Source: Anaerorhabdus furcosa
GTDB taxonomy: Bacteria; Bacillota_I; Bacilli_A; Erysipelotrichales; Erysipelotrichaceae
DNA length: 64,000 nucleotides
Assembly: GCF_900167375.1 (NCBI RefSeq)
Contig: NZ_FUWY01000004.1
Span: 1 to 64,000 of the forward strand
Direction of reading: 5' to 3'
The position numbers and the translations under genes are program-made. The notes beneath the pieces were generated by a model, which made no database searches, was not told the origin of the DNA, and saw only the letters and a list, made by a program, of their open reading frames with translations. This document shows, in pieces, positions 1-64,000 of the stretch. The first letter of the stretch is position 1, and each line of letters starts with the position of its first letter.

Positions 1-337
1 CGATGTCTAGAAGAGGTAATTGTTGGGATAATGCACCACAAGAATCATTCTTTGCGATATTAAAAACAGAAATGGATTTAAAGAAGTATAGGACTTATGA
101 GGAAATGGCTTTTGCGATAACTGATTATATCAATTACTATAATTACGATCGACCACAGAAACGACTTCATAAGAAGACTCCTTATGAAGTTGATCAGTAT
201 CTGACAGATAAAACATTGGTGAAATATCTGCCTGTGATTGTTCCTCAATCAATCATTTATTTATAGTAAAAGCAGATGATTTTTATTCACCTGCTTCATA
301 TCTTTTATTCTTGTGTCCTTGACAAGGGGTATAGTTT
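1..337 (+). mobile_element. IS3-family insertion sequence, right-hand end only
   Basis: The window opens inside an IS3-family element. It holds the end of the orfB transposase, then about 45 bases with a GC-poor hairpin, then a probable terminal inverted repeat near 313-337 (reads TGTCCTTGACAAGGGG on the plus strand). The other end is outside the window, so the inverted repeat cannot be confirmed by comparison. The element stops only about a dozen bases beyond the stop codon of the neighbouring methyltransferase gene, which it leaves intact. Confidence 0.7.
3..266 (+). CDS. IS3-family transposase orfB, C-terminal part (5' truncated by window edge)
   Basis: This is the last 87 residues or so of a DDE transposase of the IS3 family. 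The motif GNCWDNAPQESFF carries the final catalytic Glu of the DDE triad. It is followed by the usual YI.YYN..RPQ..L...TP.E pattern found at the end of rve integrase cores. The enzyme cuts and joins the ends of its own element. The first ATG shown here is internal; the real start, any orfA and the -1 frameshift site lie to the left of the window. Confidence 0.85.
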   Translation: MSRRGNCWDNAPQESFFAILKTEMDLKKYRTYEEMAFAITDYINYYNYDRPQKRLHKKTPYEVDQYLTDKTLVKYLPVIVPQSIIYL

Positions 338-349
338 ATTGAATATCTT

Positions 350-1486
350 TTATTTTCTAACCATCAGAACAATGTTTTCGATATGTTCAGTAAATGGAAA
401 CATATCTACTGGTTGAATTGTTGATATCACATAACCTCTTTTCTCAAGTACTTTTATATCTCTTACTTGTGTTATTGGATTACAAGATACATACACAATG
501 GTTTTTGCTTTTAAGCTTGCTAGAAGAGTAAGAAAGTTTTCATCAGATCCACTACGTGGCGGATCAATAATTGCTACATCCACATCTTTCATCTCTTGAA
601 CATAATCACGCATGAAATATGATACATCTTCTGCATAGAATTTGGCATTCTTAATTTGATTTAGTTTTGCATTGATCATAGCATCTTTAATCGCTACTTT
701 GTTTAGCTCTACTCCTACTACTTCTTTTGCAGAATTAGCAACAATTAGTGAAATGGTTCCAATACCACAATAAGCATCCAAAACAATATCATTCTTATTT
801 ATATTAGCAAGTTCAATTGCTTTTGAATAAAGTTTTTCAGTTTGTTCAGGATTAACTTGATAGAATGACTTACTTGAAATTTGAAATTTAACCCCACAGA
901 GTACATCTTCAATATATCCTTTTCCAAAAAGAATTTTCTCTTTCTCTCCCAATACAACACTTGTACGTCTGGCATTAACTTGCGTACAAATTGTTGTGAT
1001 TTCTGGATGTTTTTGACGAAGCAATTTCATAAACTCTTTACTACCAGGAAACACTTGTTGACCTAAAACAAAAACCAACAAGATTTGATTTGTGTGGTAA
1101 CCAACCCTTAAGTAAGCATGGCGTAAAACGCCAGTTCCTCGGTCTTCATTAAACGGTTGTATTCTTAACTTACTTGCAATCTCACAAATAGATTTAAGGA
1201 TATCATTTGCTTTCTCATTTTGAATTAAACAATCCTCAATCGGAACAATACGATGACTATTTTCTTCATAAATCCCACACGTAACTTTTTTTGTCTTACT
1301 AAGTGAAAATGTTGCAAATACCTTATGACGATAATAATAAGGATTATCCATACCAATAATTGGCAATACAGTATGTGGTTTAAACAAAGATTTAATTTTT
1401 TCTTGTTTGTTTTCAAGTTGTTTTACATATTCTATTCCTTGATATTGACATCCACCGCATTTCTTTGCATATGTACAAATTTTCAT
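350..1486 (-). CDS. 23S rRNA (uracil-C5)-methyltransferase, RlmC/RlmD (TrmA) family
   Basis: This SAM-dependent enzyme methylates C5 of a uridine in 23S rRNA. The protein begins directly with iron-sulfur cluster cysteines (C4, C10, C13 in CTYAKKCGGC) and has a fourth likely ligand in EDCLIQN near residue 85. It therefore lacks the N-terminal TRAM domain seen in RlmD. The Rossmann methyltransferase half has the SAM loop LDAYCGIGTISL, the substrate motif DPPRSG and the catalytic Cys in VSCNP near residue 335. At 378 residues it is short for Gram-positive RlmCD and nearer RlmC in layout. Which uridine it modifies cannot be told from sequence. It overlaps the nadE stop by 4 bases, so the two are likely cotranscribed. 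Confidence 0.85.
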   Translation of the reverse strand: MKICTYAKKCGGCQYQGIEYVKQLENKQEKIKSLFKPHTVLPIIGMDNPYYYRHKVFATFSLSKTKKVTCGIYEENSHRIVPIEDCLIQNEKANDILKSICEIASKLRIQPFNEDRGTGVLRHAYLRVGYHTNQILLVFVLGQQVFPGSKEFMKLLRQKHPEITTICTQVNARRTSVVLGEKEKILFGKGYIEDVLCGVKFQISSKSFYQVNPEQTEKLYSKAIELANINKNDIVLDAYCGIGTISLIVANSAKEVVGVELNKVAIKDAMINAKLNQIKNAKFYAEDVSYFMRDYVQEMKDVDVAIIDPPRSGSDENFLTLLASLKAKTIVYVSCNPITQVRDIKVLEKRGYVISTIQPVDMFPFTEHIENIVLMVRK

Positions 1487-3321
1487 TTTTGACCATCCAT
1501 GTTAAGAATTTTATTTCTTAATTCTATATAACGATTTGAGGGTTGGAATTGAACTTGCGATTCTCTAAAATCATTTCCAAAACTTCCTCTACTAACTACA
1601 ACAGCTGGTGGAAGTTGCAATCTTTTAAATACTGCTTTTTGCATTGTTTTTATCACCCACTCTAAATCATCAATAAACAACTTTGGATTGTCTAAACCAT
1701 AATACTTCATCCATTTTCCTATTTCAGTTTGCAATAGATTTCCTTCAAGATAAGATGACATAATTTCTTCTACTTGATAACCTGGATATTCAATGAGTTT
1801 TGAGATTAACCAGTCATGGTAAAACCATTTCATAGGATCTAGCTGTGCATCTTTTAATTCAGCAGATGGTGGCATATCCCATTTGATTGACTCACCCTCT
1901 ATCTGAGGTAATAAATTTAGTGGAACAACTTCTTTACCAAAGTATTTATTTAAACTATATCCTAACTCAAACAACTGAACTTTTGTGCAATCTCCTATTG
2001 GAGAAAAAGCACCAATTGAATCACCATACATAGTGCAATACCCTAAAGCAACTTCCACTTTATTTCCATTGTTAATGACAACTCCTCCAACAAGTGATGC
2101 AAATGTTGAAAGTAAGTGCCCACGAATTCTAGCTTGTATGTTCTCAAGTGTTAATCCTTGATTTGCACCTTCGTAACCATAATCATGCATTGTATCAATT
2201 GTTGCATTCACAACTTTTTCAATCGCACCTTCTCTTATTTCTATACCAAGTCTTTCCGCCATATCTCTAGCGTTATTCTTAGTCATATCGCTATTATATT
2301 TAGAAGCCATATTGTATCCAAGAATACGTTCTGGACCTAAGGCATGTACTAAAAGACAAGCATTAATTGTACTATCAAGTCCTCCCGATAAACCAATAAC
2401 CCATTTAACTTGTGCATTAAACATTTGTTGATCCACTTCTTTTATTGCAGTAGATAATGCTTTAAGAAGTTTATCTTCTGTATGCTGACACTCTTCACTT
2501 TGACTTAAATCAACTATTTTACATTCTTCTATAAATGCATCATTGCATCCACCAATACAATTTCCATTTTCATCATAAATCTTACTATTTCCATCAAGTA
2601 CGCAAATAGATTTGCCCGTATTTTGCATTCCACAGGCATTGGTATAAATAAATGGCACAAACTTACCATGAGTTTTAATGTGTGCTTGAATTTGTTTATC
2701 ACGAGAACTTTCCTTGTTAATTGTCCAAGGACTTGCAGATAGATTAAAGATAAGATCAACATTTTGTTTTAAATATTCACCCGTAACATCAAATGAATAA
2801 TCTAAACTCCAAAGGTCTTCACAAATTTCAATTCCAATCTTTACTTCTTTACCACGGATTGTTGTTACAAATGGTGCACAAGTTTTATCATTCAATGCTA
2901 ATGCACTTTGAAAATATCTTTCTTCATCAAACATGCGATAATTTGGTAATAAATGTTTAATATAGTACATTTGTCCCGCTGTCGACTTTACCCATTCATT
3001 GTCCTTACAAAAATAAGCAGCATTATAACGTACAATTCGACCATCTCTACCCTTTTCGCTTGAATTTAAAGCAACATTTCCAAACACAATTCCAATTCCA
3101 TTTGATAATGCCTTAATACGATCATTATATGAAATACAAGTTTCCATAAATTGATTATCCGTCCACTTATCTTGAAGACAATAACCACCTATACACATTT
3201 CTGGAAATACTATAAAATCAGCATGTCGCTCTTTTGCATAAGCAATCATAGAAGCCATCTTTATAAAGTTTTGTTCACATTGTCCTACAACAACATTCAT
3301 TTGACCTAAAGCTATTTTCAT
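1483..3321 (-). CDS. nadE: Glutamine-dependent NAD+ synthetase
   Basis: This enzyme makes NAD+ from nicotinic acid adenine dinucleotide, ATP and glutamine in the cytosol. Residues 1 to about 270 form a nitrilase-type glutaminase domain, with the catalytic Cys in IGIEICEDLW and a start-proximal Glu in VFPEMCIGGY. The C-terminal half is the synthetase, with the ATP pyrophosphatase P-loop GLSGGLDST. Length (612 residues) suits the fused glutamine-dependent class. I chose the ATG at 3321 because GGAGGTG sits just upstream and MKIALGQMNVVVGQ is the conserved beginning; an upstream in-frame extension of 24 residues is not needed. Translation is coupled to the downstream rRNA methyltransferase. Confidence 0.93.
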   Translation of the reverse strand: MKIALGQMNVVVGQCEQNFIKMASMIAYAKERHADFIVFPEMCIGGYCLQDKWTDNQFMETCISYNDRIKALSNGIGIVFGNVALNSSEKGRDGRIVRYNAAYFCKDNEWVKSTAGQMYYIKHLLPNYRMFDEERYFQSALALNDKTCAPFVTTIRGKEVKIGIEICEDLWSLDYSFDVTGEYLKQNVDLIFNLSASPWTINKESSRDKQIQAHIKTHGKFVPFIYTNACGMQNTGKSICVLDGNSKIYDENGNCIGGCNDAFIEECKIVDLSQSEECQHTEDKLLKALSTAIKEVDQQMFNAQVKWVIGLSGGLDSTINACLLVHALGPERILGYNMASKYNSDMTKNNARDMAERLGIEIREGAIEKVVNATIDTMHDYGYEGANQGLTLENIQARIRGHLLSTFASLVGGVVINNGNKVEVALGYCTMYGDSIGAFSPIGDCTKVQLFELGYSLNKYFGKEVVPLNLLPQIEGESIKWDMPPSAELKDAQLDPMKWFYHDWLISKLIEYPGYQVEEIMSSYLEGNLLQTEIGKWMKYYGLDNPKLFIDDLEWVIKTMQKAVFKRLQLPPAVVVSRGSFGNDFRESQVQFQPSNRYIELRNKILNMDGQK

Positions 3322-3571
3322 ACACCACACCTCCACTCTATTATACATGATTATTAAGTGAAATACTCCACGAATAGTAAGAAGTAAAATCAATTAAATT
3401 TCCCTTGTATTTAAGCGTTAAACGCTTATTCTTCCTATGCACTTTACTCGAATTTCCTAAATAATTTTGCTGCAAAAGTTTCACCTAATCGATAGAATCA
3501 TCAGTGTGAATATGTTAAATTATTTACACGATTACTTGGTACTTCCACTGTATGCCAGAGGAGGTGATGGT

Positions 3572-3664
3572 ATGGACGAAGTTACTAGTTTTTTGGTAGC
3601 TATCTTAGTAGGTGTATGTACTCGATACATATGTCTTTGGCTTTATAAGTTCACCAAAAAGTAA
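3572..3664 (+). CDS. Fst/par-like type I toxin peptide, 30 aa
   Basis: A short ORF starts at an ATG preceded by an excellent ribosome binding site (GAGGAGGTGATGGT). The peptide has an acidic N-terminus, one hydrophobic membrane span (SFLVAILVGVC and following residues) and a basic Lys-rich tail. This is the shape of Fst, PepA1 and related membrane-depolarising type I toxins. The identification rests mainly on context: a 13-base direct repeat covers codons 3-7, a shared hairpin terminator follows the stop, and a convergent promoter with the second repeat copy lies beyond it. The reading frame is open further upstream (to 3467), but that part has no convincing ribosome binding site. Sequence identity to known Fst toxins is low, so the family call is inference. 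Confidence 0.65.
   Translation: MDEVTSFLVAILVGVCTRYICLWLYKFTKK
3580..3592 (+). repeat. Direct repeat copy 1 of the par-like locus
   Basis: AGTTACTAGTTTT lies inside the first codons of the toxin ORF. An identical copy is at 3726-3738 beyond the terminator. In par loci such repeats let the convergent antisense RNA pair with the toxin mRNA at its translation start. Confidence 0.75.
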
Positions 3665-3679
3665 TCGTGAATGTATTAG

Positions 3680-3707
3680 AAAAGCAAGGTTGGCAGACCT
3701 TGCTTTT
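3680..3707. terminator. Bidirectional intrinsic terminator shared by toxin and antitoxin RNAs
   Basis: A perfect 11-bp stem (AAAAGCAAGGT / ACCTTGCTTTT) encloses a 6-base loop. It has A tracts on the left and T tracts on the right, so it can stop transcription from both sides. Confidence 0.85.
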
Positions 3708-3725
3708 CCTTTGTTCAGTATGAAC

Positions 3726-3738
3726 AGTTACTAGTTTT
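3726..3738 (+). repeat. Direct repeat copy 2 of the par-like locus
   Basis: This is an exact 13-base copy of the repeat at 3580-3592. It sits at the predicted 5' end of the antisense RNA. Confidence 0.75.
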
Positions 3739-3746
3739 ATAAGATT

Positions 3747-3774
3747 ATTATACTTAAATATTATTAGAAGTCAA
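3747..3774 (-). promoter_or_regulatory. Promoter for the antisense RNA
   Basis: On the minus strand there is TTGACT, a 16-base spacer, and TATAAT. It points away from the kinase gene and into the direct repeat and terminator, where no protein gene is encoded on that strand until nadE. Confidence 0.7.
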
Positions 3775-3779
3775 TTACT

Positions 3780-4322
3780 TTAAACTAACAAATTTATTTC
3801 ATTTTCAATTATAGTTTTTACAATTGCATCTACTGTTTGATTGCCATCTACAATTAAATCCGCCCCATCAATTCCTAAGCGTCTTGCTTCTTCATATAGA
3901 AAATTATTTTTTAAAATTGTATCTAACAAAGTGCTCAAACTTATCTCTTCATTTGGATTATCTCTTTGAATTTTTCTTTCGATACTTAAATCACTTGGTG
4001 TATCAATATAAATTGCTGTATCAATATATTTCTTTATTAAATCATGACGATAATCAAAGGGATAATCCAAAAACAAATAATCATAACCCTTCTCTAATTC
4101 AAAATTTATTTTCTTCTCAAGTTCAGATAAGTCAAATTCATTTGCATTGGATCCACGACTTACCCATTCTTCAATATCCATGATTTCACTTTTTACATCA
4201 TAATTACCATCATCAAAATAAATTGCCGCTGATTTTGGAACTTTTTTATATAATTCTTTTGTCACAGTAGTTTTTCCACCACCTGAAACAGAATTAATTG
4301 CAATTACTTTTGTTTTTCTCAT
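3780..4322 (-). CDS. P-loop nucleoside/nucleotide kinase-like ATPase
   Basis: The protein (180 residues) begins with a Walker A loop in NSVSGGGKTTVT (residues 9-20) and continues with YFDDGNYD, where the acidic pair resembles the substrate or metal site of uridine-kinase-like enzymes. A second acidic strand, YLFLDYPFDYRHD, and a DTPSDLSIERKIQRD segment resembling a lid follow. This supports an ATP-dependent phosphotransferase on a small molecule; the substrate cannot be assigned. It is 3 bases downstream of a 57-residue gene, so the two probably form one small operon. Confidence 0.6.
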   Translation of the reverse strand: MRKTKVIAINSVSGGGKTTVTKELYKKVPKSAAIYFDDGNYDVKSEIMDIEEWVSRGSNANEFDLSELEKKINFELEKGYDYLFLDYPFDYRHDLIKKYIDTAIYIDTPSDLSIERKIQRDNPNEEISLSTLLDTILKNNFLYEEARRLGIDGADLIVDGNQTVDAIVKTIIENEINLLV

Positions 4323-4325
4323 ATT

Positions 4326-4499
4326 CTATTCGCTCTTAAAATCTTCAATATCCATCCCATTGAAGTGTTCTATAAGATGTTTTAGCTCATCATTTTTCTC
4401 AATTATTGATTCTTCTAATAATTTTTCTTTCTTCATTTTTTCTACATCATTCAGTACTTGTTTTGTCATATCAAATTGAACCTTTGGAATATGTTTCAT
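4326..4499 (-). CDS. Small charged protein of unknown function, 57 aa
   Basis: A Lys/Glu-rich, probably helical protein with no recognised domain. The ATG at 4499 is favoured because GGAG sits about 8 bases upstream; a longer reading (to 4544) has no such site. It ends 3 bases before the P-loop kinase start, suggesting the two are translated together. Small size and lack of recognisable motifs keep confidence moderate. Confidence 0.5.
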   Translation of the reverse strand: MKHIPKVQFDMTKQVLNDVEKMKKEKLLEESIIEKNDELKHLIEHFNGMDIEDFKSE

Positions 4500-4570
4500 A
4501 TGATTATCTCCACTTCTAACTACATTATAATACAAATACCTCACATAATAAAAGGTTCAATGTAAACAAA

Positions 4571-4593
4571 GGGTTGACTCATTGAGCCAACCC
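4571..4593 (-). terminator. Terminator of the pur operon
   Basis: A 10-bp stem (GGGTTGGCTC / GAGTCAACCC, one G-T pair) with a 3-base loop touches the purD stop codon and is followed on the minus strand by TTTGTTT. Confidence 0.75.
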
Positions 4594-5846
4594 TACTTAA
4601 TACCTTTATTTCCGATATCATGACGATAAAATAATGAATCACATTTTATCTTCTTTATTTCTTCATAAACACAATCTTGTGCATCTTTTAATGTGGCTCC
4701 ACTTTTTAAAACGAATAGAACTCTTCCACCAGTTGCAATGAGTTGATTCCCTTCACTTGATGTACCCATGTGGAATACGGTTGCATCACATTGATCCAAG
4801 CCTTCAATGATTGCTCCTTTTTTATAACTTTCAGGATATCCTTTGTTTGCCATAACAACGCCACAAAAATGCTCATTGCTCCACTCAAGCTTAGTAGGTA
4901 TACCCTTCATTGTATTGCTCACTACTTCAAACAAATCATTTTGTAAAGCTGGTAATACAACTTCTGTTTCAGGATCGCCAAATCGAACATTGTATTCAAT
5001 TGTTTTTACTCCATCTTTTGTTAACATACACCCACCATAGAGTATACCTAAGAATGGTTTTCCTTCTAAAACCATAGCATCCGCCATAGCTTGCACTATT
5101 TTTTCTACAGCATCATTGTATGCAGATTCAGGGATATGATGAACAGGTGTATATGCACCCATACCACCAGTATTTAATCCTTCATCATGATCAAAAGCAC
5201 GTTTATGATCTTGAGCAATTTGCATAGGTACTACTAAATTGCCATTTACAAATGCTAATAGTGAGAATTCCTCACCTTCTAAAAATTCTTCAATAACAAC
5301 ACTGCTTCCAGCTTGATCAAATAATTGATTGCACATCATTTCTTCAAGTGATGCACATGCTTCTTCCATTGTTGTTGCAATAATAACCCCTTTACCTGCT
5401 GCTAAACCATCTGCTTTTAATACAATTGGCATTTCTTGACGAAGTAAATAAGCTTTCGCATCCTCAAAGTTATCAAAACTTTCATATTTTGCAGTAGGAA
5501 TATTGTATTTTTTCATCATTGCCTTTGAAAATACTTTTGACCCTTCTAATTCTGCCGCAGCTTTAGTTGGACCAAATATTTCTAGACCTGCTTCATGAAA
5601 AGCATCTGTGATCCCTGCACACAGTGGAATTTCTGGTCCCACAAAAGTTAAATCAATTTCATTTTCTTTTACAAATTCAATTAACTCTTCAAAATCATTC
5701 GTTTGCAGAGGAACAAGAGTAGCAACATCGCTCATCCCAGGATTACCTGGTGCTACAAATACTTCTTCTACTTGTGGTGATTGTTTAAACTTATAACAAA
5801 TCGCATGTTCTCTTCCACCACTTCCAATTACGAGTACTTTTTTCAT
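4593..5846 (-). CDS. purD: Phosphoribosylamine-glycine ligase (GAR synthetase)
   Basis: This enzyme joins glycine to phosphoribosylamine with ATP, step 2 of purine synthesis. The N-terminus VLVIGSGGREHAI is the family signature. The ATP-grasp core includes LKADGLAAGKGV, and the signature RFGDPETEVVLPAL is near residue 290. Length 417 is normal. The start ATG overlaps the purH stop by one base (TAATG), so translation is coupled. It is the last gene of the operon and its stop abuts the terminator. Confidence 0.95.
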   Translation of the reverse strand: MKKVLVIGSGGREHAICYKFKQSPQVEEVFVAPGNPGMSDVATLVPLQTNDFEELIEFVKENEIDLTFVGPEIPLCAGITDAFHEAGLEIFGPTKAAAELEGSKVFSKAMMKKYNIPTAKYESFDNFEDAKAYLLRQEMPIVLKADGLAAGKGVIIATTMEEACASLEEMMCNQLFDQAGSSVVIEEFLEGEEFSLLAFVNGNLVVPMQIAQDHKRAFDHDEGLNTGGMGAYTPVHHIPESAYNDAVEKIVQAMADAMVLEGKPFLGILYGGCMLTKDGVKTIEYNVRFGDPETEVVLPALQNDLFEVVSNTMKGIPTKLEWSNEHFCGVVMANKGYPESYKKGAIIEGLDQCDATVFHMGTSSEGNQLIATGGRVLFVLKSGATLKDAQDCVYEEIKKIKCDSLFYRHDIGNKGIK

Positions 5847-7384
5847 TAGTGTTTAAAATGACGCTTTCCTGTAAAGAGCATTGCGATGTTTGTCTCATTA
5901 CATTTATCAATCGAATCTTGGTCTTTAATTGAACCACCTGGTTGAATAATACATTCAATTCCATATGTACTTGCTAGTTCCACTGTATCATTCATTGGAA
6001 AGAATGCATCTGATGCAAGTGTAGAACCTTTAGCTTTATCACCAGCTTGCTCACATGCTATTTTAGCTGCACCTACACGATTCATTTGGCCTGCACCTAC
6101 ACCCAAAGTTTGACCATCCTTTACAAGTACAATTGCATTAGATTTCACATGCTTCACAATTTTCATACCAAATAAGGCATCAGTAATTTGATTTGCAGTA
6201 GGTTGTTTCACAGTTACCACTTGTAAATCTTCTTTAGTTTCAAGTACATCATCTTCACCTTGAATGAGTAATCCACCTGTAACACTTACCATTTTATTTT
6301 TTGCATCTTCACCCTCTGTTACAAATGTCATTAAACGAATATTTTTCTTTTGACTTAATATTTCAAATGCTTCTTTAGAAAAACTTGGAGCAAGAATAAT
6401 TTCCAAGAACATTTGGCTCATATCCTTAGCGCAATCAACATTTACTTCTTCATTAAATGCAACGATACCACCAAAAATACTTACAGGATCTGCCGCATAT
6501 GCCTTCTTCCATGCATCAGTAATATGATCTGAAATCGCTACTCCACATGGATTCATATGTTTTACTGCTACCACAGCTGGTGTTCCTACAAATTCCTTAA
6601 GGATTTGTAAAGTTGCATTTGCATCTTGAATGTTATTGTAAGACAATTCTTTACCATGCAATTGTATTGCAGATGTCATTGCATAACGCAACTTACTTCC
6701 ATCCGTATAGAAAGATGCACTTTGATGTGGATTTTCTCCATAACGCAATGTTTGTACTAAATCATATCCAAAGATAACCTTTTCTGGATTCTCATCTTCA
6801 AATTTATCAGTTAAATATTGTTGAATCATGGCATCATATGCTGCAGTTGTACGGAATGCTTTCGCAGCCAATTTTTGACGAGTATCCAAAGTCGTATCAC
6901 CTTGATTTGCAATTTCATCGAGTACAGTTTGATAATCATTTACATCAGTTACAACTGTTACAAATTTATGATTTTTTGCAGCACTACGAATCATACTTGG
7001 ACCACCAATATCAATATTTTCAATTGCTTCCTCATGTGTGAAATTAGGTTTTGAAATTGTTTCTTTAAACGGATACAAATTAACACAAACTAAATCAATT
7101 GTTTCAATACCATATTCTTTCATTTGATTTACATGTGATTCTTTATCACGTACACCTAAAAGTCCTCCATGAATTAATGGATGTAATGTTTTTACACGTC
7201 CATCTAGCATTTCAGGAAAATGCGTAACTTCATCTATAGCTATTGTTAAAATACCTTCTTCATCAAGAGCTTTTTTTGTTCCACCCGTTGAAATAATTTG
7301 ATATCCACATTGTACCAATCCTTTTACAAATGGAATCAATCCTTCTTTATTTGATACACTAACTAACGCTCTTTTCATCTTCAT
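5846..7384 (-). CDS. purH: Bifunctional AICAR transformylase / IMP cyclohydrolase
   Basis: This protein performs the last two steps to IMP. The N-terminal MGS-like IMP cyclohydrolase domain (about residues 1-150) begins [12 protein letters not shown] and includes STGGTKKAL. The C-terminal AICAR transformylase domain includes the conserved AVKHMNPCG segment and SDAFFPMND. Length 512 is typical. Two ATGs lie 6 bases apart (7384 and 7378) behind GGAGGAAA; the second has the better spacing. It overlaps the end of purN, as expected for a tightly packed operon. Confidence 0.95.
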   Translation of the reverse strand: MKMKRALVSVSNKEGLIPFVKGLVQCGYQIISTGGTKKALDEEGILTIAIDEVTHFPEMLDGRVKTLHPLIHGGLLGVRDKESHVNQMKEYGIETIDLVCVNLYPFKETISKPNFTHEEAIENIDIGGPSMIRSAAKNHKFVTVVTDVNDYQTVLDEIANQGDTTLDTRQKLAAKAFRTTAAYDAMIQQYLTDKFEDENPEKVIFGYDLVQTLRYGENPHQSASFYTDGSKLRYAMTSAIQLHGKELSYNNIQDANATLQILKEFVGTPAVVAVKHMNPCGVAISDHITDAWKKAYAADPVSIFGGIVAFNEEVNVDCAKDMSQMFLEIILAPSFSKEAFEILSQKKNIRLMTFVTEGEDAKNKMVSVTGGLLIQGEDDVLETKEDLQVVTVKQPTANQITDALFGMKIVKHVKSNAIVLVKDGQTLGVGAGQMNRVGAAKIACEQAGDKAKGSTLASDAFFPMNDTVELASTYGIECIIQPGGSIKDQDSIDKCNETNIAMLFTGKRHFKH

Positions 7385-7949
7385 TTTCCTCCAACAATTT
7401 TCTTAATGTTTCTGGATACAATTGATGTTCGATTTTATGTATTTCACGCTCTGCATCTTCATGAGTCATACCATCTAGAACATCAAAACATTTTTGGGCG
7501 ATGATTTTACCACCATCCATCTCCGCATTTACATAGTGAATACTCACACCCATAAGTTTCACTCCATAATGGAATGCTTGCCCAATTGCATCTTTACCTT
7601 TAAATGCAGGTAACAATGAGGGGTGAATATTAACAATACGATTTGGATAAGCTTCTAACAAACAATCAGCTAGGATACGCATATATCCTGCAAGTACAAT
7701 CCACTCTACATTTCTTTTCTTGCATTCACTTACGATTTCTCTTTCATAATCATTTTTAGTTGCATAACTTTTTGGATTAAAAACAAAAGTATCAATGTGC
7801 TTCGCTTTTGCTTTTTCAATAACTAGCGCATCACTTTTATCCACAACCACTAGTTCAATTGAAGCATTCAGTTTCCCTTCTTCAATACTAGCTTGTATAG
7901 CATCAAAATTGGTACCAGTACCTGATGCAAATACGGCTATTTTTCTCAT
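7359..7949 (-). CDS. purN: Phosphoribosylglycinamide formyltransferase
   Basis: This enzyme uses 10-formyl-THF to formylate GAR, step 3 of purine synthesis. The N-terminus [15 protein letters not shown] is the phosphoribosyl-binding loop. The catalytic Asn/His/Asp set is visible in [12 protein letters not shown] and the later [17 protein letters not shown]. At 196 residues it matches the family. It overlaps purM by 4 bases and purH by 26 bases. Confidence 0.94.
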
Positions 7950-8971
7950 TTGAAAGTTACTCCTTCACCTTCAATAATCTTACCTATTACACTTGGACTT
8001 TCTCCATTAACTTTTAGAATTTCCATTGTCTTATCAACATCACTTGGATTAACGACTAAAATCATACCAACACCCATATTGAAGACGTTGTACATTTCAT
8101 GCTCATCCATATTTGATAATTTTTTTAAGACATTAAATATCGGAAGCACAGTGTATGAACCTTTTTGAATTTCGATTCCTTGACCATTGTTTAAGCAGCG
8201 AGGCATATTTTCATAGAATCCACCACCCGTAATATGGGCAATACCATGAACATCGATTTCATCTAACACTGCCTTCACTGGTTTTACATAAATTCTTGTA
8301 GGTGTTAATAATGTCTCACCAATTGATTTATCTAATCCTTCGAAAGTACTGTTTAAATCCACTGCATTATCTTTTAAAACAATCTTTCTTACTAATGAGA
8401 ATCCATTTGAATGAACTCCACTTGATGGAAGTGCTATCACTACATCACCAATTTGTACTTTTTCAGGAGTTATGATCTTAGATTTTTCTACTGCACCTAC
8501 AGTAAATCCAGCAATATCATAATCATCCTCACCATACATATCTGGCATTTCGGCAGTTTCACCACCAACAAGTGCACAATCAGCTAATACACATCCATCA
8601 CAAACACCTTTTACGATTTCTTCAATTTGTTCAGGATGATTTTTTCCTACTGCAATATAATCCAAGAAGAATAAAGGAACAGCGCCTTGTGCTAACACAT
8701 CATTCACACACATCGCAACTACATCTTGACCAATTGTGTCATGTTTATTCATTAACATTGCAAGTTTTAATTTAGTACCAACACCATCAGTTCCACTTAC
8801 TAGTACTGGTTCTTTAATCTTTAAACTTGATAAATCAAATAAGCCACCAAAGGCACCAATACCACCCATTACACCTAAACGTTCCGTACGCTTGATGTGT
8901 TTTTTAATTCTTTCTACTGATTCATACCCTGCTTCTAAATTTACACCTGCATCTTTATATGACTTTGACAT
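7946..8971 (-). CDS. purM: Phosphoribosylformylglycinamidine cyclo-ligase (AIR synthetase)
   Basis: This enzyme closes the imidazole ring (FGAM to AIR, ATP-dependent). Conserved blocks include [34 protein letters not shown] and GGFYENMPR. The ATG at 8971 is supported by GGAGG six bases upstream and begins [15 protein letters not shown], giving 341 residues. Only one base separates it from the purL stop. An in-frame extension to 9052 would run into purL and is unlikely. Confidence 0.95.
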
Positions 8972-8972
8972 C

Positions 8973-11900
8973 TTAGTCCTCCTTTTTGAAGTAGTTGACA
9001 CCACTTGCGAAAATATTTTGCTTTTTGTTACCAGGAATATTTTGGAATACACCCTCTACATAACGCTCTGAATGCCCCATTTTTCCTAAAATCTTTCCAT
9101 CTCTTGAAACAATACCTTCTATTGCATATGTACTACCATTGATATTATAACGAGGATCATTGCTTGCATTACCTTGGTCATCACAATACTGGAATGCAAT
9201 TTGTCCATAACGAATTAATTCTTCAAGTTTGTCATCACTACAAACAAATTTTCCTTCACCATGACTAAACGCAATCATATGATCACTGTTTACTTCTAAG
9301 TCTTGTAACCAAGGTGAGTTATTTGAAGCAACCTGCGTATGTGCCATAAGTGAGATATGACGATTGATATCATTACGATAGAGTGTAGCATCTTCTTTTG
9401 TAAGTTGTTGGATTTCACCATAAGGTAATAAACCAGATTTCAACAATGCTTGGAAACCATTACAGATTCCAATTATTAATCCATCTCTATCTAATAAACG
9501 ATGTACCGCCGCTTTGACTTTATCATTTTGTAAAACATTCACAATGAATTTTGCACTTCCATCAGGTTCATCACCACTAGAGAATCCCCCTGGAATGGCC
9601 ATGATATGGCAGTGATCTAAAACTTCAACTAAATGCTCTATTGATTGATTAATATCTTTCTCTGTTAGATTTCTAAATACAACAAATTCTCCAATCGCTC
9701 CTTCATCTTCAAAGGCACGTTTGATGTCATACTCACAATTGTTTCCAGGGAAGACAGTAATACAAACTCGTGGCTTATCTACTGTTTCTTTTGCTTTAAA
9801 ACGATTCTTTGTTTCATAGCAATTTGTTCTAACTAATTTTTCATTTCCTTTTGCAAGGCGTGGGTAATATGGATCCATCATGGATGTCCATGCACTTACC
9901 ACCTCATCATGAGTTAATTCAACTCCATTGATTTTGTATCCTTCCTCAATTGTTTTACCAATAACTTGGTAACGAGAATCCATCAAAGGTTCACATGTTT
10001 CAACAACAATTGCTCCTGGTATCATTTTTAAACCATTATGTTTTGTATTCAATTCAAATCCAATCTTATTTCCAAAACTCATTTTCAAACAAGAAGCGAT
10101 AAATCCACCTTCTTCAACAACATAACTAGAAAGTATTTTTCCTTGTTCAATTTGTTTTGTTATATCATGAAAGATTTCATCGTAACTACTTAAATCAGGA
10201 TATCCAGTTGAATCAATTGTAGGAAGGTAAATTCCTAGCGTATGATTACTATCTTTAAGTTCACTAGAAACAATGTGATTCATATCTGCTTTAGTACATG
10301 CAAATGAAATAAGAGTTGGTGGAACGGTAAGTTCATTAAATGTTCCTGACATACTGTCTTTTCCACCAATTGCTGCTTTATTAAAATAATCTTGAACACT
10401 CATTGCTCCTAGTAGTGCCTCAGTAACTCTACCCCACTTACTAGGTTCAAAATTCAAACGTTCAAAATATTCTTGGAATGAGAAATATGTATTCTTGATA
10501 TGACCTCCAACAGCAACTGTTTTAGCCAATGACTCTAGCACACTATACATTGCACCTGTAAAACAAGAATATTCCATTAAACGAGGGTTAAATCCATAAG
10601 TCAAAATTGAACAAGTATTTGTTTTACCATCAAGTACTGGTATTTTTTGTATCGATGCTTGAGTTGGTGTCATTTGATATTTACCACCAAAAGGCATATG
10701 AATTGTTGTAGCACCAATTGATGCATCAAACATTTCAACTAAACCTTTTTGACACGCAACATTGCGATCACTTATCGCTTTCAAAATATTTTCTTTTGTA
10801 CATTCTACATCCACCATTGGATTTTCTTTATCTGCTGTTTGGATGAGTACTTTTGTATTTTGTCTAGCCCCTGCTGAATCAACAAAACTACGCGCAATAT
10901 TAACAACTTCAGTTTGGTTTAATTTCATAATTAATCGAGGATCTTCAGTTACTTCTGCAACTTCATAAGCCTCTAGATTTTCTTCTTCAGCAAATTGAAT
11001 AAACTTATCTTTATTTTCTTTCGATACAACAACAGCCATTCTTTCTTGGCTTTCACTAATAGCAATTTCTGTTGCATTTAAGCCTGCATATTTAGTACGA
11101 ACTTGATCCAAATGAATGACTAATCCATCTGCCAGCTCACCAATTGCAACACATACTCCTCCAGCCCCAAAATCATTGCATTTCTTAATTAATTGTGTGC
11201 ATTCAGGATTTCTGAATAAGCGTTGTATTTTTCTTTCTTCTGGTGCATTTCCTTTTTGCACTTCACTTGCACAAGTATCCAATGAAGCTTGCGTGTGTTG
11301 TTTGCTAGAACCAGTTGCCCCACCAATTCCATCACGACCCGTTCTTCCACCTAGTAGAATAATAATATCACCAGCTACTGGTTTTTCACGCACAACTGCA
11401 TCCGCTTTTACTGCACCGACAACTGCACCAACTTCTAAATGTTTCGCAACATAATTATCATGATAGATTTCACGAACATATGTCGTAGGTAATCCAATTT
11501 GATTTCCATAACTTGAATTACCATGTGCTGATTTCTTACTAATCACTTGTTGTGGTAGTTTACCTTTAATTGTTTTATCCAATGGTAAAGTAATATCACC
11601 AGAACCTGTAATACGCATTGCTTGATAAACATAACTTCTACCACTAAGAGGATCACGAATAGCGCCACCAATACATGTAGATGCTCCACCATAAGGTTCT
11701 ATCTCTGTTGGGTGGTTATGTGTTTCATTCTTAAACTGTAATAACCATTTCTCAGTCTCTCCACCATGATCAACATCAATGAAAACAGAACATGCATTAA
11801 TTTCATCTGATATTTCTACATCTGGTAATAACCCTTTCAACCGTAAATAACGACTATTAATTGTCGCTAAATCCATTAATGTTTGTGGTTTTTCATCTCT

Positions 11901-12680
11901 ACCACAATGGTGTCTTAACTCCAAATAGCGATTATATGCATTTTGAATCGCATCTTGAAAACGACTTGTTTCAATTTTAACTTCAGTTAAACAAGTTTCA
12001 AATGTTGTATGACGACAATGATCAGACCAATAGGTATCTAATACTTTTATTTCAGTTTCTTTAGGATCTCTATTTTCAGATTTAAAATAATCTTGTACTA
12101 ATTTTAAGTCTTCAAATGACATAGCGAGACCCTTACTCTTTACAAAATCCTTTAATTGGTTTTCATCAAGTTGAATAAATCCACTAAAATCCTCAAGTGG
12201 TTTAATCTCTACATTTTGATCAATCGCTAAAATATCCAATTGTTTTTCTCTTGCTTCAATTGGATTAATTAAGTATTCCTTTATTCTTTGTAGTTCACTC
12301 TCTGAAAGATCACTCTTTAAAATAACAATTCTTCCTGTTGTGATTTGACAAGTTGATGATGGATTTAATAACTTAACACATTGCACTGCACTATCTGCTC
12401 TTTGATCATATTGACCTGGTAATGTTTCTATTGCTATATACTTCATTCCTTTTAAATCAATTACTTCACTTACTTCATCCACCATTACTTCTGAAAACAC
12501 TGATTTTTTTGCTTTTTCTAAATCATTTTCTTCAATTTGAAATACATCATAAGTAAGAATGATGCGAACCTCATCTACATTAATTTTTAAATTTTCATTG
12601 ATACTTTTGCAAAGATCAATTGCTTCAACCCTAAACCCTGGTTGTTTTTCTACAAATATACGTCGATTTATCAAAGTCAT
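8973..12680 (-). CDS. purL: Phosphoribosylformylglycinamidine synthase, single-chain PurL with fused glutaminase
   Basis: This enzyme converts FGAR to FGAM with ATP and glutamine. At 1235 residues it is the long PurL form: an N-terminal PurS-like part, two AIR-synthetase-type halves ([29 protein letters not shown]), and a C-terminal class I glutaminase with [24 protein letters not shown] and the nucleophile Cys in [13 protein letters not shown]. Separate purS and purQ genes are therefore not needed. It sits between purE and purM. The start has no strong Shine-Dalgarno site, so translation may lean on purE. Confidence 0.94.
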
Positions 12681-12688
12681 AATTTTAC

Positions 12689-13171
12689 CTAATCAATCGT
12701 ACTTTCTAGTACTTTATTTTTCATATCTTCTTTATACTTAACAATCTTATCATGCATGCTTTGATCAAATGCACCAATGATTGTAGCTGCAAGAACAGCA
12801 GCATTTTTACACCCTGCTTTACCTACTGCTACAGTAGCCACTGGAACCCCTGCTGGCATTTGCACAATTGATAATAAACTATCTAAACCATCTAATGTTT
12901 TTGTTTTCATTGGTATTCCAATTACTGGCAATGTTTGACAACCCGCAATAACACCTGCTAAATGTGCTGCACCACCTGCTGCGGCAATAATTACTTTTAA
13001 TCCACGTTCATATGCAGCTCTTGCATAGGCAATTGTTTCATCTGGAGTACGATGAGCACTCAAAATTTTAGCCTCATACTCAATCCCAAAATCCTCTAAA
13101 ATTTGAAGAGTTTCCTTTACATCATCTAAATCGCTTTTTGAACCCATAACTACAGCTACTTGTACACTCAT
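12689..13171 (-). CDS. purE: N5-carboxyaminoimidazole ribonucleotide mutase
   Basis: Class I PurE, 160 residues, moves the carboxyl group from N5-CAIR to CAIR. Diagnostic segments are VVMGSKSDLDDV, LSAHRTPDE (substrate loop with the catalytic His), GGAAHLAGV and VAVGKAGCKNAA. The ATG at 13171 has GGGAGGAAA nine bases upstream and is preferred to the longer frame. It is the first gene after the guanine-type riboswitch. No purK, purC, purF or purB is in the window. Confidence 0.94.
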   Translation of the reverse strand: MSVQVAVVMGSKSDLDDVKETLQILEDFGIEYEAKILSAHRTPDETIAYARAAYERGLKVIIAAAGGAAHLAGVIAGCQTLPVIGIPMKTKTLDGLDSLLSIVQMPAGVPVATVAVGKAGCKNAAVLAATIIGAFDQSMHDKIVKYKEDMKNKVLESTID

Positions 13172-13194
13172 CTTAGTTTCCTCCCTTAACAAGT

Positions 13195-13223
13195 AAAAAG
13201 ACATTGAAGTCTACCTCAATGTC
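13195..13223 (-). terminator. Riboswitch expression-platform terminator upstream of purE
   Basis: An 8-bp stem (GACATTGA / TCAATGTC) with an 8-base loop is followed by a T run just before purE. TGAGGTAGA in its left arm and loop is an exact complement of TCTACCTCA in the aptamer core, so core and terminator can compete. Confidence 0.8.
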
Positions 13224-13240
13224 TACAAAACAAAAAAACT

Positions 13241-13310
13241 GTTTTGTAGTCTCACCATTACGGTAGTGAGGTAGAAACTTGTGGACCAATTACCACATTT
13301 ATACAAAAAC
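13241..13310 (-). promoter_or_regulatory. Purine riboswitch aptamer, guanine class
   Basis: Read on the minus strand, the core shows GTATAAA, a P2 stem TGTGG/CCACA with loop TAATTGGT, the invariant TTTCTACC, a P3 stem CTCAC/GTGAG with loop containing CCGTAA, and ACTAC closing P1 against TTTTGTA. The base in the ligand-specifying position 74 is C, as in guanine (not adenine) aptamers. With the terminator at 13195-13223 it should switch off purE-purD when guanine is plentiful. Confidence 0.93.
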
Positions 13311-13339
13311 AAAAAGAGTTCATGGAAAAAATCCACGAA

Positions 13340-13390
13340 TCAATTAATTGTACTTGAAAGAGAAACAGTATATTTAGATAACAATGTCAT
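13340..13390 (-). other. Possible 16-aa upstream ORF in the pur leader
   Basis: The ATG at 13388-13390 is preceded by GGGGAGGTAAGCAG, a strong ribosome binding site. The frame encodes MTLLSKYTVSLSSTIN and ends before the aptamer. It has no run of a regulatory codon. It may be a chance site or a translated leader influencing riboswitch folding. Confidence 0.3.
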
Positions 13391-13416
13391 CTGCTTACCT
13401 CCCCTTCAACACCAAA

Positions 13417-13445
13417 ATCATAACAAATAAACCAATCTTTTTAAA
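13417..13445 (-). promoter_or_regulatory. Weak candidate promoter of the pur operon
   Basis: TTTAAA, a 17-base spacer and TATGAT lie about 105 bases before the aptamer on the minus strand. The -35 match is poor; it is the best candidate I see between the previous gene and the leader. Confidence 0.35.
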
Positions 13446-13477
13446 GGAAAATTTGCTTTTTTTCGCATTTTACTAAA

Positions 13478-13897
13478 TCACGCCAATGCTTCTCGATATT
13501 TCCAAGCATTTACCCCAAAAAGGATTCCGGCAAGAAATAGTGCAGCCCCTAGTCCTGTATAGAAAAAGGCAATAAATGAATCTGGTGCAAGGTTAAAAGT
13601 TCGAATCAATATACCAAAGGTCATCATAAATGCCATAATTAAAAATGATTTTAAATCAAAGAATTTATAAAATAGTTGGTATTTCTCTTCATAATTGATA
13701 ATTCTATTTGTATGTTTAACAACAAGTTTAGAAAAAATAAGAAACCAAAAGATTAAAAATACACCAATTGATAAGAGTATATTCAATACAGTGATGTGAT
13801 TAACATAAGTAATCAAACCTATTCTTACAATATTAAAACCTGCAGCCATCCATACAATACTTGCGATAACAAGCAATGTTTGTTTTTTGACTTTCAT
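13478..13897 (-). CDS. Small integral membrane protein of unknown function, 139 aa
   Basis: Four hydrophobic spans are visible: about residues 8-30, 38-57, 85-103 and 110-128. A charged cytoplasmic loop (KHTNRIINYEEKYQLFYKFFDLK) lies between the second and third. No catalytic motif is recognised. It precedes the pur leader on the same strand but is separated from it by about 90 bases. It is probably its own unit. Confidence 0.6.
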   Translation of the reverse strand: MKVKKQTLLVIASIVWMAAGFNIVRIGLITYVNHITVLNILLSIGVFLIFWFLIFSKLVVKHTNRIINYEEKYQLFYKFFDLKSFLIMAFMMTFGILIRTFNLAPDSFIAFFYTGLGAALFLAGILFGVNAWKYREALA

Positions 13898-14000
13898 ATC
13901 ATATCTCCATAATTACAGTGTTTTTCTAATATGAACACTGTTCACTATGAAGTTTACTACCCTATTTATTCACTGTCAAATAGAATGCTCTTAACAATAT

Positions 14001-14027
14001 AAAAAGCCAAATCTTTTTGATTTGACT
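14001..14027 (-). terminator. Intrinsic terminator after the 161-aa membrane protein gene
   Basis: A 9-bp stem (AGTCAAATC / GATTTGGCT, with a G-T pair) is followed on the minus strand by TTTTT. It sits right after the stop at 14030. Confidence 0.7.
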
Positions 14028-14029
14028 TA

Positions 14030-14515
14030 TTATTTTTTCATTCTTCTGTATTTTTTACCAATTTTTTCTTTTAATGTTTTTTCTACTAAATCCGCTCTTT
14101 TCAAATCAAATACAACTTCAGTTTGAAAATTACCTGATTTTTGTTTTCCATCCTTATAAGAAAAGAAAACAATAAATTTATTTTTTTCTTTTTTATAGTC
14201 GTAATCAATCACATCATTAAACGATACATAGTTTCCAATTAAGAAAAATCCATCATCGGTAATTCCATCTTGTAAGAAAATGAACATTGAAATTGCAAAA
14301 CACATGATAACTGAACGAATCATTTCACCAATATTTCCCCAATAGATAAATATCGTAACAATCGCAAAGATGAGAGCAACAAAGAACATAATTCTTGTGG
14401 CTGTAACAAATTTGCCATAAATTCTAACTGTTTTTTGCATACGAACTAATTTGAAACTCAACCAAAATGCAATTGCTAAGAATACACCTGTTAACACTAA
14501 ATTCATGAAATCCAT
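14030..14515 (-). CDS. Membrane protein with C-terminal PH-like domain, unknown function
   Basis: The first 90 residues contain hydrophobic spans (about 5-22, 40-60 and 68-85). The last 70 residues are polar, alternate strands (GYVSFNDVIDYDYK-type, then KFIVFFSYKDG) and end in a Lys/Arg-rich tail. The arrangement resembles small Gram-positive DUF5673-type proteins, but I do not assign a function. It lies 13 bases downstream of the LUD-domain gene and likely shares its transcript. Confidence 0.55.
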   Translation of the reverse strand: MDFMNLVLTGVFLAIAFWLSFKLVRMQKTVRIYGKFVTATRIMFFVALIFAIVTIFIYWGNIGEMIRSVIMCFAISMFIFLQDGITDDGFFLIGNYVSFNDVIDYDYKKEKNKFIVFFSYKDGKQKSGNFQTEVVFDLKRADLVEKTLKEKIGKKYRRMKK

Positions 14516-14528
14516 AAGTACCTACTTT

Positions 14529-15161
14529 CTAATAACCAAAATCTTCCTTAACAATTATAACATGAATTCTTTCTCTTAGGTGAGATTCTGTTGTGATTAC
14601 TTTACTACCACATATTCTTTGATGATGAGCACAATCTACACAATGTCCTAGTGTTACACAGGGTGTTGATTTATTTAATCGAACACAGTTAGCAGGTGCT
14701 GCAATTTGTTCAACACGTTCGATTGCACTAGGAATATCCTTCACTATTTTATTCCATCCAACAATGACTAAAACACGATCTGGACCAAATGTTAATGCCG
14801 CAACACGATTACCATTACCATCAACATTGTATAATTGACCATCCATTGTGATTGCATTTGAACTCATTAAATAGGTATCACAAGTTAAAGCTTGATGAAA
14901 TATTTCGAAGGCATCTTCAGCATGATAGCGATCAAGATATGTAATCCGATTGTTTTGTTCAAGATAATCAATGATACCCATCTCAAAGAGTGTCATTGAA
15001 CCACCAACACTTACAACTTCACCATCTTGAATTAACTCATCCACCAAAGTTAGACACTCACTCCCATTTTCAACAACATCTACTTTGAATTTATGACTCT
15101 CTAACTTTTCTTTGCACAGTGTTACATGATTTTCTAGTGTTGCCCTTAAATTTTTATCCAT
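14529..15161 (-). CDS. LUD-domain protein (LutC/YkgG-like)
   Basis: The 210-residue protein has the LUD/DUF162 layout: an N-terminal helix, then SVGGSMTLFEMGIIDYL, the SSNAITMDGQLYNVDGNGNRVAALTFGP block, and a C-terminal Cys/His cluster (CVTLGHCVDCAHHQRICG). LUD proteins are linked to lactate-utilisation iron-sulfur complexes, but no lutA or lutB neighbour is present, so the role is open. The ATG at 15161 follows GAGGTG. The gene is 17 bases after the RibD-C-like gene. Confidence 0.7.
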   Translation of the reverse strand: MDKNLRATLENHVTLCKEKLESHKFKVDVVENGSECLTLVDELIQDGEVVSVGGSMTLFEMGIIDYLEQNNRITYLDRYHAEDAFEIFHQALTCDTYLMSSNAITMDGQLYNVDGNGNRVAALTFGPDRVLVIVGWNKIVKDIPSAIERVEQIAAPANCVRLNKSTPCVTLGHCVDCAHHQRICGSKVITTESHLRERIHVIIVKEDFGY

Positions 15162-15178
15162 TGTTATCACCTCTTTCT

Positions 15179-15865
15179 CTATTTTAATACTTCATAGCGT
15201 AATCTTACAAATGAATTTTCTAATGTTTGTGCTTCAATCAATCGACAACTACTCAACAAATGTAACTGATTACTTGAAGTTATTGACTCACCATCAATTA
15301 GCGATGTTGTATCTTTTCCACCTACTAATAATGGAGCAATCACAATATCAAGATAATCAAAGCATTTATGTCTTAAGAAATATCCATTCATTGATCCACC
15401 AGATTGAATCGTTAATCGATCTACCTTGTAGTTACTTGCTAATTCATCTAACAGTTTTTCACCATCAAATTTTTCTTGATAGAGTATTGATAAATTATCT
15501 AGGTTCATTGCATAAGCAGGATGATTTTTATTTGTTGTAACAATTACTAACTGCTTTAACCAACTGCAAAGGTGAAGAATACCCTTTTCATTCAAATGTG
15601 GTTTATTATCGATAATTACAAATGAAACTGGAGATTTAAATTGTGCAACTGCCTTATCATTCATTCCCACTTTTTCCATAACACGACCACTATTTAATGA
15701 CCACAAATCAGTGCATTGTTCCAAATCATAATACTGCCCAATTCCTTCTTTTACACCCACTATTGTTTTCCAATCTTTGTCAGAATCTAATTCATCACTG
15801 TCACCACTTGTAATCTTTCCATCAATCGACATTAACATAAACAAAGTTGTAATTGGTCTTTTCAT
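15179..15865 (-). CDS. RibD C-terminal-domain (DHFR-like) reductase
   Basis: This 228-residue protein resembles the reductase half of RibD: TTLFMLMSIDGKITSGDS at the N-terminus, then KSPVSFVIIDNKPHL, LTIQSGGSMNGYFL (NADPH loop) and DIVIAPLLVGGKDTTSLI. There is no deaminase domain, and a complete riboflavin pathway is not here. It may be a stand-alone pyrimidine or pterin reductase. Start ATG follows GAGGTGATGTT. It lies just downstream of ribU but is separated by a terminator. Confidence 0.7.
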   Translation of the reverse strand: MKRPITTLFMLMSIDGKITSGDSDELDSDKDWKTIVGVKEGIGQYYDLEQCTDLWSLNSGRVMEKVGMNDKAVAQFKSPVSFVIIDNKPHLNEKGILHLCSWLKQLVIVTTNKNHPAYAMNLDNLSILYQEKFDGEKLLDELASNYKVDRLTIQSGGSMNGYFLRHKCFDYLDIVIAPLLVGGKDTTSLIDGESITSSNQLHLLSSCRLIEAQTLENSFVRLRYEVLK

Positions 15866-15942
15866 AACATCACCTCAAGACTATGGTAACAAGATATTTT
15901 CAAATTGCAATCATCATTTAAATTATCACAAGCAAAATAAAA

Positions 15943-15971
15943 ATATGCACTCACTTTACATGAATGCATAT
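15943..15971 (-). terminator. Terminator after ribU
   Basis: An 11-bp stem (ATATGCATTCA / TGAGTGCATAT, one G-T pair) with a 7-base loop is followed on the minus strand by TTTTATTTT. Confidence 0.75.
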
Positions 15972-15980
15972 TCATTCAAC

Positions 15981-16517
15981 TTAACTATTTTTTTCTAGTT
16001 TCAATATTCTTAACACTGGTTTATATAAAAGTAATACAAAGATTAAATTCATACATCCTTTAAATAAATTGAATGGTAAAAATGCTGGAATTAACAACTT
16101 TACAACCGCTTCCCTTGCAATACCCATATAAAGTGGTGTAATCAAATAATTCCATATCATCATTCCAAGAGTCATCGTAAATACACCAATCACCAACCCA
16201 ATAATTGCACTTTTAAATGATGGATTTCTTTTGTAAATAAATGCTGCAACACATGCAAAACTACAGCTTGATATTATATTCATGATACATCCAATTACCC
16301 CAGTACCACTAACTGTAATCATTTCAATAATAGATACAATTGATGAAATCGCAAGTGCTGCTAAAGGACCATACATAAATCCTCCCAGCGTAATAATTAC
16401 ATCTTTTGGATCATACTTTAAGAATAAAACGATGGGTATCCTTCCTACTACCATCACAACATAAGCAATAGCACAAAGCATCGCCAGTACTGCAAGTTTT
16501 TTAACTCTTGAATTCAT
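15981..16517 (-). CDS. ribU: Riboflavin ECF transporter substrate-binding (S) subunit
   Basis: RibU is the membrane S component that binds riboflavin and works with a shared EcfA/EcfA'/EcfT module encoded elsewhere. The N-terminus has KKLAVLAMLCAIAYVVM, then the KYDPKDVIITLGGF segment and GPLAALAISSIVSIIEM, all typical of RibU. Five to six hydrophobic spans fill 178 residues. The ATG at 16517 has AGGAGGAG just upstream. The FMN riboswitch immediately ahead supports the substrate call strongly. Confidence 0.92.
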   Translation of the reverse strand: MNSRVKKLAVLAMLCAIAYVVMVVGRIPIVLFLKYDPKDVIITLGGFMYGPLAALAISSIVSIIEMITVSGTGVIGCIMNIISSCSFACVAAFIYKRNPSFKSAIIGLVIGVFTMTLGMMIWNYLITPLYMGIAREAVVKLLIPAFLPFNLFKGCMNLIFVLLLYKPVLRILKLEKNS

Positions 16518-16537
16518 ACATTCTCTCCTCCTAATAG

Positions 16538-16573
16538 AAAACACCTGAAAAACGATTGTCTTTCAGGTGTTTT
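16538..16573 (-). terminator. FMN riboswitch terminator before ribU
   Basis: A 13-bp stem (AAAACACCTGAAA / TTTCAGGTGTTTT) encloses a 10-base loop. Its leading AAAACAC is also used by the antiterminator at 16567-16594. Confidence 0.88.
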
Positions 16574-16594
16574 ATCAAAAGGGTTGATAAACAC
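16567..16594 (-). promoter_or_regulatory. Antiterminator hairpin of the FMN riboswitch
   Basis: On the minus strand GTGTTTATCAA can pair with TTGATAAAACAC (one bulged base). This sequesters the left arm of the terminator and so would allow ribU transcription when FMN is scarce. Confidence 0.65.
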
Positions 16595-16700
16595 ATCTTC
16601 TTTCATCCAGACTTTACTGTCGCCACTGGAATTACACCAGTTCCTGCATATGCTCGCGGGGTTTACCGCCGATTGGGAATTTCACCCTACCCTGAAGACG
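16594..16700 (-). promoter_or_regulatory. FMN riboswitch (RFN element)
   Basis: The minus strand carries the invariant RFN blocks in order: CTTCAGGG, GGGTGAAATTCCC, CGGCGGTAAACCCCGCGAGC, GGAACTGGTGTAATTCC, GGCGACAGTAAAGTCTGGATG and a closing GAAGAT that pairs with GTCTTC. It lies 77 bases ahead of ribU. Confidence 0.97.
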
Positions 16701-16756
16701 TTTTGTATTCAAATGTTAATTATAAGATAACGTATAACCAACATCTTTTCAAGCCC

Positions 16757-19309
16757 TTATTTTTGTTTTATTACATACTCATCATTTTCAACATCAACAA
16801 GAAGCGTCTTTCCCGCAAGTGATTGTTCTTTTAAAATTTCTTTTGCAAGCAATGTTTCAATTGAACGTTGAATGTGACGTTTCATTGGTCGAGCACCAAA
16901 GACAGGATCAACACCACATTCGATGATTTTCGCTTTACATGCAGTACTAAATTCAACTGCAATATCTTTGTTTTGTAAACGGTGTGCTAATTCTTTCAAG
17001 AATTTATCGGCTATTTGTACAAGTACCGTATCACCTAATGCATTGAATACAACTAATTCATCAATACGATTAACAAACTCAGGTTTAAAATACTTACCTA
17101 CCTCTGTAATATAGTGATTATTTCTAAGTGCTTTATCTGCTTCAAATGCATATTGCGCACCTAGATTGCTTGTCATAATAATTAAAGTATTCTTAAAATC
17201 TACCGTTACTCCTTTAGAATCAGTAATACGTCCATCATCTAAAATTTGTAACAAGATATTAAATACATCAGGATGAGCTTTTTCAACTTCATCAAGTAAT
17301 ACAATAGAATATGGCTTACGTCGTACTGCTTCAGTTAGTTGCCCACCTTCTTCATAGCCTACATATCCAGGAGGAGCACCAATTAAACGAGATACACTGA
17401 ATTTTTCCATATACTCACTCATATCGATACGCACAATCTTTGATTCATCATCAAATAATTGTTGAGCCAATGCTTTTGCCACCTCAGTCTTACCAACACC
17501 TGTAGGTCCTAAGAAGAGGAATGATCCTATTGGTCTATTCTCATCTTGAATTTGAGCTTTAGAGCGAAGAATTGCTTCTGTAACAAGTTTTAGTGCTTCA
17601 TCTTGTCCCATGACTCTTTCTCTTAAAATATCTTCTAAATGTAATAGTTTTTCTCTTTGAGTTGTCATCAGTTTACTTACTTCAATATGCGTCCAACGTG
17701 CTACGATTTTCGCAATCATTTCTTCATCAACTATCTCTTTTAACATACGATCGTTATCAATGATTGATGCTTGTTTTATCTTTTCTTCCAATGCTGGAAT
17801 TTCTGAATACTTCAATTTACCTGCAAGTTCAAAATTACCATCATTTTCAGCATTTTGTAATTCACGTTTTTTACGTTCTAATTCTTCTTTAGCATTTTTA
17901 GCATCATCCAAACGTTTCTTTTCATCTTTCCATTTTTCTTCTAAGATTGCATATTCTTCTTTAATCGTAGATAACTCTTTCTTTAATTCTTCCAAACGTT
18001 GTTTCGACTTATCACTTTTTTCTTTCTTCAATGTTGTCGCTTCAATTTCAAGTTGCATTTTCTTACGATTTAATTCATCGAGTTCAGTAGGCATCGAATC
18101 AATTTCAACACGAATCGATGCACATGCTTCATCAATCAAATCTATTGCTTTATCAGGTAAAAAACGATCTGTAATATAACGGTGTGATAAAGAGGCTGAA
18201 GCAATGATAGCTTCATCTAGGATTTGTACACCATGATGCGCTTCAAATCTTTCCTTTAATCCACGTAATATTGAAACTGTATCCTCTACTGATGGCTCAT
18301 CCACTTGAATTTTTTGAAAACGTCTTTCCAAAGCAGCATCTTTTTCAATGTATTGACGATATTCATCAAATGTTGTAGCACCGATACATTTTAATTCACC
18401 ACGAGCTAACATTGGCTTCAATAAATTTGCAGCATCCATAGACCCTTCCGTTTTACCAGCTCCAACTAGATTATGAATTTCATCGATGAATAAAATGATA
18501 TTCCCATCTGCTTTCTTTACTTCATTTAAAACTGCTTTCAATCTTTCTTCAAACTCACCACGATATTTTGCACCTGCAATAAGTGAACCCATATCAAGCT
18601 CTATTACTTTCTTATCCTTTAACCCAAAAGGAACATCATTCCCTGCAATACGATGCGCTAAACCTTCAACAATTGCCGTTTTACCAACACCAGGCTCACC
18701 AATTAAAACTGGATTATTTTTTGTTTTTCTTGATAAGATTTGAATAATTCTACGAATTTCTTCATCGCGTCCAATTACTGGATCAATCTTACCTGATTTT
18801 ACATCTTCAACCAAATCTCGCCCATATTTCTCAAGTGCATCCATTTGATTTTCCATACTCATTTCAGTCATCCTCATTCCACCTCGTCTTTCTAATTCTA
18901 CTTTCTCTATTTGTTTTTCTGTTAATTTTGTTTTGTCGATAATTGCTTTTGAAACTTCAGAGCCATTAAATAACATACCAATAAGAAATGCAACAGTACT
19001 CATATAAGTTTCATCTTGCTTCTTACTCCATTTTAGTGCTTCATTATATCCATTGACAATGTATCTGCTCATCATTGGTTGTGGTACTTGGTCAACCTTA
19101 GGTAAACGCTCCATATAGGTATCAACTAATGAAAGAAGCGGTTCTTTATTAACTTCTAATCTTTTCCATAAACCATCTAACCCATCATCAAGAAACATTT
19201 CATGAAGGATATGTTCAGTTGCAATCTCACTATTCTTTAATTCTTGACTTAACTTTGCTGCTTGCATCAAAATTCGTTGAAGTCGTTCCGTCATTTTTTC
19301 AAAATCCAT
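16757..19309 (-). CDS. clpB: Protein disaggregase ClpB (AAA+ chaperone)
   Basis: ClpB pulls polypeptides out of aggregates together with DnaK/DnaJ/GrpE. Visible are the N-domain (residues 1-150), first AAA+ module with GEPGVGKTA and IDEIHN, a long coiled-coil middle domain (about 400-520, rich in Lys/Glu, characteristic of ClpB not ClpA), and a second AAA+ module with [20 protein letters not shown] and a sensor 2 GARPMKR. Length 850 is normal. The ATG at 19309 follows AGGAGGGAAC. A CIRCE element directly upstream puts it under HrcA. Confidence 0.96.
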
Positions 19310-19321
19310 GTGTTCCCTCCT

Positions 19322-19348
19322 TTAGCACTTATTGATACAGAGTGCTAA
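19322..19348. promoter_or_regulatory. CIRCE operator (HrcA binding site) of clpB
   Basis: TTAGCACTT, a 9-base spacer, GAGTGCTAA: one mismatch from the CIRCE consensus. It begins 12 bases before the clpB start codon. Confidence 0.9.
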
Positions 19349-19364
19349 TTCTATTGTTTTAGAA

Positions 19365-19383
19365 AAGGGTCCCTAGGACCCTT
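19365..19383 (-). terminator. Terminator of the hrcA-dnaJ operon
   Basis: An 8-bp stem (AAGGGTCC / GGACCCTT) with a 3-base loop follows the dnaJ stop and is followed by TTCT. It separates dnaJ from clpB. Confidence 0.75.
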
Positions 19384-20512
19384 ATTTAAATGCTTTCTTA
19401 AACTTATCAAAGACAGATTCTTTGCCACTCTTCTTTTGTAAGTCTTGAAGCTTTTTATAAAGCTCTTTCTCTTCTTTTGATAACTTTTTATTGATTTCAA
19501 CATCTACAATAACATATTGATCTCCAGCACCACGAGAATCTTTAACACCTTTTTCTTTCAATCTAAACTTCGTTCCTGTTTGCGTACCCGCTGGTATTGT
19601 AAGTTCTACATCACCATAAACAGTAGGTACATCTACTTGACATCCAAGTGTTGCATCAACACTTGAAATTGGAATACTAATTGAAATATTTTTACCATCA
19701 CGTGTGAAGAAATCATGTTTCTTTACTAGTACTTCAATGTATAAATCACCATTAGGTCCACCATTCTCTCCACGCTCACCTTTTCCTTGAACTCGAAGTT
19801 GTTGACCCGATTGGATACCAGCAGGAATTTTCACATCAACGCTAACACGCTTATGTTCATATCCTTTACCACCACATTTGCTACATTTACGCTTGATACT
19901 TTTACCAGTACCATTACATGTAGGACAAACTGATTGACTTTGGAATACTCCAAATGGTGTTCTTTGTTGTGTTACTACTGTTCCAGAACCACCACATGTA
20001 GGACAAACTGTAATATCATCTTTACTGTGTGCACCAGTTCCTAAACATTCACTACATTGTTCATCAACACCTAAGTTGATCGTTTCTGTTTTACCGAAAA
20101 TGGCATCCATGAATTCCACTTTCATTTGCATAAAGCGATCTTGACCTTTGCGTGGTCCATTACGTCTTGCTTGACCTTGTTGTCCGCCAAAACCTCCAAA
20201 ACCACCTCCAAAGAATGATCCAAAGATATCATTTAAATCATCAAATCCACCACCAGAGAATCCTCCAGCACCACCAAATCCTGCGCCTTCCATTCCTGCA
20301 TGTCCAAATTGATCATATGAAGCTTTCTTTTGAGGATCACTTAATACCTCATAAGCTTCACTTATTTCTTTGAACTTATCTTCTGCTCCTGCATCTTTAT
20401 TCATATCGGGATGGTATTTTTTTGCAAGTGTACGGTAAGCCTTTTTAATATCTGCTTCACTTGCACCTTTTGCTAGACCCAACACCTCATAATAGTCTCT
20501 TTTATTCGCCAT
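19382..20512 (-). CDS. dnaJ: Chaperone DnaJ (Hsp40)
   Basis: DnaJ delivers substrates to DnaK and stimulates its ATPase. The J domain (residues 1-70) has the HPD motif in KKYHPDMN. A Gly/Phe-rich linker follows (about 75-115). The zinc domain has four CxxCxGxG repeats: [24 protein letters not shown] and CSKCGGKG. The C-terminal substrate-binding part completes 376 residues. The gene starts 13 bases after the deacetylase gene stop, with GGAGGGATGAACT upstream. Confidence 0.96.
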
Positions 20513-20525
20513 AGTTCATCCCTCC

Positions 20526-24248
<3,723 letters not shown>

Positions 24249-24259
<11 letters not shown>

Positions 24260-25274
24260 GTTTTCCTCCATTTCCATAGAATTTTTCAATCGTACTTGAT
24301 ACATATTCCAACAGTGATGCGACTTTATCATAATCCATTCTTGTAGGACCTACGACCATAAGTTCGCCTTCTTCACTATCACTAACTCTAAATTTACTTG
24401 ATACAACAGCTACATCATCAACCCAAACCATTTTAGAACCTTCTTGTGTTTTAACCACTAACTCTTGTGATTGCTTACCAAGTTGGCGCCATAAGGAACG
24501 ATTATCCAACATTGTCATAAGTTGTTTTAGTTTCTCAATATCTGCAAATTCTGGTTGATACAATAGATTGTTCTTTCCTGAGAAGTAAACATTTTCACTC
24601 GCAAATTTCATGAATGCTTTTACAAATGCTTGGAATAACATTTCATGTCTTACAACATTTTCAGCCAAGATTGGCTTTAATGCTTGCATACGTTCAACCA
24701 CATCATGTATGTATGTTCCTTTTAAACGATCATTCAATATTGAACAACATTGTTCAATATCTTGAATCGAAACATCATCATTGAAATTAAATGTTCTATT
24801 CTCTGTATGTCCATTATCAGTAATAAATACACACACAGCACTTCTTTCATTAATTGGAAATATTTTTATATGTTCTAACCGCTGCATTGATGCATCAGGT
24901 CCTAGAACTCCGGTTGTTAGATTTGTCATTTGTGACAAGATGTTACAACTTTGCATAATCACTTCATCTAAATTAAGATGATGATTCACAAATAAATCTT
25001 GAATAGCTAATTCCATTTTAGGATCTATTTTTGCTTCCAATAGATTTTCACAATAGAACTTATACCCAAGTGTACTTGGTATTCTTCCACTTGATGTATG
25101 TGTTTTTTCCAAGTATCCTAATTCCTCTAGAAATTGCATATCATTACGAATTGTTGCACTAGAATATGGTAAATCATACTTTTCCATTAATGTCTTAGAA
25201 CCAACTGGTTCAGCTGATTGAATAAACTCATCGACAATTGCTCTAAATATATCAATTCTACGTTGTGTCAGCAC
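24249..25274 (-). CDS. hrcA: Heat-inducible transcription repressor HrcA
   Basis: HrcA represses class I heat-shock genes by binding CIRCE. The N-terminal winged helix has QRRIDIFRAIVDEFIQ, GSKTLMEKYDLPYSSATIRNDM (recognition helix) and LEELGYLEKTHTSSGRIP. The C-terminal GAF-like part completes 341 residues. The start codon is GTG at 25274 with GGAGGTGG upstream. Two CIRCE elements precede it, so it represses itself and the downstream grpE-dnaK-dnaJ genes. Confidence 0.95.
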
Positions 25275-25290
25275 TTTTTACCACCTCCAT

Positions 25291-25317
25291 TTAGCACTCA
25301 TTCTTAATGTCTGCTAA
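25291..25317. promoter_or_regulatory. CIRCE operator 1 of the hrcA operon
   Basis: TTAGCACTC, 9-base spacer, GTCTGCTAA: left arm perfect, right arm with two mismatches. It overlaps the expected transcription start. Confidence 0.85.
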
Positions 25318-25318
25318 T

Positions 25319-25347
25319 ACAATAACACACTCTTTTAGCACTGTCAA
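25319..25347 (-). promoter_or_regulatory. Promoter of the hrcA operon
   Basis: On the minus strand there is TTGACA, a 17-base spacer and TATTGT. The -35 box lies within CIRCE 2 and the -10 box abuts CIRCE 1. Confidence 0.75.
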
Positions 25348-25361
25348 CAAATGTGTGCTAA
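25335..25361. promoter_or_regulatory. CIRCE operator 2 of the hrcA operon
   Basis: TTAGCACTG, 9-base spacer, GTGTGCTAA: one mismatch from consensus in each arm. It covers the -35 region. Confidence 0.85.
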
Positions 25362-25390
25362 TTTTTTTCATGATTTAATGTTAATATAAA

Positions 25391-25412
25391 AAAGCCTTTT
25401 TTAAAAGGCTTT
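25391..25412. terminator. Terminator after the HEAT-repeat gene
   Basis: A 10-bp stem (AAAGCCTTTT / AAAAGGCTTT) with a 2-base loop and flanking A and T runs. It could act in both directions. Confidence 0.65.
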
Positions 25413-25858
25413 TACTCTTCTCCTTGTCTTATTTTGTTTGCTGCAGTTTTACGGTCACGATAGATTAAACTTTGCATACTATCTTGATAAATACGATCAA
25501 ACGTTTCAAGTGCAACCATGATTTTAGCACTCAATTCAGGCTTTGCTTTGGCAATAAGCACAGAATCTTGAATACATCCCCTTGATATAATCGGCTTATC
25601 ATCTTCAAAATGTGATAAATACTCATCGATACACTCATTGATCTTATTTGATTTATCCCATTTCGCATTATAAGCAAGTAATCTTAACCCTCGTCCTCGA
25701 ACATATGAATTCTCATCATGCATCATTTCGATAAAATCATTTACATAGGTGTAAACTTCATTTGAACTCTTACTTACCTCAATTAGTTCTTTTAGTGCTT
25801 TATATGCAATGTTTGCATCTTTATCTCTTAGTAATTCGATGTTTTCGCTAATTCTCAT
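25412..25858 (-). CDS. HEAT-repeat-like helical protein
   Basis: The 148 residues form amphipathic helices spaced about 35 apart (LLRDKDANIAYKALKEL, MMHDENSYVRGRGLRLLAYNAKWD, ISRGCIQDSVLIAKAKPEL), the pattern of HEAT/armadillo repeats. Similar small proteins in Bacillota are sometimes loosely annotated as SufBD-like, with no evidence for iron-sulfur work. I assign no function beyond a likely protein-binding scaffold. It is transcribed alone, convergent in no obvious operon. Confidence 0.6.
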   Translation of the reverse strand: MRISENIELLRDKDANIAYKALKELIEVSKSSNEVYTYVNDFIEMMHDENSYVRGRGLRLLAYNAKWDKSNKINECIDEYLSHFEDDKPIISRGCIQDSVLIAKAKPELSAKIMVALETFDRIYQDSMQSLIYRDRKTAANKIRQGEE

Positions 25859-25913
25859 TTACTTATCCTCATACAAATATCATACTTCTTTTGTAATCAT
25901 CGCTCAATGGATA

Positions 25914-25941
25914 TTGACTTTAAATCTCAATGTGATATATT
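25914..25941 (+). promoter_or_regulatory. Promoter of the DUF3796-like/HTH pair
   Basis: TTGACT, a 16-base spacer and TATATT on the plus strand, ending inside the palindrome at 25931-25969. Confidence 0.7.
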
Positions 25942-25969
25942 TGTATCATAAAGTGATAAATATATCACA
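25931..25969. promoter_or_regulatory. Palindromic operator over the promoter
   Basis: TGTGATATATTT and its exact complement AAATATATCACA flank an inner dyad TATCA/TGATA. The element covers the -10 box and ends just before the ribosome binding site, a good site for the HTH protein encoded two genes down. Confidence 0.65.
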
Positions 25970-25982
25970 TCGGGAGGTTTCT

Positions 25983-26627
25983 ATGTCAAAGAAAACGATT
26001 AAATACTTCGTATTGGGTGGAATTGCAGTTGTACTCATGCTTCTTTGTTCTATCGGTTATTCTGTACTATTTAATCAAAGTCGCTTAGTTGAACCTACTG
26101 ATTTTAATACGTACCATTTTATCATTCAAGATACACCCATGGTTCTTTCTGGTCTCTTCTTATTCCTTTATGTCATTGTGCTTATTTATCAAATTGTAAA
26201 AGCGATAGCATCTAAAAAAACAAACGACAATCAACATACACGAACTATTTCACCTAAACTTGGTTATTTAGGTTTTGCAGGATTTATGGGATTTTCTGGA
26301 TTTTTAACTTATTCTATTGATCATACCTTATTTCCTTTTATCTTCTTTACCTTCTTTGGTTTCTTTGGCTTCTTTTACGAAGGAAAACTGTCAAATATTT
26401 TAAGAGATGAACTATTCATATTAAATGAAAAAAAAGCTGAATTATCAGCATACAAGATAGGGTTTATTATTTTATTCTTTATGATTTGGTTAATTGGCAT
26501 GGGCTTATTTAGAAATAATACAGAATGGATTGCAATCTTCATGGTGATTACTGTTTCCTGTATTTACGCCTTAGTTTTATTCTTAAGTAAATATTTACTC
26601 TATAGATATGAAACAAAGGAGTATTAA
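25983..26627 (+). CDS. DUF3796-like membrane protein
   Basis: Six hydrophobic spans are seen in 214 residues. A Gly/Phe-rich stretch (LGYLGFAGFMGFSGF, then FGFFGFFYEGK) is the hallmark of DUF3796-like proteins, which are commonly paired with an HTH regulator as here. Function is unknown; a partner membrane sensor for the HTH protein is possible. The ATG at 25983 follows GGGAGG. The reading frame extends upstream to 25809, but that part overlaps the palindrome and promoter. Confidence 0.7.
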   Translation: MSKKTIKYFVLGGIAVVLMLLCSIGYSVLFNQSRLVEPTDFNTYHFIIQDTPMVLSGLFLFLYVIVLIYQIVKAIASKKTNDNQHTRTISPKLGYLGFAGFMGFSGFLTYSIDHTLFPFIFFTFFGFFGFFYEGKLSNILRDELFILNEKKAELSAYKIGFIILFFMIWLIGMGLFRNNTEWIAIFMVITVSCIYALVLFLSKYLLYRYETKEY

Positions 26628-26630
26628 ATC

Positions 26631-26834
26631 ATGGATAATGAATTTACTTGCAATCTAAAAACATATCGCACCCTTGCAGGATTAACACAAGAACAACTTG
26701 CAGATTGTGTTGGTGTGCGTAGAGAAACCATCATGCGCCTTGAAAAAGCACAGTACAATCCATCTTTAAAACTTGCGATAGACATATCCAGAGCTGTTAA
26801 TGCACCTATTGAAGATATTTTTATATTTAAATAA
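26631..26834 (+). CDS. Small Xre-family HTH transcriptional regulator
   Basis: A 67-residue, single-domain Cro/CI-type regulator with the helix-turn-helix in LTQEQLADCVGVRRETIMRLEK and the usual tail NPSLKLAIDISRAVNAPIEDIF. It starts 3 bases after the DUF3796-like gene stop, with AAGGAG upstream, and shares its transcript. It most likely binds the palindrome at 25931-25969 and controls the pair. Confidence 0.85.
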   Translation: MDNEFTCNLKTYRTLAGLTQEQLADCVGVRRETIMRLEKAQYNPSLKLAIDISRAVNAPIEDIFIFK

Positions 26835-26835
26835 A

Positions 26836-26872
26836 ATTCCTTGCAAAGCACATACTTGCAAGGAATCTTTTT
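26836..26872 (+). terminator. Terminator after the HTH gene
   Basis: A perfect 11-bp stem (ATTCCTTGCAA / TTGCAAGGAAT) with a 9-base loop, followed by CTTTTT. Confidence 0.85.
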
Positions 26873-26881
26873 ACGTATATC

Positions 26882-27352
26882 TCATTTAAATTCAAATTGA
26901 TACAACTCATTTTTATCATCAAACAAATAGCCACACGACTCAAATGTTTTACATGATGGTAGATTTTTCAAATTTGGAAGTGCTAAAACACGTTGTGCAT
27001 TTGGAAGCGATTCAATCATCTTCGTTAATCCTTGAATAATTTGTTTTCCATATCCCTTACTTAAGAATTGTGTTTCTCCAATTAAATAATCTAAGCTATA
27101 TGTCCCTTCCAAACTTGTATCACCATGCCATGTCTCACCACTATTTTTTAATTCGTAATATTGGCAAAATCCAATCGGTACATCATCAACTTCTACAATA
27201 AAATGATGTAACCAATTATATTTTCCATTTCTTTTTTCAACTTCCTCAATCCAATCTTCAGGATCTTCATACCATGCAGCTACATGTGGTTCTTTTAACC
27301 ATTTTTTAAATAAATTTATATCTTTATCTTCTAATTTTATATACTTTATCAT
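26882..27352 (-). CDS. GNAT-family N-acetyltransferase, AAC(6')-like
   Basis: A 156-residue GNAT enzyme that transfers acetyl from acetyl-CoA. Visible are the N-terminal HVAAWYED segment and DDVPIGFCQYYEL strand, a YSLDYLIGE strand and the acetyl-CoA loop LSKGYGKQIIQGL. The region resembles aminoglycoside 6'-N-acetyltransferases and related housekeeping GNATs. Substrate cannot be fixed from sequence and resistance is not claimed. Confidence 0.72.
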   Translation of the reverse strand: MIKYIKLEDKDINLFKKWLKEPHVAAWYEDPEDWIEEVEKRNGKYNWLHHFIVEVDDVPIGFCQYYELKNSGETWHGDTSLEGTYSLDYLIGETQFLSKGYGKQIIQGLTKMIESLPNAQRVLALPNLKNLPSCKTFESCGYLFDDKNELYQFEFK

Positions 27353-27387
27353 ATCTATTTTTCCAATCTTTATTTAATTTAAATTTG

Positions 27388-28080
27388 CTATCTCCAAGGT
27401 TTTTTAGAATCCAACCAACCTTGCTCTTTCCAATGTTTCGATTCATCAGAAAAGTAGTCTTCTTTTTGTTTTGCTTTTACCATTAAATTAAACATAAACT
27501 TAATATATAAGCTGGGTTGTTTTACTTTCGAATCTTTAACTTTCTCTGATAATCTTTTCATATCCTTTTCAATCTTAATTTTATTCTTTTCACTTACTTC
27601 TTCCCAATTACCCGCTTGAATGCCAAGAGCATACGTGTAGACATTAGGAACTCCCCAATATTTAAGCGTTCTCTTTACTGGTTCAATCGCTTTTGACATC
27701 CCAGCCCCAGCTGCCGTTGAAACAACGATGGCTTTTTTTAAGAACATACTTTTCCTTGGGCGATGTGGTATCCAATATTGATAAAACAAGTCAATGAAAG
27801 CTTTCATTGGGGCAGATGGCGCCATGCAATACGTAGGTGTTGTTAAAATTAATATCTCTGCTTCTTCCATTGCATCCATAATGACCTTCTTTTGATTATA
27901 AAAAGGACATTTTGATTCATCTTGTATACAAGCTAAACAACCCGTACAAAAATGATTTAAATCTTTGGGTAAGAAAAACTCTGTTATTTCATTTTCTTGC
28001 GTTATTTTTTCACACAGTATTTTCCCAATATGATATGTAGATCCTTTATGATTTTGACCGTTAATCATTACAACTTTCAT
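27388..28080 (-). CDS. Flavodoxin-fold NADPH-dependent FMN reductase family protein
   Basis: The 230-residue protein begins VVMINGQNHKGSTYHIG, the FMN phosphate loop, and has LILTTPTYCMAPSAPMKAFIDLF, typical of the iron-sulfur-flavoprotein/NQO branch. The Cys motif CTGCLACIQDESKC in the middle may bind an iron-sulfur cluster or form a disulfide. A basic C-terminal extension follows. The ATG at 28080 has GGGAG upstream. Likely role is electron transfer or quinone/nitro reduction. Confidence 0.72.
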   Translation of the reverse strand: MKVVMINGQNHKGSTYHIGKILCEKITQENEITEFFLPKDLNHFCTGCLACIQDESKCPFYNQKKVIMDAMEEAEILILTTPTYCMAPSAPMKAFIDLFYQYWIPHRPRKSMFLKKAIVVSTAAGAGMSKAIEPVKRTLKYWGVPNVYTYALGIQAGNWEEVSEKNKIKIEKDMKRLSEKVKDSKVKQPSLYIKFMFNLMVKAKQKEDYFSDESKHWKEQGWLDSKKPWR

Positions 28081-28208
28081 GCTATTTCTCTCCCTTAATA
28101 ATGAATCAATTTCTCTTATCCCTTTTTCTAATTTATCACAATACATTTATATCATTAAATTCATATTTAAAAAAGAGTTCTATAAAAAACTTACAATTTA
28201 CTCTATCC

Positions 28209-28237
28209 ATTGTCATACGACTTAAGGTATTTGTCAA
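28209..28237 (-). promoter_or_regulatory. Candidate promoter of the flavodoxin-fold gene
   Basis: TTGACA, a 17-base spacer and GACAAT on the minus strand, about 130 bases before the start. The spacer holds a dyad (ACCTTAAG..), perhaps a regulator site. Confidence 0.45.
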
Positions 28238-28318
28238 AAATGATTTCTTTTAGTAATAGAAAAATGTATGCAATAGATTCTTGGTACTATCTGCATGTAG
28301 AGTAAGAATTTTTCTCAA

Positions 28319-28972
28319 CTAAATAATAAACGCCAATAAAATCAAAAGATACGTCCACAACGTATTCTTTTTCATATTTGTATAAATCAATCCAAAAAGG
28401 ATTGAATAAATCATAACTGCCATTGCTGTAGATAACGATCCTTTTGATAAGTAATGAACAATCCCCCAAGTAAAACAAAGAACAAGTCCACCATAAGGAA
28501 CACCCTCTCTTTGTTGAAAGTTTTCTTCAAAGAAAGCTTGTCCACATATTAATATAAGTAAAACTAAACCAATTTCCACAAAGTAATATAGATATTGAAA
28601 CAGAAATAGAATAAAACTCTTACTTTGAAATTCTGCCATGATTTTTAATGTGTGCCAATCATAATAATTCATTCCAATACAGATAATCACCAAAATTATA
28701 CTTACTACAATCCCTTTATAACTAGGTTTTGTGTAATTGAATACATCGAATTTTTTTACCTTCTTCAAATCAACAATGATATATACAATCATACCTACCC
28801 ACAAAAACATCGTAGCTACCCAATGAATAATTTTTTGAAGCGAAGAGTATTGACTCGTGATCGTCCCACTAAAAATAAAGGGTTCAACAAAAAGTAATAA
28901 TCCCATTTCTAAGCCCAGCCCCAAGAATGCAAGCATAGCATAATTTAAATAATCCCATTTGATTCCTTTCAT
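28319..28972 (-). CDS. CPBP/CAAX-protease-like membrane protein
   Basis: The 217 residues hold six to seven membrane spans. Near the C-terminus are FFEENFQQREG and WGIVHYLSKG, which match the EExxxR and (F/W)xxxH pattern of CPBP intramembrane proteases, although the first motif is not exact (R two residues later). It could be an inactive or diverged relative. Such proteins act in bacteriocin maturation or immunity, but no bacteriocin gene is adjacent. It lies downstream of the glycosyltransferase cassette on the same strand. Confidence 0.5.
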   Translation of the reverse strand: MKGIKWDYLNYAMLAFLGLGLEMGLLLFVEPFIFSGTITSQYSSLQKIIHWVATMFLWVGMIVYIIVDLKKVKKFDVFNYTKPSYKGIVVSIILVIICIGMNYYDWHTLKIMAEFQSKSFILFLFQYLYYFVEIGLVLLILICGQAFFEENFQQREGVPYGGLVLCFTWGIVHYLSKGSLSTAMAVMIYSILFGLIYTNMKKNTLWTYLLILLAFII

Positions 28973-29066
28973 ATTTCCTCCAACACTATTTTTAAACTTT
29001 ATATTTTAGATAGCTTTTTTATCTGCCTAAATATTTACTTTAATAAATATTACTGACTTAGTAAGA

Positions 29067-30257
29067 TTACTTTTCAATAATCTGTTCAATGAGTTCAATT
29101 GTTTTATTCAATCCATCCTCTTCTTTAATTTCCTTAGAAATTCGAATGCAATTTTCTACATACTTTCCGTAGTTTTCATCCAAATCATTGATTCTTTGTA
29201 CAAGATTTTCTTTTGTAAGATCGCCAATCAAAATTGGTTTTGGCGTAACATTCAATTTAACTAGTTTTTGTGCGAATCCAACTTGATCTAATACATGAGG
29301 AATACAAATCGATGGAATTCCATAAATAAGACTTGATGCTGATGTACCAAAGCCACAATGATGAATGACTGCATATCCTTGTTTAAATAACCAACTATGT
29401 GGTACTGACTCTATCGCAAGCATTGTTTCAGGAAGAGAAATATGTTGTAGTGACTTCTTAAACCCTTGAATGATTGCTCGTTTATTAGTAGTCGTAAATG
29501 CCTCTATAAAACAATTCAGTTTATCCACTTCTTCTTTACTCTCAAATGACATAGCACCTAGAGCTAATATAATTGGTTTATCTCCATTATTTAAAAAGTG
29601 CTCTAAATCTTTCGATGGTGTAAATAACTCATCATCTAAAAACCAATAACCAACTACTTTATTGCTACTAGCCCAATAAGGATTTGTTTCTTGCATTAAG
29701 TGACTAATTGGAATTAAATTTAACTCTTTAGACATTACTTGATCCATTGATTTTACTTTCTTTAAATTATACTTTTTTCTTATTTTATTATAAGGCTTTG
29801 CCATGACAGGATTAATTATCAATGCAATTAATTTTTCTTTCATTGTTTTTTCTTTTTTTACTTCTGGTAGCATTTCAGTTTGAAGTGTTACATTGATTGT
29901 GTTAATACCTAGTGCTTCTGCTTCCGCTGCTCCCATTTGACTATGCGTAACAACAATTAAATCCTTCTCTTTACAACACTCATAAATCTCATTTGATGAT
30001 TGCTCAATAAGTTTAAATACAAAATTCATTGTCTTTAACATACTCATCATTGGATTTTTACTATTGCCTCTTATTTTAGATGCCTCAATTTCAATATCGA
30101 CATCAAGTCCTATCGATACAAATGTAACTCCTTGTTTTTCAACAAGTTCCTTCCAACAAGGATGTGTACCTAATGTAACACTCATCCCCTGCTTCATAAG
30201 TGCCTTTGATAATATAAGATAAGGTTGAACATCTCCCCTTGTCCCCATTGTAAACAT
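29067..30257 (-). CDS. UGT/MGT-family glycosyltransferase (sterol/macrolide-type), start disrupted by an A8 tract
   Basis: This GT1-fold enzyme has the N-terminal GTRGDVQPYLILSKAL signature of sterol and carotenoid glucosyltransferases and the C-terminal donor-binding block HHCGFGTSASSLIYGIP. It should move a sugar from a nucleotide sugar to a lipid-like acceptor. At 30271-30273 an ATG with AGAGGAAT upstream would begin MKKIAMFTMG, but the intervening tract has eight A residues instead of seven, shifting that start out of frame. Translation may begin at the internal ATG at 30257 and lose about five residues. It is the last gene of the TetR cassette. Confidence 0.75.
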   Translation of the reverse strand: MFTMGTRGDVQPYLILSKALMKQGMSVTLGTHPCWKELVEKQGVTFVSIGLDVDIEIEASKIRGNSKNPMMSMLKTMNFVFKLIEQSSNEIYECCKEKDLIVVTHSQMGAAEAEALGINTINVTLQTEMLPEVKKEKTMKEKLIALIINPVMAKPYNKIRKKYNLKKVKSMDQVMSKELNLIPISHLMQETNPYWASSNKVVGYWFLDDELFTPSKDLEHFLNNGDKPIILALGAMSFESKEEVDKLNCFIEAFTTTNKRAIIQGFKKSLQHISLPETMLAIESVPHSWLFKQGYAVIHHCGFGTSASSLIYGIPSICIPHVLDQVGFAQKLVKLNVTPKPILIGDLTKENLVQRINDLDENYGKYVENCIRISKEIKEEDGLNKTIELIEQIIEK

Positions 30258-30283
30258 AGCAATTTTTTTTCATGTAAATTCCT

Positions 30284-31045
30284 CTACTCTTCGGTTGTAT
30301 GCTGGTGAAATACTTGTTTACCTAGCAAAGTAATTGCCTGCTTTGGACATTGATTTATACAACGATAACACATTGTACATTGATTTGAAGCAATTGCTTT
30401 ATTATTCTCTAGACTGATATTTTTCATAGGGCATAACGCAACACATAAACCACATCCAATACAATCATCACTTATTTTTAATTTACTTGAATATGATTTT
30501 GTCTTACTCAAAAAGTAAAGCCGTTGACCAAAACAACCTAGCATTGTTGAACCAAAACTCATTCCTTGTTGTGGATAGTGGTTTTCTTTAATTTGTTCTG
30601 CTATTCTGTTTACTTTTGTTGTCGCTTCATTTATTATTTTTTCAATTTCTTTTGGTGTATGTTTTAATAATTTTTCATCACTTATGCAATCTGGCATTTT
30701 AAAATGAACACCACCTATAGGAATTGCACCATAACTTTTTAGAAAACGTGTTAATCTACCACTACCATCACCACTAAACAATCCCATGGTCGCAATAACA
30801 AATACTTTTTTACAATTCCATATTCCTGAATTGTTATGAATAAAATCAACTAGAATTTTTGGTATATTGCTATATTGAACTGGATAACTTATATAAATGG
30901 TTTCTGCTCCTTGAATTTCAAGTATGGACTTAGGATCTTCAATAGAAAACATTTCTATTTTAGGACTTATTTTATACAATAATTTTTCTAAACAATATTT
31001 TGAATTACCCGTCCCACTAAAATAAATACCCACACTTGTCTTCAT
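30284..31045 (-). CDS. EFR1-type flavodoxin-ferredoxin fusion
   Basis: Residues 1 to about 160 form a flavodoxin-like domain (GIYFSGTGNSKYCLEKLL, IYISYPVQYSNIPKILVDF). The C-terminal 70 residues carry two complete 4Fe-4S motifs, CIGCGLCVALCP and CTMCYRCINQCP. This is the EFR1 family, presumed electron carriers. It lies between the desaturase-like oxidoreductase and the glycosyltransferase, and may feed electrons to the former. Confidence 0.85.
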   Translation of the reverse strand: MKTSVGIYFSGTGNSKYCLEKLLYKISPKIEMFSIEDPKSILEIQGAETIYISYPVQYSNIPKILVDFIHNNSGIWNCKKVFVIATMGLFSGDGSGRLTRFLKSYGAIPIGGVHFKMPDCISDEKLLKHTPKEIEKIINEATTKVNRIAEQIKENHYPQQGMSFGSTMLGCFGQRLYFLSKTKSYSSKLKISDDCIGCGLCVALCPMKNISLENNKAIASNQCTMCYRCINQCPKQAITLLGKQVFHQHTTEE

Positions 31046-31086
31046 GCATTTTCCTCTTTCTAAACATCATTAATATTGAAATACCT

Positions 31087-32568
31087 TTAATTATTTTTTT
31101 TACTCTCCAATGCTTGAATTGTTTGGATAGCAAATTTACCTTGAACAACTGCAACAGGAGTACCTCCTGGTGTCATTTGCCATTGACTAGCAAGGATGAT
31201 GTTTTTTATTGGCAATTCATTATTCATAATCATCATTTGTTTGTTGTTGGGTGTCATCGCATAGGCCATAAATGATCCTTTATATGCATTAACATAATTC
31301 ACATAGGTTTTTGGCGTTACAACATCCAAATCCTCTAATTCTTCCATTTCAGGAATGAGATTCACTATAATTTCTTTGAACTTATCTGATATTTCTTGTT
31401 TAAACGCTTTGTATTCTTCTTTGCTCATTTTTTCTATTTGATTGTATTGGTCTTCATTTGTAATAAGATTTACTTGTACGACTGTTTTTCCATTTTGAAT
31501 AAGAGTTGGTTCATAACCAAAGTGTTTTATTCCAATACTTGTGTAAGATTCATTTAAAACAGTATATTCGTTTGTCTTATAAAATGAAGTTTGAGCTATT
31601 CTACTTAAATCAGCATTTGTTCGATAAATTGCTGTTATTAAACTGCAAGTAGGATTCTTTATTTTATCTTGATCACGTTTCATCATTTCACTAATTTCAT
31701 ACTTATTTTTTAGAAGATGCTTAGTTAGATAATGAAGATCTAAAGCACTGACAATATAATCCGCATTGTATACAGTTCCATCGCTCAATTGAACTCCACT
31801 TGCTACATCATTTTCTACTAAAATTTCATCAACATTGCAGTTCAAATTTAGTTTTCCACCCAATGCTTCATATTTTTTAGTAACTCTTTCAATCAGTGGT
31901 TTTGATCCCCCTGATGGTACACCACTATTTTTGATCATTAACCCACCTAAAGTAGCGAGTAAAGAGGAAGTACTGTAGTTACTTGGAATCATTGAATTAG
32001 TAAAAAAGAATTTTAATTCTTCACTTTCAAACTGTTGTCCAAATTCTTCAATAGAAAGTGTTCCATACTCCTTCATCACTTTGATAAGAGGAAGCATTTT
32101 CATTCCATAACTTAAACCTTCCATCATTGTCCATAAATGAAAAGGTTTCTTAGAAGGAACAGATCCACAATTCATAGACTTCTTAATATTTTTTATAAAT
32201 TTCTTTAGTATTTTTTTATCATTTGGTGTTGCGTATTGATCAAGTTCTTTCTCCAATTTAACTAAATCTGTCCACATGTTAATTTTGTGACCATTGATAT
32301 TTACTTCATAGAAAGTATCACCATCATATATTGTAACCGTATCATCTAATGCGCCTATTTCGTGCCAGATTTTATTTAGATCACCTTTCTTGGATTCAGT
32401 TAACCAATGAATACACCCTTCGATATAACTACCTTTTCGTGTCCATCCTGTACATAGACCTCCTGCATAATTATTTTTTTCAACTATTTCTACTTCATAT
32501 CCAGCTTTTCTTGCATAGATTCCTGCAGATAATCCTGCAAGTCCTGCTCCAATAATAATTATTTTCAT
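31087..32568 (-). CDS. FAD-dependent oxidoreductase, phytoene desaturase (CrtI/CrtN)-like
   Basis: A 493-residue flavin amine oxidase/carotenoid desaturase-type protein. The N-terminal dinucleotide motif is IIIIGAGLAGLSAGIYARKAGYEVEIVEK, split over residues 2-30, followed by AGGLCTGW. ADYIVSALDLHYL is the typical central block, and the C-terminal MTPGGTPVAVVQG closes the FAD site. Enzymes of this family dehydrogenate, isomerise or reduce isoprenoid or steroid-like lipids. No phytoene synthase is present. The ATG at 32568 overlaps the tetR stop, giving translational coupling. Confidence 0.8.
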   Translation of the reverse strand: MKIIIIGAGLAGLSAGIYARKAGYEVEIVEKNNYAGGLCTGWTRKGSYIEGCIHWLTESKKGDLNKIWHEIGALDDTVTIYDGDTFYEVNINGHKINMWTDLVKLEKELDQYATPNDKKILKKFIKNIKKSMNCGSVPSKKPFHLWTMMEGLSYGMKMLPLIKVMKEYGTLSIEEFGQQFESEELKFFFTNSMIPSNYSTSSLLATLGGLMIKNSGVPSGGSKPLIERVTKKYEALGGKLNLNCNVDEILVENDVASGVQLSDGTVYNADYIVSALDLHYLTKHLLKNKYEISEMMKRDQDKIKNPTCSLITAIYRTNADLSRIAQTSFYKTNEYTVLNESYTSIGIKHFGYEPTLIQNGKTVVQVNLITNEDQYNQIEKMSKEEYKAFKQEISDKFKEIIVNLIPEMEELEDLDVVTPKTYVNYVNAYKGSFMAYAMTPNNKQMMIMNNELPIKNIILASQWQMTPGGTPVAVVQGKFAIQTIQALESKKNN

Positions 32569-32570
32569 AA

Positions 32571-33140
32571 CTAACACCCCTGTTCCTTTTTATATAAAGA
32601 CATTAATGCATTAAATTGATTGGTAAGTCGATTCGCAACTTCATCTTCATCAATGTGTACAAGATCAAGATTTAAGGCACAAGCTAAACCATAAGTATAG
32701 ATTGCCATTTCCAAATGATATTCAGCTGCTTGTTTTTCTGTGAGTTGATATACATCCGTTAAAATGTATCGAATTTGATCAGAGTTTACATCTTCGAATC
32801 TGAGTCCTTGTTGATTTTGAGCTTGCATATATAGAAAATTAAAAAGTCCCTTATGTTCTTTTGCAAACTTAACATAGCCCATCCCTACACTTAAATAAGA
32901 AGAATACTTACTATTATTAAGATAATAACTCACACAGTCTTTGTATGTATTTTCAGCTTCTACCTTTAGAGCAATTTTTAAATCATCCATACTTTTAAAC
33001 TCAGAATAAATGGGTTGAGTTGAGCAACTTAAATAATTTGCTATTTTACGAGCATTCAAACTATCAATTCCCTCTGTTTGTACAATGAAAAGCGATGTTT
33101 CTAGAATTTTTTCTTTACCAACATGTTTCAATCTAGGCAT
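32571..33140 (-). CDS. TetR/AcrR-family transcriptional regulator
   Basis: The N-terminal DNA-binding domain (residues 6-50) has ILETSLFIVQTEGIDSLNARKIA and CSTQPIYSEFKSMDDL, typical of TetR regulators. The C-terminal ligand domain is helical and poorly conserved. Length 189 is normal. The tandem palindromes at 33152-33183 lie directly before it. It is the first gene of the cassette and probably represses the whole unit until a small hydrophobic ligand binds. Confidence 0.85.
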   Translation of the reverse strand: MPRLKHVGKEKILETSLFIVQTEGIDSLNARKIANYLSCSTQPIYSEFKSMDDLKIALKVEAENTYKDCVSYYLNNSKYSSYLSVGMGYVKFAKEHKGLFNFLYMQAQNQQGLRFEDVNSDQIRYILTDVYQLTEKQAAEYHLEMAIYTYGLACALNLDLVHIDEDEVANRLTNQFNALMSLYKKEQGC

Positions 33141-33151
33141 AATATCTCCTT

Positions 33152-33183
33152 ATATAACATCCGTTATATAACATATGTTATAT
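33152..33183. promoter_or_regulatory. Overlapping TetR operators
   Basis: ATATAACATATGTTATAT (33166-33183) is a perfect 18-base palindrome. A second, imperfect dyad ATATAACATCCGTTATAT (33152-33169) shares its edge. They lie just upstream of tetR. Confidence 0.75.
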
Positions 33184-33210
33184 TATGTGCAAAAAAAATG
33201 CAATAAAAAA

Positions 33211-33230
33211 AGGAAATAACTTCCTCTCTT
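33211..33230 (-). terminator. Short terminator after coaD
   Basis: AGGAA / TTCCT with a 5-base loop and a run of seven Ts on the minus strand, with G-T pairs extending the stem. Weak but correctly placed. Confidence 0.5.
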
Positions 33231-33236
33231 TGTTTT

Positions 33237-33713
33237 CTATTTGAATTTTTTCATTACATAATCATTAATTGCTTCAGGTATGAATTTAGAGATATCTCCA
33301 CCATTAAACGCTATTTCTTTAGCAACAGAGCTACTTAAGAATGAAAATTCTGGACGCGCAACAAAAAATAATGTTTCAATGTGATCATTAAGCATCATAT
33401 TTGCTGTTGCTTGTTGAAGTTCATATTCGTAGTCTGCTACTGCTCTTATCCCTCGAATAAGTGCTGTTGCATTTAGTTTTGTTGCAAAATCTACAGTTAA
33501 CCCTTCTCCAACCACAACTTTTACATTGGGCAAATCCTTAGTACACTTCTCAATCATCTCTTTACGTTCTTGTTGATCAAATGTGACTTTCTTCTTTGGA
33601 TTTACCATAATAGTTACAATAACTTCATCAAACATCTTACTTGCACGTTTAATAATATCTAAATGACCATTTGTTATTGGGTCAAAACTCCCTGGATAAC
33701 ATGCTATTTTCAT
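33237..33713 (-). CDS. coaD: Phosphopantetheine adenylyltransferase
   Basis: CoaD adenylates 4'-phosphopantetheine in coenzyme A synthesis. The N-terminus CYPGSFDPITNGHLDIIKRA carries the nucleotidyltransferase TxGH motif. RGIRAVADYEYELQQATAN and the C-terminal SSSVAKEIAFNGGDISKFIP are family marks. Length 158 is standard. It overlaps rsmD by 4 bases; the ftsW-rsmD-coaD order is common in this group. Confidence 0.96.
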   Translation of the reverse strand: MKIACYPGSFDPITNGHLDIIKRASKMFDEVIVTIMVNPKKKVTFDQQERKEMIEKCTKDLPNVKVVVGEGLTVDFATKLNATALIRGIRAVADYEYELQQATANMMLNDHIETLFFVARPEFSFLSSSVAKEIAFNGGDISKFIPEAINDYVMKKFK

Positions 33714-34273
33714 TGATTTTCCTCATTTCCTTTATAAATACATATTTTAGTAATACCATAAATTGTTTCTTTTTTTTGTTTAAATGAATGATAATGATCT
33801 AAAAATTCATCTTCTTTTAATCCTTCACAGATGATATAACCCTCTTTGGTTAATAAATGATGTTTATCAATGAAGTTTAATATCTCATCATATGCAATTT
33901 TTCCATAGGGAGGATCAATGTAGATAAAACTAAAAGTCTTTTGATTGCTTACACATTCTTGTAAAGCTCGTTTGTAGTCCATTTTAAGACACGTACAGCA
34001 TGTTTCTTCTTTTAATGAGGCAATGTTCTCCTTGATGATTTTCATTGCTTCAAAGCTTGCATCTACAAACAAACACGTATCCACCCCTCGTGATATACAT
34101 TCTAAACCGATTGCTCCTGATCCTGCAAACAAATCAAGTGCATCACCACCATTAAAATAAGGTCCAATTGATGAGAAAATGGATTCTTTTACTTTATCTA
34201 ATGTAGGTCGTGTATCTTGTCCTGGTCTTGTTTTTAAGATTCGTGAACGATGTTTTCCAGCCACTATTCTCAT
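33710..34273 (-). CDS. rsmD: 16S rRNA (guanine(966)-N2)-methyltransferase
   Basis: The 187-residue protein begins MRIVAGKHRSRILKTRPG, followed by TRPTLDKVKESIFSSIG, the SAM loop ALDLFAGSGAIGLECISRG and the catalytic YIDPPYGKIAYDEIL. It methylates a guanine of 16S rRNA in assembled small subunits. It overlaps both ftsW (4 bases) and coaD. Confidence 0.94.
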   Translation of the reverse strand: MRIVAGKHRSRILKTRPGQDTRPTLDKVKESIFSSIGPYFNGGDALDLFAGSGAIGLECISRGVDTCLFVDASFEAMKIIKENIASLKEETCCTCLKMDYKRALQECVSNQKTFSFIYIDPPYGKIAYDEILNFIDKHHLLTKEGYIICEGLKEDEFLDHYHSFKQKKETIYGITKICIYKGNEENQ

Positions 34274-35472
34274 TCAAAATCACCTTGCCTGTATCTTGAA
34301 ATAACTGCTTGAGAGACACCAATAGCAACCATGGCAGCCATTGTACTTGATCCTCCATAAGAAATCATAAGTAGTGGAACACCCGTAAGTGGAATCAACC
34401 CTGTAACTCCTCCTACATTAAAGATAAAGTGAATCAAAATATACATTGCTGTTCCTATTAGGATAACTCTACCCTTTTCACTCTTCATTTTAAACGCATA
34501 TTTAAAGAGTCTCATAATAATTAATCCATAGCATACAAAAATAACCATGAATCCCAAAAAACCTAATTCCTCAACCACAATTGCTAAAATAAAGTCCGTA
34601 TTAGCAGCTGGAAAGTTTGTATATTTTCGAACAGAGTTACCAAACCCTACACCAAAAAATCCTCCAGAAGCAAATGATACTAAACCATTAACAAGTTGAT
34701 ATCCCGCTCCATACTTATCAACGAATGGATTTACTGCAGATAGGATACGTGATTTTTGATATTCAGCTAAAGGCAAATGTTCAACAAAATTTATCCCTAT
34801 TGGTGATATTAAAAAGACAACTCCTACAATACCCGCGACAATAAGTAAAAAGACAATCTTTTGATACTTTGTCAATTGAGGATGTTGTGGTATTAAAAAG
34901 ATAATAATTGCAATTGCAAGCATAACTACTGCAGAACCAAAGTCAGATTGAAGAATCGCTACAATCAATACAAATGATCCAATAAGAATTGCTGGTGTTT
35001 TAATTAATTCCCAATTGGTTGGTTTTTTCATTTTCAAGTCGCATAAATAAGCAGCCATAACTAACATAATCGATATCTTTGCAAACTCTGATGGTTGAAT
35101 TGTAACCTCTCCCCCTGGCATTGGAATACGAATCCACGCCTTAGCACCCCCTACCGATGGGAAAGCTAGTGCTAATAATAGAAAGACGAATGTTGCAATA
35201 ACAATCAAAGAAATATTGTCTCTTAATCTTTGAAACGTAAATACTTTAGCAACCATTAACATAGCAATATACCCAACAATTGAGAATATAATTTGCTTTG
35301 CAACTACGTTAACTAAAGATATTGTATTACCAGCTGCCAACCCCATGGATGCACTGGTTATCATGACAAGACCAAAAAACACTAATACGATTGTAGCGAA
35401 ATGAATATATCGGTCATATAAATAAGGCATTCTAAGTGCGCCAGACTTTCGCTTCTTCTCCAAATAATTCAC
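34270..35472 (-). CDS. ftsW: FtsW/RodA-family peptidoglycan polymerase, probably FtsW
   Basis: A SEDS-family glycosyltransferase of 400 residues with about ten membrane spans. Marks are MITSASMGLA in span 1, GGAKAWIRI followed by IQPSEFAKISIMLVMAAY, and the C-terminal GVTGLIPLTGVPLLMISYGGSS. It polymerises lipid II at the septum. FtsW is favoured over RodA by the SASMG and the SYGGSS ending, but RodA cannot be excluded. Translation is coupled to rsmD. Confidence 0.88.
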   Translation of the reverse strand: MNYLEKKRKSGALRMPYLYDRYIHFATIVLVFFGLVMITSASMGLAAGNTISLVNVVAKQIIFSIVGYIAMLMVAKVFTFQRLRDNISLIVIATFVFLLLALAFPSVGGAKAWIRIPMPGGEVTIQPSEFAKISIMLVMAAYLCDLKMKKPTNWELIKTPAILIGSFVLIVAILQSDFGSAVVMLAIAIIIFLIPQHPQLTKYQKIVFLLIVAGIVGVVFLISPIGINFVEHLPLAEYQKSRILSAVNPFVDKYGAGYQLVNGLVSFASGGFFGVGFGNSVRKYTNFPAANTDFILAIVVEELGFLGFMVIFVCYGLIIMRLFKYAFKMKSEKGRVILIGTAMYILIHFIFNVGGVTGLIPLTGVPLLMISYGGSSTMAAMVAIGVSQAVISRYRQGDFE

Positions 35473-35567
35473 CTCTTTAGGTATTTTATCATAAATCCTG
35501 ATACTTTTTAGAACATTTGTCTTTAAAAATTTGGAAAATTTGGTATCATTATAGATGAGGTTTTAAT

Positions 35568-36134
35568 ATGGAAATAAATAATAATACAATTGTTAAGGAC
35601 ACTGATCCTAAAATCAGAGAAAAATCTTTTCCTGTTGATCTACCTTTGAGTCATGAAGATAGAGAAATTTTGAAAAATATGTTAAACTACGTTAAAGAGT
35701 CAATTATACCCGAAATTGCTGAGGCAAAAAATCTAAGACCTGCTGTCGGTATATCTGCAATCCAAATTGGTATACCAAAACAACTAACTGCAATTTCACT
35801 AACTGATTATGATAAAAATGATAATGAAATTCATTATGAATACGCTTTGGTAAATCCAAAGATTGTTTCTTATTCAGTTCAAATGTCTTATCTTGAAAAT
35901 GGCGAGGGTTGTTTATCAGTGGAAGATCCACACCAAGGTTTCGTACCACGTCATGCAAGAATTAAAGTAGAAGCATTTGATATGTTACAAAATAAAAATG
36001 TTACGATTAAAGCACAAGGTTATTTTGCAATCGTACTTCAGCATGAAATTGATCATTTCTCAGGCACATTGTTTTATGATCGCATTGATCAAGAAAATCC
36101 TTTCAAGCCAATTGAAGGGGCACAAGTTATATAA
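35568..36134 (+). CDS. def: Peptide deformylase
   Basis: Def removes the formyl group from new proteins. The three metal and catalytic motifs are visible: VGISAIQIGIP (motif 1, with an Ile at the usual Leu/Gly-rich part), EGCLSVEDP (Cys ligand) and LQHEIDHFSG (two His ligands and catalytic Glu). Length 188 and the insertion between motifs 1 and 2 fit the type 2 enzymes of Gram-positives. The start follows GATGAGG. It is divergent from ftsW and followed 14 bases later by rnj. Confidence 0.95.
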   Translation: MEINNNTIVKDTDPKIREKSFPVDLPLSHEDREILKNMLNYVKESIIPEIAEAKNLRPAVGISAIQIGIPKQLTAISLTDYDKNDNEIHYEYALVNPKIVSYSVQMSYLENGEGCLSVEDPHQGFVPRHARIKVEAFDMLQNKNVTIKAQGYFAIVLQHEIDHFSGTLFYDRIDQENPFKPIEGAQVI

Positions 36135-36148
36135 AGAAAGAGGAAAAT

Positions 36149-37957
36149 ATGAAAGAAGTAAATTCTACAGGGGCTAAAGCTCGTAAAGTTAAAAAAAGCG
36201 AGGTTCCTGTAACGAAAGAACATAAAATGAACCCACGCACCGATACTCAAATTTATGCATTAGGAGGTTTAGGTGAAGTTGGAAAAAATATGTATTGCAT
36301 TGAACATGATAATGAAATAATTATTATTGACTCAGGAGTACGTTTTCCAGAAGAAAACTTACTTGGTGTTGACTATGTAATACCAGATTATAGTTACATT
36401 ACAAAAAATCAAGCAAAGATAAAGGCGTTAATTATTACCCATGGTCATGAAGATCATATCGGTGGTATTCCTTTTCTTCTACAAACATTACGTTTTGATA
36501 AAATCTATGCACCAAGATTTGCTTGTGCATTAATTAATAAAAAACTAGAAGAAAGAAAATTAACGAAAGCATGTAAACTAGTAGAAATAAATGATGAAAC
36601 TCGCATTTCTACTAAAAACTTTTCTGTTGGATTCTTTAATACTGTTCACAGTATTCCAGATTCATTGGGAGTTTTAATTAATACACCGAATGGAAGAATT
36701 GTACATACTGGAGATTTTAAGTTTGACTTAACTCCAATTGGTTCTAATTCAGATTATCAAAAGATGGCTTATATTGGTCAAATTGGAGTTACTGTTTTAT
36801 TAAGTGATTCAACAAACTCTGGTGTTGCTGGCTTCTCAATTTCTGAAAAGAAAGTAGCCCAAGCAATTCTTGAACAAACTCGTAAAACACCAGGTCGTTT
36901 ACTTGTATCAACATTCGCAAGTAATGTACTACGTGTAGGACAAATTTTAGAGGCTGCAGTTGCTTGTGGACGTAAAGTTGCAGTATTTGGTCGTTCAATG
37001 GAAAACGTTGTTGAGATAGGCCAAAAACTAGGTACAATCAAGATTGATAAGAGTCATTTCATTACGCCAGCTGAACTAAATACATTACCTGCAAATAAAG
37101 TATGTATTGTTTGTACTGGATCACAAGGAGAACCACTTGCTGCTTTAAGTAGAATTGCCAATGGTACTCATCGTTTTATTAAAATTATACCTGGAGATAC
37201 AGTCATCTTCTCAAGTAGTCCAATTCCTGGTAATACTAATAGTGTTGGTGCAGTTGTTAATCAATTGACTCGTGTTGGAGCTAACGTATTAGTTAACTCA
37301 CCACTTACATCACTACATACAACAGGACATGCTTCTCAAGAAGAACAAAAACTTATGCTCCAATTAATCAAACCAAAATACTTCATGCCAATTCATGGTG
37401 AGTATAAAATGTTAGTACAACATACAGAAACTGCTGTTGAAACTGGTGTTCCTAGAGAAAACTGTTTCATATGTAGTAATGGTGATGTGCTTGTTATGAG
37501 AAATGGTGAATGTTTCTTAAGTGATGAACGTATTCAAACTGATGACATTTATGTTGATGGAAATGATATTTCTGGTTTATCAACTTCAGTTATTAAGGAT
37601 AGACAACTACTTGCGGATAATGGTTTAGTAGCTGTTATTGTTACAATCGATTCTCGCTACAATAAAATCTTATGTCGCCCTAATATTGTAAGTAGAGGCT
37701 TTGTATTCATCAAAGAAAGTCAAACTTTACTTAAAGAAGCTGAAGTCGTCGTTTATGAATCATTAAAGAAAAAAATGGAAGAACGTACAACATTTGGAGA
37801 ACTAAAGAATTGTATTAGAAGTTCACTAGAACCATTCTTGTATAAGAAAACAAATCGTAATCCAATCGTTATCCCCGTTATCTTGAATCAAAAAGCAGCA
37901 ATGCAAGCGATGCAAGCTAACGCTAAAAAGCGAATCTCAAAAACAAAAGAAGCGTAA
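36149..37957 (+). CDS. rnj: Ribonuclease J
   Basis: A metallo-beta-lactamase/beta-CASP nuclease of 602 residues with 5'-exonuclease and endonuclease activity on mRNA and rRNA. The zinc motif is THGHEDHIGG; other marks are HTGDFKFD, GSQGEP and the PVHGE-like MPIHGEYKML. A 30-residue basic N-terminal extension precedes the family start TQIYALGGLGEVG. Whether it is J1 or J2 cannot be told. Confidence 0.94.
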   Translation: MKEVNSTGAKARKVKKSEVPVTKEHKMNPRTDTQIYALGGLGEVGKNMYCIEHDNEIIIIDSGVRFPEENLLGVDYVIPDYSYITKNQAKIKALIITHGHEDHIGGIPFLLQTLRFDKIYAPRFACALINKKLEERKLTKACKLVEINDETRISTKNFSVGFFNTVHSIPDSLGVLINTPNGRIVHTGDFKFDLTPIGSNSDYQKMAYIGQIGVTVLLSDSTNSGVAGFSISEKKVAQAILEQTRKTPGRLLVSTFASNVLRVGQILEAAVACGRKVAVFGRSMENVVEIGQKLGTIKIDKSHFITPAELNTLPANKVCIVCTGSQGEPLAALSRIANGTHRFIKIIPGDTVIFSSSPIPGNTNSVGAVVNQLTRVGANVLVNSPLTSLHTTGHASQEEQKLMLQLIKPKYFMPIHGEYKMLVQHTETAVETGVPRENCFICSNGDVLVMRNGECFLSDERIQTDDIYVDGNDISGLSTSVIKDRQLLADNGLVAVIVTIDSRYNKILCRPNIVSRGFVFIKESQTLLKEAEVVVYESLKKKMEERTTFGELKNCIRSSLEPFLYKKTNRNPIVIPVILNQKAAMQAMQANAKKRISKTKEA

Positions 37958-37976
37958 GCTTCTTCTGTCTATTGAT

Positions 37977-38011
37977 AAAATGGTATATCTAAGAAGATGT
38001 ATCATTTTTTT
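37977..38011 (+). terminator. Terminator after rnj
   Basis: A 13-bp stem (AAAATGGTATATC / GATGTATCATTTT, two G-T pairs) with a 6-base loop, then a T run. Confidence 0.8.
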
Positions 38012-38054
38012 ATGAAATTTTTCAATTTGGCGCAGTAATTTTAGTATTATCTTG

Positions 38055-38471
38055 TTATGATTCAACCGCAATTATGTAAAGTCGAGTTATTGTAAAAGGA
38101 ATTAGAATACAAAGACCAAGTGGAAAGAAGAAATCACCAAAGGGTTTGATGAATAGCCATGCAACAAAGATAACAATATATGCAATAGTAATCTCGAATT
38201 TTGCATGAATTAAGTAGTTCTTTAAACCTTGTCCTAATTTGTTGCCATTTTTCTTGTATGTTCTATAAAGAAAAATTCCAGCAGTTAGACAAGCAATTAG
38301 AATCGAGAAAATACTATAAAAATCTGAAAAGAGTAATGCAAAAACTATTTCAAGCAAATTGAATGGCACTCCAAAAAAGCCTTTAGATGAAAGTACAGTT
38401 AGAATTAATGTATTCACAATTGAAACAATGATGAAGATGAATAGCGGATATACTTTATAACGTGCAAACAT
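38055..38471 (-). CDS. Small integral membrane protein, third gene of a coupled mini-operon
   Basis: The 138 residues contain four hydrophobic spans (about 5-30, 36-65, 90-113, 115-134) and a short basic loop (YRTYKKNGNKLGQG). No family recognised. Its ATG overlaps the stop of the upstream lipoprotein gene (TGATG), so it is translated by coupling. Because the two upstream genes are tiny, this unit may be a small membrane-associated module. Confidence 0.6.
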   Translation of the reverse strand: MFARYKVYPLFIFIIVSIVNTLILTVLSSKGFFGVPFNLLEIVFALLFSDFYSIFSILIACLTAGIFLYRTYKKNGNKLGQGLKNYLIHAKFEITIAYIVIFVAWLFIKPFGDFFFPLGLCILIPFTITRLYIIAVES

Positions 38472-38629
38472 CAGATGAATACGAGTATTCTAAACATGCA
38501 TTGGTTTGTAACCCACATGCGATAACAACTCCTTTCCTCAAAGAATGCATTAGAATTTATTTTGGCTTGGCATCCTAGAAAGGAAAAGGTGATTATTAGT
38601 ACAATAAATATTTTCTTGCATATTTTCAT
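38471..38629 (-). CDS. Mini-lipoprotein, 52 aa
   Basis: The short gene encodes a protein beginning MKICKKIFIVLIITFSFLGC, a textbook lipoprotein signal peptide: basic start, hydrophobic core, lipobox FLGC with the lipidated Cys at residue 20. About 32 residues follow, with two more Cys. It overlaps the upstream 23-aa ORF by one base (TAATG) and the downstream membrane protein gene by one base (TGATG). These exact overlaps and the lipobox support a real gene. Function unknown. Confidence 0.6.
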   Translation of the reverse strand: MKICKKIFIVLIITFSFLGCQAKINSNAFFEERSCYRMWVTNQCMFRILVFI

Positions 38630-38700
38630 TATCTATAGTCACTCACACTTTCATTAACTATATTATTCTCTTCAATATCTCCATTTTTATGTCTACCCAT
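38629..38700 (-). CDS. Putative 23-aa leader gene of the mini-operon
   Basis: The ATG at 38700 has AAAGGA about ten bases upstream. The peptide is hydrophilic (MGRHKNGDIEENN, then IVNESVSDYR) and has no signal. Its only strong support is the one-base TAATG overlap with the lipoprotein gene. It could be a true small protein or a translated leader. Confidence 0.35.
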   Translation of the reverse strand: MGRHKNGDIEENNIVNESVSDYR

Positions 38701-38724
38701 ATTTTCATTTCCTTTGCTAACCTC

Positions 38725-38733
38725 ATATTAACA
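38725..38733 (-). promoter_or_regulatory. Extended -10 promoter of the mini-operon
   Basis: TGTTAATAT on the minus strand gives a TGn extended -10 box about 25 bases before the first small ORF. No good -35 is seen. Confidence 0.4.
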
Positions 38734-38987
38734 CAAAATGAATTTGAAATTTGTTCGAGATAAAAAATTTATTGCACAGTTAAAGTACACTTTTTAAAAT
38801 TTTTCTCTAACATTTTTCATTAAAATCATCTATTTTCTTATATAATCGCTTATTTCTGTAACATTTCATAAATAGTTATTTAGCTTATTGTCTTCCTAAT
38901 AATCTTATTTATCGTTTCTTTTTCATAATCATTCACTTACCTTGCTAATGTGACTTTTCACTCATCCATATAGTGAATATACCCGGT
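38734..38987. other. Long AT-rich intergenic stretch with no supported gene
   Basis: Between the mini-operon promoter and the trmK terminator I find only very short frames without ribosome binding sites (for example a 20-codon one on the minus strand near 38800-38870). No recognised RNA or repeat. It may contain a decayed gene. Confidence 0.5.
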
Positions 38988-39025
38988 AAAAAAAAGCTAA
39001 ACCCTTTTTCTCTTGGTTTAGCTTT
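38988..39025. terminator. Terminator of the phoH-trmK gene cluster
   Basis: An 11-bp stem (AAAGCTAAACC / GGTTTAGCTTT) with an 11-base loop and eight T residues on the minus strand, just after the trmK stop. Confidence 0.85.
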
Positions 39026-39044
39026 CAATCTCACTTTGACCCCA

Positions 39045-39716
39045 CTAAAGTTCAGAGGGCTTGTTTAATAATGCTGTAAATATTTGTATCTTTTGAGAAA
39101 GTTCTGGATAACGTGCATCCGTTTTAGGTAATACTTCTTCAATCATTTTGTAAGTATTTAAACTATCCTTCAAGTAATCAATGAATAGTTCACTTCTCTC
39201 TTTCATCAAAAACGGACCAAAGGTAACATGAAGGTCACTGTATTCTGAATGATAGTTCGTATTAAATACAACAATTTGATAGAAGCGATCATCATATACA
39301 AGCTTTTCAGCAGTAATTGTAAAGTGATGATTTGATATCCACCTTCTCAAATCTATAATGTCTTTATTTACTTGCACGATAATTTGTTTACACTTATATA
39401 AGTGTTCCATCCCATCTTCAAGTATTTCTCTTGCAGTTCCAAATCCCATACCTGCTATAATAGCACAATCGATATCTAAAGGAACATGTTCAAATCCATT
39501 TGATTTAATCACTTCAATTTGACTTGATAACCCTTCTTCTTCAATATTTGTCTTTGCAATTTGACAGGGTCCATCAATTACATCACAAGCATAACATTTT
39601 GGTGAAAGTCCTTCTTTAATACACGCAATAGGAACAAAAGCATGATCTGTTCCAATATCCGCTACAACACTTCCTGGTTCAACAAGATTCTTAATTGCTT
39701 CTAATCTTTTATTCAA
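39045..39716 (-). CDS. trmK: tRNA (adenine(22)-N1)-methyltransferase
   Basis: TrmK (COG2384), 223 residues. The SAM site is VVADIGTDHAFVPIACI, followed by ACDVIDGPCQIAKTNI, the catalytic-region CAIIAGMGFGTAREIL and IVQVNKDIIDLRRWI. It methylates A22 of tRNA. It begins 3 bases after the rpoD stop, the usual dnaG-rpoD-trmK order of Bacillota. Confidence 0.92.
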   Translation of the reverse strand: MNKRLEAIKNLVEPGSVVADIGTDHAFVPIACIKEGLSPKCYACDVIDGPCQIAKTNIEEEGLSSQIEVIKSNGFEHVPLDIDCAIIAGMGFGTAREILEDGMEHLYKCKQIIVQVNKDIIDLRRWISNHHFTITAEKLVYDDRFYQIVVFNTNYHSEYSDLHVTFGPFLMKERSELFIDYLKDSLNTYKMIEEVLPKTDARYPELSQKIQIFTALLNKPSEL

Positions 39717-39719
39717 AGC

Positions 39720-41651
39720 TTATCCTTTATCGACAAAGTCACGTAAGCGTTTTGAACGAGTTGGATGTTTTAGTTTACGTAAAGCTTTCGCTTCAATTTG
39801 TCGAATTCTTTCACGTGTTACATTGAACTCTTTACCTACTTCTTCAAGTGTTCTTGTACGACCATCATACAATCCAAAACGTAAACGTAATACTTTTTCT
39901 TCTCTTTCAGTTAAACCTTGTAAAACCATGTTGATTTCATCTTTAAGCAATTGATTGTTTGCGTATTGATCCGGACTCATTGCATCTTTATCTTCAATGA
40001 AATCACCTAAGTGAGAATCATCTTCTTCACCAATAGGTGTTTCAAGTGATACTGGTTCCAATGCTATTTTTTGAATTTCTCTAACTTTTTCAGGTGAGAT
40101 ACCATCCATTTTTGCCGAAATTTCTTCTGCAGTTGGCTCTCTTCCTAAATCTTGTACAAGTTGTCGTTGAATACGTGTTAACTTGTTGATTGTTTCAACC
40201 ATATGTACTGGAATACGAATTGTTCTCGCTTGGTCAGCGATAGCACGAGTAATTGCTTGACGAATCCACCAAGTCGCATAAGTACTAAATTTAAACCCTT
40301 TTGTATAGTCAAACTTTTCAACCGCTTTAACAAGCCCCATGTTACCTTCTTGAATAAGATCAAGGAATAACATACCACGGCCAACATATTTCTTCGCAAT
40401 TGATACAACTAAACGTAAGTTGGCAGAGATTAGAATGCGCTTTGCTTCCTCATCCCCTTCTTCAATACGTTTTGCAATTTCAGGTTCATCTTCTGCTTTT
40501 AATAGAGGAACCCGTCCAATTTCTTTCAAATACATTTTAACTGGATCATTAATTCTTACATTAGCTGATTCAGCATAATTAATTTCTAATATTGGTTTTT
40601 CAATTGTTTCAACTTCATCTTCAATTTCTTCAGCATCATCTGCTAAGAAGTCAATATCATCATCACTAACCAGTTCTTCTGCGATATCCTCATCTTCAGA
40701 AATCGCAATCTCTTCATTAGCAAACCATTCATATAAGTCTTCCATTGAAGTATCATCTAAATCTAAATGATCTAGTGCATTCATAATGACATTTTGATAA
40801 ATTACTTTATCTTTTTTAAATACTTCTTTAAAATCCTCTTTCAATTCATCTAAGGTTTTTAATTGTTTCGTTTTGCCTTTACCTTTATAAATTTCAATCT
40901 TTGTTTGCTTATCCTTCTTTGATACTTTTGGTGTATCAGCTGGGGCTTTTACATTCTCAATAACAGTTTCCAATTTAATCTTTTCATCCTTTTCTTGCGA
41001 ATTCTTCTTCACGCTTTTCTTATTAACCTTATCGTCACTTAAAATAGGGTTCTTTACCTCTACATCTTTTTTTATTACTGTAGGTTGAACTTTTTTTTCA
41101 ACTACTTTTGGTGCTACTTTCTTGGAAACAGTCTTCTTTTCTACAACAGCCTTTTTAGCTAAAGGTTTTGGTTGTACCTTTTTTGTTTCCACCTTTTTCG
41201 TTATCGGTTTAGCTTTTTGTGCTACAACCTTTTTAACAGGTTTAGCCACAATAGCTTTCTTTGCAGATACATTCTTTGAAACAGCCTTTTTTGGCGCAAC
41301 TTTAGCTACTACTTTTTTAGCAGGTGCTTTCACTACAGCTTTTTTAGCAATAATCTTCTTTGCTTCTACTTTTTTAGTGACTACCTTTTTTGTAGAATCT
41401 TTAGCCACCACTTTCTTTGTAACTACTTTTTTAGAAACAGGTTTTGCAGTTTCTTTCTTAGCTACTACTTTTTTCACTGGTGCTTTAGCTACTACTTTCT
41501 TTGTAACTACTTTTTTGGCTTCAACTTTTTTTGTTGGTGTCTTTTTTGTAGCTACTTTCTTCGGTTCTACTTTTTTTGCAGGAGCTTTTTTTGTAGCAGT
41601 TTTACTTACTGTTTTAGTTGCTACTGTTTTGCTTTTTACGACTTTCTTCAT
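39720..41651 (-). CDS. rpoD: Primary RNA polymerase sigma factor with long Lys-rich N-terminal extension
   Basis: The last 275 residues are a standard housekeeping sigma factor: region 1.2 ([17 protein letters not shown]), region 2 ([37 protein letters not shown], split over 2.1-2.4), region 3 and region 4 ([43 protein letters not shown]). Residues 1 to about 200 are repeats rich in Lys, Ala and Val (KKVVAKK-type), histone H1-like, then an acidic stretch near 320-350. Total length 643 is far above the about 370 of Bacillus SigA. The ATG at 41651 follows AGGAGG; the gene overlaps dnaG by 38 bases. Confidence 0.95.
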
Positions 41652-43401
41652 CGATATACCTCCTAAGTTCAACTAAACTATTACTATATTCTTGCATTAG
41701 TGCGTTTCTACTTTCCTCATTGGTAATGGTTCTGATTTGTTTTTTAAGGTTTTGCACCTTCTCTTCCAGCAACCATTTCTTAATGCGGTCAATTGACCCA
41801 ATCACTATTTCTTTCGAATAACTTTGTGGCATCGCTTCCGATGTTGTTAAATCAATTAAGTATTTCTTTAACTCATCACCTTGAAGTGAGTCCATAAAGT
41901 CTGCAAGAAAAATTTTGTCGGTTTTACGATACTCATCTAAAATCATCATCGCAACTTTTTGTTGCTTATCACTGGTTAGAAATCCTAGTTTTTCTTTATA
42001 GATTTCCGCAGCATCAATGCTTAGTAACATTTGTGCTATGAGAATATCTTCTGCCTTATTTCTACCATCGATTGCTTGAGTAATCGGTTGTACCTTCTTT
42101 TTAGGTGTGATTTCCTTTGGTTTAGAAACTTGCGTCTCATTCAACATGGATTGAAAATTAAATCCCGTCATTGTTGACAATTGATGAGTAAAGTTCTGCC
42201 TGTCAAAATCATCACTTAATAGTTTAATTTCACTCATCACTTCCTGTGCAAAATCTTTTTTGCTTGAGTAATTATCCAAATCATATTTGCTACTTAAGTA
42301 CTCAAAGACAAATTCCATCCATGTGATTGGTTTTTTAATCATGTCTTGTAGTCGTTCAATACCAAATTCTTTGATAATCTCATCAGGGTCTTTATCTGTT
42401 TTATTTGAAACGATTTCAACTTTGCACCCTAATTCTAACGCCATCTTACCAGCGCGATAGGTTGCTGCTTGTCCAGCCCTGTCTCCATCGTAGCAAAATC
42501 TTATCGTAGAGCTACATTGCTTCAACAATTTCAATTGATTTGTTGTGCATGCAGTTCCAAGTGTTGCACACACATTGCTAATCCCAGCACGTGCAAATGC
42601 AATCACATCTGTAACACCTTCTACCACGAGGATAAATCCCATTTTCCTTGCATCGTTTTTAGAGCGATGATAGTTATAAACAGTATTTCCTTTTACATAA
42701 AACTCTGTCTCAGTTGTATTGATATATTTACTTGGATTGCTTGGATCCATTGTTCTAGCACTAAAGCCAATTGGATTTCCATCCACATCATGAATGGGGA
42801 AGGTAATCCTTGAAGTAAATACATCATGTATTCCTGATTCAGTAATTTTTGTAACATTGGTAGCGATACAATCACTATCTTTGTATCCTTTTGCTTTGAG
42901 AAACTTAGCTAAATTGTCTGCTTCATCATTGTATCCAATTTGAAACTGTTGAATAATTTTTTCATCTAAGCCTCGTTTATGTAAATATTCTTTTGCAAGT
43001 GAGCCTGTTGCTGAATTTAGCGTATACATCATGTATTGAATTGCTTCATTCATGACTTTATAACCAGCTTCTTTATGTGGGTCAACTTGCTTCACAAAAT
43101 CTGATGTCGTCACTTGTAGTGGTTGTCCTATAAGTTCTGCAACTTTAACAACTGCCTCTGGAAATGTAATATGTTCATAGTCTTGAACAAAGGTGAAAAC
43201 ATTTCCACCAGCTCCACATACAAAGCATTTAAATATTTGTTTATCTTGAGAGATAGACAAGGATGGATCATGATCATCATGAAACGGACACACAGCGGTA
43301 AACGATTTTCCCTTTTTAACTAACGGAATAAATCGACCAATAATATCCGCGATGTCTGCGCTACTACGAACTTTTGCAATATCATCATCATTTAAGCGCA
43401 T
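41614..43401 (-). CDS. dnaG: DNA primase
   Basis: DnaG synthesises RNA primers at the fork. The N-terminal zinc domain has [14 protein letters not shown] and [11 protein letters not shown] (CHC2 type). The TOPRIM core shows [15 protein letters not shown] and [15 protein letters not shown]. The C-terminal part that contacts helicase follows, total 595 residues. The ATG at 43401 follows GGAGGG; a TTG two codons upstream is less likely. It lies 8 bases after glyQS. Confidence 0.95.
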
Positions 43402-43415
43402 AAGCAATCCCTCCT

Positions 43416-44795
43416 TTAGAATTTAATTGCTTTTGAAATATAATCCTTAACTTCAGTTAATGGTATTCTTTCTTGCTCCATTGAGTCACGATGACGTATT
43501 GTCACACATTGATCTTGTTCTGTTTCAAAATCAACTGTAATACAGAAAGGTGTACCAATTGCATCTTGTCTGCGATAACGTTTACCAATACTTCCTGCAT
43601 CATCAAAGTCACATGTAAATTCACTAGCCAACTCTGCATATAACAGACGTGCTGTATCACCTAACTGTTTAGACAAAGGTAAGATACAAGCCTTAATTGG
43701 TGCTAAAGCTGGAGAGAAATGCATTACGATTCGTGAATCATCTTCACTAAGTTTCTCTTCATCATATGCTTCACAAAAGAACATCAAGAACAAACGTTCA
43801 ACACCAACAGCTGGTTCTACACAATAAGGAATATATTTTTCATTTGTTGTTGGATCTAAATATTCCATTGAAGTTTTAGAATGTTCCATATGGCGAGACA
43901 AATCATAATTAGTACGATCTGCAATTCCCCATAGTTCACCCCACCCAAATGGGTATTCATATTCAATATCACAAGTTCCTACTGAATAGAAACTCAATTC
44001 TTCTTTCGCATGCTCACGGAAACGTAAATTAGAATCACTTCCACCATTTAAAGATAAAATCCAATCCATACAGAATTTCTTCCAATACTCATACCATTCC
44101 AAATCAGTACCAGGTTGGCAGAAGAATTCCATTTCCATTTGTTCAAATTCACGAACACGGAAGATGAAATTTCCAGGAGTAATTTCATTTCTAAATGATT
44201 TTCCAACTTGCCCAATACCGAAAGGTAATTTCTTACGCATTGTACGTTGAACATTTTTGAAATTCACAAACATCCCTTGTGCAGTTTCAGGACGAAGATA
44301 AATCGTATTCTTTGCATCTTCAAGTGTACCTTGGAATGTTTTAAACATTAAATTAAATTGACGGATATCTGTAAAATCATGTGCTCCACAATCAGGGCAA
44401 CCAATATGATTGTCTTTTATGTATTGCATCATCTCATCATTTGACCAACCCTCAGGATTTACTTCACCCTTCGAAAACTCTTCAATCAAGTGATCTGCAC
44501 GATGACGTGTTTTACATTGTCTACAATCCATTAATGGATCACTAAATCCAGTTAAATGCCCTGTAGCTTCCCATACTTTTGGATTCATCAAAATTGCAGA
44601 CTGAATTCCAACATTGTAAGGACTCTCTTGAATGAATTTCTTCCACCAAGCATGTTTAATATTCTTTTTTAATTCTGCTCCCAATGGACCAAAATCCCAC
44701 GTATTACTCAAACCACCATAAATTTCAGAGCCTTGAAACACAAACCCTGAATTCTTTGCGTGATTTACTATTTTTTCAAATGTTTTTTCAGCCAT
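43416..44795 (-). CDS. glyQS: Glycyl-tRNA synthetase, single-chain class II type
   Basis: The 459-residue homodimeric form charges tRNA-Gly. N-terminal [27 protein letters not shown] is characteristic (quoted in part), then motif 2 ([16 protein letters not shown]), [14 protein letters not shown], and the C-terminal anticodon-binding domain with [16 protein letters not shown]. There is no separate beta subunit. No T-box was seen in the 65 bases upstream, so it is probably expressed as part of the larger cluster. Confidence 0.94.
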
Positions 44796-44861
44796 ATTTT
44801 CTCCTTTTTAGACATTTTATTCTAATGTATAATATACCATATTTAAAGGGTTTCAGTCAAT

Positions 44862-45200
44862 TTAAGTACGGCTTAAGTTTTTGCTTAAAAAGAGATTCTT
44901 TGCAATAATTCCTATTAAGCATCCTACGACAAACGCAAGGAAGTGAATCATTGCGAAAATAATCGCCGACAAATTGTAGTAAAGAAACATTGTCGGTATA
45001 AACAAGACACCCACAAGTACTGGATAAACCCAATGTGGTTGATTCATTGAAGTATAGAAAGTTCCTAAGATAATTGTGATTAAAGGCATTACCAACAACA
45101 TTAAAATGGTTTCATTGGCATTACCTCTAAATAGTAAAGGTAAAACATAGAAATTAAGAATGACACATACTAGATTAATAAGTAAACTTTTATTTTTCAT
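44862..45200 (-). CDS. Small membrane protein between recO and glyQS
   Basis: Four hydrophobic spans in 112 residues (about 5-22, 30-48, 58-75, 80-102) and a basic tail. No family recognised. The ATG at 45200 follows GGAGGTTTAAG, where TAA is the recO stop, so it is read directly after recO. A longer frame (to 45311) would overlap recO and is rejected. Confidence 0.6.
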   Translation of the reverse strand: MKNKSLLINLVCVILNFYVLPLLFRGNANETILMLLVMPLITIILGTFYTSMNQPHWVYPVLVGVLFIPTMFLYYNLSAIIFAMIHFLAFVVGCLIGIIAKNLFLSKNLSRT

Positions 45201-45201
45201 C

Positions 45202-45957
45202 TTAAACCTCCACGATTTCCTTAAGAAATTTCCATGATGTTGAATCGATTCCACTATGTACTTGCAAGAATTCAAACATTGAACTACAATCTTGAAAACT
45301 CCAAGGTCCATAATTTTTTAATACGTCATAATTTTCTATACCTGCTTTATTAATTAATCGAAAGCGTTTTAAATCCATTTGCGTATCGATACTACTGTCT
45401 AATTCACTCATACATTCACTGCAAACAAAACCACCCTCTTCAATGCTAATACGATTTACTTTGGTATTACCACAGAGTACACATTCATCAACAATTGGTG
45501 GTATACCAAGGTAATTTAACATTTGTGCTAAAAATAAACAAAGAAGTAACGGATGTTGTTTTTCTTGATTTAATTTATCCAAACTGAAAACAAGTAAATC
45601 AAAATAATTGTCATTTACATCTTCATCCAGTACACCTTGAGGTAAACTTTTATCAATCAGTTCACAGAATATTGCAGCAATATTCATTTTTTCTAAATCT
45701 TCTTGTAGGAAACGATTTGAGGATTTAATTGAAGCATTCTTTATTGTAAACATTGATTTATCTTCAACATAATCAAATACAAATTCACTTAAGACATATG
45801 GTAAACAAGAAGTACTTGATTTACTATTCATTTTCTTTACACCACGTGCAGTGAGTGTTAACTTACCATATTCCTTTGTAAGAACTGTCAAAAGAGCATC
45901 ATTTTCACGATACTCACTTTGCTTCAATACTATCCCTAATACTTTCTCATTCATCAT
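45202..45957 (-). CDS. recO: DNA repair protein RecO
   Basis: RecO loads RecA in the RecF pathway. The N-terminal OB fold begins VLGIVLKQSEYRENDALLTVLTKEYGKL (in part), with TARGVKKMNSK. The C-terminal helical domain has a zinc motif: CVLCGN and CSECMS separated by 15 residues. 251 residues. Its start is embedded in the end of era (era stop at 45947), typical for the era-recO pair. Confidence 0.92.
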   Translation of the reverse strand: MMNEKVLGIVLKQSEYRENDALLTVLTKEYGKLTLTARGVKKMNSKSSTSCLPYVLSEFVFDYVEDKSMFTIKNASIKSSNRFLQEDLEKMNIAAIFCELIDKSLPQGVLDEDVNDNYFDLLVFSLDKLNQEKQHPLLLCLFLAQMLNYLGIPPIVDECVLCGNTKVNRISIEEGGFVCSECMSELDSSIDTQMDLKRFRLINKAGIENYDVLKNYGPWSFQDCSSMFEFLQVHSGIDSTSWKFLKEIVEV

Positions 45958-46843
45958 CAACCTCGATTTGGATATATCCTAATTGTTGAAGTTTACTCTT
46001 ACGATTTCGCCAATCTTTTTCAACACGAACAAAACATTCTAGATAAATGGTTTCACCCAAAATACCTTCAATTTCTTTGCGTGCTTGAGTTCCAATTTCT
46101 TTAATCATTGATCCTTGTTTTCCAATAATAATCCCTTTTTGACTATTTCTTTCAACAAGTATCATTGCGTTAATCAACAATTTACCTTTTTTCCTACCCA
46201 TTCTTTCAATCACAACTGCAACTGAATGAGGAATTTCTTCTTCTGTTAAAAGAAGTACTTTCTCACGAATTAATTCAGAAATAATAAATTGTTCTGGATA
46301 ATCACAGACTTGATCTTCTGGATAATATTGAATTCCATCTTCCATATATGTTTTTGTAATAGTAATTAGTTCTGCAAGATTTGTATTTTCTTTTGCAGAA
46401 ATTGGAAATATCTCCGCAAAATCATGTCGCTTTGACCACTCAATTAATAAATCCATGATTTTATCTCTACTCAACAAATCAATTTTATTCAAAATTAAGA
46501 ACACTGGGATTTTCTTTTCTTTAAGTGATGCCAATACAAACTCATCGCCACTACCAAAAGGTACACTGCCATCCACTAATAAATAGATACAATCTACCCC
46601 ACTTGCAGCCGCAAAAGCTTCTTTATTCATTTGTGCCCCTAATTCATGATGTGGTTTATGGATGCCTGGAGTATCAACAAAAATAAGTTGAGAATCTTCA
46701 TCCGTACGTATTCCTCGAATTTGATTTCTTGTTGTTTGAGGTTTTGGTGAGATGATCGCAACCTTTTGTTGAATAAGTGCATTTAATAATGTACTCTTCC
46801 CTGCATTGGGTCTGCCTACTAAAGCAATAAAACCTGATTTCAT
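45947..46843 (-). CDS. era: GTPase Era
   Basis: Era assists 16S rRNA maturation. The G domain shows GRPNAGKSTLLNAL (G1), TTRNQIRG (G2), DTPGIHKPHHELG (G3), NKIDLL (G4) and SAKENTN (G5). The KH domain has GIIIGKQGSMIKEIGTQARKEIE, giving 298 residues. The start overlaps the cdd stop by 4 bases. Confidence 0.96.
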   Translation of the reverse strand: MKSGFIALVGRPNAGKSTLLNALIQQKVAIISPKPQTTRNQIRGIRTDEDSQLIFVDTPGIHKPHHELGAQMNKEAFAAASGVDCIYLLVDGSVPFGSGDEFVLASLKEKKIPVFLILNKIDLLSRDKIMDLLIEWSKRHDFAEIFPISAKENTNLAELITITKTYMEDGIQYYPEDQVCDYPEQFIISELIREKVLLLTEEEIPHSVAVVIERMGRKKGKLLINAMILVERNSQKGIIIGKQGSMIKEIGTQARKEIEGILGETIYLECFVRVEKDWRNRKSKLQQLGYIQIEVDDE

Positions 46844-47238
46844 TTCAAATCCTCAGGTCCAAATTGCATAGGTAGTAATTCCCTAATTGTTTTCTCCATT
46901 GTTTCAATACCATTTGAAAGAAGAATTGGCGTATCTTGATTTAATAACTCAGCCAATACTTGTCTACAAATACCACATGGTGCTCCAATACGACCACCAT
47001 CAGTAACAATCGCAATTGCTTCGATATCATCTTTACGATATCCATATGAATAAGCCCCAAAGATAGCACTACGTTCTCCACAATTTGCAGCACCATAAGC
47101 AGCATTTTCAATATTAGCTCCTTTAAATGTTCTACCATCTTTACATAAAACACATGCCCCTACGTGATAATTAGAATAAGGTGCATAGGCATTCTTCATT
47201 GCTTCAAAAGCTTCATCTAATACATGTTGATATTTCAT
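46840..47238 (-). CDS. cdd: Cytidine deaminase
   Basis: Cdd converts cytidine and deoxycytidine to uridine forms. Key residues: NIENAAYGAANCGERSAIF with the Cys ligand and catalytic Glu, and APCGICRQVLAEL with two Cys ligands. 132 residues, homotetrameric type. The start follows GGAGGGTAAAAACG. Its position between dgkA and era is common in Bacillota. Confidence 0.95.
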   Translation of the reverse strand: MKYQHVLDEAFEAMKNAYAPYSNYHVGACVLCKDGRTFKGANIENAAYGAANCGERSAIFGAYSYGYRKDDIEAIAIVTDGGRIGAPCGICRQVLAELLNQDTPILLSNGIETMEKTIRELLPMQFGPEDLK

Positions 47239-47243
47239 CGTTT

Positions 47244-47579
47244 TTACCCTCCTATATGGTTTAATACCATTACAATACCGATTATTAATGAGATAGACGC
47301 TGAAAATAATACAGCACCTGCCGACATATCTTTAATTGATTTAATTCTTGGATCTGTTTCAGTAGAGCAAAAATCACACACTTTTTCAATGCATGTATTG
47401 ATCATCTCGATAGAGATAACCAAACCACAACATAATCCCAAGATTAACCATTCCATCATTGTAAACTTTAATACAAAAGCGACAATCACAGCTCCAATCA
47501 TAAAAATGAATTGAATTAAAACACTACGATGCGAAAGAGCTTCTGCTAGTCCTGAAAATGCTACTTTAAATTTATTCAT
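47244..47579 (-). CDS. dgkA: Undecaprenol/diacylglycerol kinase (Gram-positive DgkA)
   Basis: Three membrane spans in 111 residues with the family block EMINTCIEKVCDF near the second span and the DPRIKSIKDMSAGAVLF segment. The Gram-positive member mainly phosphorylates undecaprenol to recycle the cell-wall lipid carrier. It overlaps ybeY by 4 bases. Confidence 0.9.
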   Translation of the reverse strand: MNKFKVAFSGLAEALSHRSVLIQFIFMIGAVIVAFVLKFTMMEWLILGLCCGLVISIEMINTCIEKVCDFCSTETDPRIKSIKDMSAGAVLFSASISLIIGIVMVLNHIGG

Positions 47580-48031
47580 CGTGGCACCACTGGATCTAGA
47601 ATTTTATGTTGTAAGTTAAACATTTTCTTCTCATCCTTTGCATTCATATGATCATATCCCAAACAATGCAATAAGCCATGAATAAATAGAAAACAAAATT
47701 CTCTTTCTTCACTATGACCATATGCTTGCGCTTGTTCAATCACCGCATCAACATTTAGGAATACATCACCTAATTCCTTAACATCACTTACTAAATCATA
47801 CTCATCTTCACTATCACAAATCGCAAAACTAATTACATCTGTAGGACGATCAATTTGGCGATACATTAAGTTCACCTCATGTATTTTTTTAGATTTGACT
47901 AAAATAACCGAAATGGACATTTCATCATTTAACTTCAAAACACTCAATGTGCGATTAGCCAATTCCTCTAAACGCGAATAATATTTTTTCCAATAGGTAC
48001 TTCTTGTTTTATTTATCATCGTTACAATCAT
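47576..48031 (-). CDS. ybeY: Endoribonuclease YbeY
   Basis: YbeY works in 16S rRNA 3'-end maturation. The zinc motif is HGLLHCLGYDH near residue 125, and RPTDVISFAICD is the second family block. 151 residues. The first ATG (48031) follows GAGG with 8-base spacing. It lies about 30 bases after phoH. Confidence 0.93.
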   Translation of the reverse strand: MIVTMINKTRSTYWKKYYSRLEELANRTLSVLKLNDEMSISVILVKSKKIHEVNLMYRQIDRPTDVISFAICDSEDEYDLVSDVKELGDVFLNVDAVIEQAQAYGHSEEREFCFLFIHGLLHCLGYDHMNAKDEKKMFNLQHKILDPVVPR

Positions 48032-48061
48032 CGTACTATCCTCGCTTAAACATTATAACAC

Positions 48062-49024
48062 TCAAATCCCTTTAGATGCATATCGGTCAATAATTTTTTG
48101 TACAAGTGGGTGACGAACGACATCATCACTTGTTAGATGCAAAATCTTTATTTCCTCAATACCTTCCAATAACTTCGCTGAATCCACTAATCCCGATACC
48201 ATACCACGGTGCAAATCAATCTGTGTGATATCGCCAGTAATTACCATTTTAGAATTAAATCCTAGTCGAGTTAAGAACATTTTCATTTGTGAAGCAGTTG
48301 TATTTTGAGCTTCATCTAAAATTACAAAAGCATCTTCTAAGGTACGACCACGCATATAAGCGAGTGGTGCAATTTCAATTGTTCCTTTTTCAATGTATTT
48401 TTCTGTTTGCTCAGCTCCTAGCATCACATGCAGTGCATCATACAAGGGCGTAAGGTATGGATCCACCTTTTCTTTTAAGTCGCCTGGCAGAAACCCCAAA
48501 CTCTCCCCCGCCTCAACAGCAGGACGAGTCAGTACAATACGTTTAACTTCACCTTTTTTAAGCATTCCTACTGCTTCAATCACTGCCAAGTACGTTTTAC
48601 CAGTACCCGCAGGCCCAATCGCAAAAACAATATCATATTTTTCAATTGCCTCAACAAAACGATACTGTCCTATTGTTTTAGGAGAAATCAATTTCCCATT
48701 CATTGTTTTGCCTATCACTTTTTTATGCAAATCAACCCAAGTTTCTGTTTCATTTTTACTCACTAAGCGATAACTATACAAAACATCTCTCTCTGTGATT
48801 TCTTGATTTTTCTTCACTATTTCTACTAAAGCTTCTAAAACTTCCGTTATTTTAGCTAATGTCTTTTCATCACATTCGTCAATTGTAAATTCATGATTTC
48901 GAAATACAATTTGTTTTTCAAAGCATTTTGATAAAACCTCTAAATTACGATCTTGTGGACCAACCAATCGAGTCGCTTCATCTGCACTTAAATCTTCAAT
49001 GCTGAATATTTTTTCATTTGTCAA
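48062..49024 (-). CDS. phoH: PhoH-family ATPase
   Basis: A 320-residue P-loop ATPase/RNA-helicase-like protein with Walker A GPAGTGKTYLAV, LTRPAVEAGESLGFLPGDLKEK, Walker B AFVILDEAQNTTASQMKMFLTR and MVITGDITQIDLHRG. Commonly next to ybeY and thought to act in rRNA processing. The start codon is TTG at 49024, with GAGGGGGATTATCC upstream. First gene of the long phoH-trmK cluster. Confidence 0.9.
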   Translation of the reverse strand: MTNEKIFSIEDLSADEATRLVGPQDRNLEVLSKCFEKQIVFRNHEFTIDECDEKTLAKITEVLEALVEIVKKNQEITERDVLYSYRLVSKNETETWVDLHKKVIGKTMNGKLISPKTIGQYRFVEAIEKYDIVFAIGPAGTGKTYLAVIEAVGMLKKGEVKRIVLTRPAVEAGESLGFLPGDLKEKVDPYLTPLYDALHVMLGAEQTEKYIEKGTIEIAPLAYMRGRTLEDAFVILDEAQNTTASQMKMFLTRLGFNSKMVITGDITQIDLHRGMVSGLVDSAKLLEGIEEIKILHLTSDDVVRHPLVQKIIDRYASKGI

Positions 49025-49122
49025 AGGATAATCCCCCTCTTTGTATCTATTTTATCAAAAAACAGACATAAAATCATTCTTCATATTAAATAAGTGGAAT
49101 TTCTTTTCATATTCTTTTAAAC

Positions 49123-49151
49123 TTGACCATTCACACTAAAAGTGCTATTTA
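49123..49151 (+). promoter_or_regulatory. Promoter of the prepilin gene
   Basis: TTGACC, a 17-base spacer and TATTTA, ending 22 bases before the ATG. Confidence 0.6.
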
Positions 49152-49173
49152 ATAAGTACAAGGAGCGTGTGAA

Positions 49174-49917
49174 ATGAATAAAGTAACTAAAAAAGGGTTC
49201 ACACTCATTGAACTCATTGTAGTCATTGCTGTCTTAGCAGTACTAGGCTTATTATTAGTGCCTCAAATTTCTGGCTATATCGACGCAAGTCAGGCAACAA
49301 CTTGCCTAAATAATAGAAAACTTGTTGAAAGAGCCATCACCGTTGCAGAAGCACAATCAGGTAAAAAGCAAACCTTTACAAAGCCAGAAGATGTGGCAGC
49401 AATACCAGGAAGTTTATATGATGGCGGTAAAATCTGTCCAAAGGATGGCACAATCACCATCATGGATGGCAAAGTTAATTGTAGTATTCATAAAGAATCA
49501 ACTGGTGGCGGAGGTTCTAGTTTCATTAAAGATGGAACAATTTTAGACCAGAGAGAAAATGCTGTCGATTATACCAATCAAGCAAGAATAAATTTTAATG
49601 ATGTCATCAAGCAATTACAACCCGATGGAACCTATCGTTATGTCAAATGCATAAGTTCAACTGGATGTGCAGTTGATGCCTTTCCTTCATTACCATTTTC
49701 TGGCCCCGACGCAGCTCGATTCAAGGAAGTTTCTCTTGAATTTTATTATTGGAATAATTATAACAAAGGCGATATCATTACGTACAATGGGGAGTATTAT
49801 ATGTGGAATAGTAATAATTCATATCCAACATCACCTAACTTCAAGGATCCATCGAAATCAAATGAATTTACAAAGATGGTTAAGGATGCCAGTGGAAATT
49901 GGGCGCCAGCAAATTAA
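49174..49917 (+). CDS. Type IV prepilin-like protein (orphan pseudopilin)
   Basis: The N-terminus KKGFTLIELIVVIAVLAVLGL is a class III signal: cleavage after Gly, then F-T-L-I-E with Glu5, then a hydrophobic helix (written here in part: GFTLIELIVVIAVLAVLG). The globular part has a few Cys, a Gly/Ser-rich turn (GGGGSS) and an aromatic-rich C-terminus (EFYYWNNYN). 247 residues. A prepilin peptidase and assembly ATPase are needed but none is in the window. It has its own promoter and AAGGAG site. Confidence 0.82.
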   Translation: MNKVTKKGFTLIELIVVIAVLAVLGLLLVPQISGYIDASQATTCLNNRKLVERAITVAEAQSGKKQTFTKPEDVAAIPGSLYDGGKICPKDGTITIMDGKVNCSIHKESTGGGGSSFIKDGTILDQRENAVDYTNQARINFNDVIKQLQPDGTYRYVKCISSTGCAVDAFPSLPFSGPDAARFKEVSLEFYYWNNYNKGDIITYNGEYYMWNSNNSYPTSPNFKDPSKSNEFTKMVKDASGNWAPAN

Positions 49918-49929
49918 ATTGCACACATC

Positions 49930-49959
49930 TTGATTAAATACACCTCAAATCTTTACAAT
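49930..49959 (+). promoter_or_regulatory. Promoter of the tyrosine phosphatase gene
   Basis: TTGATT, an 18-base spacer and TACAAT, ending 21 bases before the ATG at 49981. Confidence 0.5.
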
Positions 49960-49980
49960 AGAGATAGGAGGTGTTTTCTT

Positions 49981-50781
49981 ATGAGATTATCTGGTTTTGA
50001 AAAACTATCTAATACAAGGGACTTAGGGGGATTACATACCCAAGATGGTAAAGTGATTAAATACAATAAATTACTACGTAGTGGTCGATTATATTTCGCA
50101 TCAGAGAATGATATAGATAAATTAAAGAATGAATATTATCTCAAGCGTATTATTGATTTTAGAAATGAAAATGAAATAGCACGTACTCCCGATCCAATCA
50201 TCGAAGGTGTACAACACATCACTTGCTCTATACTGAAAAATCATGTACAAACAATTACAAAAGAAAAAAGTATCAGTGAAATAGATTTTGACTACATGAA
50301 GCATGTGATTGAATTAATGGACTTCAACGTTGAGCAAGCAACTATCCACGAATATCCACAACTCATAGAAGATGAGTATTCTATTAAACAATATAAAAAG
50401 TTCTTTGAGTATCTCTTAGAGGAAGTAGATGGTTCAACACTTTATCATTGCAGTGCGGGTAAAGATCGTGTAGGAGTTGGTACATTATTACTTTTAGGAT
50501 CACTTGGAGTTAGCAAGACTGATATAATTGAAGACTATTTAAAAACAAACTATTATTTATCTACACGGCTTGAGTATTATACAAAAAAAGCACTTGAACT
50601 TCATCTTGATACTAAATATCTAGATCAATTCCCAGCACTATGTTGTGTTAAAGAAAGTTATATTCAATCCATATTCGATGTTATTGACGCAAAATATGGA
50701 AGTATTGAGCACTACTTAATTCAATGTCTCGGACTTTCTTTCCAAGACATTAAACAACTTAAATCAATATATTTAGAATAA
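49981..50781 (+). CDS. Tyrosine-protein phosphatase (LipA/MptpB-like)
   Basis: The signature P-loop HCSAGKDRVGVG near residue 155 has the catalytic Cys and Arg and the Lys-Asp pair of the atypical PTP family that acts on phospho-Tyr, phospho-Ser/Thr and phosphoinositides. N-terminal NTRDLGGLHTQDGK and LLRSGRL are family marks. 266 residues, no signal peptide. The ATG at 49981 follows AGGAGG. It stands alone between the prepilin and rpsU. Confidence 0.85.
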   Translation: MRLSGFEKLSNTRDLGGLHTQDGKVIKYNKLLRSGRLYFASENDIDKLKNEYYLKRIIDFRNENEIARTPDPIIEGVQHITCSILKNHVQTITKEKSISEIDFDYMKHVIELMDFNVEQATIHEYPQLIEDEYSIKQYKKFFEYLLEEVDGSTLYHCSAGKDRVGVGTLLLLGSLGVSKTDIIEDYLKTNYYLSTRLEYYTKKALELHLDTKYLDQFPALCCVKESYIQSIFDVIDAKYGSIEHYLIQCLGLSFQDIKQLKSIYLE

Positions 50782-50803
50782 GATACTAATCTTATTCTTT
50801 TTA
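50775..50803 (+). terminator. Terminator of the tyrosine phosphatase gene
   Basis: A perfect 10-bp stem (AGAATAAGAT / ATCTTATTCT) with a 4-base loop and a T run; it includes the stop codon. Confidence 0.85.
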
Positions 50804-50854
50804 TATGACATTGCAATAAAATTAATAGAAGATCTCAGCGACACATCAACAAAT

Positions 50855-50883
50855 AAAAAAATAAGGAATTTCTTCCTTATTTT
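50855..50883 (-). terminator. Terminator of rpsU
   Basis: An 11-bp stem (AAAATAAGGAA / TTCCTTATTTT) with a 4-base loop, overlapping the rpsU stop codon, followed by T residues on the minus strand. Confidence 0.85.
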
Positions 50884-51056
50884 GAGCGACGTGCTTTTCT
50901 TGCAGCTTCCGATTTTAATTTACGACGGACGCCTGGTTTTACATAAAACTCTCTTTTGCGAGCCTCAGCAAGGGTTCCGTTGCGAGAAACTTGACGTTTA
51001 AAACGACGTAGTGCGTCATCCAGTCCTTCGTTCTCTTTAAGTACAACTCTTGGCAT
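50877..51056 (-). CDS. rpsU: 30S ribosomal protein S21
   Basis: A 59-residue basic protein: [20 protein letters not shown] at the start, then [20 protein letters not shown] and a Lys/Arg-rich end ([12 protein letters not shown]). This is S21, involved in initiation-site binding on the small subunit. The start follows AAGGGGGG. It is separated from deoC by about 60 bases on the same strand. Confidence 0.95.
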
Positions 51057-51119
51057 TTATTAACCCCCCTTCTGATGCATGCATTGATATTTTAGCAAAT
51101 CATAGGCTAAATTGCAATA

Positions 51120-51785
51120 TTAATACGTATTATTTTGAACTTTTTCGCCTTGTAGTAAGCTTACACCACTACTTGTACCAATACGATCAGCTCCAACTTC
51201 AATCATCTTTAACAAATCATCATGGCTGCGTACACCACCTGCTGCTTTAACTTTGCAAGCATTCTTCACAGTTTCCTTCATGAGTTTTACATCTTCAATG
51301 GTTGCTCCTGATGTTGAAAATCCTGTAGATGTTTTTACAAAATCTGCACCTGCTTCAACAACAGCTTTGCATGCTCTTACTTTTTCTTCATCAGTTAATA
51401 AACATGTTTCAATAATTACTTTTAAGCAATGAGTTCCTACAGCTTCTTTAATTGCTTTAATCTCATTGATAACATAATCCATCTTATTATCTTTTAATGC
51501 ACCAATATTTAATACCATATCTACTTCATCTGCACCCATTTCAATAGCATTCTTTGCTTCAAATACTTTTGATGCTGAAGTCATAGCACCTAATGGAAAT
51601 CCAATAACTGTACAAACGCCTACATCCGTACCTTCTAATTCTTTTTTACACAATTCAATCCAACATGGATTTACACAAACTGTAGCAAAATCAAATTCCT
51701 TTGCTTCTTTACATAATTGAATTAGTTGTGCTTCTGTACTATTTTGTTTCAATAGTGTGTGATCAATTGTTTTATTCAGTTTCAT
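51120..51785 (-). CDS. deoC: Deoxyribose-phosphate aldolase
   Basis: DeoC cleaves deoxyribose-5-phosphate to glyceraldehyde-3-phosphate and acetaldehyde. Marks are [31 protein letters not shown] and the Schiff-base Lys in [25 protein letters not shown] closes the barrel. 221 residues. It overlaps the murE stop by 14 bases; no other deo gene is nearby. Confidence 0.94.
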
Positions 51786-53241
51786 CTATATTTTCTCCTT
51801 TATTTAAATAATACTTGCGAATCATTTCTCTTGCGACACGATGATCTCCTAAATATGGCTCTCTTCCAAATTCACCATACATGAAGATTTCATCACCTTT
51901 ACCTAAAATTAAGATAGTGTCATTTTCATTTGCCATCTCAATCGCTTGTCGTATTGCATCAAAGCGACTTTCAATGATGATGTAATTTGTTTTCTTAATA
52001 CCCGACGCAATCTCTTGAGCAATATCGTATACACGTTCATCACGTGGGTCATCTTCAGTTAGGATAATCATATCACAATACTTGTCTGCAATCTCTCCAA
52101 ATATAGGTCTTTTCTTAATATCACGCTTCCCTGCTGAACCAAAGACTGCAATAATACGATTTTCTTTTGGAGTAATTCTTGCCCCATATTCCATTACTTG
52201 CATAATACCATCTGGTGTATGGGCAAAATCAACGATTACGTTGTAAGGTTGACCCTCATCAATACGTTCCATCCTACCTTCAATCTGTTCAAAACGATTC
52301 AGTTTAGGAAGTATAGATTCCATCGCTAATCCTTTTGAGTGAAGTGCTGCGATTGCTGCTAATAGATTGTAGATATTAAATGTAGCAACAAGATTTGTTT
52401 CTACGCGATATTCTTCATCAAAACATTTCAATGTAAAGATAGTACCATTTCTTAGTATTTGAATATCCACTGCTTGATAATCAGCAGGATTCTTTATACC
52501 ATATGTAATTACTTTTCCTTTGGTATCCTCTACGATGGCTAAACCATAAGGATCATCACTGTTTGTAACTGCAAATGCCGATGGTTTGATTTTATCAAAG
52601 AAACTCTTCTTAGCTGCAAAATAATTTTCCATTGTTCCATGATAATCCAAATGATCATGTGTTAAGTTTGTAAATATCGCAACATCAAAATCAATAGTAT
52701 CTACACGTCGTTGTTCAAGTCCAATACTACTAACTTCCAAAGCGCATGCTTTCATACCTGCATCCACCATATCATGCAATACACCATGCAAATCATCAAT
52801 TTCTGGTGTGGTTAGAAGTGGTGGTAATTTTACATTTCCATATTCAATTGAAATCGTACCAACATAACCTGTAGGTATAGAATCATTAAGAATATTCTTA
52901 ATCAAACTTGCTACAGAACTTTTACCATTTGTCCCAGTAACTCCAAAAAGAACTAATTTATCTGATGGTCGATCATAAAATAAATTTGCGATTTGATTGT
53001 ATGCAGTGAGTACATCTTTTACTCGAACATATGTCACTGTTGGATCCATTGTTTCAATTGGATCACTATATACAATACAAACAGCTCCATTTTTAATTGC
53101 TTGATCAATAAAACGATGTCCATCATTCATCATTCCTTTTACACAAAAGAAGATTGAATTTGGTCGTCTCTTTCTACTATCGGACATTAGTCCTTGTATT
53201 TCTAATTCTGGTGCATTTTCAAATATTGAATTTAATTTCAT
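51772..53241 (-). CDS. murE: UDP-MurNAc-tripeptide ligase MurE
   Basis: MurE adds the third residue of the peptidoglycan stem peptide. Marks: N-terminal [17 protein letters not shown] loop [31 protein letters not shown] and [13 protein letters not shown]. The residue-3 selecting motif reads DDPR, not the DNPR of classic diaminopimelate enzymes, so the amino acid added is uncertain. 489 residues from the ATG at 53241, which follows AGGGG; a GTG four codons upstream is possible. Confidence 0.93.
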
Positions 53242-53249
53242 GCAACAGT

Positions 53250-54536
53250 TCACCCCTTTACTTTCCCAATTAATTCATCATCAATCATTGATGAAATACT
53301 TACAGTAATCATTTTATTTCTCTCGTGTATACCATCCACTGTGACTGGTAAATATTCACTTGAGTGTCCAAATGATTGATTTCCCCTATGCTCCTCAATT
53401 AGTACAGAAACATCTTTGTTAATAAATGATGACTTATACCCATAGTATAAGTTTTTTGATAGCGTACTACAAGTTTGTACTCTTTCTTTTTTTATCTTAT
53501 CTGTGATTTGTCCTGACATCTTCTCGGCAACAGTTCCCGTTTTACTTGAAAATGGGAAGACATGAATAAATGAAAATGCACAGTCTTGTATAGTTTGAAG
53601 AGTTTCACAAAACTCTTCTTCACTCTCTTGTGGAAAGCCCACAATTAAATCAGTACTAATTGAAATTTGTGGTAGTGCTTCTCGTATTTCTTGAACACGA
53701 GCAATGAATTCTTCTTTTGTATAAGGTCGATTCATTCGTTTTAAGGTTGCATTACATCCAGATTGAATCGGTATATGCAAGTGACGAGCTATGCGATGAG
53801 TCGACTTCATAAGTTCAATTAACTCATCTGTGATTTCTGTAATTTCAATTGAAGAAATACGGATACGCTCTATGTTAGAAACTGCGCTTAATACTTCTTT
53901 CATACAGGTAGCTAATGTTAAGTTTAAATCATGACCATATCGTCCTGTATGAATACCTGCTAAAACAATTTCTGAATGACTCATTGATAACGATTTCGCT
54001 GTTTCAATCACTTGTTCCAGTGGATAAGAACGCTCTTTTCCTCTAGCATAAGGAATAATGCAATAACTACAAAACTGATTACAGCCATCTTGTATCTTCA
54101 TATATGCTCTTGTTTGATGTTCAAAATGACTTAAACTCAATGTTTCAAATGCTGCTTCTTTTCTTACATCCTCAACAAGGACTTTCTTTTCACGTTTTTC
54201 AACAACTTCTTGAATAAGACGAGGAATATCTTGTTTGTGACTTGAACCCACTAAAATATCAATGCGTTCATTTTCTTTCATATTTTCTGCATTGATTTGA
54301 ACATAACAACCCACCACACAAATTACTGCTTCCTCATTTTGACGAATTGCTTGATTTATTTTTTGTCTTGATTTACTTGCCGCAGTATTTGTTACCGCAC
54401 AAGTAAAAACTAGATAGACATCTGCTTCTTCTTTAAAATCAACTTCTTGGTATCCCATCATTCTTAATGATTGACCAATACTTTCTGCTTCATATGTATT
54501 TACCTTACATCCAAGGCATGAAATTGCATATCTCAT
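53250..54536 (-). CDS. mtaB: tRNA (N6-threonylcarbamoyladenosine(37)) methylthiotransferase
   Basis: A radical-SAM enzyme making ms2t6A in tRNA. The N-terminal UPF0004 domain has the Cys set CLGCKVN, FTCAVTN and VVGCYVQ for the second cluster. The radical-SAM motif is CNQFCSYCIIPYARG. A TRAM-like C-terminus follows. 428 residues from the ATG at 54536. MtaB is favoured over MiaB by the ISCLGCKVNTYE start and the rsmE-mtaB order. Confidence 0.9.
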   Translation of the reverse strand: MRYAISCLGCKVNTYEAESIGQSLRMMGYQEVDFKEEADVYLVFTCAVTNTAASKSRQKINQAIRQNEEAVICVVGCYVQINAENMKENERIDILVGSSHKQDIPRLIQEVVEKREKKVLVEDVRKEAAFETLSLSHFEHQTRAYMKIQDGCNQFCSYCIIPYARGKERSYPLEQVIETAKSLSMSHSEIVLAGIHTGRYGHDLNLTLATCMKEVLSAVSNIERIRISSIEITEITDELIELMKSTHRIARHLHIPIQSGCNATLKRMNRPYTKEEFIARVQEIREALPQISISTDLIVGFPQESEEEFCETLQTIQDCAFSFIHVFPFSSKTGTVAEKMSGQITDKIKKERVQTCSTLSKNLYYGYKSSFINKDVSVLIEEHRGNQSFGHSSEYLPVTVDGIHERNKMITVSISSMIDDELIGKVKG

Positions 54537-54554
54537 GGATTTAATTTCCTCCAT

Positions 54555-55274
54555 TTATTCCACCAATGCATCAATCGCACTCAACACATAGGTTGTTGCC
54601 GTTTCCGCACGTAATATTCTTTTACCTAATGTGATACAATGAAAATTGTTTTCTAAAAGGTATTCCACTTCACAGGGATCAAATCCCCCCTCAGGTCCAA
54701 CTACAATCGTAATTGAGGTTGGTTGTTTTACAATATCTCGAAGTTTTTCACCAATGTATTTCACATCTTCATAAGCAACACAATTTATTTCTGATTTGTA
54801 TTGTGTAATCTCTTTGAATCCTATCGGTTCAACTAGATTTGGACATGAATTTCGTTTGCATTGCTCTGCAGCTTCAAGCAGGATTTTATGCCAACGTTCT
54901 AACTTCTTTGATACCTTTTCATCTTTCGCTTTTACAATCGTTCTACTTGATTCAAAAGGTACAATTTCACTAACCCCTAACTCTGTACATTTTTGAAGTA
55001 AATAATCCCACTTTTCTTTTTTTATCAACCCTACACAAAGTGTAATCTTACATTTCATATCATTTGAATTTTGATCCAATTCATTTATATGTGCAACTAC
55101 GTCTTTACCACGATAAAAAATAGAGGCAAATCCTGCTTCTTTTTCTTGATTTACAAGGCGAATACACGTTCCTTCTTTCATTCTAAGAACATCTTTTATG
55201 TGATGAGTTTGTTCTTTATCGAAACTGATTTCAGCTCCTTGTTCAATTTTGTTATTTATAAAGTATTGTTGCAT
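54555..55274 (-). CDS. rsmE: 16S rRNA (uracil(1498)-N3)-methyltransferase
   Basis: A SPOUT-class enzyme of 239 residues. N-terminal PUA-like domain with HHIKDVLRMKEG; C-terminal knot with VGPEGGFDPCEVEYL and LGKRILRAETATTYVLSAID. It methylates U1498 of 16S rRNA. It begins the rsmE-mtaB-murE-deoC group. Confidence 0.94.
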   Translation of the reverse strand: MQQYFINNKIEQGAEISFDKEQTHHIKDVLRMKEGTCIRLVNQEKEAGFASIFYRGKDVVAHINELDQNSNDMKCKITLCVGLIKKEKWDYLLQKCTELGVSEIVPFESSRTIVKAKDEKVSKKLERWHKILLEAAEQCKRNSCPNLVEPIGFKEITQYKSEINCVAYEDVKYIGEKLRDIVKQPTSITIVVGPEGGFDPCEVEYLLENNFHCITLGKRILRAETATTYVLSAIDALVE

Positions 55275-55319
55275 CTTTTATCACCTTGTATAGTGTACCA
55301 AATTTAAGGCAAAATAAAA

Positions 55320-55341
55320 AGCACAAGGTTTCCCCTGTGCT
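55320..55341 (-). terminator. Terminator of the uracil permease gene
   Basis: A 9-bp stem (AGCACAGGG / CCTTGTGCT, one G-T pair) with a GAAA loop, followed by TTTTTATTTT on the minus strand. Confidence 0.85.
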
Positions 55342-55354
55342 ATTGGTAGTTTTA

Positions 55355-56638
55355 TTAATCCTTTGGTAATACAAGATTTAATACAATACCAATTGTTGCT
55401 GATAATGCCGTACCACTAAGTGTTACAAAGCGACCTAAAGGCAATAATGCTCCTCCAAGACCAATAACTAGCATTGCACTTGCAATAATTAGATTTCTTT
55501 GTTTTGTAAAATCAACATTGTTATCAATTAATACACGTAATCCATTTGATGCAATTACACCATAAAGTAGAATACTCATACCCCCTAATACAGCATTGGG
55601 TATTGTTTGAATAAATGCTGCAACAATTGTACAACATGATAGTAACATCGCAATACACGCTGCCCCCACAGTAACATATACTGAAGCAACTTTAGTCATA
55701 CCAATAACACCTGTATTTTCACCATAGGTTGTATTGGCTGGACCTCCCATAAATGCAGATACTGCTGTGGCAATACCATCTCCCATCAATGTTTTATCCA
55801 GTCCTGGATCTTTTAAGAAGTTACGTCCACAAATTTTCCCCAATACAGTATGATCGCCAATATGCTCAGCAATTGTTACAAGTGCTACTGGTAAAATTGC
55901 GAAAGTTTCTGGTCCAAAATACAAATTATATGTTTGGAAGTTTCCAAGTTTAAATGGAAGAATAAATTGAGGTAATGCAAAGAATTGACCTGATTCTAAC
56001 ACAGCTGTAACTTGTGAAAAATCAACAATTCCCAAGAAACAAGCAATTACATACCCAATTATAATTCCACAAAGGAAAGGAATAATCTTGAAGAATCCTT
56101 TTGCTTTTGTACTAATTAGAGCTGTAATCATGAATGTTAAGATAGCAACTGTCATTGATTGCCAAGCTCCACCTTCTACAAAACCTGCATTTCCTACTGC
56201 ATTAGCCGCTAAGCCTAACCCGATAACCGCAATCATAGGTCCAATAATAACTGGAGGTAATAATTTATCAATCCATTCTTTTCCTATGAACTTAATTACA
56301 ATTGCAACAACCACATAGATTAGCCCAATAAGCATTAATCCTGTTTGGGATGCATCTACACTACCTCCCATTGCTTCAACTGCAATAACAACTGCACTGA
56401 TATAGGCAAAACTTGAACCTAAATATACTGGTACTTTGAACTTAGTAATTACTGAATAAATAATTGTTCCAAGTCCTGAAGCAAATAGTGCAACAGAGAT
56501 TGGAAATCCTGTTAAGATAGGAACTAAAATTGTTGCTCCAAACATTGCAAAGACATGTTGAAAACTTAATAGAGCCCATTGTCCAAGCTTTGGTTTTTCA
56601 TTGACATCTAGTGTCATTTCTACTTTTTGTGACATCAT
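55355..56638 (-). CDS. uraA: Uracil permease (UraA/PyrP, nucleobase:cation symporter 2 family)
   Basis: A 427-residue transporter with about 12-14 spans, importing uracil with protons. Marks: SFQHVFAMFGATILVP, GSSFAYI, the substrate-site block TIAEHIGDHTVLG with the two conserved acids and His, and GGPANTTYGENTGVIGMT, which is typical of UraA rather than xanthine permeases. An attenuator-like leader precedes it. Two adjacent ATGs follow GGGGAGACG. Confidence 0.9.
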   Translation of the reverse strand: MMSQKVEMTLDVNEKPKLGQWALLSFQHVFAMFGATILVPILTGFPISVALFASGLGTIIYSVITKFKVPVYLGSSFAYISAVVIAVEAMGGSVDASQTGLMLIGLIYVVVAIVIKFIGKEWIDKLLPPVIIGPMIAVIGLGLAANAVGNAGFVEGGAWQSMTVAILTFMITALISTKAKGFFKIIPFLCGIIIGYVIACFLGIVDFSQVTAVLESGQFFALPQFILPFKLGNFQTYNLYFGPETFAILPVALVTIAEHIGDHTVLGKICGRNFLKDPGLDKTLMGDGIATAVSAFMGGPANTTYGENTGVIGMTKVASVYVTVGAACIAMLLSCCTIVAAFIQTIPNAVLGGMSILLYGVIASNGLRVLIDNNVDFTKQRNLIIASAMLVIGLGGALLPLGRFVTLSGTALSATIGIVLNLVLPKD

Positions 56639-56668
56639 CGTCTCCCCTTTCGACTAGGTCTTTTCATG

Positions 56669-56751
56669 AAAAAAAGACCCCTAAGGATCTTTAGATTGTG
56701 CAAAATTTCGCTATATCTTTCTGACATCTCGTGTCAATTTAAAGAATCCTT
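56669..56751 (-). promoter_or_regulatory. Putative attenuator / cis-regulatory RNA in front of uraA
   Basis: A hairpin terminator (AAAGATCC / GGGTCTTT, 56673-56692, then a run of Ts) lies in the leader. Upstream, AAGGATTCTTTAAATTG (56735-56751) can pair with CAATCTAAAGATCCTT (56683-56698), a long stem with one bulge and one mismatch that uses up the left arm of the terminator. Between them is a small hairpin TGACA/TGTCA. This is the layout of a PyrR-type attenuator or riboswitch, but the PyrR binding-loop consensus is not evident. Confidence 0.6.
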
Positions 56752-56757
56752 GAATGT

Positions 56758-56766
56758 ATTATAGCA
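56758..56766 (-). promoter_or_regulatory. Extended -10 promoter of uraA
   Basis: TGCTATAAT on the minus strand. A start near 56751 would give a leader of about 110 bases. Confidence 0.6.
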
Positions 56767-56793
56767 TAGCTTTTCAAGATGAAAAAGAATTTC

Positions 56794-58071
56794 TTACTTC
56801 TTTTTCTTATCCTTTTCATCTTCATCAACTACTGCATTCACAATGACTTTAATCTCATTTACTTTACGAGCATCCGATTTAGTGACTTCAATATCCATAT
56901 TCTTATAGCTAAACTTCTCACCAACACACGGAATATGGTCTAACTTATGAATTACCCAACCACTTACAGTGATCATCTCAAACTCTTCATCTGTTTTGAT
57001 ATCAAAGCGTTCAAACATATCTTCAAGTTCAGCATCACATTCAACTAAATAGATGTTTTCTTCTAATTGTTTATAGTATTCCACTACAATATCATGCTCA
57101 TCCCAAATATCCCCTACAAGTTCTTCTAAGATGTCTTCTAATGTAATGATACCCGATGTACCACCATATTCATCCAAAACAATTGCCATGTGTGTCTTAG
57201 AACTTTGAAGTTGTTTTAATAAACTTGATATTTTTACATGCAAGTTTGTAAAAATCAATGTCTTAATTATTGATTTTAAAGGACCCTTTTCATTGTAATA
57301 TAGATTATAGAAATCTTTTTCGTGAATAAAGCCAACAATGTTATCAATCGAATTTTCATACACGGGTAATCTTGAGAATGAATTAAAACGGAATACTTTT
57401 TCTATATCGATGAGAGGACTCTTAATATCCACCGCAATTAAATCAACCCGTGGAGTTAAGATATCTTTAACATCCAAGTCATTAAATTCAATGGCTGCAC
57501 TAATTAAGTCACTCTCATGTGCTTCTAAATTACCTTCATTTTCTGCTTCTTCTACCATTGTAAGTAATTCATCTTGGGTATCAGTATCCTCTTGTTTAAA
57601 CTTAAATATTTTCTTAATTATATTTTTCCAAAAAGAAAATAAGATATTGAGTGGTACAAAAATAATTGTAAGTACTTGGATAAATCTTGAACTAAACATC
57701 GCAAACTGTTCAGGACTTTCTTTTGCCATGCTTTTTGGTGTTATCTCACCAAAGACTAATACAACAAGTGTCATGACTAAAGTAGAGATAGATGCCCCTG
57801 CATCCCCATAAATCTTTGTAAAAATGACAGTGGCAATCGTGGCACTTCCAATATTAACAATATTATTTCCAATTAAAATGGTTGAAATCAGGTCGTCATA
57901 GTTATCTAACAGTTTTAATACTCTTCCTGCTGTTTTGTTGCCATTATTCAACATATTCTTTAGTCGAATACGATTTGAACATGAAAAAGCTGTTTCCGTA
58001 GCACTAAAATACGCTGAAAACAAGATTAAAACACATAATATGATAACTAAAAATTGTACATTACTATTCAT
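56794..58071 (-). CDS. CNNM/CorC-family protein (DUF21 + CBS pair + CorC_HlyC domain)
   Basis: Residues 1-150 form a DUF21 membrane domain with ATETAFSCSNRIRL and IGNNIVNIGSATIATV. A CBS pair follows (DILTPRVDLIAVDIKSP; HMAIVLDEYGGTSGIITLEDILEELVGDI), then a C-terminal transporter-associated domain and a Lys/Glu tail. 425 residues. The family is linked to magnesium or cobalt efflux/homeostasis; haemolysin names are historical. A 230-base leader precedes it. Confidence 0.88.
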   Translation of the reverse strand: MNSNVQFLVIILCVLILFSAYFSATETAFSCSNRIRLKNMLNNGNKTAGRVLKLLDNYDDLISTILIGNNIVNIGSATIATVIFTKIYGDAGASISTLVMTLVVLVFGEITPKSMAKESPEQFAMFSSRFIQVLTIIFVPLNILFSFWKNIIKKIFKFKQEDTDTQDELLTMVEEAENEGNLEAHESDLISAAIEFNDLDVKDILTPRVDLIAVDIKSPLIDIEKVFRFNSFSRLPVYENSIDNIVGFIHEKDFYNLYYNEKGPLKSIIKTLIFTNLHVKISSLLKQLQSSKTHMAIVLDEYGGTSGIITLEDILEELVGDIWDEHDIVVEYYKQLEENIYLVECDAELEDMFERFDIKTDEEFEMITVSGWVIHKLDHIPCVGEKFSYKNMDIEVTKSDARKVNEIKVIVNAVVDEDEKDKKKK

Positions 58072-58298
58072 AATTTTCTCCTTTATTAAACTACAATATT
58101 AAACAGTGTATCGAATTAAGCACGCATAAAATGCAGCCTTTGTTTGACATTGAGTTTTTCAAGGGAAATTATTTCATAGTTTTCCCTAAGCCTAATGGGT
58201 ATAGGTGAATCGTCCAATTTTCACACATCCTTTCAAAATACTGGGATTATTATAACATTCTCCCCATTTTAGTGCAAATTTTTGAATAAGCAAAAGAA
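58072..58298 (-). other. Leader/intergenic region ahead of the CorC-like gene, possible structured RNA
   Basis: On the minus strand it holds a hairpin AGGGAAA/TTTCCCT, then GGCTGCATTTTATGC with a GCAT/ATGC hairpin, in a region with no ORF. It does not match the Mg2+ (M-box), manganese, or NiCo aptamers I could check by eye. A promoter-like TATAAT (within GTTATAATAATCCC near 58248) is present. Confidence 0.35.
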
Positions 58299-58317
58299 AA
58301 GCATCACTTGGATGCTT
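58299..58317 (-). terminator. Terminator of the HTH-helical regulator gene
   Basis: AAGCATC / GATGCTT with a 5-base loop, then TTCTTTT on the minus strand; overlaps the stop codon. Confidence 0.75.
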
Positions 58318-59353
58318 CATCATATTTAGCTAATAATTCTAAGAATTGGGGTTCTTCTAAAAGAAATTTAGTTTTCTCTTCTTGTGTTGCTTGCAATAAT
58401 ATATTTTGAATCATCGCCTTAGAAAACTTTTCATTTGGATCCTTAATTTCTAAGTGATCATAAACTTTCTTTATCGATACACCAATTGGTTTTTCAAGTT
58501 CTATTGCCATTTCGCAAATTGAATTTATTATTCCTTGACGATTATCTATTTCAAAACATTCTCTAAATTCAATAGCTTTACTCATATATTCATTAATTCC
58601 AAACAACGTATTGAATTGAATTAATAAGTCTTTGTAATACGTTCTATCTTCGATATTCTTATTTAGTGCTGCAATCTCAAACGCTGAGAATAAATACCTT
58701 TCAATTTTAGCTGTAAAAGAATACACTTCTCTTTGAATTAGTTTTAACGCTTCATCAAGTTTATTCTCCGCCATGTATGCAGTTAATTCTAATGGCTTTT
58801 TATCAAATTTATTTTCAGGAATTTTATCTAAATATCTATATGCATCTTCAAAGTTTTTCTCTTGCAATGCATTTGCAACTAACAACTGTGCAGCATAGGA
58901 TTGTGTTTGAACTTGATCACTTTCAATAAGTAACATTAAAAGTTCATTGATTTTTTGATTCACCTTATCAATATTCTCCACTGGTACCATGATTGATAGA
59001 CCTTTGAGTACTGCAACAATAGATACCGCTAATTCATCATTGTTTGGATATTCATACAATGCATCCATCGCTTCTTCATAAGCTTTCTCAAAATCTTGAT
59101 ATCCTAATTCCCCAATACGATTTACAATTTCACCCATTTCTTCTCTGCTTAATTCTTTCTTGAAATCAAGTAGTGTATTCATATCGACCTTTAATAAACG
59201 AGCAAGTGAAGGTAATTGTGTAATATCAGGATATGAATTTCCACTCTCCCACTTATTTACTGCTGGTGTTGATACATGAAGAGCAGTTGCAATCTCTTCT
59301 TGTGTTAACCCTAACTCTTTTCTTTTTGTTTTAATAACTTCGTTTATTTTCAT
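58304..59353 (-). CDS. Xre-family regulator with TPR-like C-terminal domain
   Basis: The N-terminal HTH (residues 3-58) has RKELGLTQEEIATALHVSTPAVNKWESG. The remaining 290 residues are predicted all-helical with degenerate TPR-like spacing (YEYPNNDELAVSIVAVLKG; NFEDAYRYLDKIPEN). This architecture is common among Bacillota regulators that sense peptides or partner proteins. Target unknown. Start follows AAGGAG. It stands alone between the GGDEF gene and the CorC-like leader. Confidence 0.75.
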   Translation of the reverse strand: MKINEVIKTKRKELGLTQEEIATALHVSTPAVNKWESGNSYPDITQLPSLARLLKVDMNTLLDFKKELSREEMGEIVNRIGELGYQDFEKAYEEAMDALYEYPNNDELAVSIVAVLKGLSIMVPVENIDKVNQKINELLMLLIESDQVQTQSYAAQLLVANALQEKNFEDAYRYLDKIPENKFDKKPLELTAYMAENKLDEALKLIQREVYSFTAKIERYLFSAFEIAALNKNIEDRTYYKDLLIQFNTLFGINEYMSKAIEFRECFEIDNRQGIINSICEMAIELEKPIGVSIKKVYDHLEIKDPNEKFSKAMIQNILLQATQEEKTKFLLEEPQFLELLAKYDEASK

Positions 59354-59471
59354 ATAATCTCCTTCAATTTTCTTGATCTTTTGATAATTCTATTCTAACG
59401 AAGAATAAGAGGTAACACAATTGAGCTAAAATTAAGTTATTCTTATCATTTATTAACCTGCAGTTAAGAAA

Positions 59472-59494
59472 AGACAATCTTTTCATGATTGTCT
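59472..59494 (-). terminator. Terminator of the GGDEF gene
   Basis: AGACAATC / GATTGTCT with a 7-base loop, touching the stop codon, then TTTTCTT on the minus strand. Confidence 0.8.
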
Positions 59495-61250
59495 AAGATT
59501 TAATACTATTGATATCCGATATGACACCATAGTGAATTTTTTTATCTCTTATATTTTCTGATAATGTTGTACGAATTCGAACTTTTTTATATTCACCACT
59601 CTTACTCAATAATCGATAATCCAAAAGTGTTGCATCATCACCTTGTTTCATTTGTTCTAAAAGTTGATTAATTGAATTTCTATCCTCTGGATGAACTAAG
59701 AAATATGGACTTTGTTTATCTAATAATGATAATTCATTTTCAGAATAACCTAAAAATTTAGAAATCCAACGATTTTGATATTCCAATTTTACTTGTTCTT
59801 CACTAAATTCTATAGTTAAAACTCCACCTGGAATAGCGTCCAATAAATTTTTAAGTTCATCATGTGCTTTTTCATTTTCAAGTTTTAATTGATATAATTC
59901 TTCAACATCCGTTTCAATTCCAAGAAAGATAATTTCTTTTTGCGTTCTTTCTGTCATAGATGCATCAATTTGGACATGTCCATAGGTACCATCTTTCCTT
60001 ATAGCTCTAAACACTGCATGAACCTCATCTAATCCATCGTACATATTTTGAATTATTTTTTTTAGTTTATCACGATCATCAGGATGAGCGTATGAAGTTA
60101 TATCATCATTCTCTATTTCACTTAATTCTTCTTTTGTAAATCCTGTATAACGTTGAGTCCAATCATTCGCATGAGTTACACGTATACGATCAGTTAAAGA
60201 AAATACCAAAACACTACCTGGCATATTTCCTATAAGTGCTTCATAGGGTGAGCATCCTTCTACTTGTGCTTTACCACTTCTGTTTAGTTTACTAGTTCCC
60301 TCTTCATTGACATTCTCAAAAGAAATTTGCTCAAAGTTTGTATCAACACTAATCATGTGATAACAGTTTTTCCCATTCTTCTTTGAACGATACAATGCTT
60401 TATCCGCAGTATGATATAACTTATCAAAAGTCACATGACTTTTTCCATAAGCAACTCCAACACTAAGTGATATAGGGATTTCTTTGCCATCAACTTCAAT
60501 CTTCACTGAAGTTAATAACTCACTTGCCTTTTTCTCAATAAGGTTTGGGTTAAAACTACCTACAAGCATAACCATGAACTCATCGCCACCCATTCTTCCA
60601 ACTGCATCACTATTTCGAAACATGTTCTTTAAAGTAACCGCAACCTTCTTCAATGCTTCATCTCCAATGGGATGACCATAGGTATCATTAACTAATTTAA
60701 AGTCATCAATATCCAAGATAAAGAGTGCTGTAATACATTTGGGATCATATTCCCTTAGTAATTGATTGGATAAAGATTCAAACCCCTCGCGATTTAAAAC
60801 ATCCGTTAAGCCATCACTAAATAAGCGATAGGTTATTTTATTAAAACTATCTTCATAATTCTCTATCACTTTCTTTTCAATATTAGTAAATGTTAAAGGA
60901 GCTATGGAAGAAAATAAAACATTCCAAGTAGATCCATTGTGATATGTAATTATTGTTTGATTAATATTATATCTTTGTAAAACTTCATATTCATCCAAAA
61001 AGAATAATTCGATTTGTCCTGTAAGTAATACAGATAAATCATTAAGCACACTTGATTTAAAATTAATTACATTGTAGTTCAACAAACCACTTGATGTTTC
61101 ATGATAATCATTATTTACCAAAATTAAATCATCTTTACGATTATTCTTAAAAAAGTCATTTATTATTTCGAGTACTTGATCTTTGTTACTTCTTAAATTT
61201 CCCTCTAAAACTTCTTTAAATAAAATCATAAAAACTTCTTGATTTTTCAT
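59493..61250 (-). CDS. Diguanylate cyclase with C-terminal PAS domains
   Basis: The 585-residue cytosolic protein has an N-terminal sensor-like part (1-145), a GGDEF domain (about 150-310) with FILDIDDFKLVNDTYGH and an intact active site in RMGGDEF, and an inhibitory I-site RNSD exactly five residues before GGDEF. Two PAS domains follow (near 340-450 and 455-580). It should make cyclic di-GMP under product feedback. PAS domains after, not before, the cyclase are unusual. No PilZ or EAL protein is in the window. ATG follows GGGAGG. Confidence 0.88.
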   Translation of the reverse strand: MKNQEVFMILFKEVLEGNLRSNKDQVLEIINDFFKNNRKDDLILVNNDYHETSSGLLNYNVINFKSSVLNDLSVLLTGQIELFFLDEYEVLQRYNINQTIITYHNGSTWNVLFSSIAPLTFTNIEKKVIENYEDSFNKITYRLFSDGLTDVLNREGFESLSNQLLREYDPKCITALFILDIDDFKLVNDTYGHPIGDEALKKVAVTLKNMFRNSDAVGRMGGDEFMVMLVGSFNPNLIEKKASELLTSVKIEVDGKEIPISLSVGVAYGKSHVTFDKLYHTADKALYRSKKNGKNCYHMISVDTNFEQISFENVNEEGTSKLNRSGKAQVEGCSPYEALIGNMPGSVLVFSLTDRIRVTHANDWTQRYTGFTKEELSEIENDDITSYAHPDDRDKLKKIIQNMYDGLDEVHAVFRAIRKDGTYGHVQIDASMTERTQKEIIFLGIETDVEELYQLKLENEKAHDELKNLLDAIPGGVLTIEFSEEQVKLEYQNRWISKFLGYSENELSLLDKQSPYFLVHPEDRNSINQLLEQMKQGDDATLLDYRLLSKSGEYKKVRIRTTLSENIRDKKIHYGVISDINSIKS

Positions 61251-61427
61251 ATTATAAACTCCTCCCTTAGAATCTATAAAATCTATATTAAAGTATAATT
61301 ATTTATTGGATAACTAAACATCAATACTATTTGTATCCATATTACCTATTATAAAAATACACTAACTGTATCTTTTATTCAATCTAATCCTATCCTAGAG
61401 GAGATCAGTAATCAGTGAAATTGTGTA

Positions 61428-61456
61428 TTGACAAAGCGACACTGATGTCGCATTAT
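61428..61456 (+). promoter_or_regulatory. Promoter of the tetR-cat operon
   Basis: TTGACA, a 17-base spacer and CATTAT. The spacer holds operator 1. Confidence 0.75.
61436..61451. promoter_or_regulatory. TetR operator 1
   Basis: GCGACACTGATGTCGC, an inverted repeat between the -35 and -10 boxes. Shares GACA-NNN-ATGTC with operator 2. Confidence 0.75.
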
Positions 61457-61460
61457 TTAA

Positions 61461-61476
61461 AAGACAACAATGTCGT
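61461..61476. promoter_or_regulatory. TetR operator 2
   Basis: AAGACAACAATGTCGT, second copy of the GACA-NNN-ATGTC site, near the transcription start. Confidence 0.7.
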
Positions 61477-61494
61477 TTTGATAGAAGGAGTTAT

Positions 61495-62103
61495 ATGATG
61501 ACTAACAAAGGCGAGCAAACAAAGGCAGAAATTTTAACGATATCGAAACAAATATTTTCCAAGAACGGTTTTTCATCAGTTACCATGAGTGATTTGTGCG
61601 AAGCAACAGGATTAAGTCGAGGTGGATTATATCGACATTTTTCATCAACAAAAGAAGTTTTTACTGTTTTATTTGAATCAGATAAAGATAATTGGCAAAC
61701 TGAAATGGATAACGCAATGCAAAAAGGTATTCCTGCTCTACAAATGCTTGAGGTTTATCTCAATCAAATTCAAAAAGAGATTCATGATGGTGCCGGAGGA
61801 TTATCTCTTGCCCTCTATGATTTTGTACAAAGCAAGCAAGAGTCGAATAGTTTCCTTGATGCTAGATATGATTTAGGAGTGAATATGATGAAATCATTAC
61901 TTCACTATGGCCAACAACGTGGAGAATTCAAATCTTTCAACCTTCAAACAGAAGCAGAACATATCGTCATCTTTTTAGAAGGATTAAAAACTGCCAGTGC
62001 TGTTATTCCTTTTTCTGATGAAGTCATTTCAAGACAACTTAATCATATTTTAGAAAGAATAAAAACAGAAGGAGTTCACAATGAAAAAAAATCCTGTATT
62101 TAA
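61495..62103 (+). CDS. TetR/AcrR-family regulator upstream of CAT
   Basis: The DNA-binding domain (residues 6-55) has ILTISKQIFSKNGFSSVTMSDL and ATGLSRGGLYRHFSSTKEVF. A ligand-binding helical domain completes 202 residues. It lies behind a promoter with twin operators and overlaps the CAT gene by 23 bases, so it likely autoregulates the pair. Starts at 61495 or 61498; AAGGAG fits both. Confidence 0.87.
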   Translation: MMTNKGEQTKAEILTISKQIFSKNGFSSVTMSDLCEATGLSRGGLYRHFSSTKEVFTVLFESDKDNWQTEMDNAMQKGIPALQMLEVYLNQIQKEIHDGAGGLSLALYDFVQSKQESNSFLDARYDLGVNMMKSLLHYGQQRGEFKSFNLQTEAEHIVIFLEGLKTASAVIPFSDEVISRQLNHILERIKTEGVHNEKKSCI

Positions 62104-62749
62104 TCCCATCGATAGAAACTCATACCCAAGATCTCAGCAGTTTTATTATTATACTGAAATGGCACCGACTACCTACTCAGTCAATGTGACACTAGATGTT
62201 ACAATCTTAAGAAAAACATGCAAAGATAACCATATCAAGTTTTTTCCTACTTATCTTTATTTGGTTACACGTGCTATTGGAAAACAACAAGAACTACGCA
62301 TGTGCATACACAATGGGGTACTAGGATATTGGGATAATCTAACACCCACCTACCCCCAATTTCACGATGATGATAAAACAACCTCTTTGCTGTGGACTGA
62401 ATATGATGATAGTTTTCAAGCATTTTATACATGTTATTTAGAAGACATTGCAAAACATAAAGCGAGTCATGGTGTTTTATCATCAAAGGGTACTCCTTTA
62501 TCAAATTCCTATATTATTTCATGTATTCCTTGGTTCACCTTTAATAGTTTTTCATTGCATAATCATGGAATCAAGGATTATTTTGTTCCAAGTTTTGAAG
62601 CTGGTGGATTTGTAGAAAACAATGGGAAAATTACAATGCCTCTCTCGATTACAGTACACCATGCAACAACAGATGGATATCACCTCAATGTCTTTTTTAA
62701 TGAACTACAAAGAACAATGAATCATCCTGATGAGTGGTTCTACCAATAA
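62081..62749 (+). CDS. Chloramphenicol O-acetyltransferase family protein
   Basis: A 222-residue CAT-family protein. The N-terminal part has TYSVNVTLDVTIL and FFPTYLYLVTRAIG, the active-site block is VHHATTDGYHLN near residue 190 with the catalytic His and the Asp kept, although canonical CATs read AVCDG where this has ATTDG. Central SCIPWFTFNSFSLH also matches. It should acetylate chloramphenicol or a related acceptor; resistance is inferred, not shown. Start follows AGAAGGAG inside the tetR end. Confidence 0.85.
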   Translation: MKKNPVFNPIDRNSYPRSQQFYYYTEMAPTTYSVNVTLDVTILRKTCKDNHIKFFPTYLYLVTRAIGKQQELRMCIHNGVLGYWDNLTPTYPQFHDDDKTTSLLWTEYDDSFQAFYTCYLEDIAKHKASHGVLSSKGTPLSNSYIISCIPWFTFNSFSLHNHGIKDYFVPSFEAGGFVENNGKITMPLSITVHHATTDGYHLNVFFNELQRTMNHPDEWFYQ

Positions 62750-62881
62750 TTTAAACATATTTTCATGCTCATTAGATGCTTTGTTATCCATAGTGTTGGT
62801 ATCATGAAGTGCTTTAGTCTATTTACAGCTACTGGATTCAACACCATTCTTGATCTTTATTTATACAATGATTTTTTGAAG

Positions 62882-62914
62882 AAAAAAAGTTCTACCAAAC
62901 TATGGCAGAACTTT
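62882..62914 (-). terminator. Terminator of the met transporter operon
   Basis: AAAGTTCT / AGAACTTT (with inner CCA/TGG pairing) and seven T residues on the minus strand, just after the metQ stop. Confidence 0.8.
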
Positions 62915-62920
62915 AATTAT

Positions 62921-63775
62921 TTATTCAGCAGGAATTACTGAACCATCGCTATAAGTATCAAGAATGAATTGTTTAACTTCATCAGACTTTAATACTTCAA
63001 TTAATGTTTTAATTGCAGGATCATTTTCTTTTCCTTCTTGTACAGCAACAATATTTACATATGGATTTGTTGCATCAGCTTGTTCAAGAATAACTGCATC
63101 TGTAGTAGGATTTAATCCTGCTTGGATTGCATAGTTACCATTGATAGCGACTAAATCACCTTCACCTTGTTCAAATACTGTTGTTAATAATTCTGGTTTT
63201 ACTTCTTGGAATACTAAGTTTTTTGGATTTTCTTTAATATCTTTTGTTGTTGCATTTTGAGCATCAACACCATCAGCTAATGTAATAACACCAGCTTTTG
63301 CAAGAATTGATAAGATACGTCCATGGTCAGCTACAGAGTTTGAAATAATCACTGTTGCGCCATCTTTAATATCATCAACTGATTTTACTGTTTTAGAATA
63401 GAAACCAAATGGTTCAATGTGAATACCTGCAGCATTTACAATTTTATAACCATTTGCTTCTACTTCACCTTCGAAGAAAGGAACATGTTGGAAATAGTTT
63501 GCATCTACTTCACCATCATTTAATGCTTTATTGAAGATATAATAATCATCTAATACTGTAATTTCTAAATCGATTCCTTTTTCAGCTAAGATTGGCTTAG
63601 CGAATTCTAGAATTTTTGCATGTGGATCAAGTGTTGCAGAAACTTTTAATTTAGTTGTTTCACCTGTTGTAGGTTCAGTCGATGTTGGTGTTGCTTCTGG
63701 TGCTGGTTTGCTTGTACAAGCAGCTAGTCCTAAGACTAATAATCCAGCTAAACATGTTTTTAATAATTTTTTCAT
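62921..63775 (-). CDS. metQ: Methionine ABC transporter substrate-binding lipoprotein
   Basis: A 284-residue NlpA-family lipoprotein. Signal peptide KKLLKTCLAGLLVLGLAAC with the lipobox LAAC, then an Ala/Pro/Thr linker, and the binding domain with DYYIFNKALNDGEVDANYFQH, IHIEPFGFYSKTV and LVAINGNYAIQAGL. It binds methionine (possibly other short ligands) outside the membrane. The ATG at 63775 follows GGAGG; an in-frame extension to 63829 is not needed. It lies 16 bases after metI. Confidence 0.92.
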   Translation of the reverse strand: MKKLLKTCLAGLLVLGLAACTSKPAPEATPTSTEPTTGETTKLKVSATLDPHAKILEFAKPILAEKGIDLEITVLDDYYIFNKALNDGEVDANYFQHVPFFEGEVEANGYKIVNAAGIHIEPFGFYSKTVKSVDDIKDGATVIISNSVADHGRILSILAKAGVITLADGVDAQNATTKDIKENPKNLVFQEVKPELLTTVFEQGEGDLVAINGNYAIQAGLNPTTDAVILEQADATNPYVNIVAVQEGKENDPAIKTLIEVLKSDEVKQFILDTYSDGSVIPAE

Positions 63776-63791
63776 TTTCTTTTCCTCCAAT

Positions 63792-64000
63792 TTATCGTTT
63801 GTCAATTCGTTTGACGATGTAGTCACCAATTCCTTGTATTACAAATACAATGATGATGACCAGTACTGTTGAACTAAAGAGTACAACATTATCTCTTCTA
63901 GCAAAGCCATAGAGATAAGCAAGATTTCCAAGTCCTCCAGCACCAATAGCACCTGCCATTGCCGTGTAGCCTACTAAGGAAATCCCTGTTACACAAATAC
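63792..64000 (-). CDS. metI: Methionine ABC transporter permease, C-terminal part (runs off the window)
   Basis: The last 69 residues of a permease: VGYTAMAGAIGAGGLGNLA is the conserved EAA-type loop of MetI, followed by the ARRDNVVLFSS segment, a final membrane span and the ending GDYIVKRIDKR. The start and the ATPase gene metN should lie to the right of the window. Confidence 0.9.
   Translation of the reverse strand, partial: ICVTGISLVGYTAMAGAIGAGGLGNLAYLYGFARRDNVVLFSSTVLVIIIVFVIQGIGDYIVKRIDKR

Follow-up and report, generated by a model that had tools for sequence, protein, structure and literature searches.

The locus

The window analysed here is a stretch of 64,000 nucleotides from Anaerorhabdus furcosa (contig NZ_FUWY01000004.1, positions 1 to 64,000). 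Between positions 29067 and 33140 it carries four consecutive genes, all on the minus strand, for a TetR-like regulator, an FAD enzyme, an EFR1 protein and a UGT-type glycosyltransferase. The features of the locus are as follows:

29067–30257, minus strand: body of a UGT-type (GT1/GT28) glycosyltransferase, with the C-terminal donor motif HHCGFGTSASSLIYGIPSICIPHVLDQVGFA present (family searches)
30255–30273, minus strand: ATG 30273 linked to a Shine-Dalgarno sequence and followed by an A8 tract (30263–30270), not in frame with the body of the glycosyltransferase
30284–31045, minus strand: EFR1-family flavodoxin plus 2x[4Fe-4S] ferredoxin (NF038196 match)
31087–32577, minus strand: FAD oxidoreductase of the CrtI/carotenoid isomerase/amine oxidase superfamily (family searches)
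32571–33140, minus strand: TetR-like regulator of 189 aa, with a strong Shine-Dalgarno sequence, AAGGAG (weak HMM match, several weak signals)
33150–33183, no strand: putative operator between coaD and tetR, consisting of two overlapping 16-bp palindromes, TATAACATCCGTTATA and TATAACATATGTTATA, with a 14-bp period

An earlier note, made from the sequence alone, had described four minus-strand genes of these kinds behind a palindromic operator, and all four ORFs, the operator and operon-like spacing are indeed present. Taking ATG 32568 as the start of the FAD enzyme (the likely one, 2 nt past the tetR stop) and ATG 30273 as that of the glycosyltransferase, neighbouring genes are separated by 2, 41 and 10 nt. 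Every start has a plausible ribosome-binding site, apart from the glycosyltransferase's internal ATG. This spacing, together with the double operator upstream of tetR, fits a self-regulated operon, in which the operator is putative.

The two palindromes, at 33153–33168 and 33167–33182, lie immediately upstream of tetR and are nearly unique in the genome: the exact sequence TATAACNNNNGTTATA is found at three sites in the whole 2.4 Mb, two of them at tetR. For the 96-bp gap upstream of tetR, 21 of 5000 shuffles attained two perfect 6-4-6 palindromes. The third exact site is on contig 9, at 8749, between rex and asnS, and a site with one mismatch lies on contig 2 within a large, repeat-rich surface-type gene. 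Since these extra sites are located between rex and asnS or inside a gene, no further targets of the regulator are claimed, and a regulon extending beyond the operon was rejected.

Is the first gene a tetR gene? The signals for the family assignment suggested earlier are weak. A TetR-family structure, 3cjd, matches the regulator at 3.4e-4, and the gene is adjoined by palindromes, a trait of the TetR family that is seen here at the level of the sequence; the Pfam model TetR_N, however, matches only weakly (E 0.019, 15.2 bits), below its cut-off of 24.

The operon sits behind an ftsW-rsmD-coaD block. This gene order is retained in several relatives, while the genes after coaD vary from genome to genome, which fits an accessory operon acquired at a variable site. 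A phage origin was rejected, as the FAD enzyme, the glycosyltransferase and the regulator have no relatives in viral contigs and there was no PHROG of note. A role in defence was likewise rejected, the PADLOC matches being trivial. Rfam gave no match between 24000 and 38000.

Downstream of the operon, on the same strand, are an FMN-reductase-like gene (27388–28146) with a compact CX2CX2CX6C motif, by eye of the iron-sulfur flavoprotein type, and a gene for a membrane protein of 217 aa that matches no Pfam family (28319–28972). No terminator-like site was found on the operon strand between the operon and these two genes, which possibly extend it.

The redox proteins

The electron carrier is a clear member of the EFR1 family, as had been proposed (NF038196, E 2.5e-49, 168.5 bits against a cut-off of 75). 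It has the flavodoxin domain and the two 4Fe-4S clusters of that family, with all eight cluster cysteines present and conserved in a five-sequence alignment. It differs from the inspected relatives in its surroundings, since it sits beside an FAD enzyme and a glycosyltransferase whereas they adjoin other genes.

The description of the FAD enzyme as phytoene-desaturase-like is borne out at the level of the superfamily, that of CrtI and the carotenoid isomerases. The similarity to CrtI/CrtISO (TIGR02734, TIGR02730) is full-length and includes the N-terminal FAD-binding motif and a C-terminal GG motif, and Amino_oxidase (PF01593) matches at 2.2e-24. However, the enzyme scores under all curated cut-offs; the best NCBIfam model, crtI_fam (TIGR02734), gives 94 bits against a cut-off of 238. 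A family of 25 sequences built around the enzyme matches carotenoid isomerase models (best 3.6e-41) as well as CrtI family models (best 1.9e-35), so that reduction, isomerisation and desaturation are all possible reactions. A structure prediction from a two-row alignment had a mean pLDDT of 37. The genome has no other full-length member of the enzyme's family. About 28% identity, within the same superfamily, links it to EfiO of the epifadin cluster (Staphylococcus epidermidis pIVK83), but EfiO sits among PKS/NRPS genes, and such synthases were not seen in the window.

The earlier note had remarked that a phytoene synthase gene is lacking at the locus, and the absence extends to the whole genome, which is 95.7% complete: the phytoene/squalene synthase model SQS_PSY (PF00494) has no match there, while the same search matches 7 of 14 control genomes. 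Because of this, ordinary carotenoid synthesis is unlikely.

The glycosyltransferase and its start

The glycosyltransferase body matches Glyco_transf_28 (9.5e-13) and EryCIII-like_C (6.5e-9), and by sequence its closest relatives of solved structure are sterol 3-beta-glucosyltransferases (5xvm, 5gl5; 1e-28). It shares its sequence family and donor-binding motif with these and with the macrolide enzymes of TIGR01426, but falls well short of the cut-off of that macrolide model (87 against 260 bits). Thus, the UGT-type assignment stands, but the GTRGDVQP motif, which had been taken as a signature of sterol and carotenoid glucosyltransferases, is not specific, since macrolide-type models match too.

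The start of this gene is unusual. The frame as listed opens MFTMGTRGDVQP at an ATG inside the gene (30257), which lacks a ribosome-binding site at the normal distance. At 10 nt from EFR1, on the other hand, come AGAGGA and ATG 30273, the latter followed by eight A, and the reading frame from that ATG gives MKKNCYVYNGDKGR. The ribosome-binding site and natural ATG are therefore shifted by one base against the body, in whose own frame MFTMG follows KKIA, with TGA just before it. Both of the closest relatives of the glycosyltransferase (from Butyrivibrio proteoclasticus pCY186 and from genome G242) start MKKIAMFTMGTRGD, which points to one extra A between the natural start and the body. No such A tract in the window is longer than this A8.

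What does the frame break mean? It could be a sequencing slip, a phase switch, a loss of function or a site of slippage rescue, and the gene may accordingly be mis-sequenced, switchable, decaying or simply off here. In another bacterium, rescue of an interrupted gene by transcriptional frameshifting has been reported (PMC4256274). Judged from its reading frames, the glycosyltransferase may be translated otherwise than as drawn. With its start out of frame, the sugar step is possibly off in this assembly.

Recurrence in other genomes

The four genes were not found together a second time in any of the approximately 690 distinct genomes of the phylum that were searched with the FAD enzyme, and the lack of co-occurrence that the earlier note had named as refuting its reading was thus seen in every genome searched. 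For the phylum as sampled, the absence of a second copy is firm. Coverage of the Clostridia, home of one of the glycosyltransferase relatives, was scarce and amounted to a single relative, in a MAG whose contig ends at the gene, with SbcC-like genes (by eye) on the other side.

The FAD enzyme itself is rare. Among 272 genomes of the family of A. furcosa it occurs in the genome itself and as one 25% match, and the order-level search yielded nothing beyond these family matches. Among 392 genomes of the phylum there are 15 others, at 28–41% identity, and the family of the best phylum match supplied nine more genomes. EFR1, the glycosyltransferase and this regulator were undetected within about 1.5 kb of the FAD-enzyme loci (less at contig ends), of which twelve were inspected out to about 6 kb. 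FAD-enzyme relatives in other Bacillota thus occur without an adjacent EFR1, so the partnership with EFR1 is not fixed. A back-to-back divergent pair of FAD-enzyme paralogues is found in each of G664, G656 and G651, which belong to a single genus (pairs L069/L074, L062/L072 and L063/L073).

The closest EFR1 relatives are in G647 (52%, behind a different TetR gene), G095 (48%, between GNAT-like and phosphotransferase-like genes) and G087 (48%, by an unrelated gene). G647 also has the nearest FAD enzyme (41%), on a separate contig, and with so few cases this co-occurrence is not evidence of linkage. The nearest glycosyltransferases, in G242 of the same family as A. furcosa (54%) and on the B. 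proteoclasticus plasmid pCY186 (51.5%), are without the operon partners, the former beside a divIVA-like gene and the latter among hypothetical genes. Literature on EFR1, on gut desaturases with glycosyltransferases, on retinol saturase and on gut sterol glucosylation contained nothing relevant to the four-gene set.

Possible function

What could such a set of genes do? Our tentative preference, held at a little less than even confidence, is for an accessory operon, autoregulated and inducible, whose products modify a small hydrophobic molecule that the cell makes from neither phytoene nor squalene. Its TetR-like protein would occupy the double operator at its own promoter until it binds the substrate or a related ligand. 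The FAD enzyme would then reduce, isomerise or desaturate a double bond, with electrons supplied via the EFR1 carrier, and the glycosyltransferase would attach a sugar that renders the product soluble or inactive; the order of the redox and glycosylation steps and the nature of the substrate are conjectural. In favour of this are the spacing of the genes, the double operator, the missing synthase, the site behind coaD, the nearness of the glycosyltransferase to sterol glucosyltransferases among solved structures and the match of the FAD-enzyme family to enzymes that act on long hydrophobic polyenes; against it are the occurrence of the set in one genome, the unfixed partnership of EFR1 and the broken or unusual start of the glycosyltransferase. 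The coherent detoxification or lipid-modification pathway of the earlier note thus keeps its parts, operator, spacing and missing synthase, but its coherence derives from adjacency in one genome. Read as a conserved pathway it is not supported, while the pathway idea itself is plausible. A more specific scheme, an inducible pathway with EFR1-fed reduction or isomerisation of a polyene or steroid-like molecule, subsequent glycosylation, and slippage at the A8 tract switching the glycosyltransferase, is decidedly improbable.

The main competitor is that four unrelated accessory genes were gathered by chance behind coaD, where they would share a promoter but serve separate pathways. This is somewhat unlikely, yet to be taken seriously: the closest relatives of EFR1 and of the glycosyltransferase are each found in different contexts, and the genes after coaD vary among the relatives. 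The tight gaps between tetR and the FAD enzyme and between EFR1 and the glycosyltransferase (2 and 10 nt), the shared strand and the one common operator argue the other way. It is improbable that the operon instead remodels a lipid of the cell itself, for example by acting on a fatty-acid double bond before a glycolipid step. The flavin amine-oxidase superfamily does include fatty-acid isomerases, and one of these, structure 2b9w, was weakly matched in a profile search; however, the rarity of the FAD enzyme (its own genome and one 25% match among the 272 family genomes) does not suit a core lipid function, and the TetR-like repressor suggests an inducible role. Finally, the desaturase-like enzyme and glycosyltransferase recall the pairing of staphyloxanthin-type pathways, but carotenoid biosynthesis by way of a glycosylated apocarotenoid, its synthase missing or divergent, is highly improbable and was rejected, given the absence of SQS_PSY from a nearly complete genome, the crtI_fam score far under its cut-off and the single full-length desaturase-family member.

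If the modification of a hydrophobic molecule is indeed what the operon does, it would connect an EFR1 carrier with an enzyme of the CrtI type and give an example of on-demand sugar tagging of a hydrophobic molecule in a bacterium; at present, it is a single-genome observation built from known enzyme families. Elsewhere in the window, a second TetR-family gene is overlapped by a gene of the chloramphenicol acetyltransferase family (61495–62749; PF00302, 2e-55), and the C-terminal part of an IS3-type transposase, recognised by eye, lies at the window edge (3–266).
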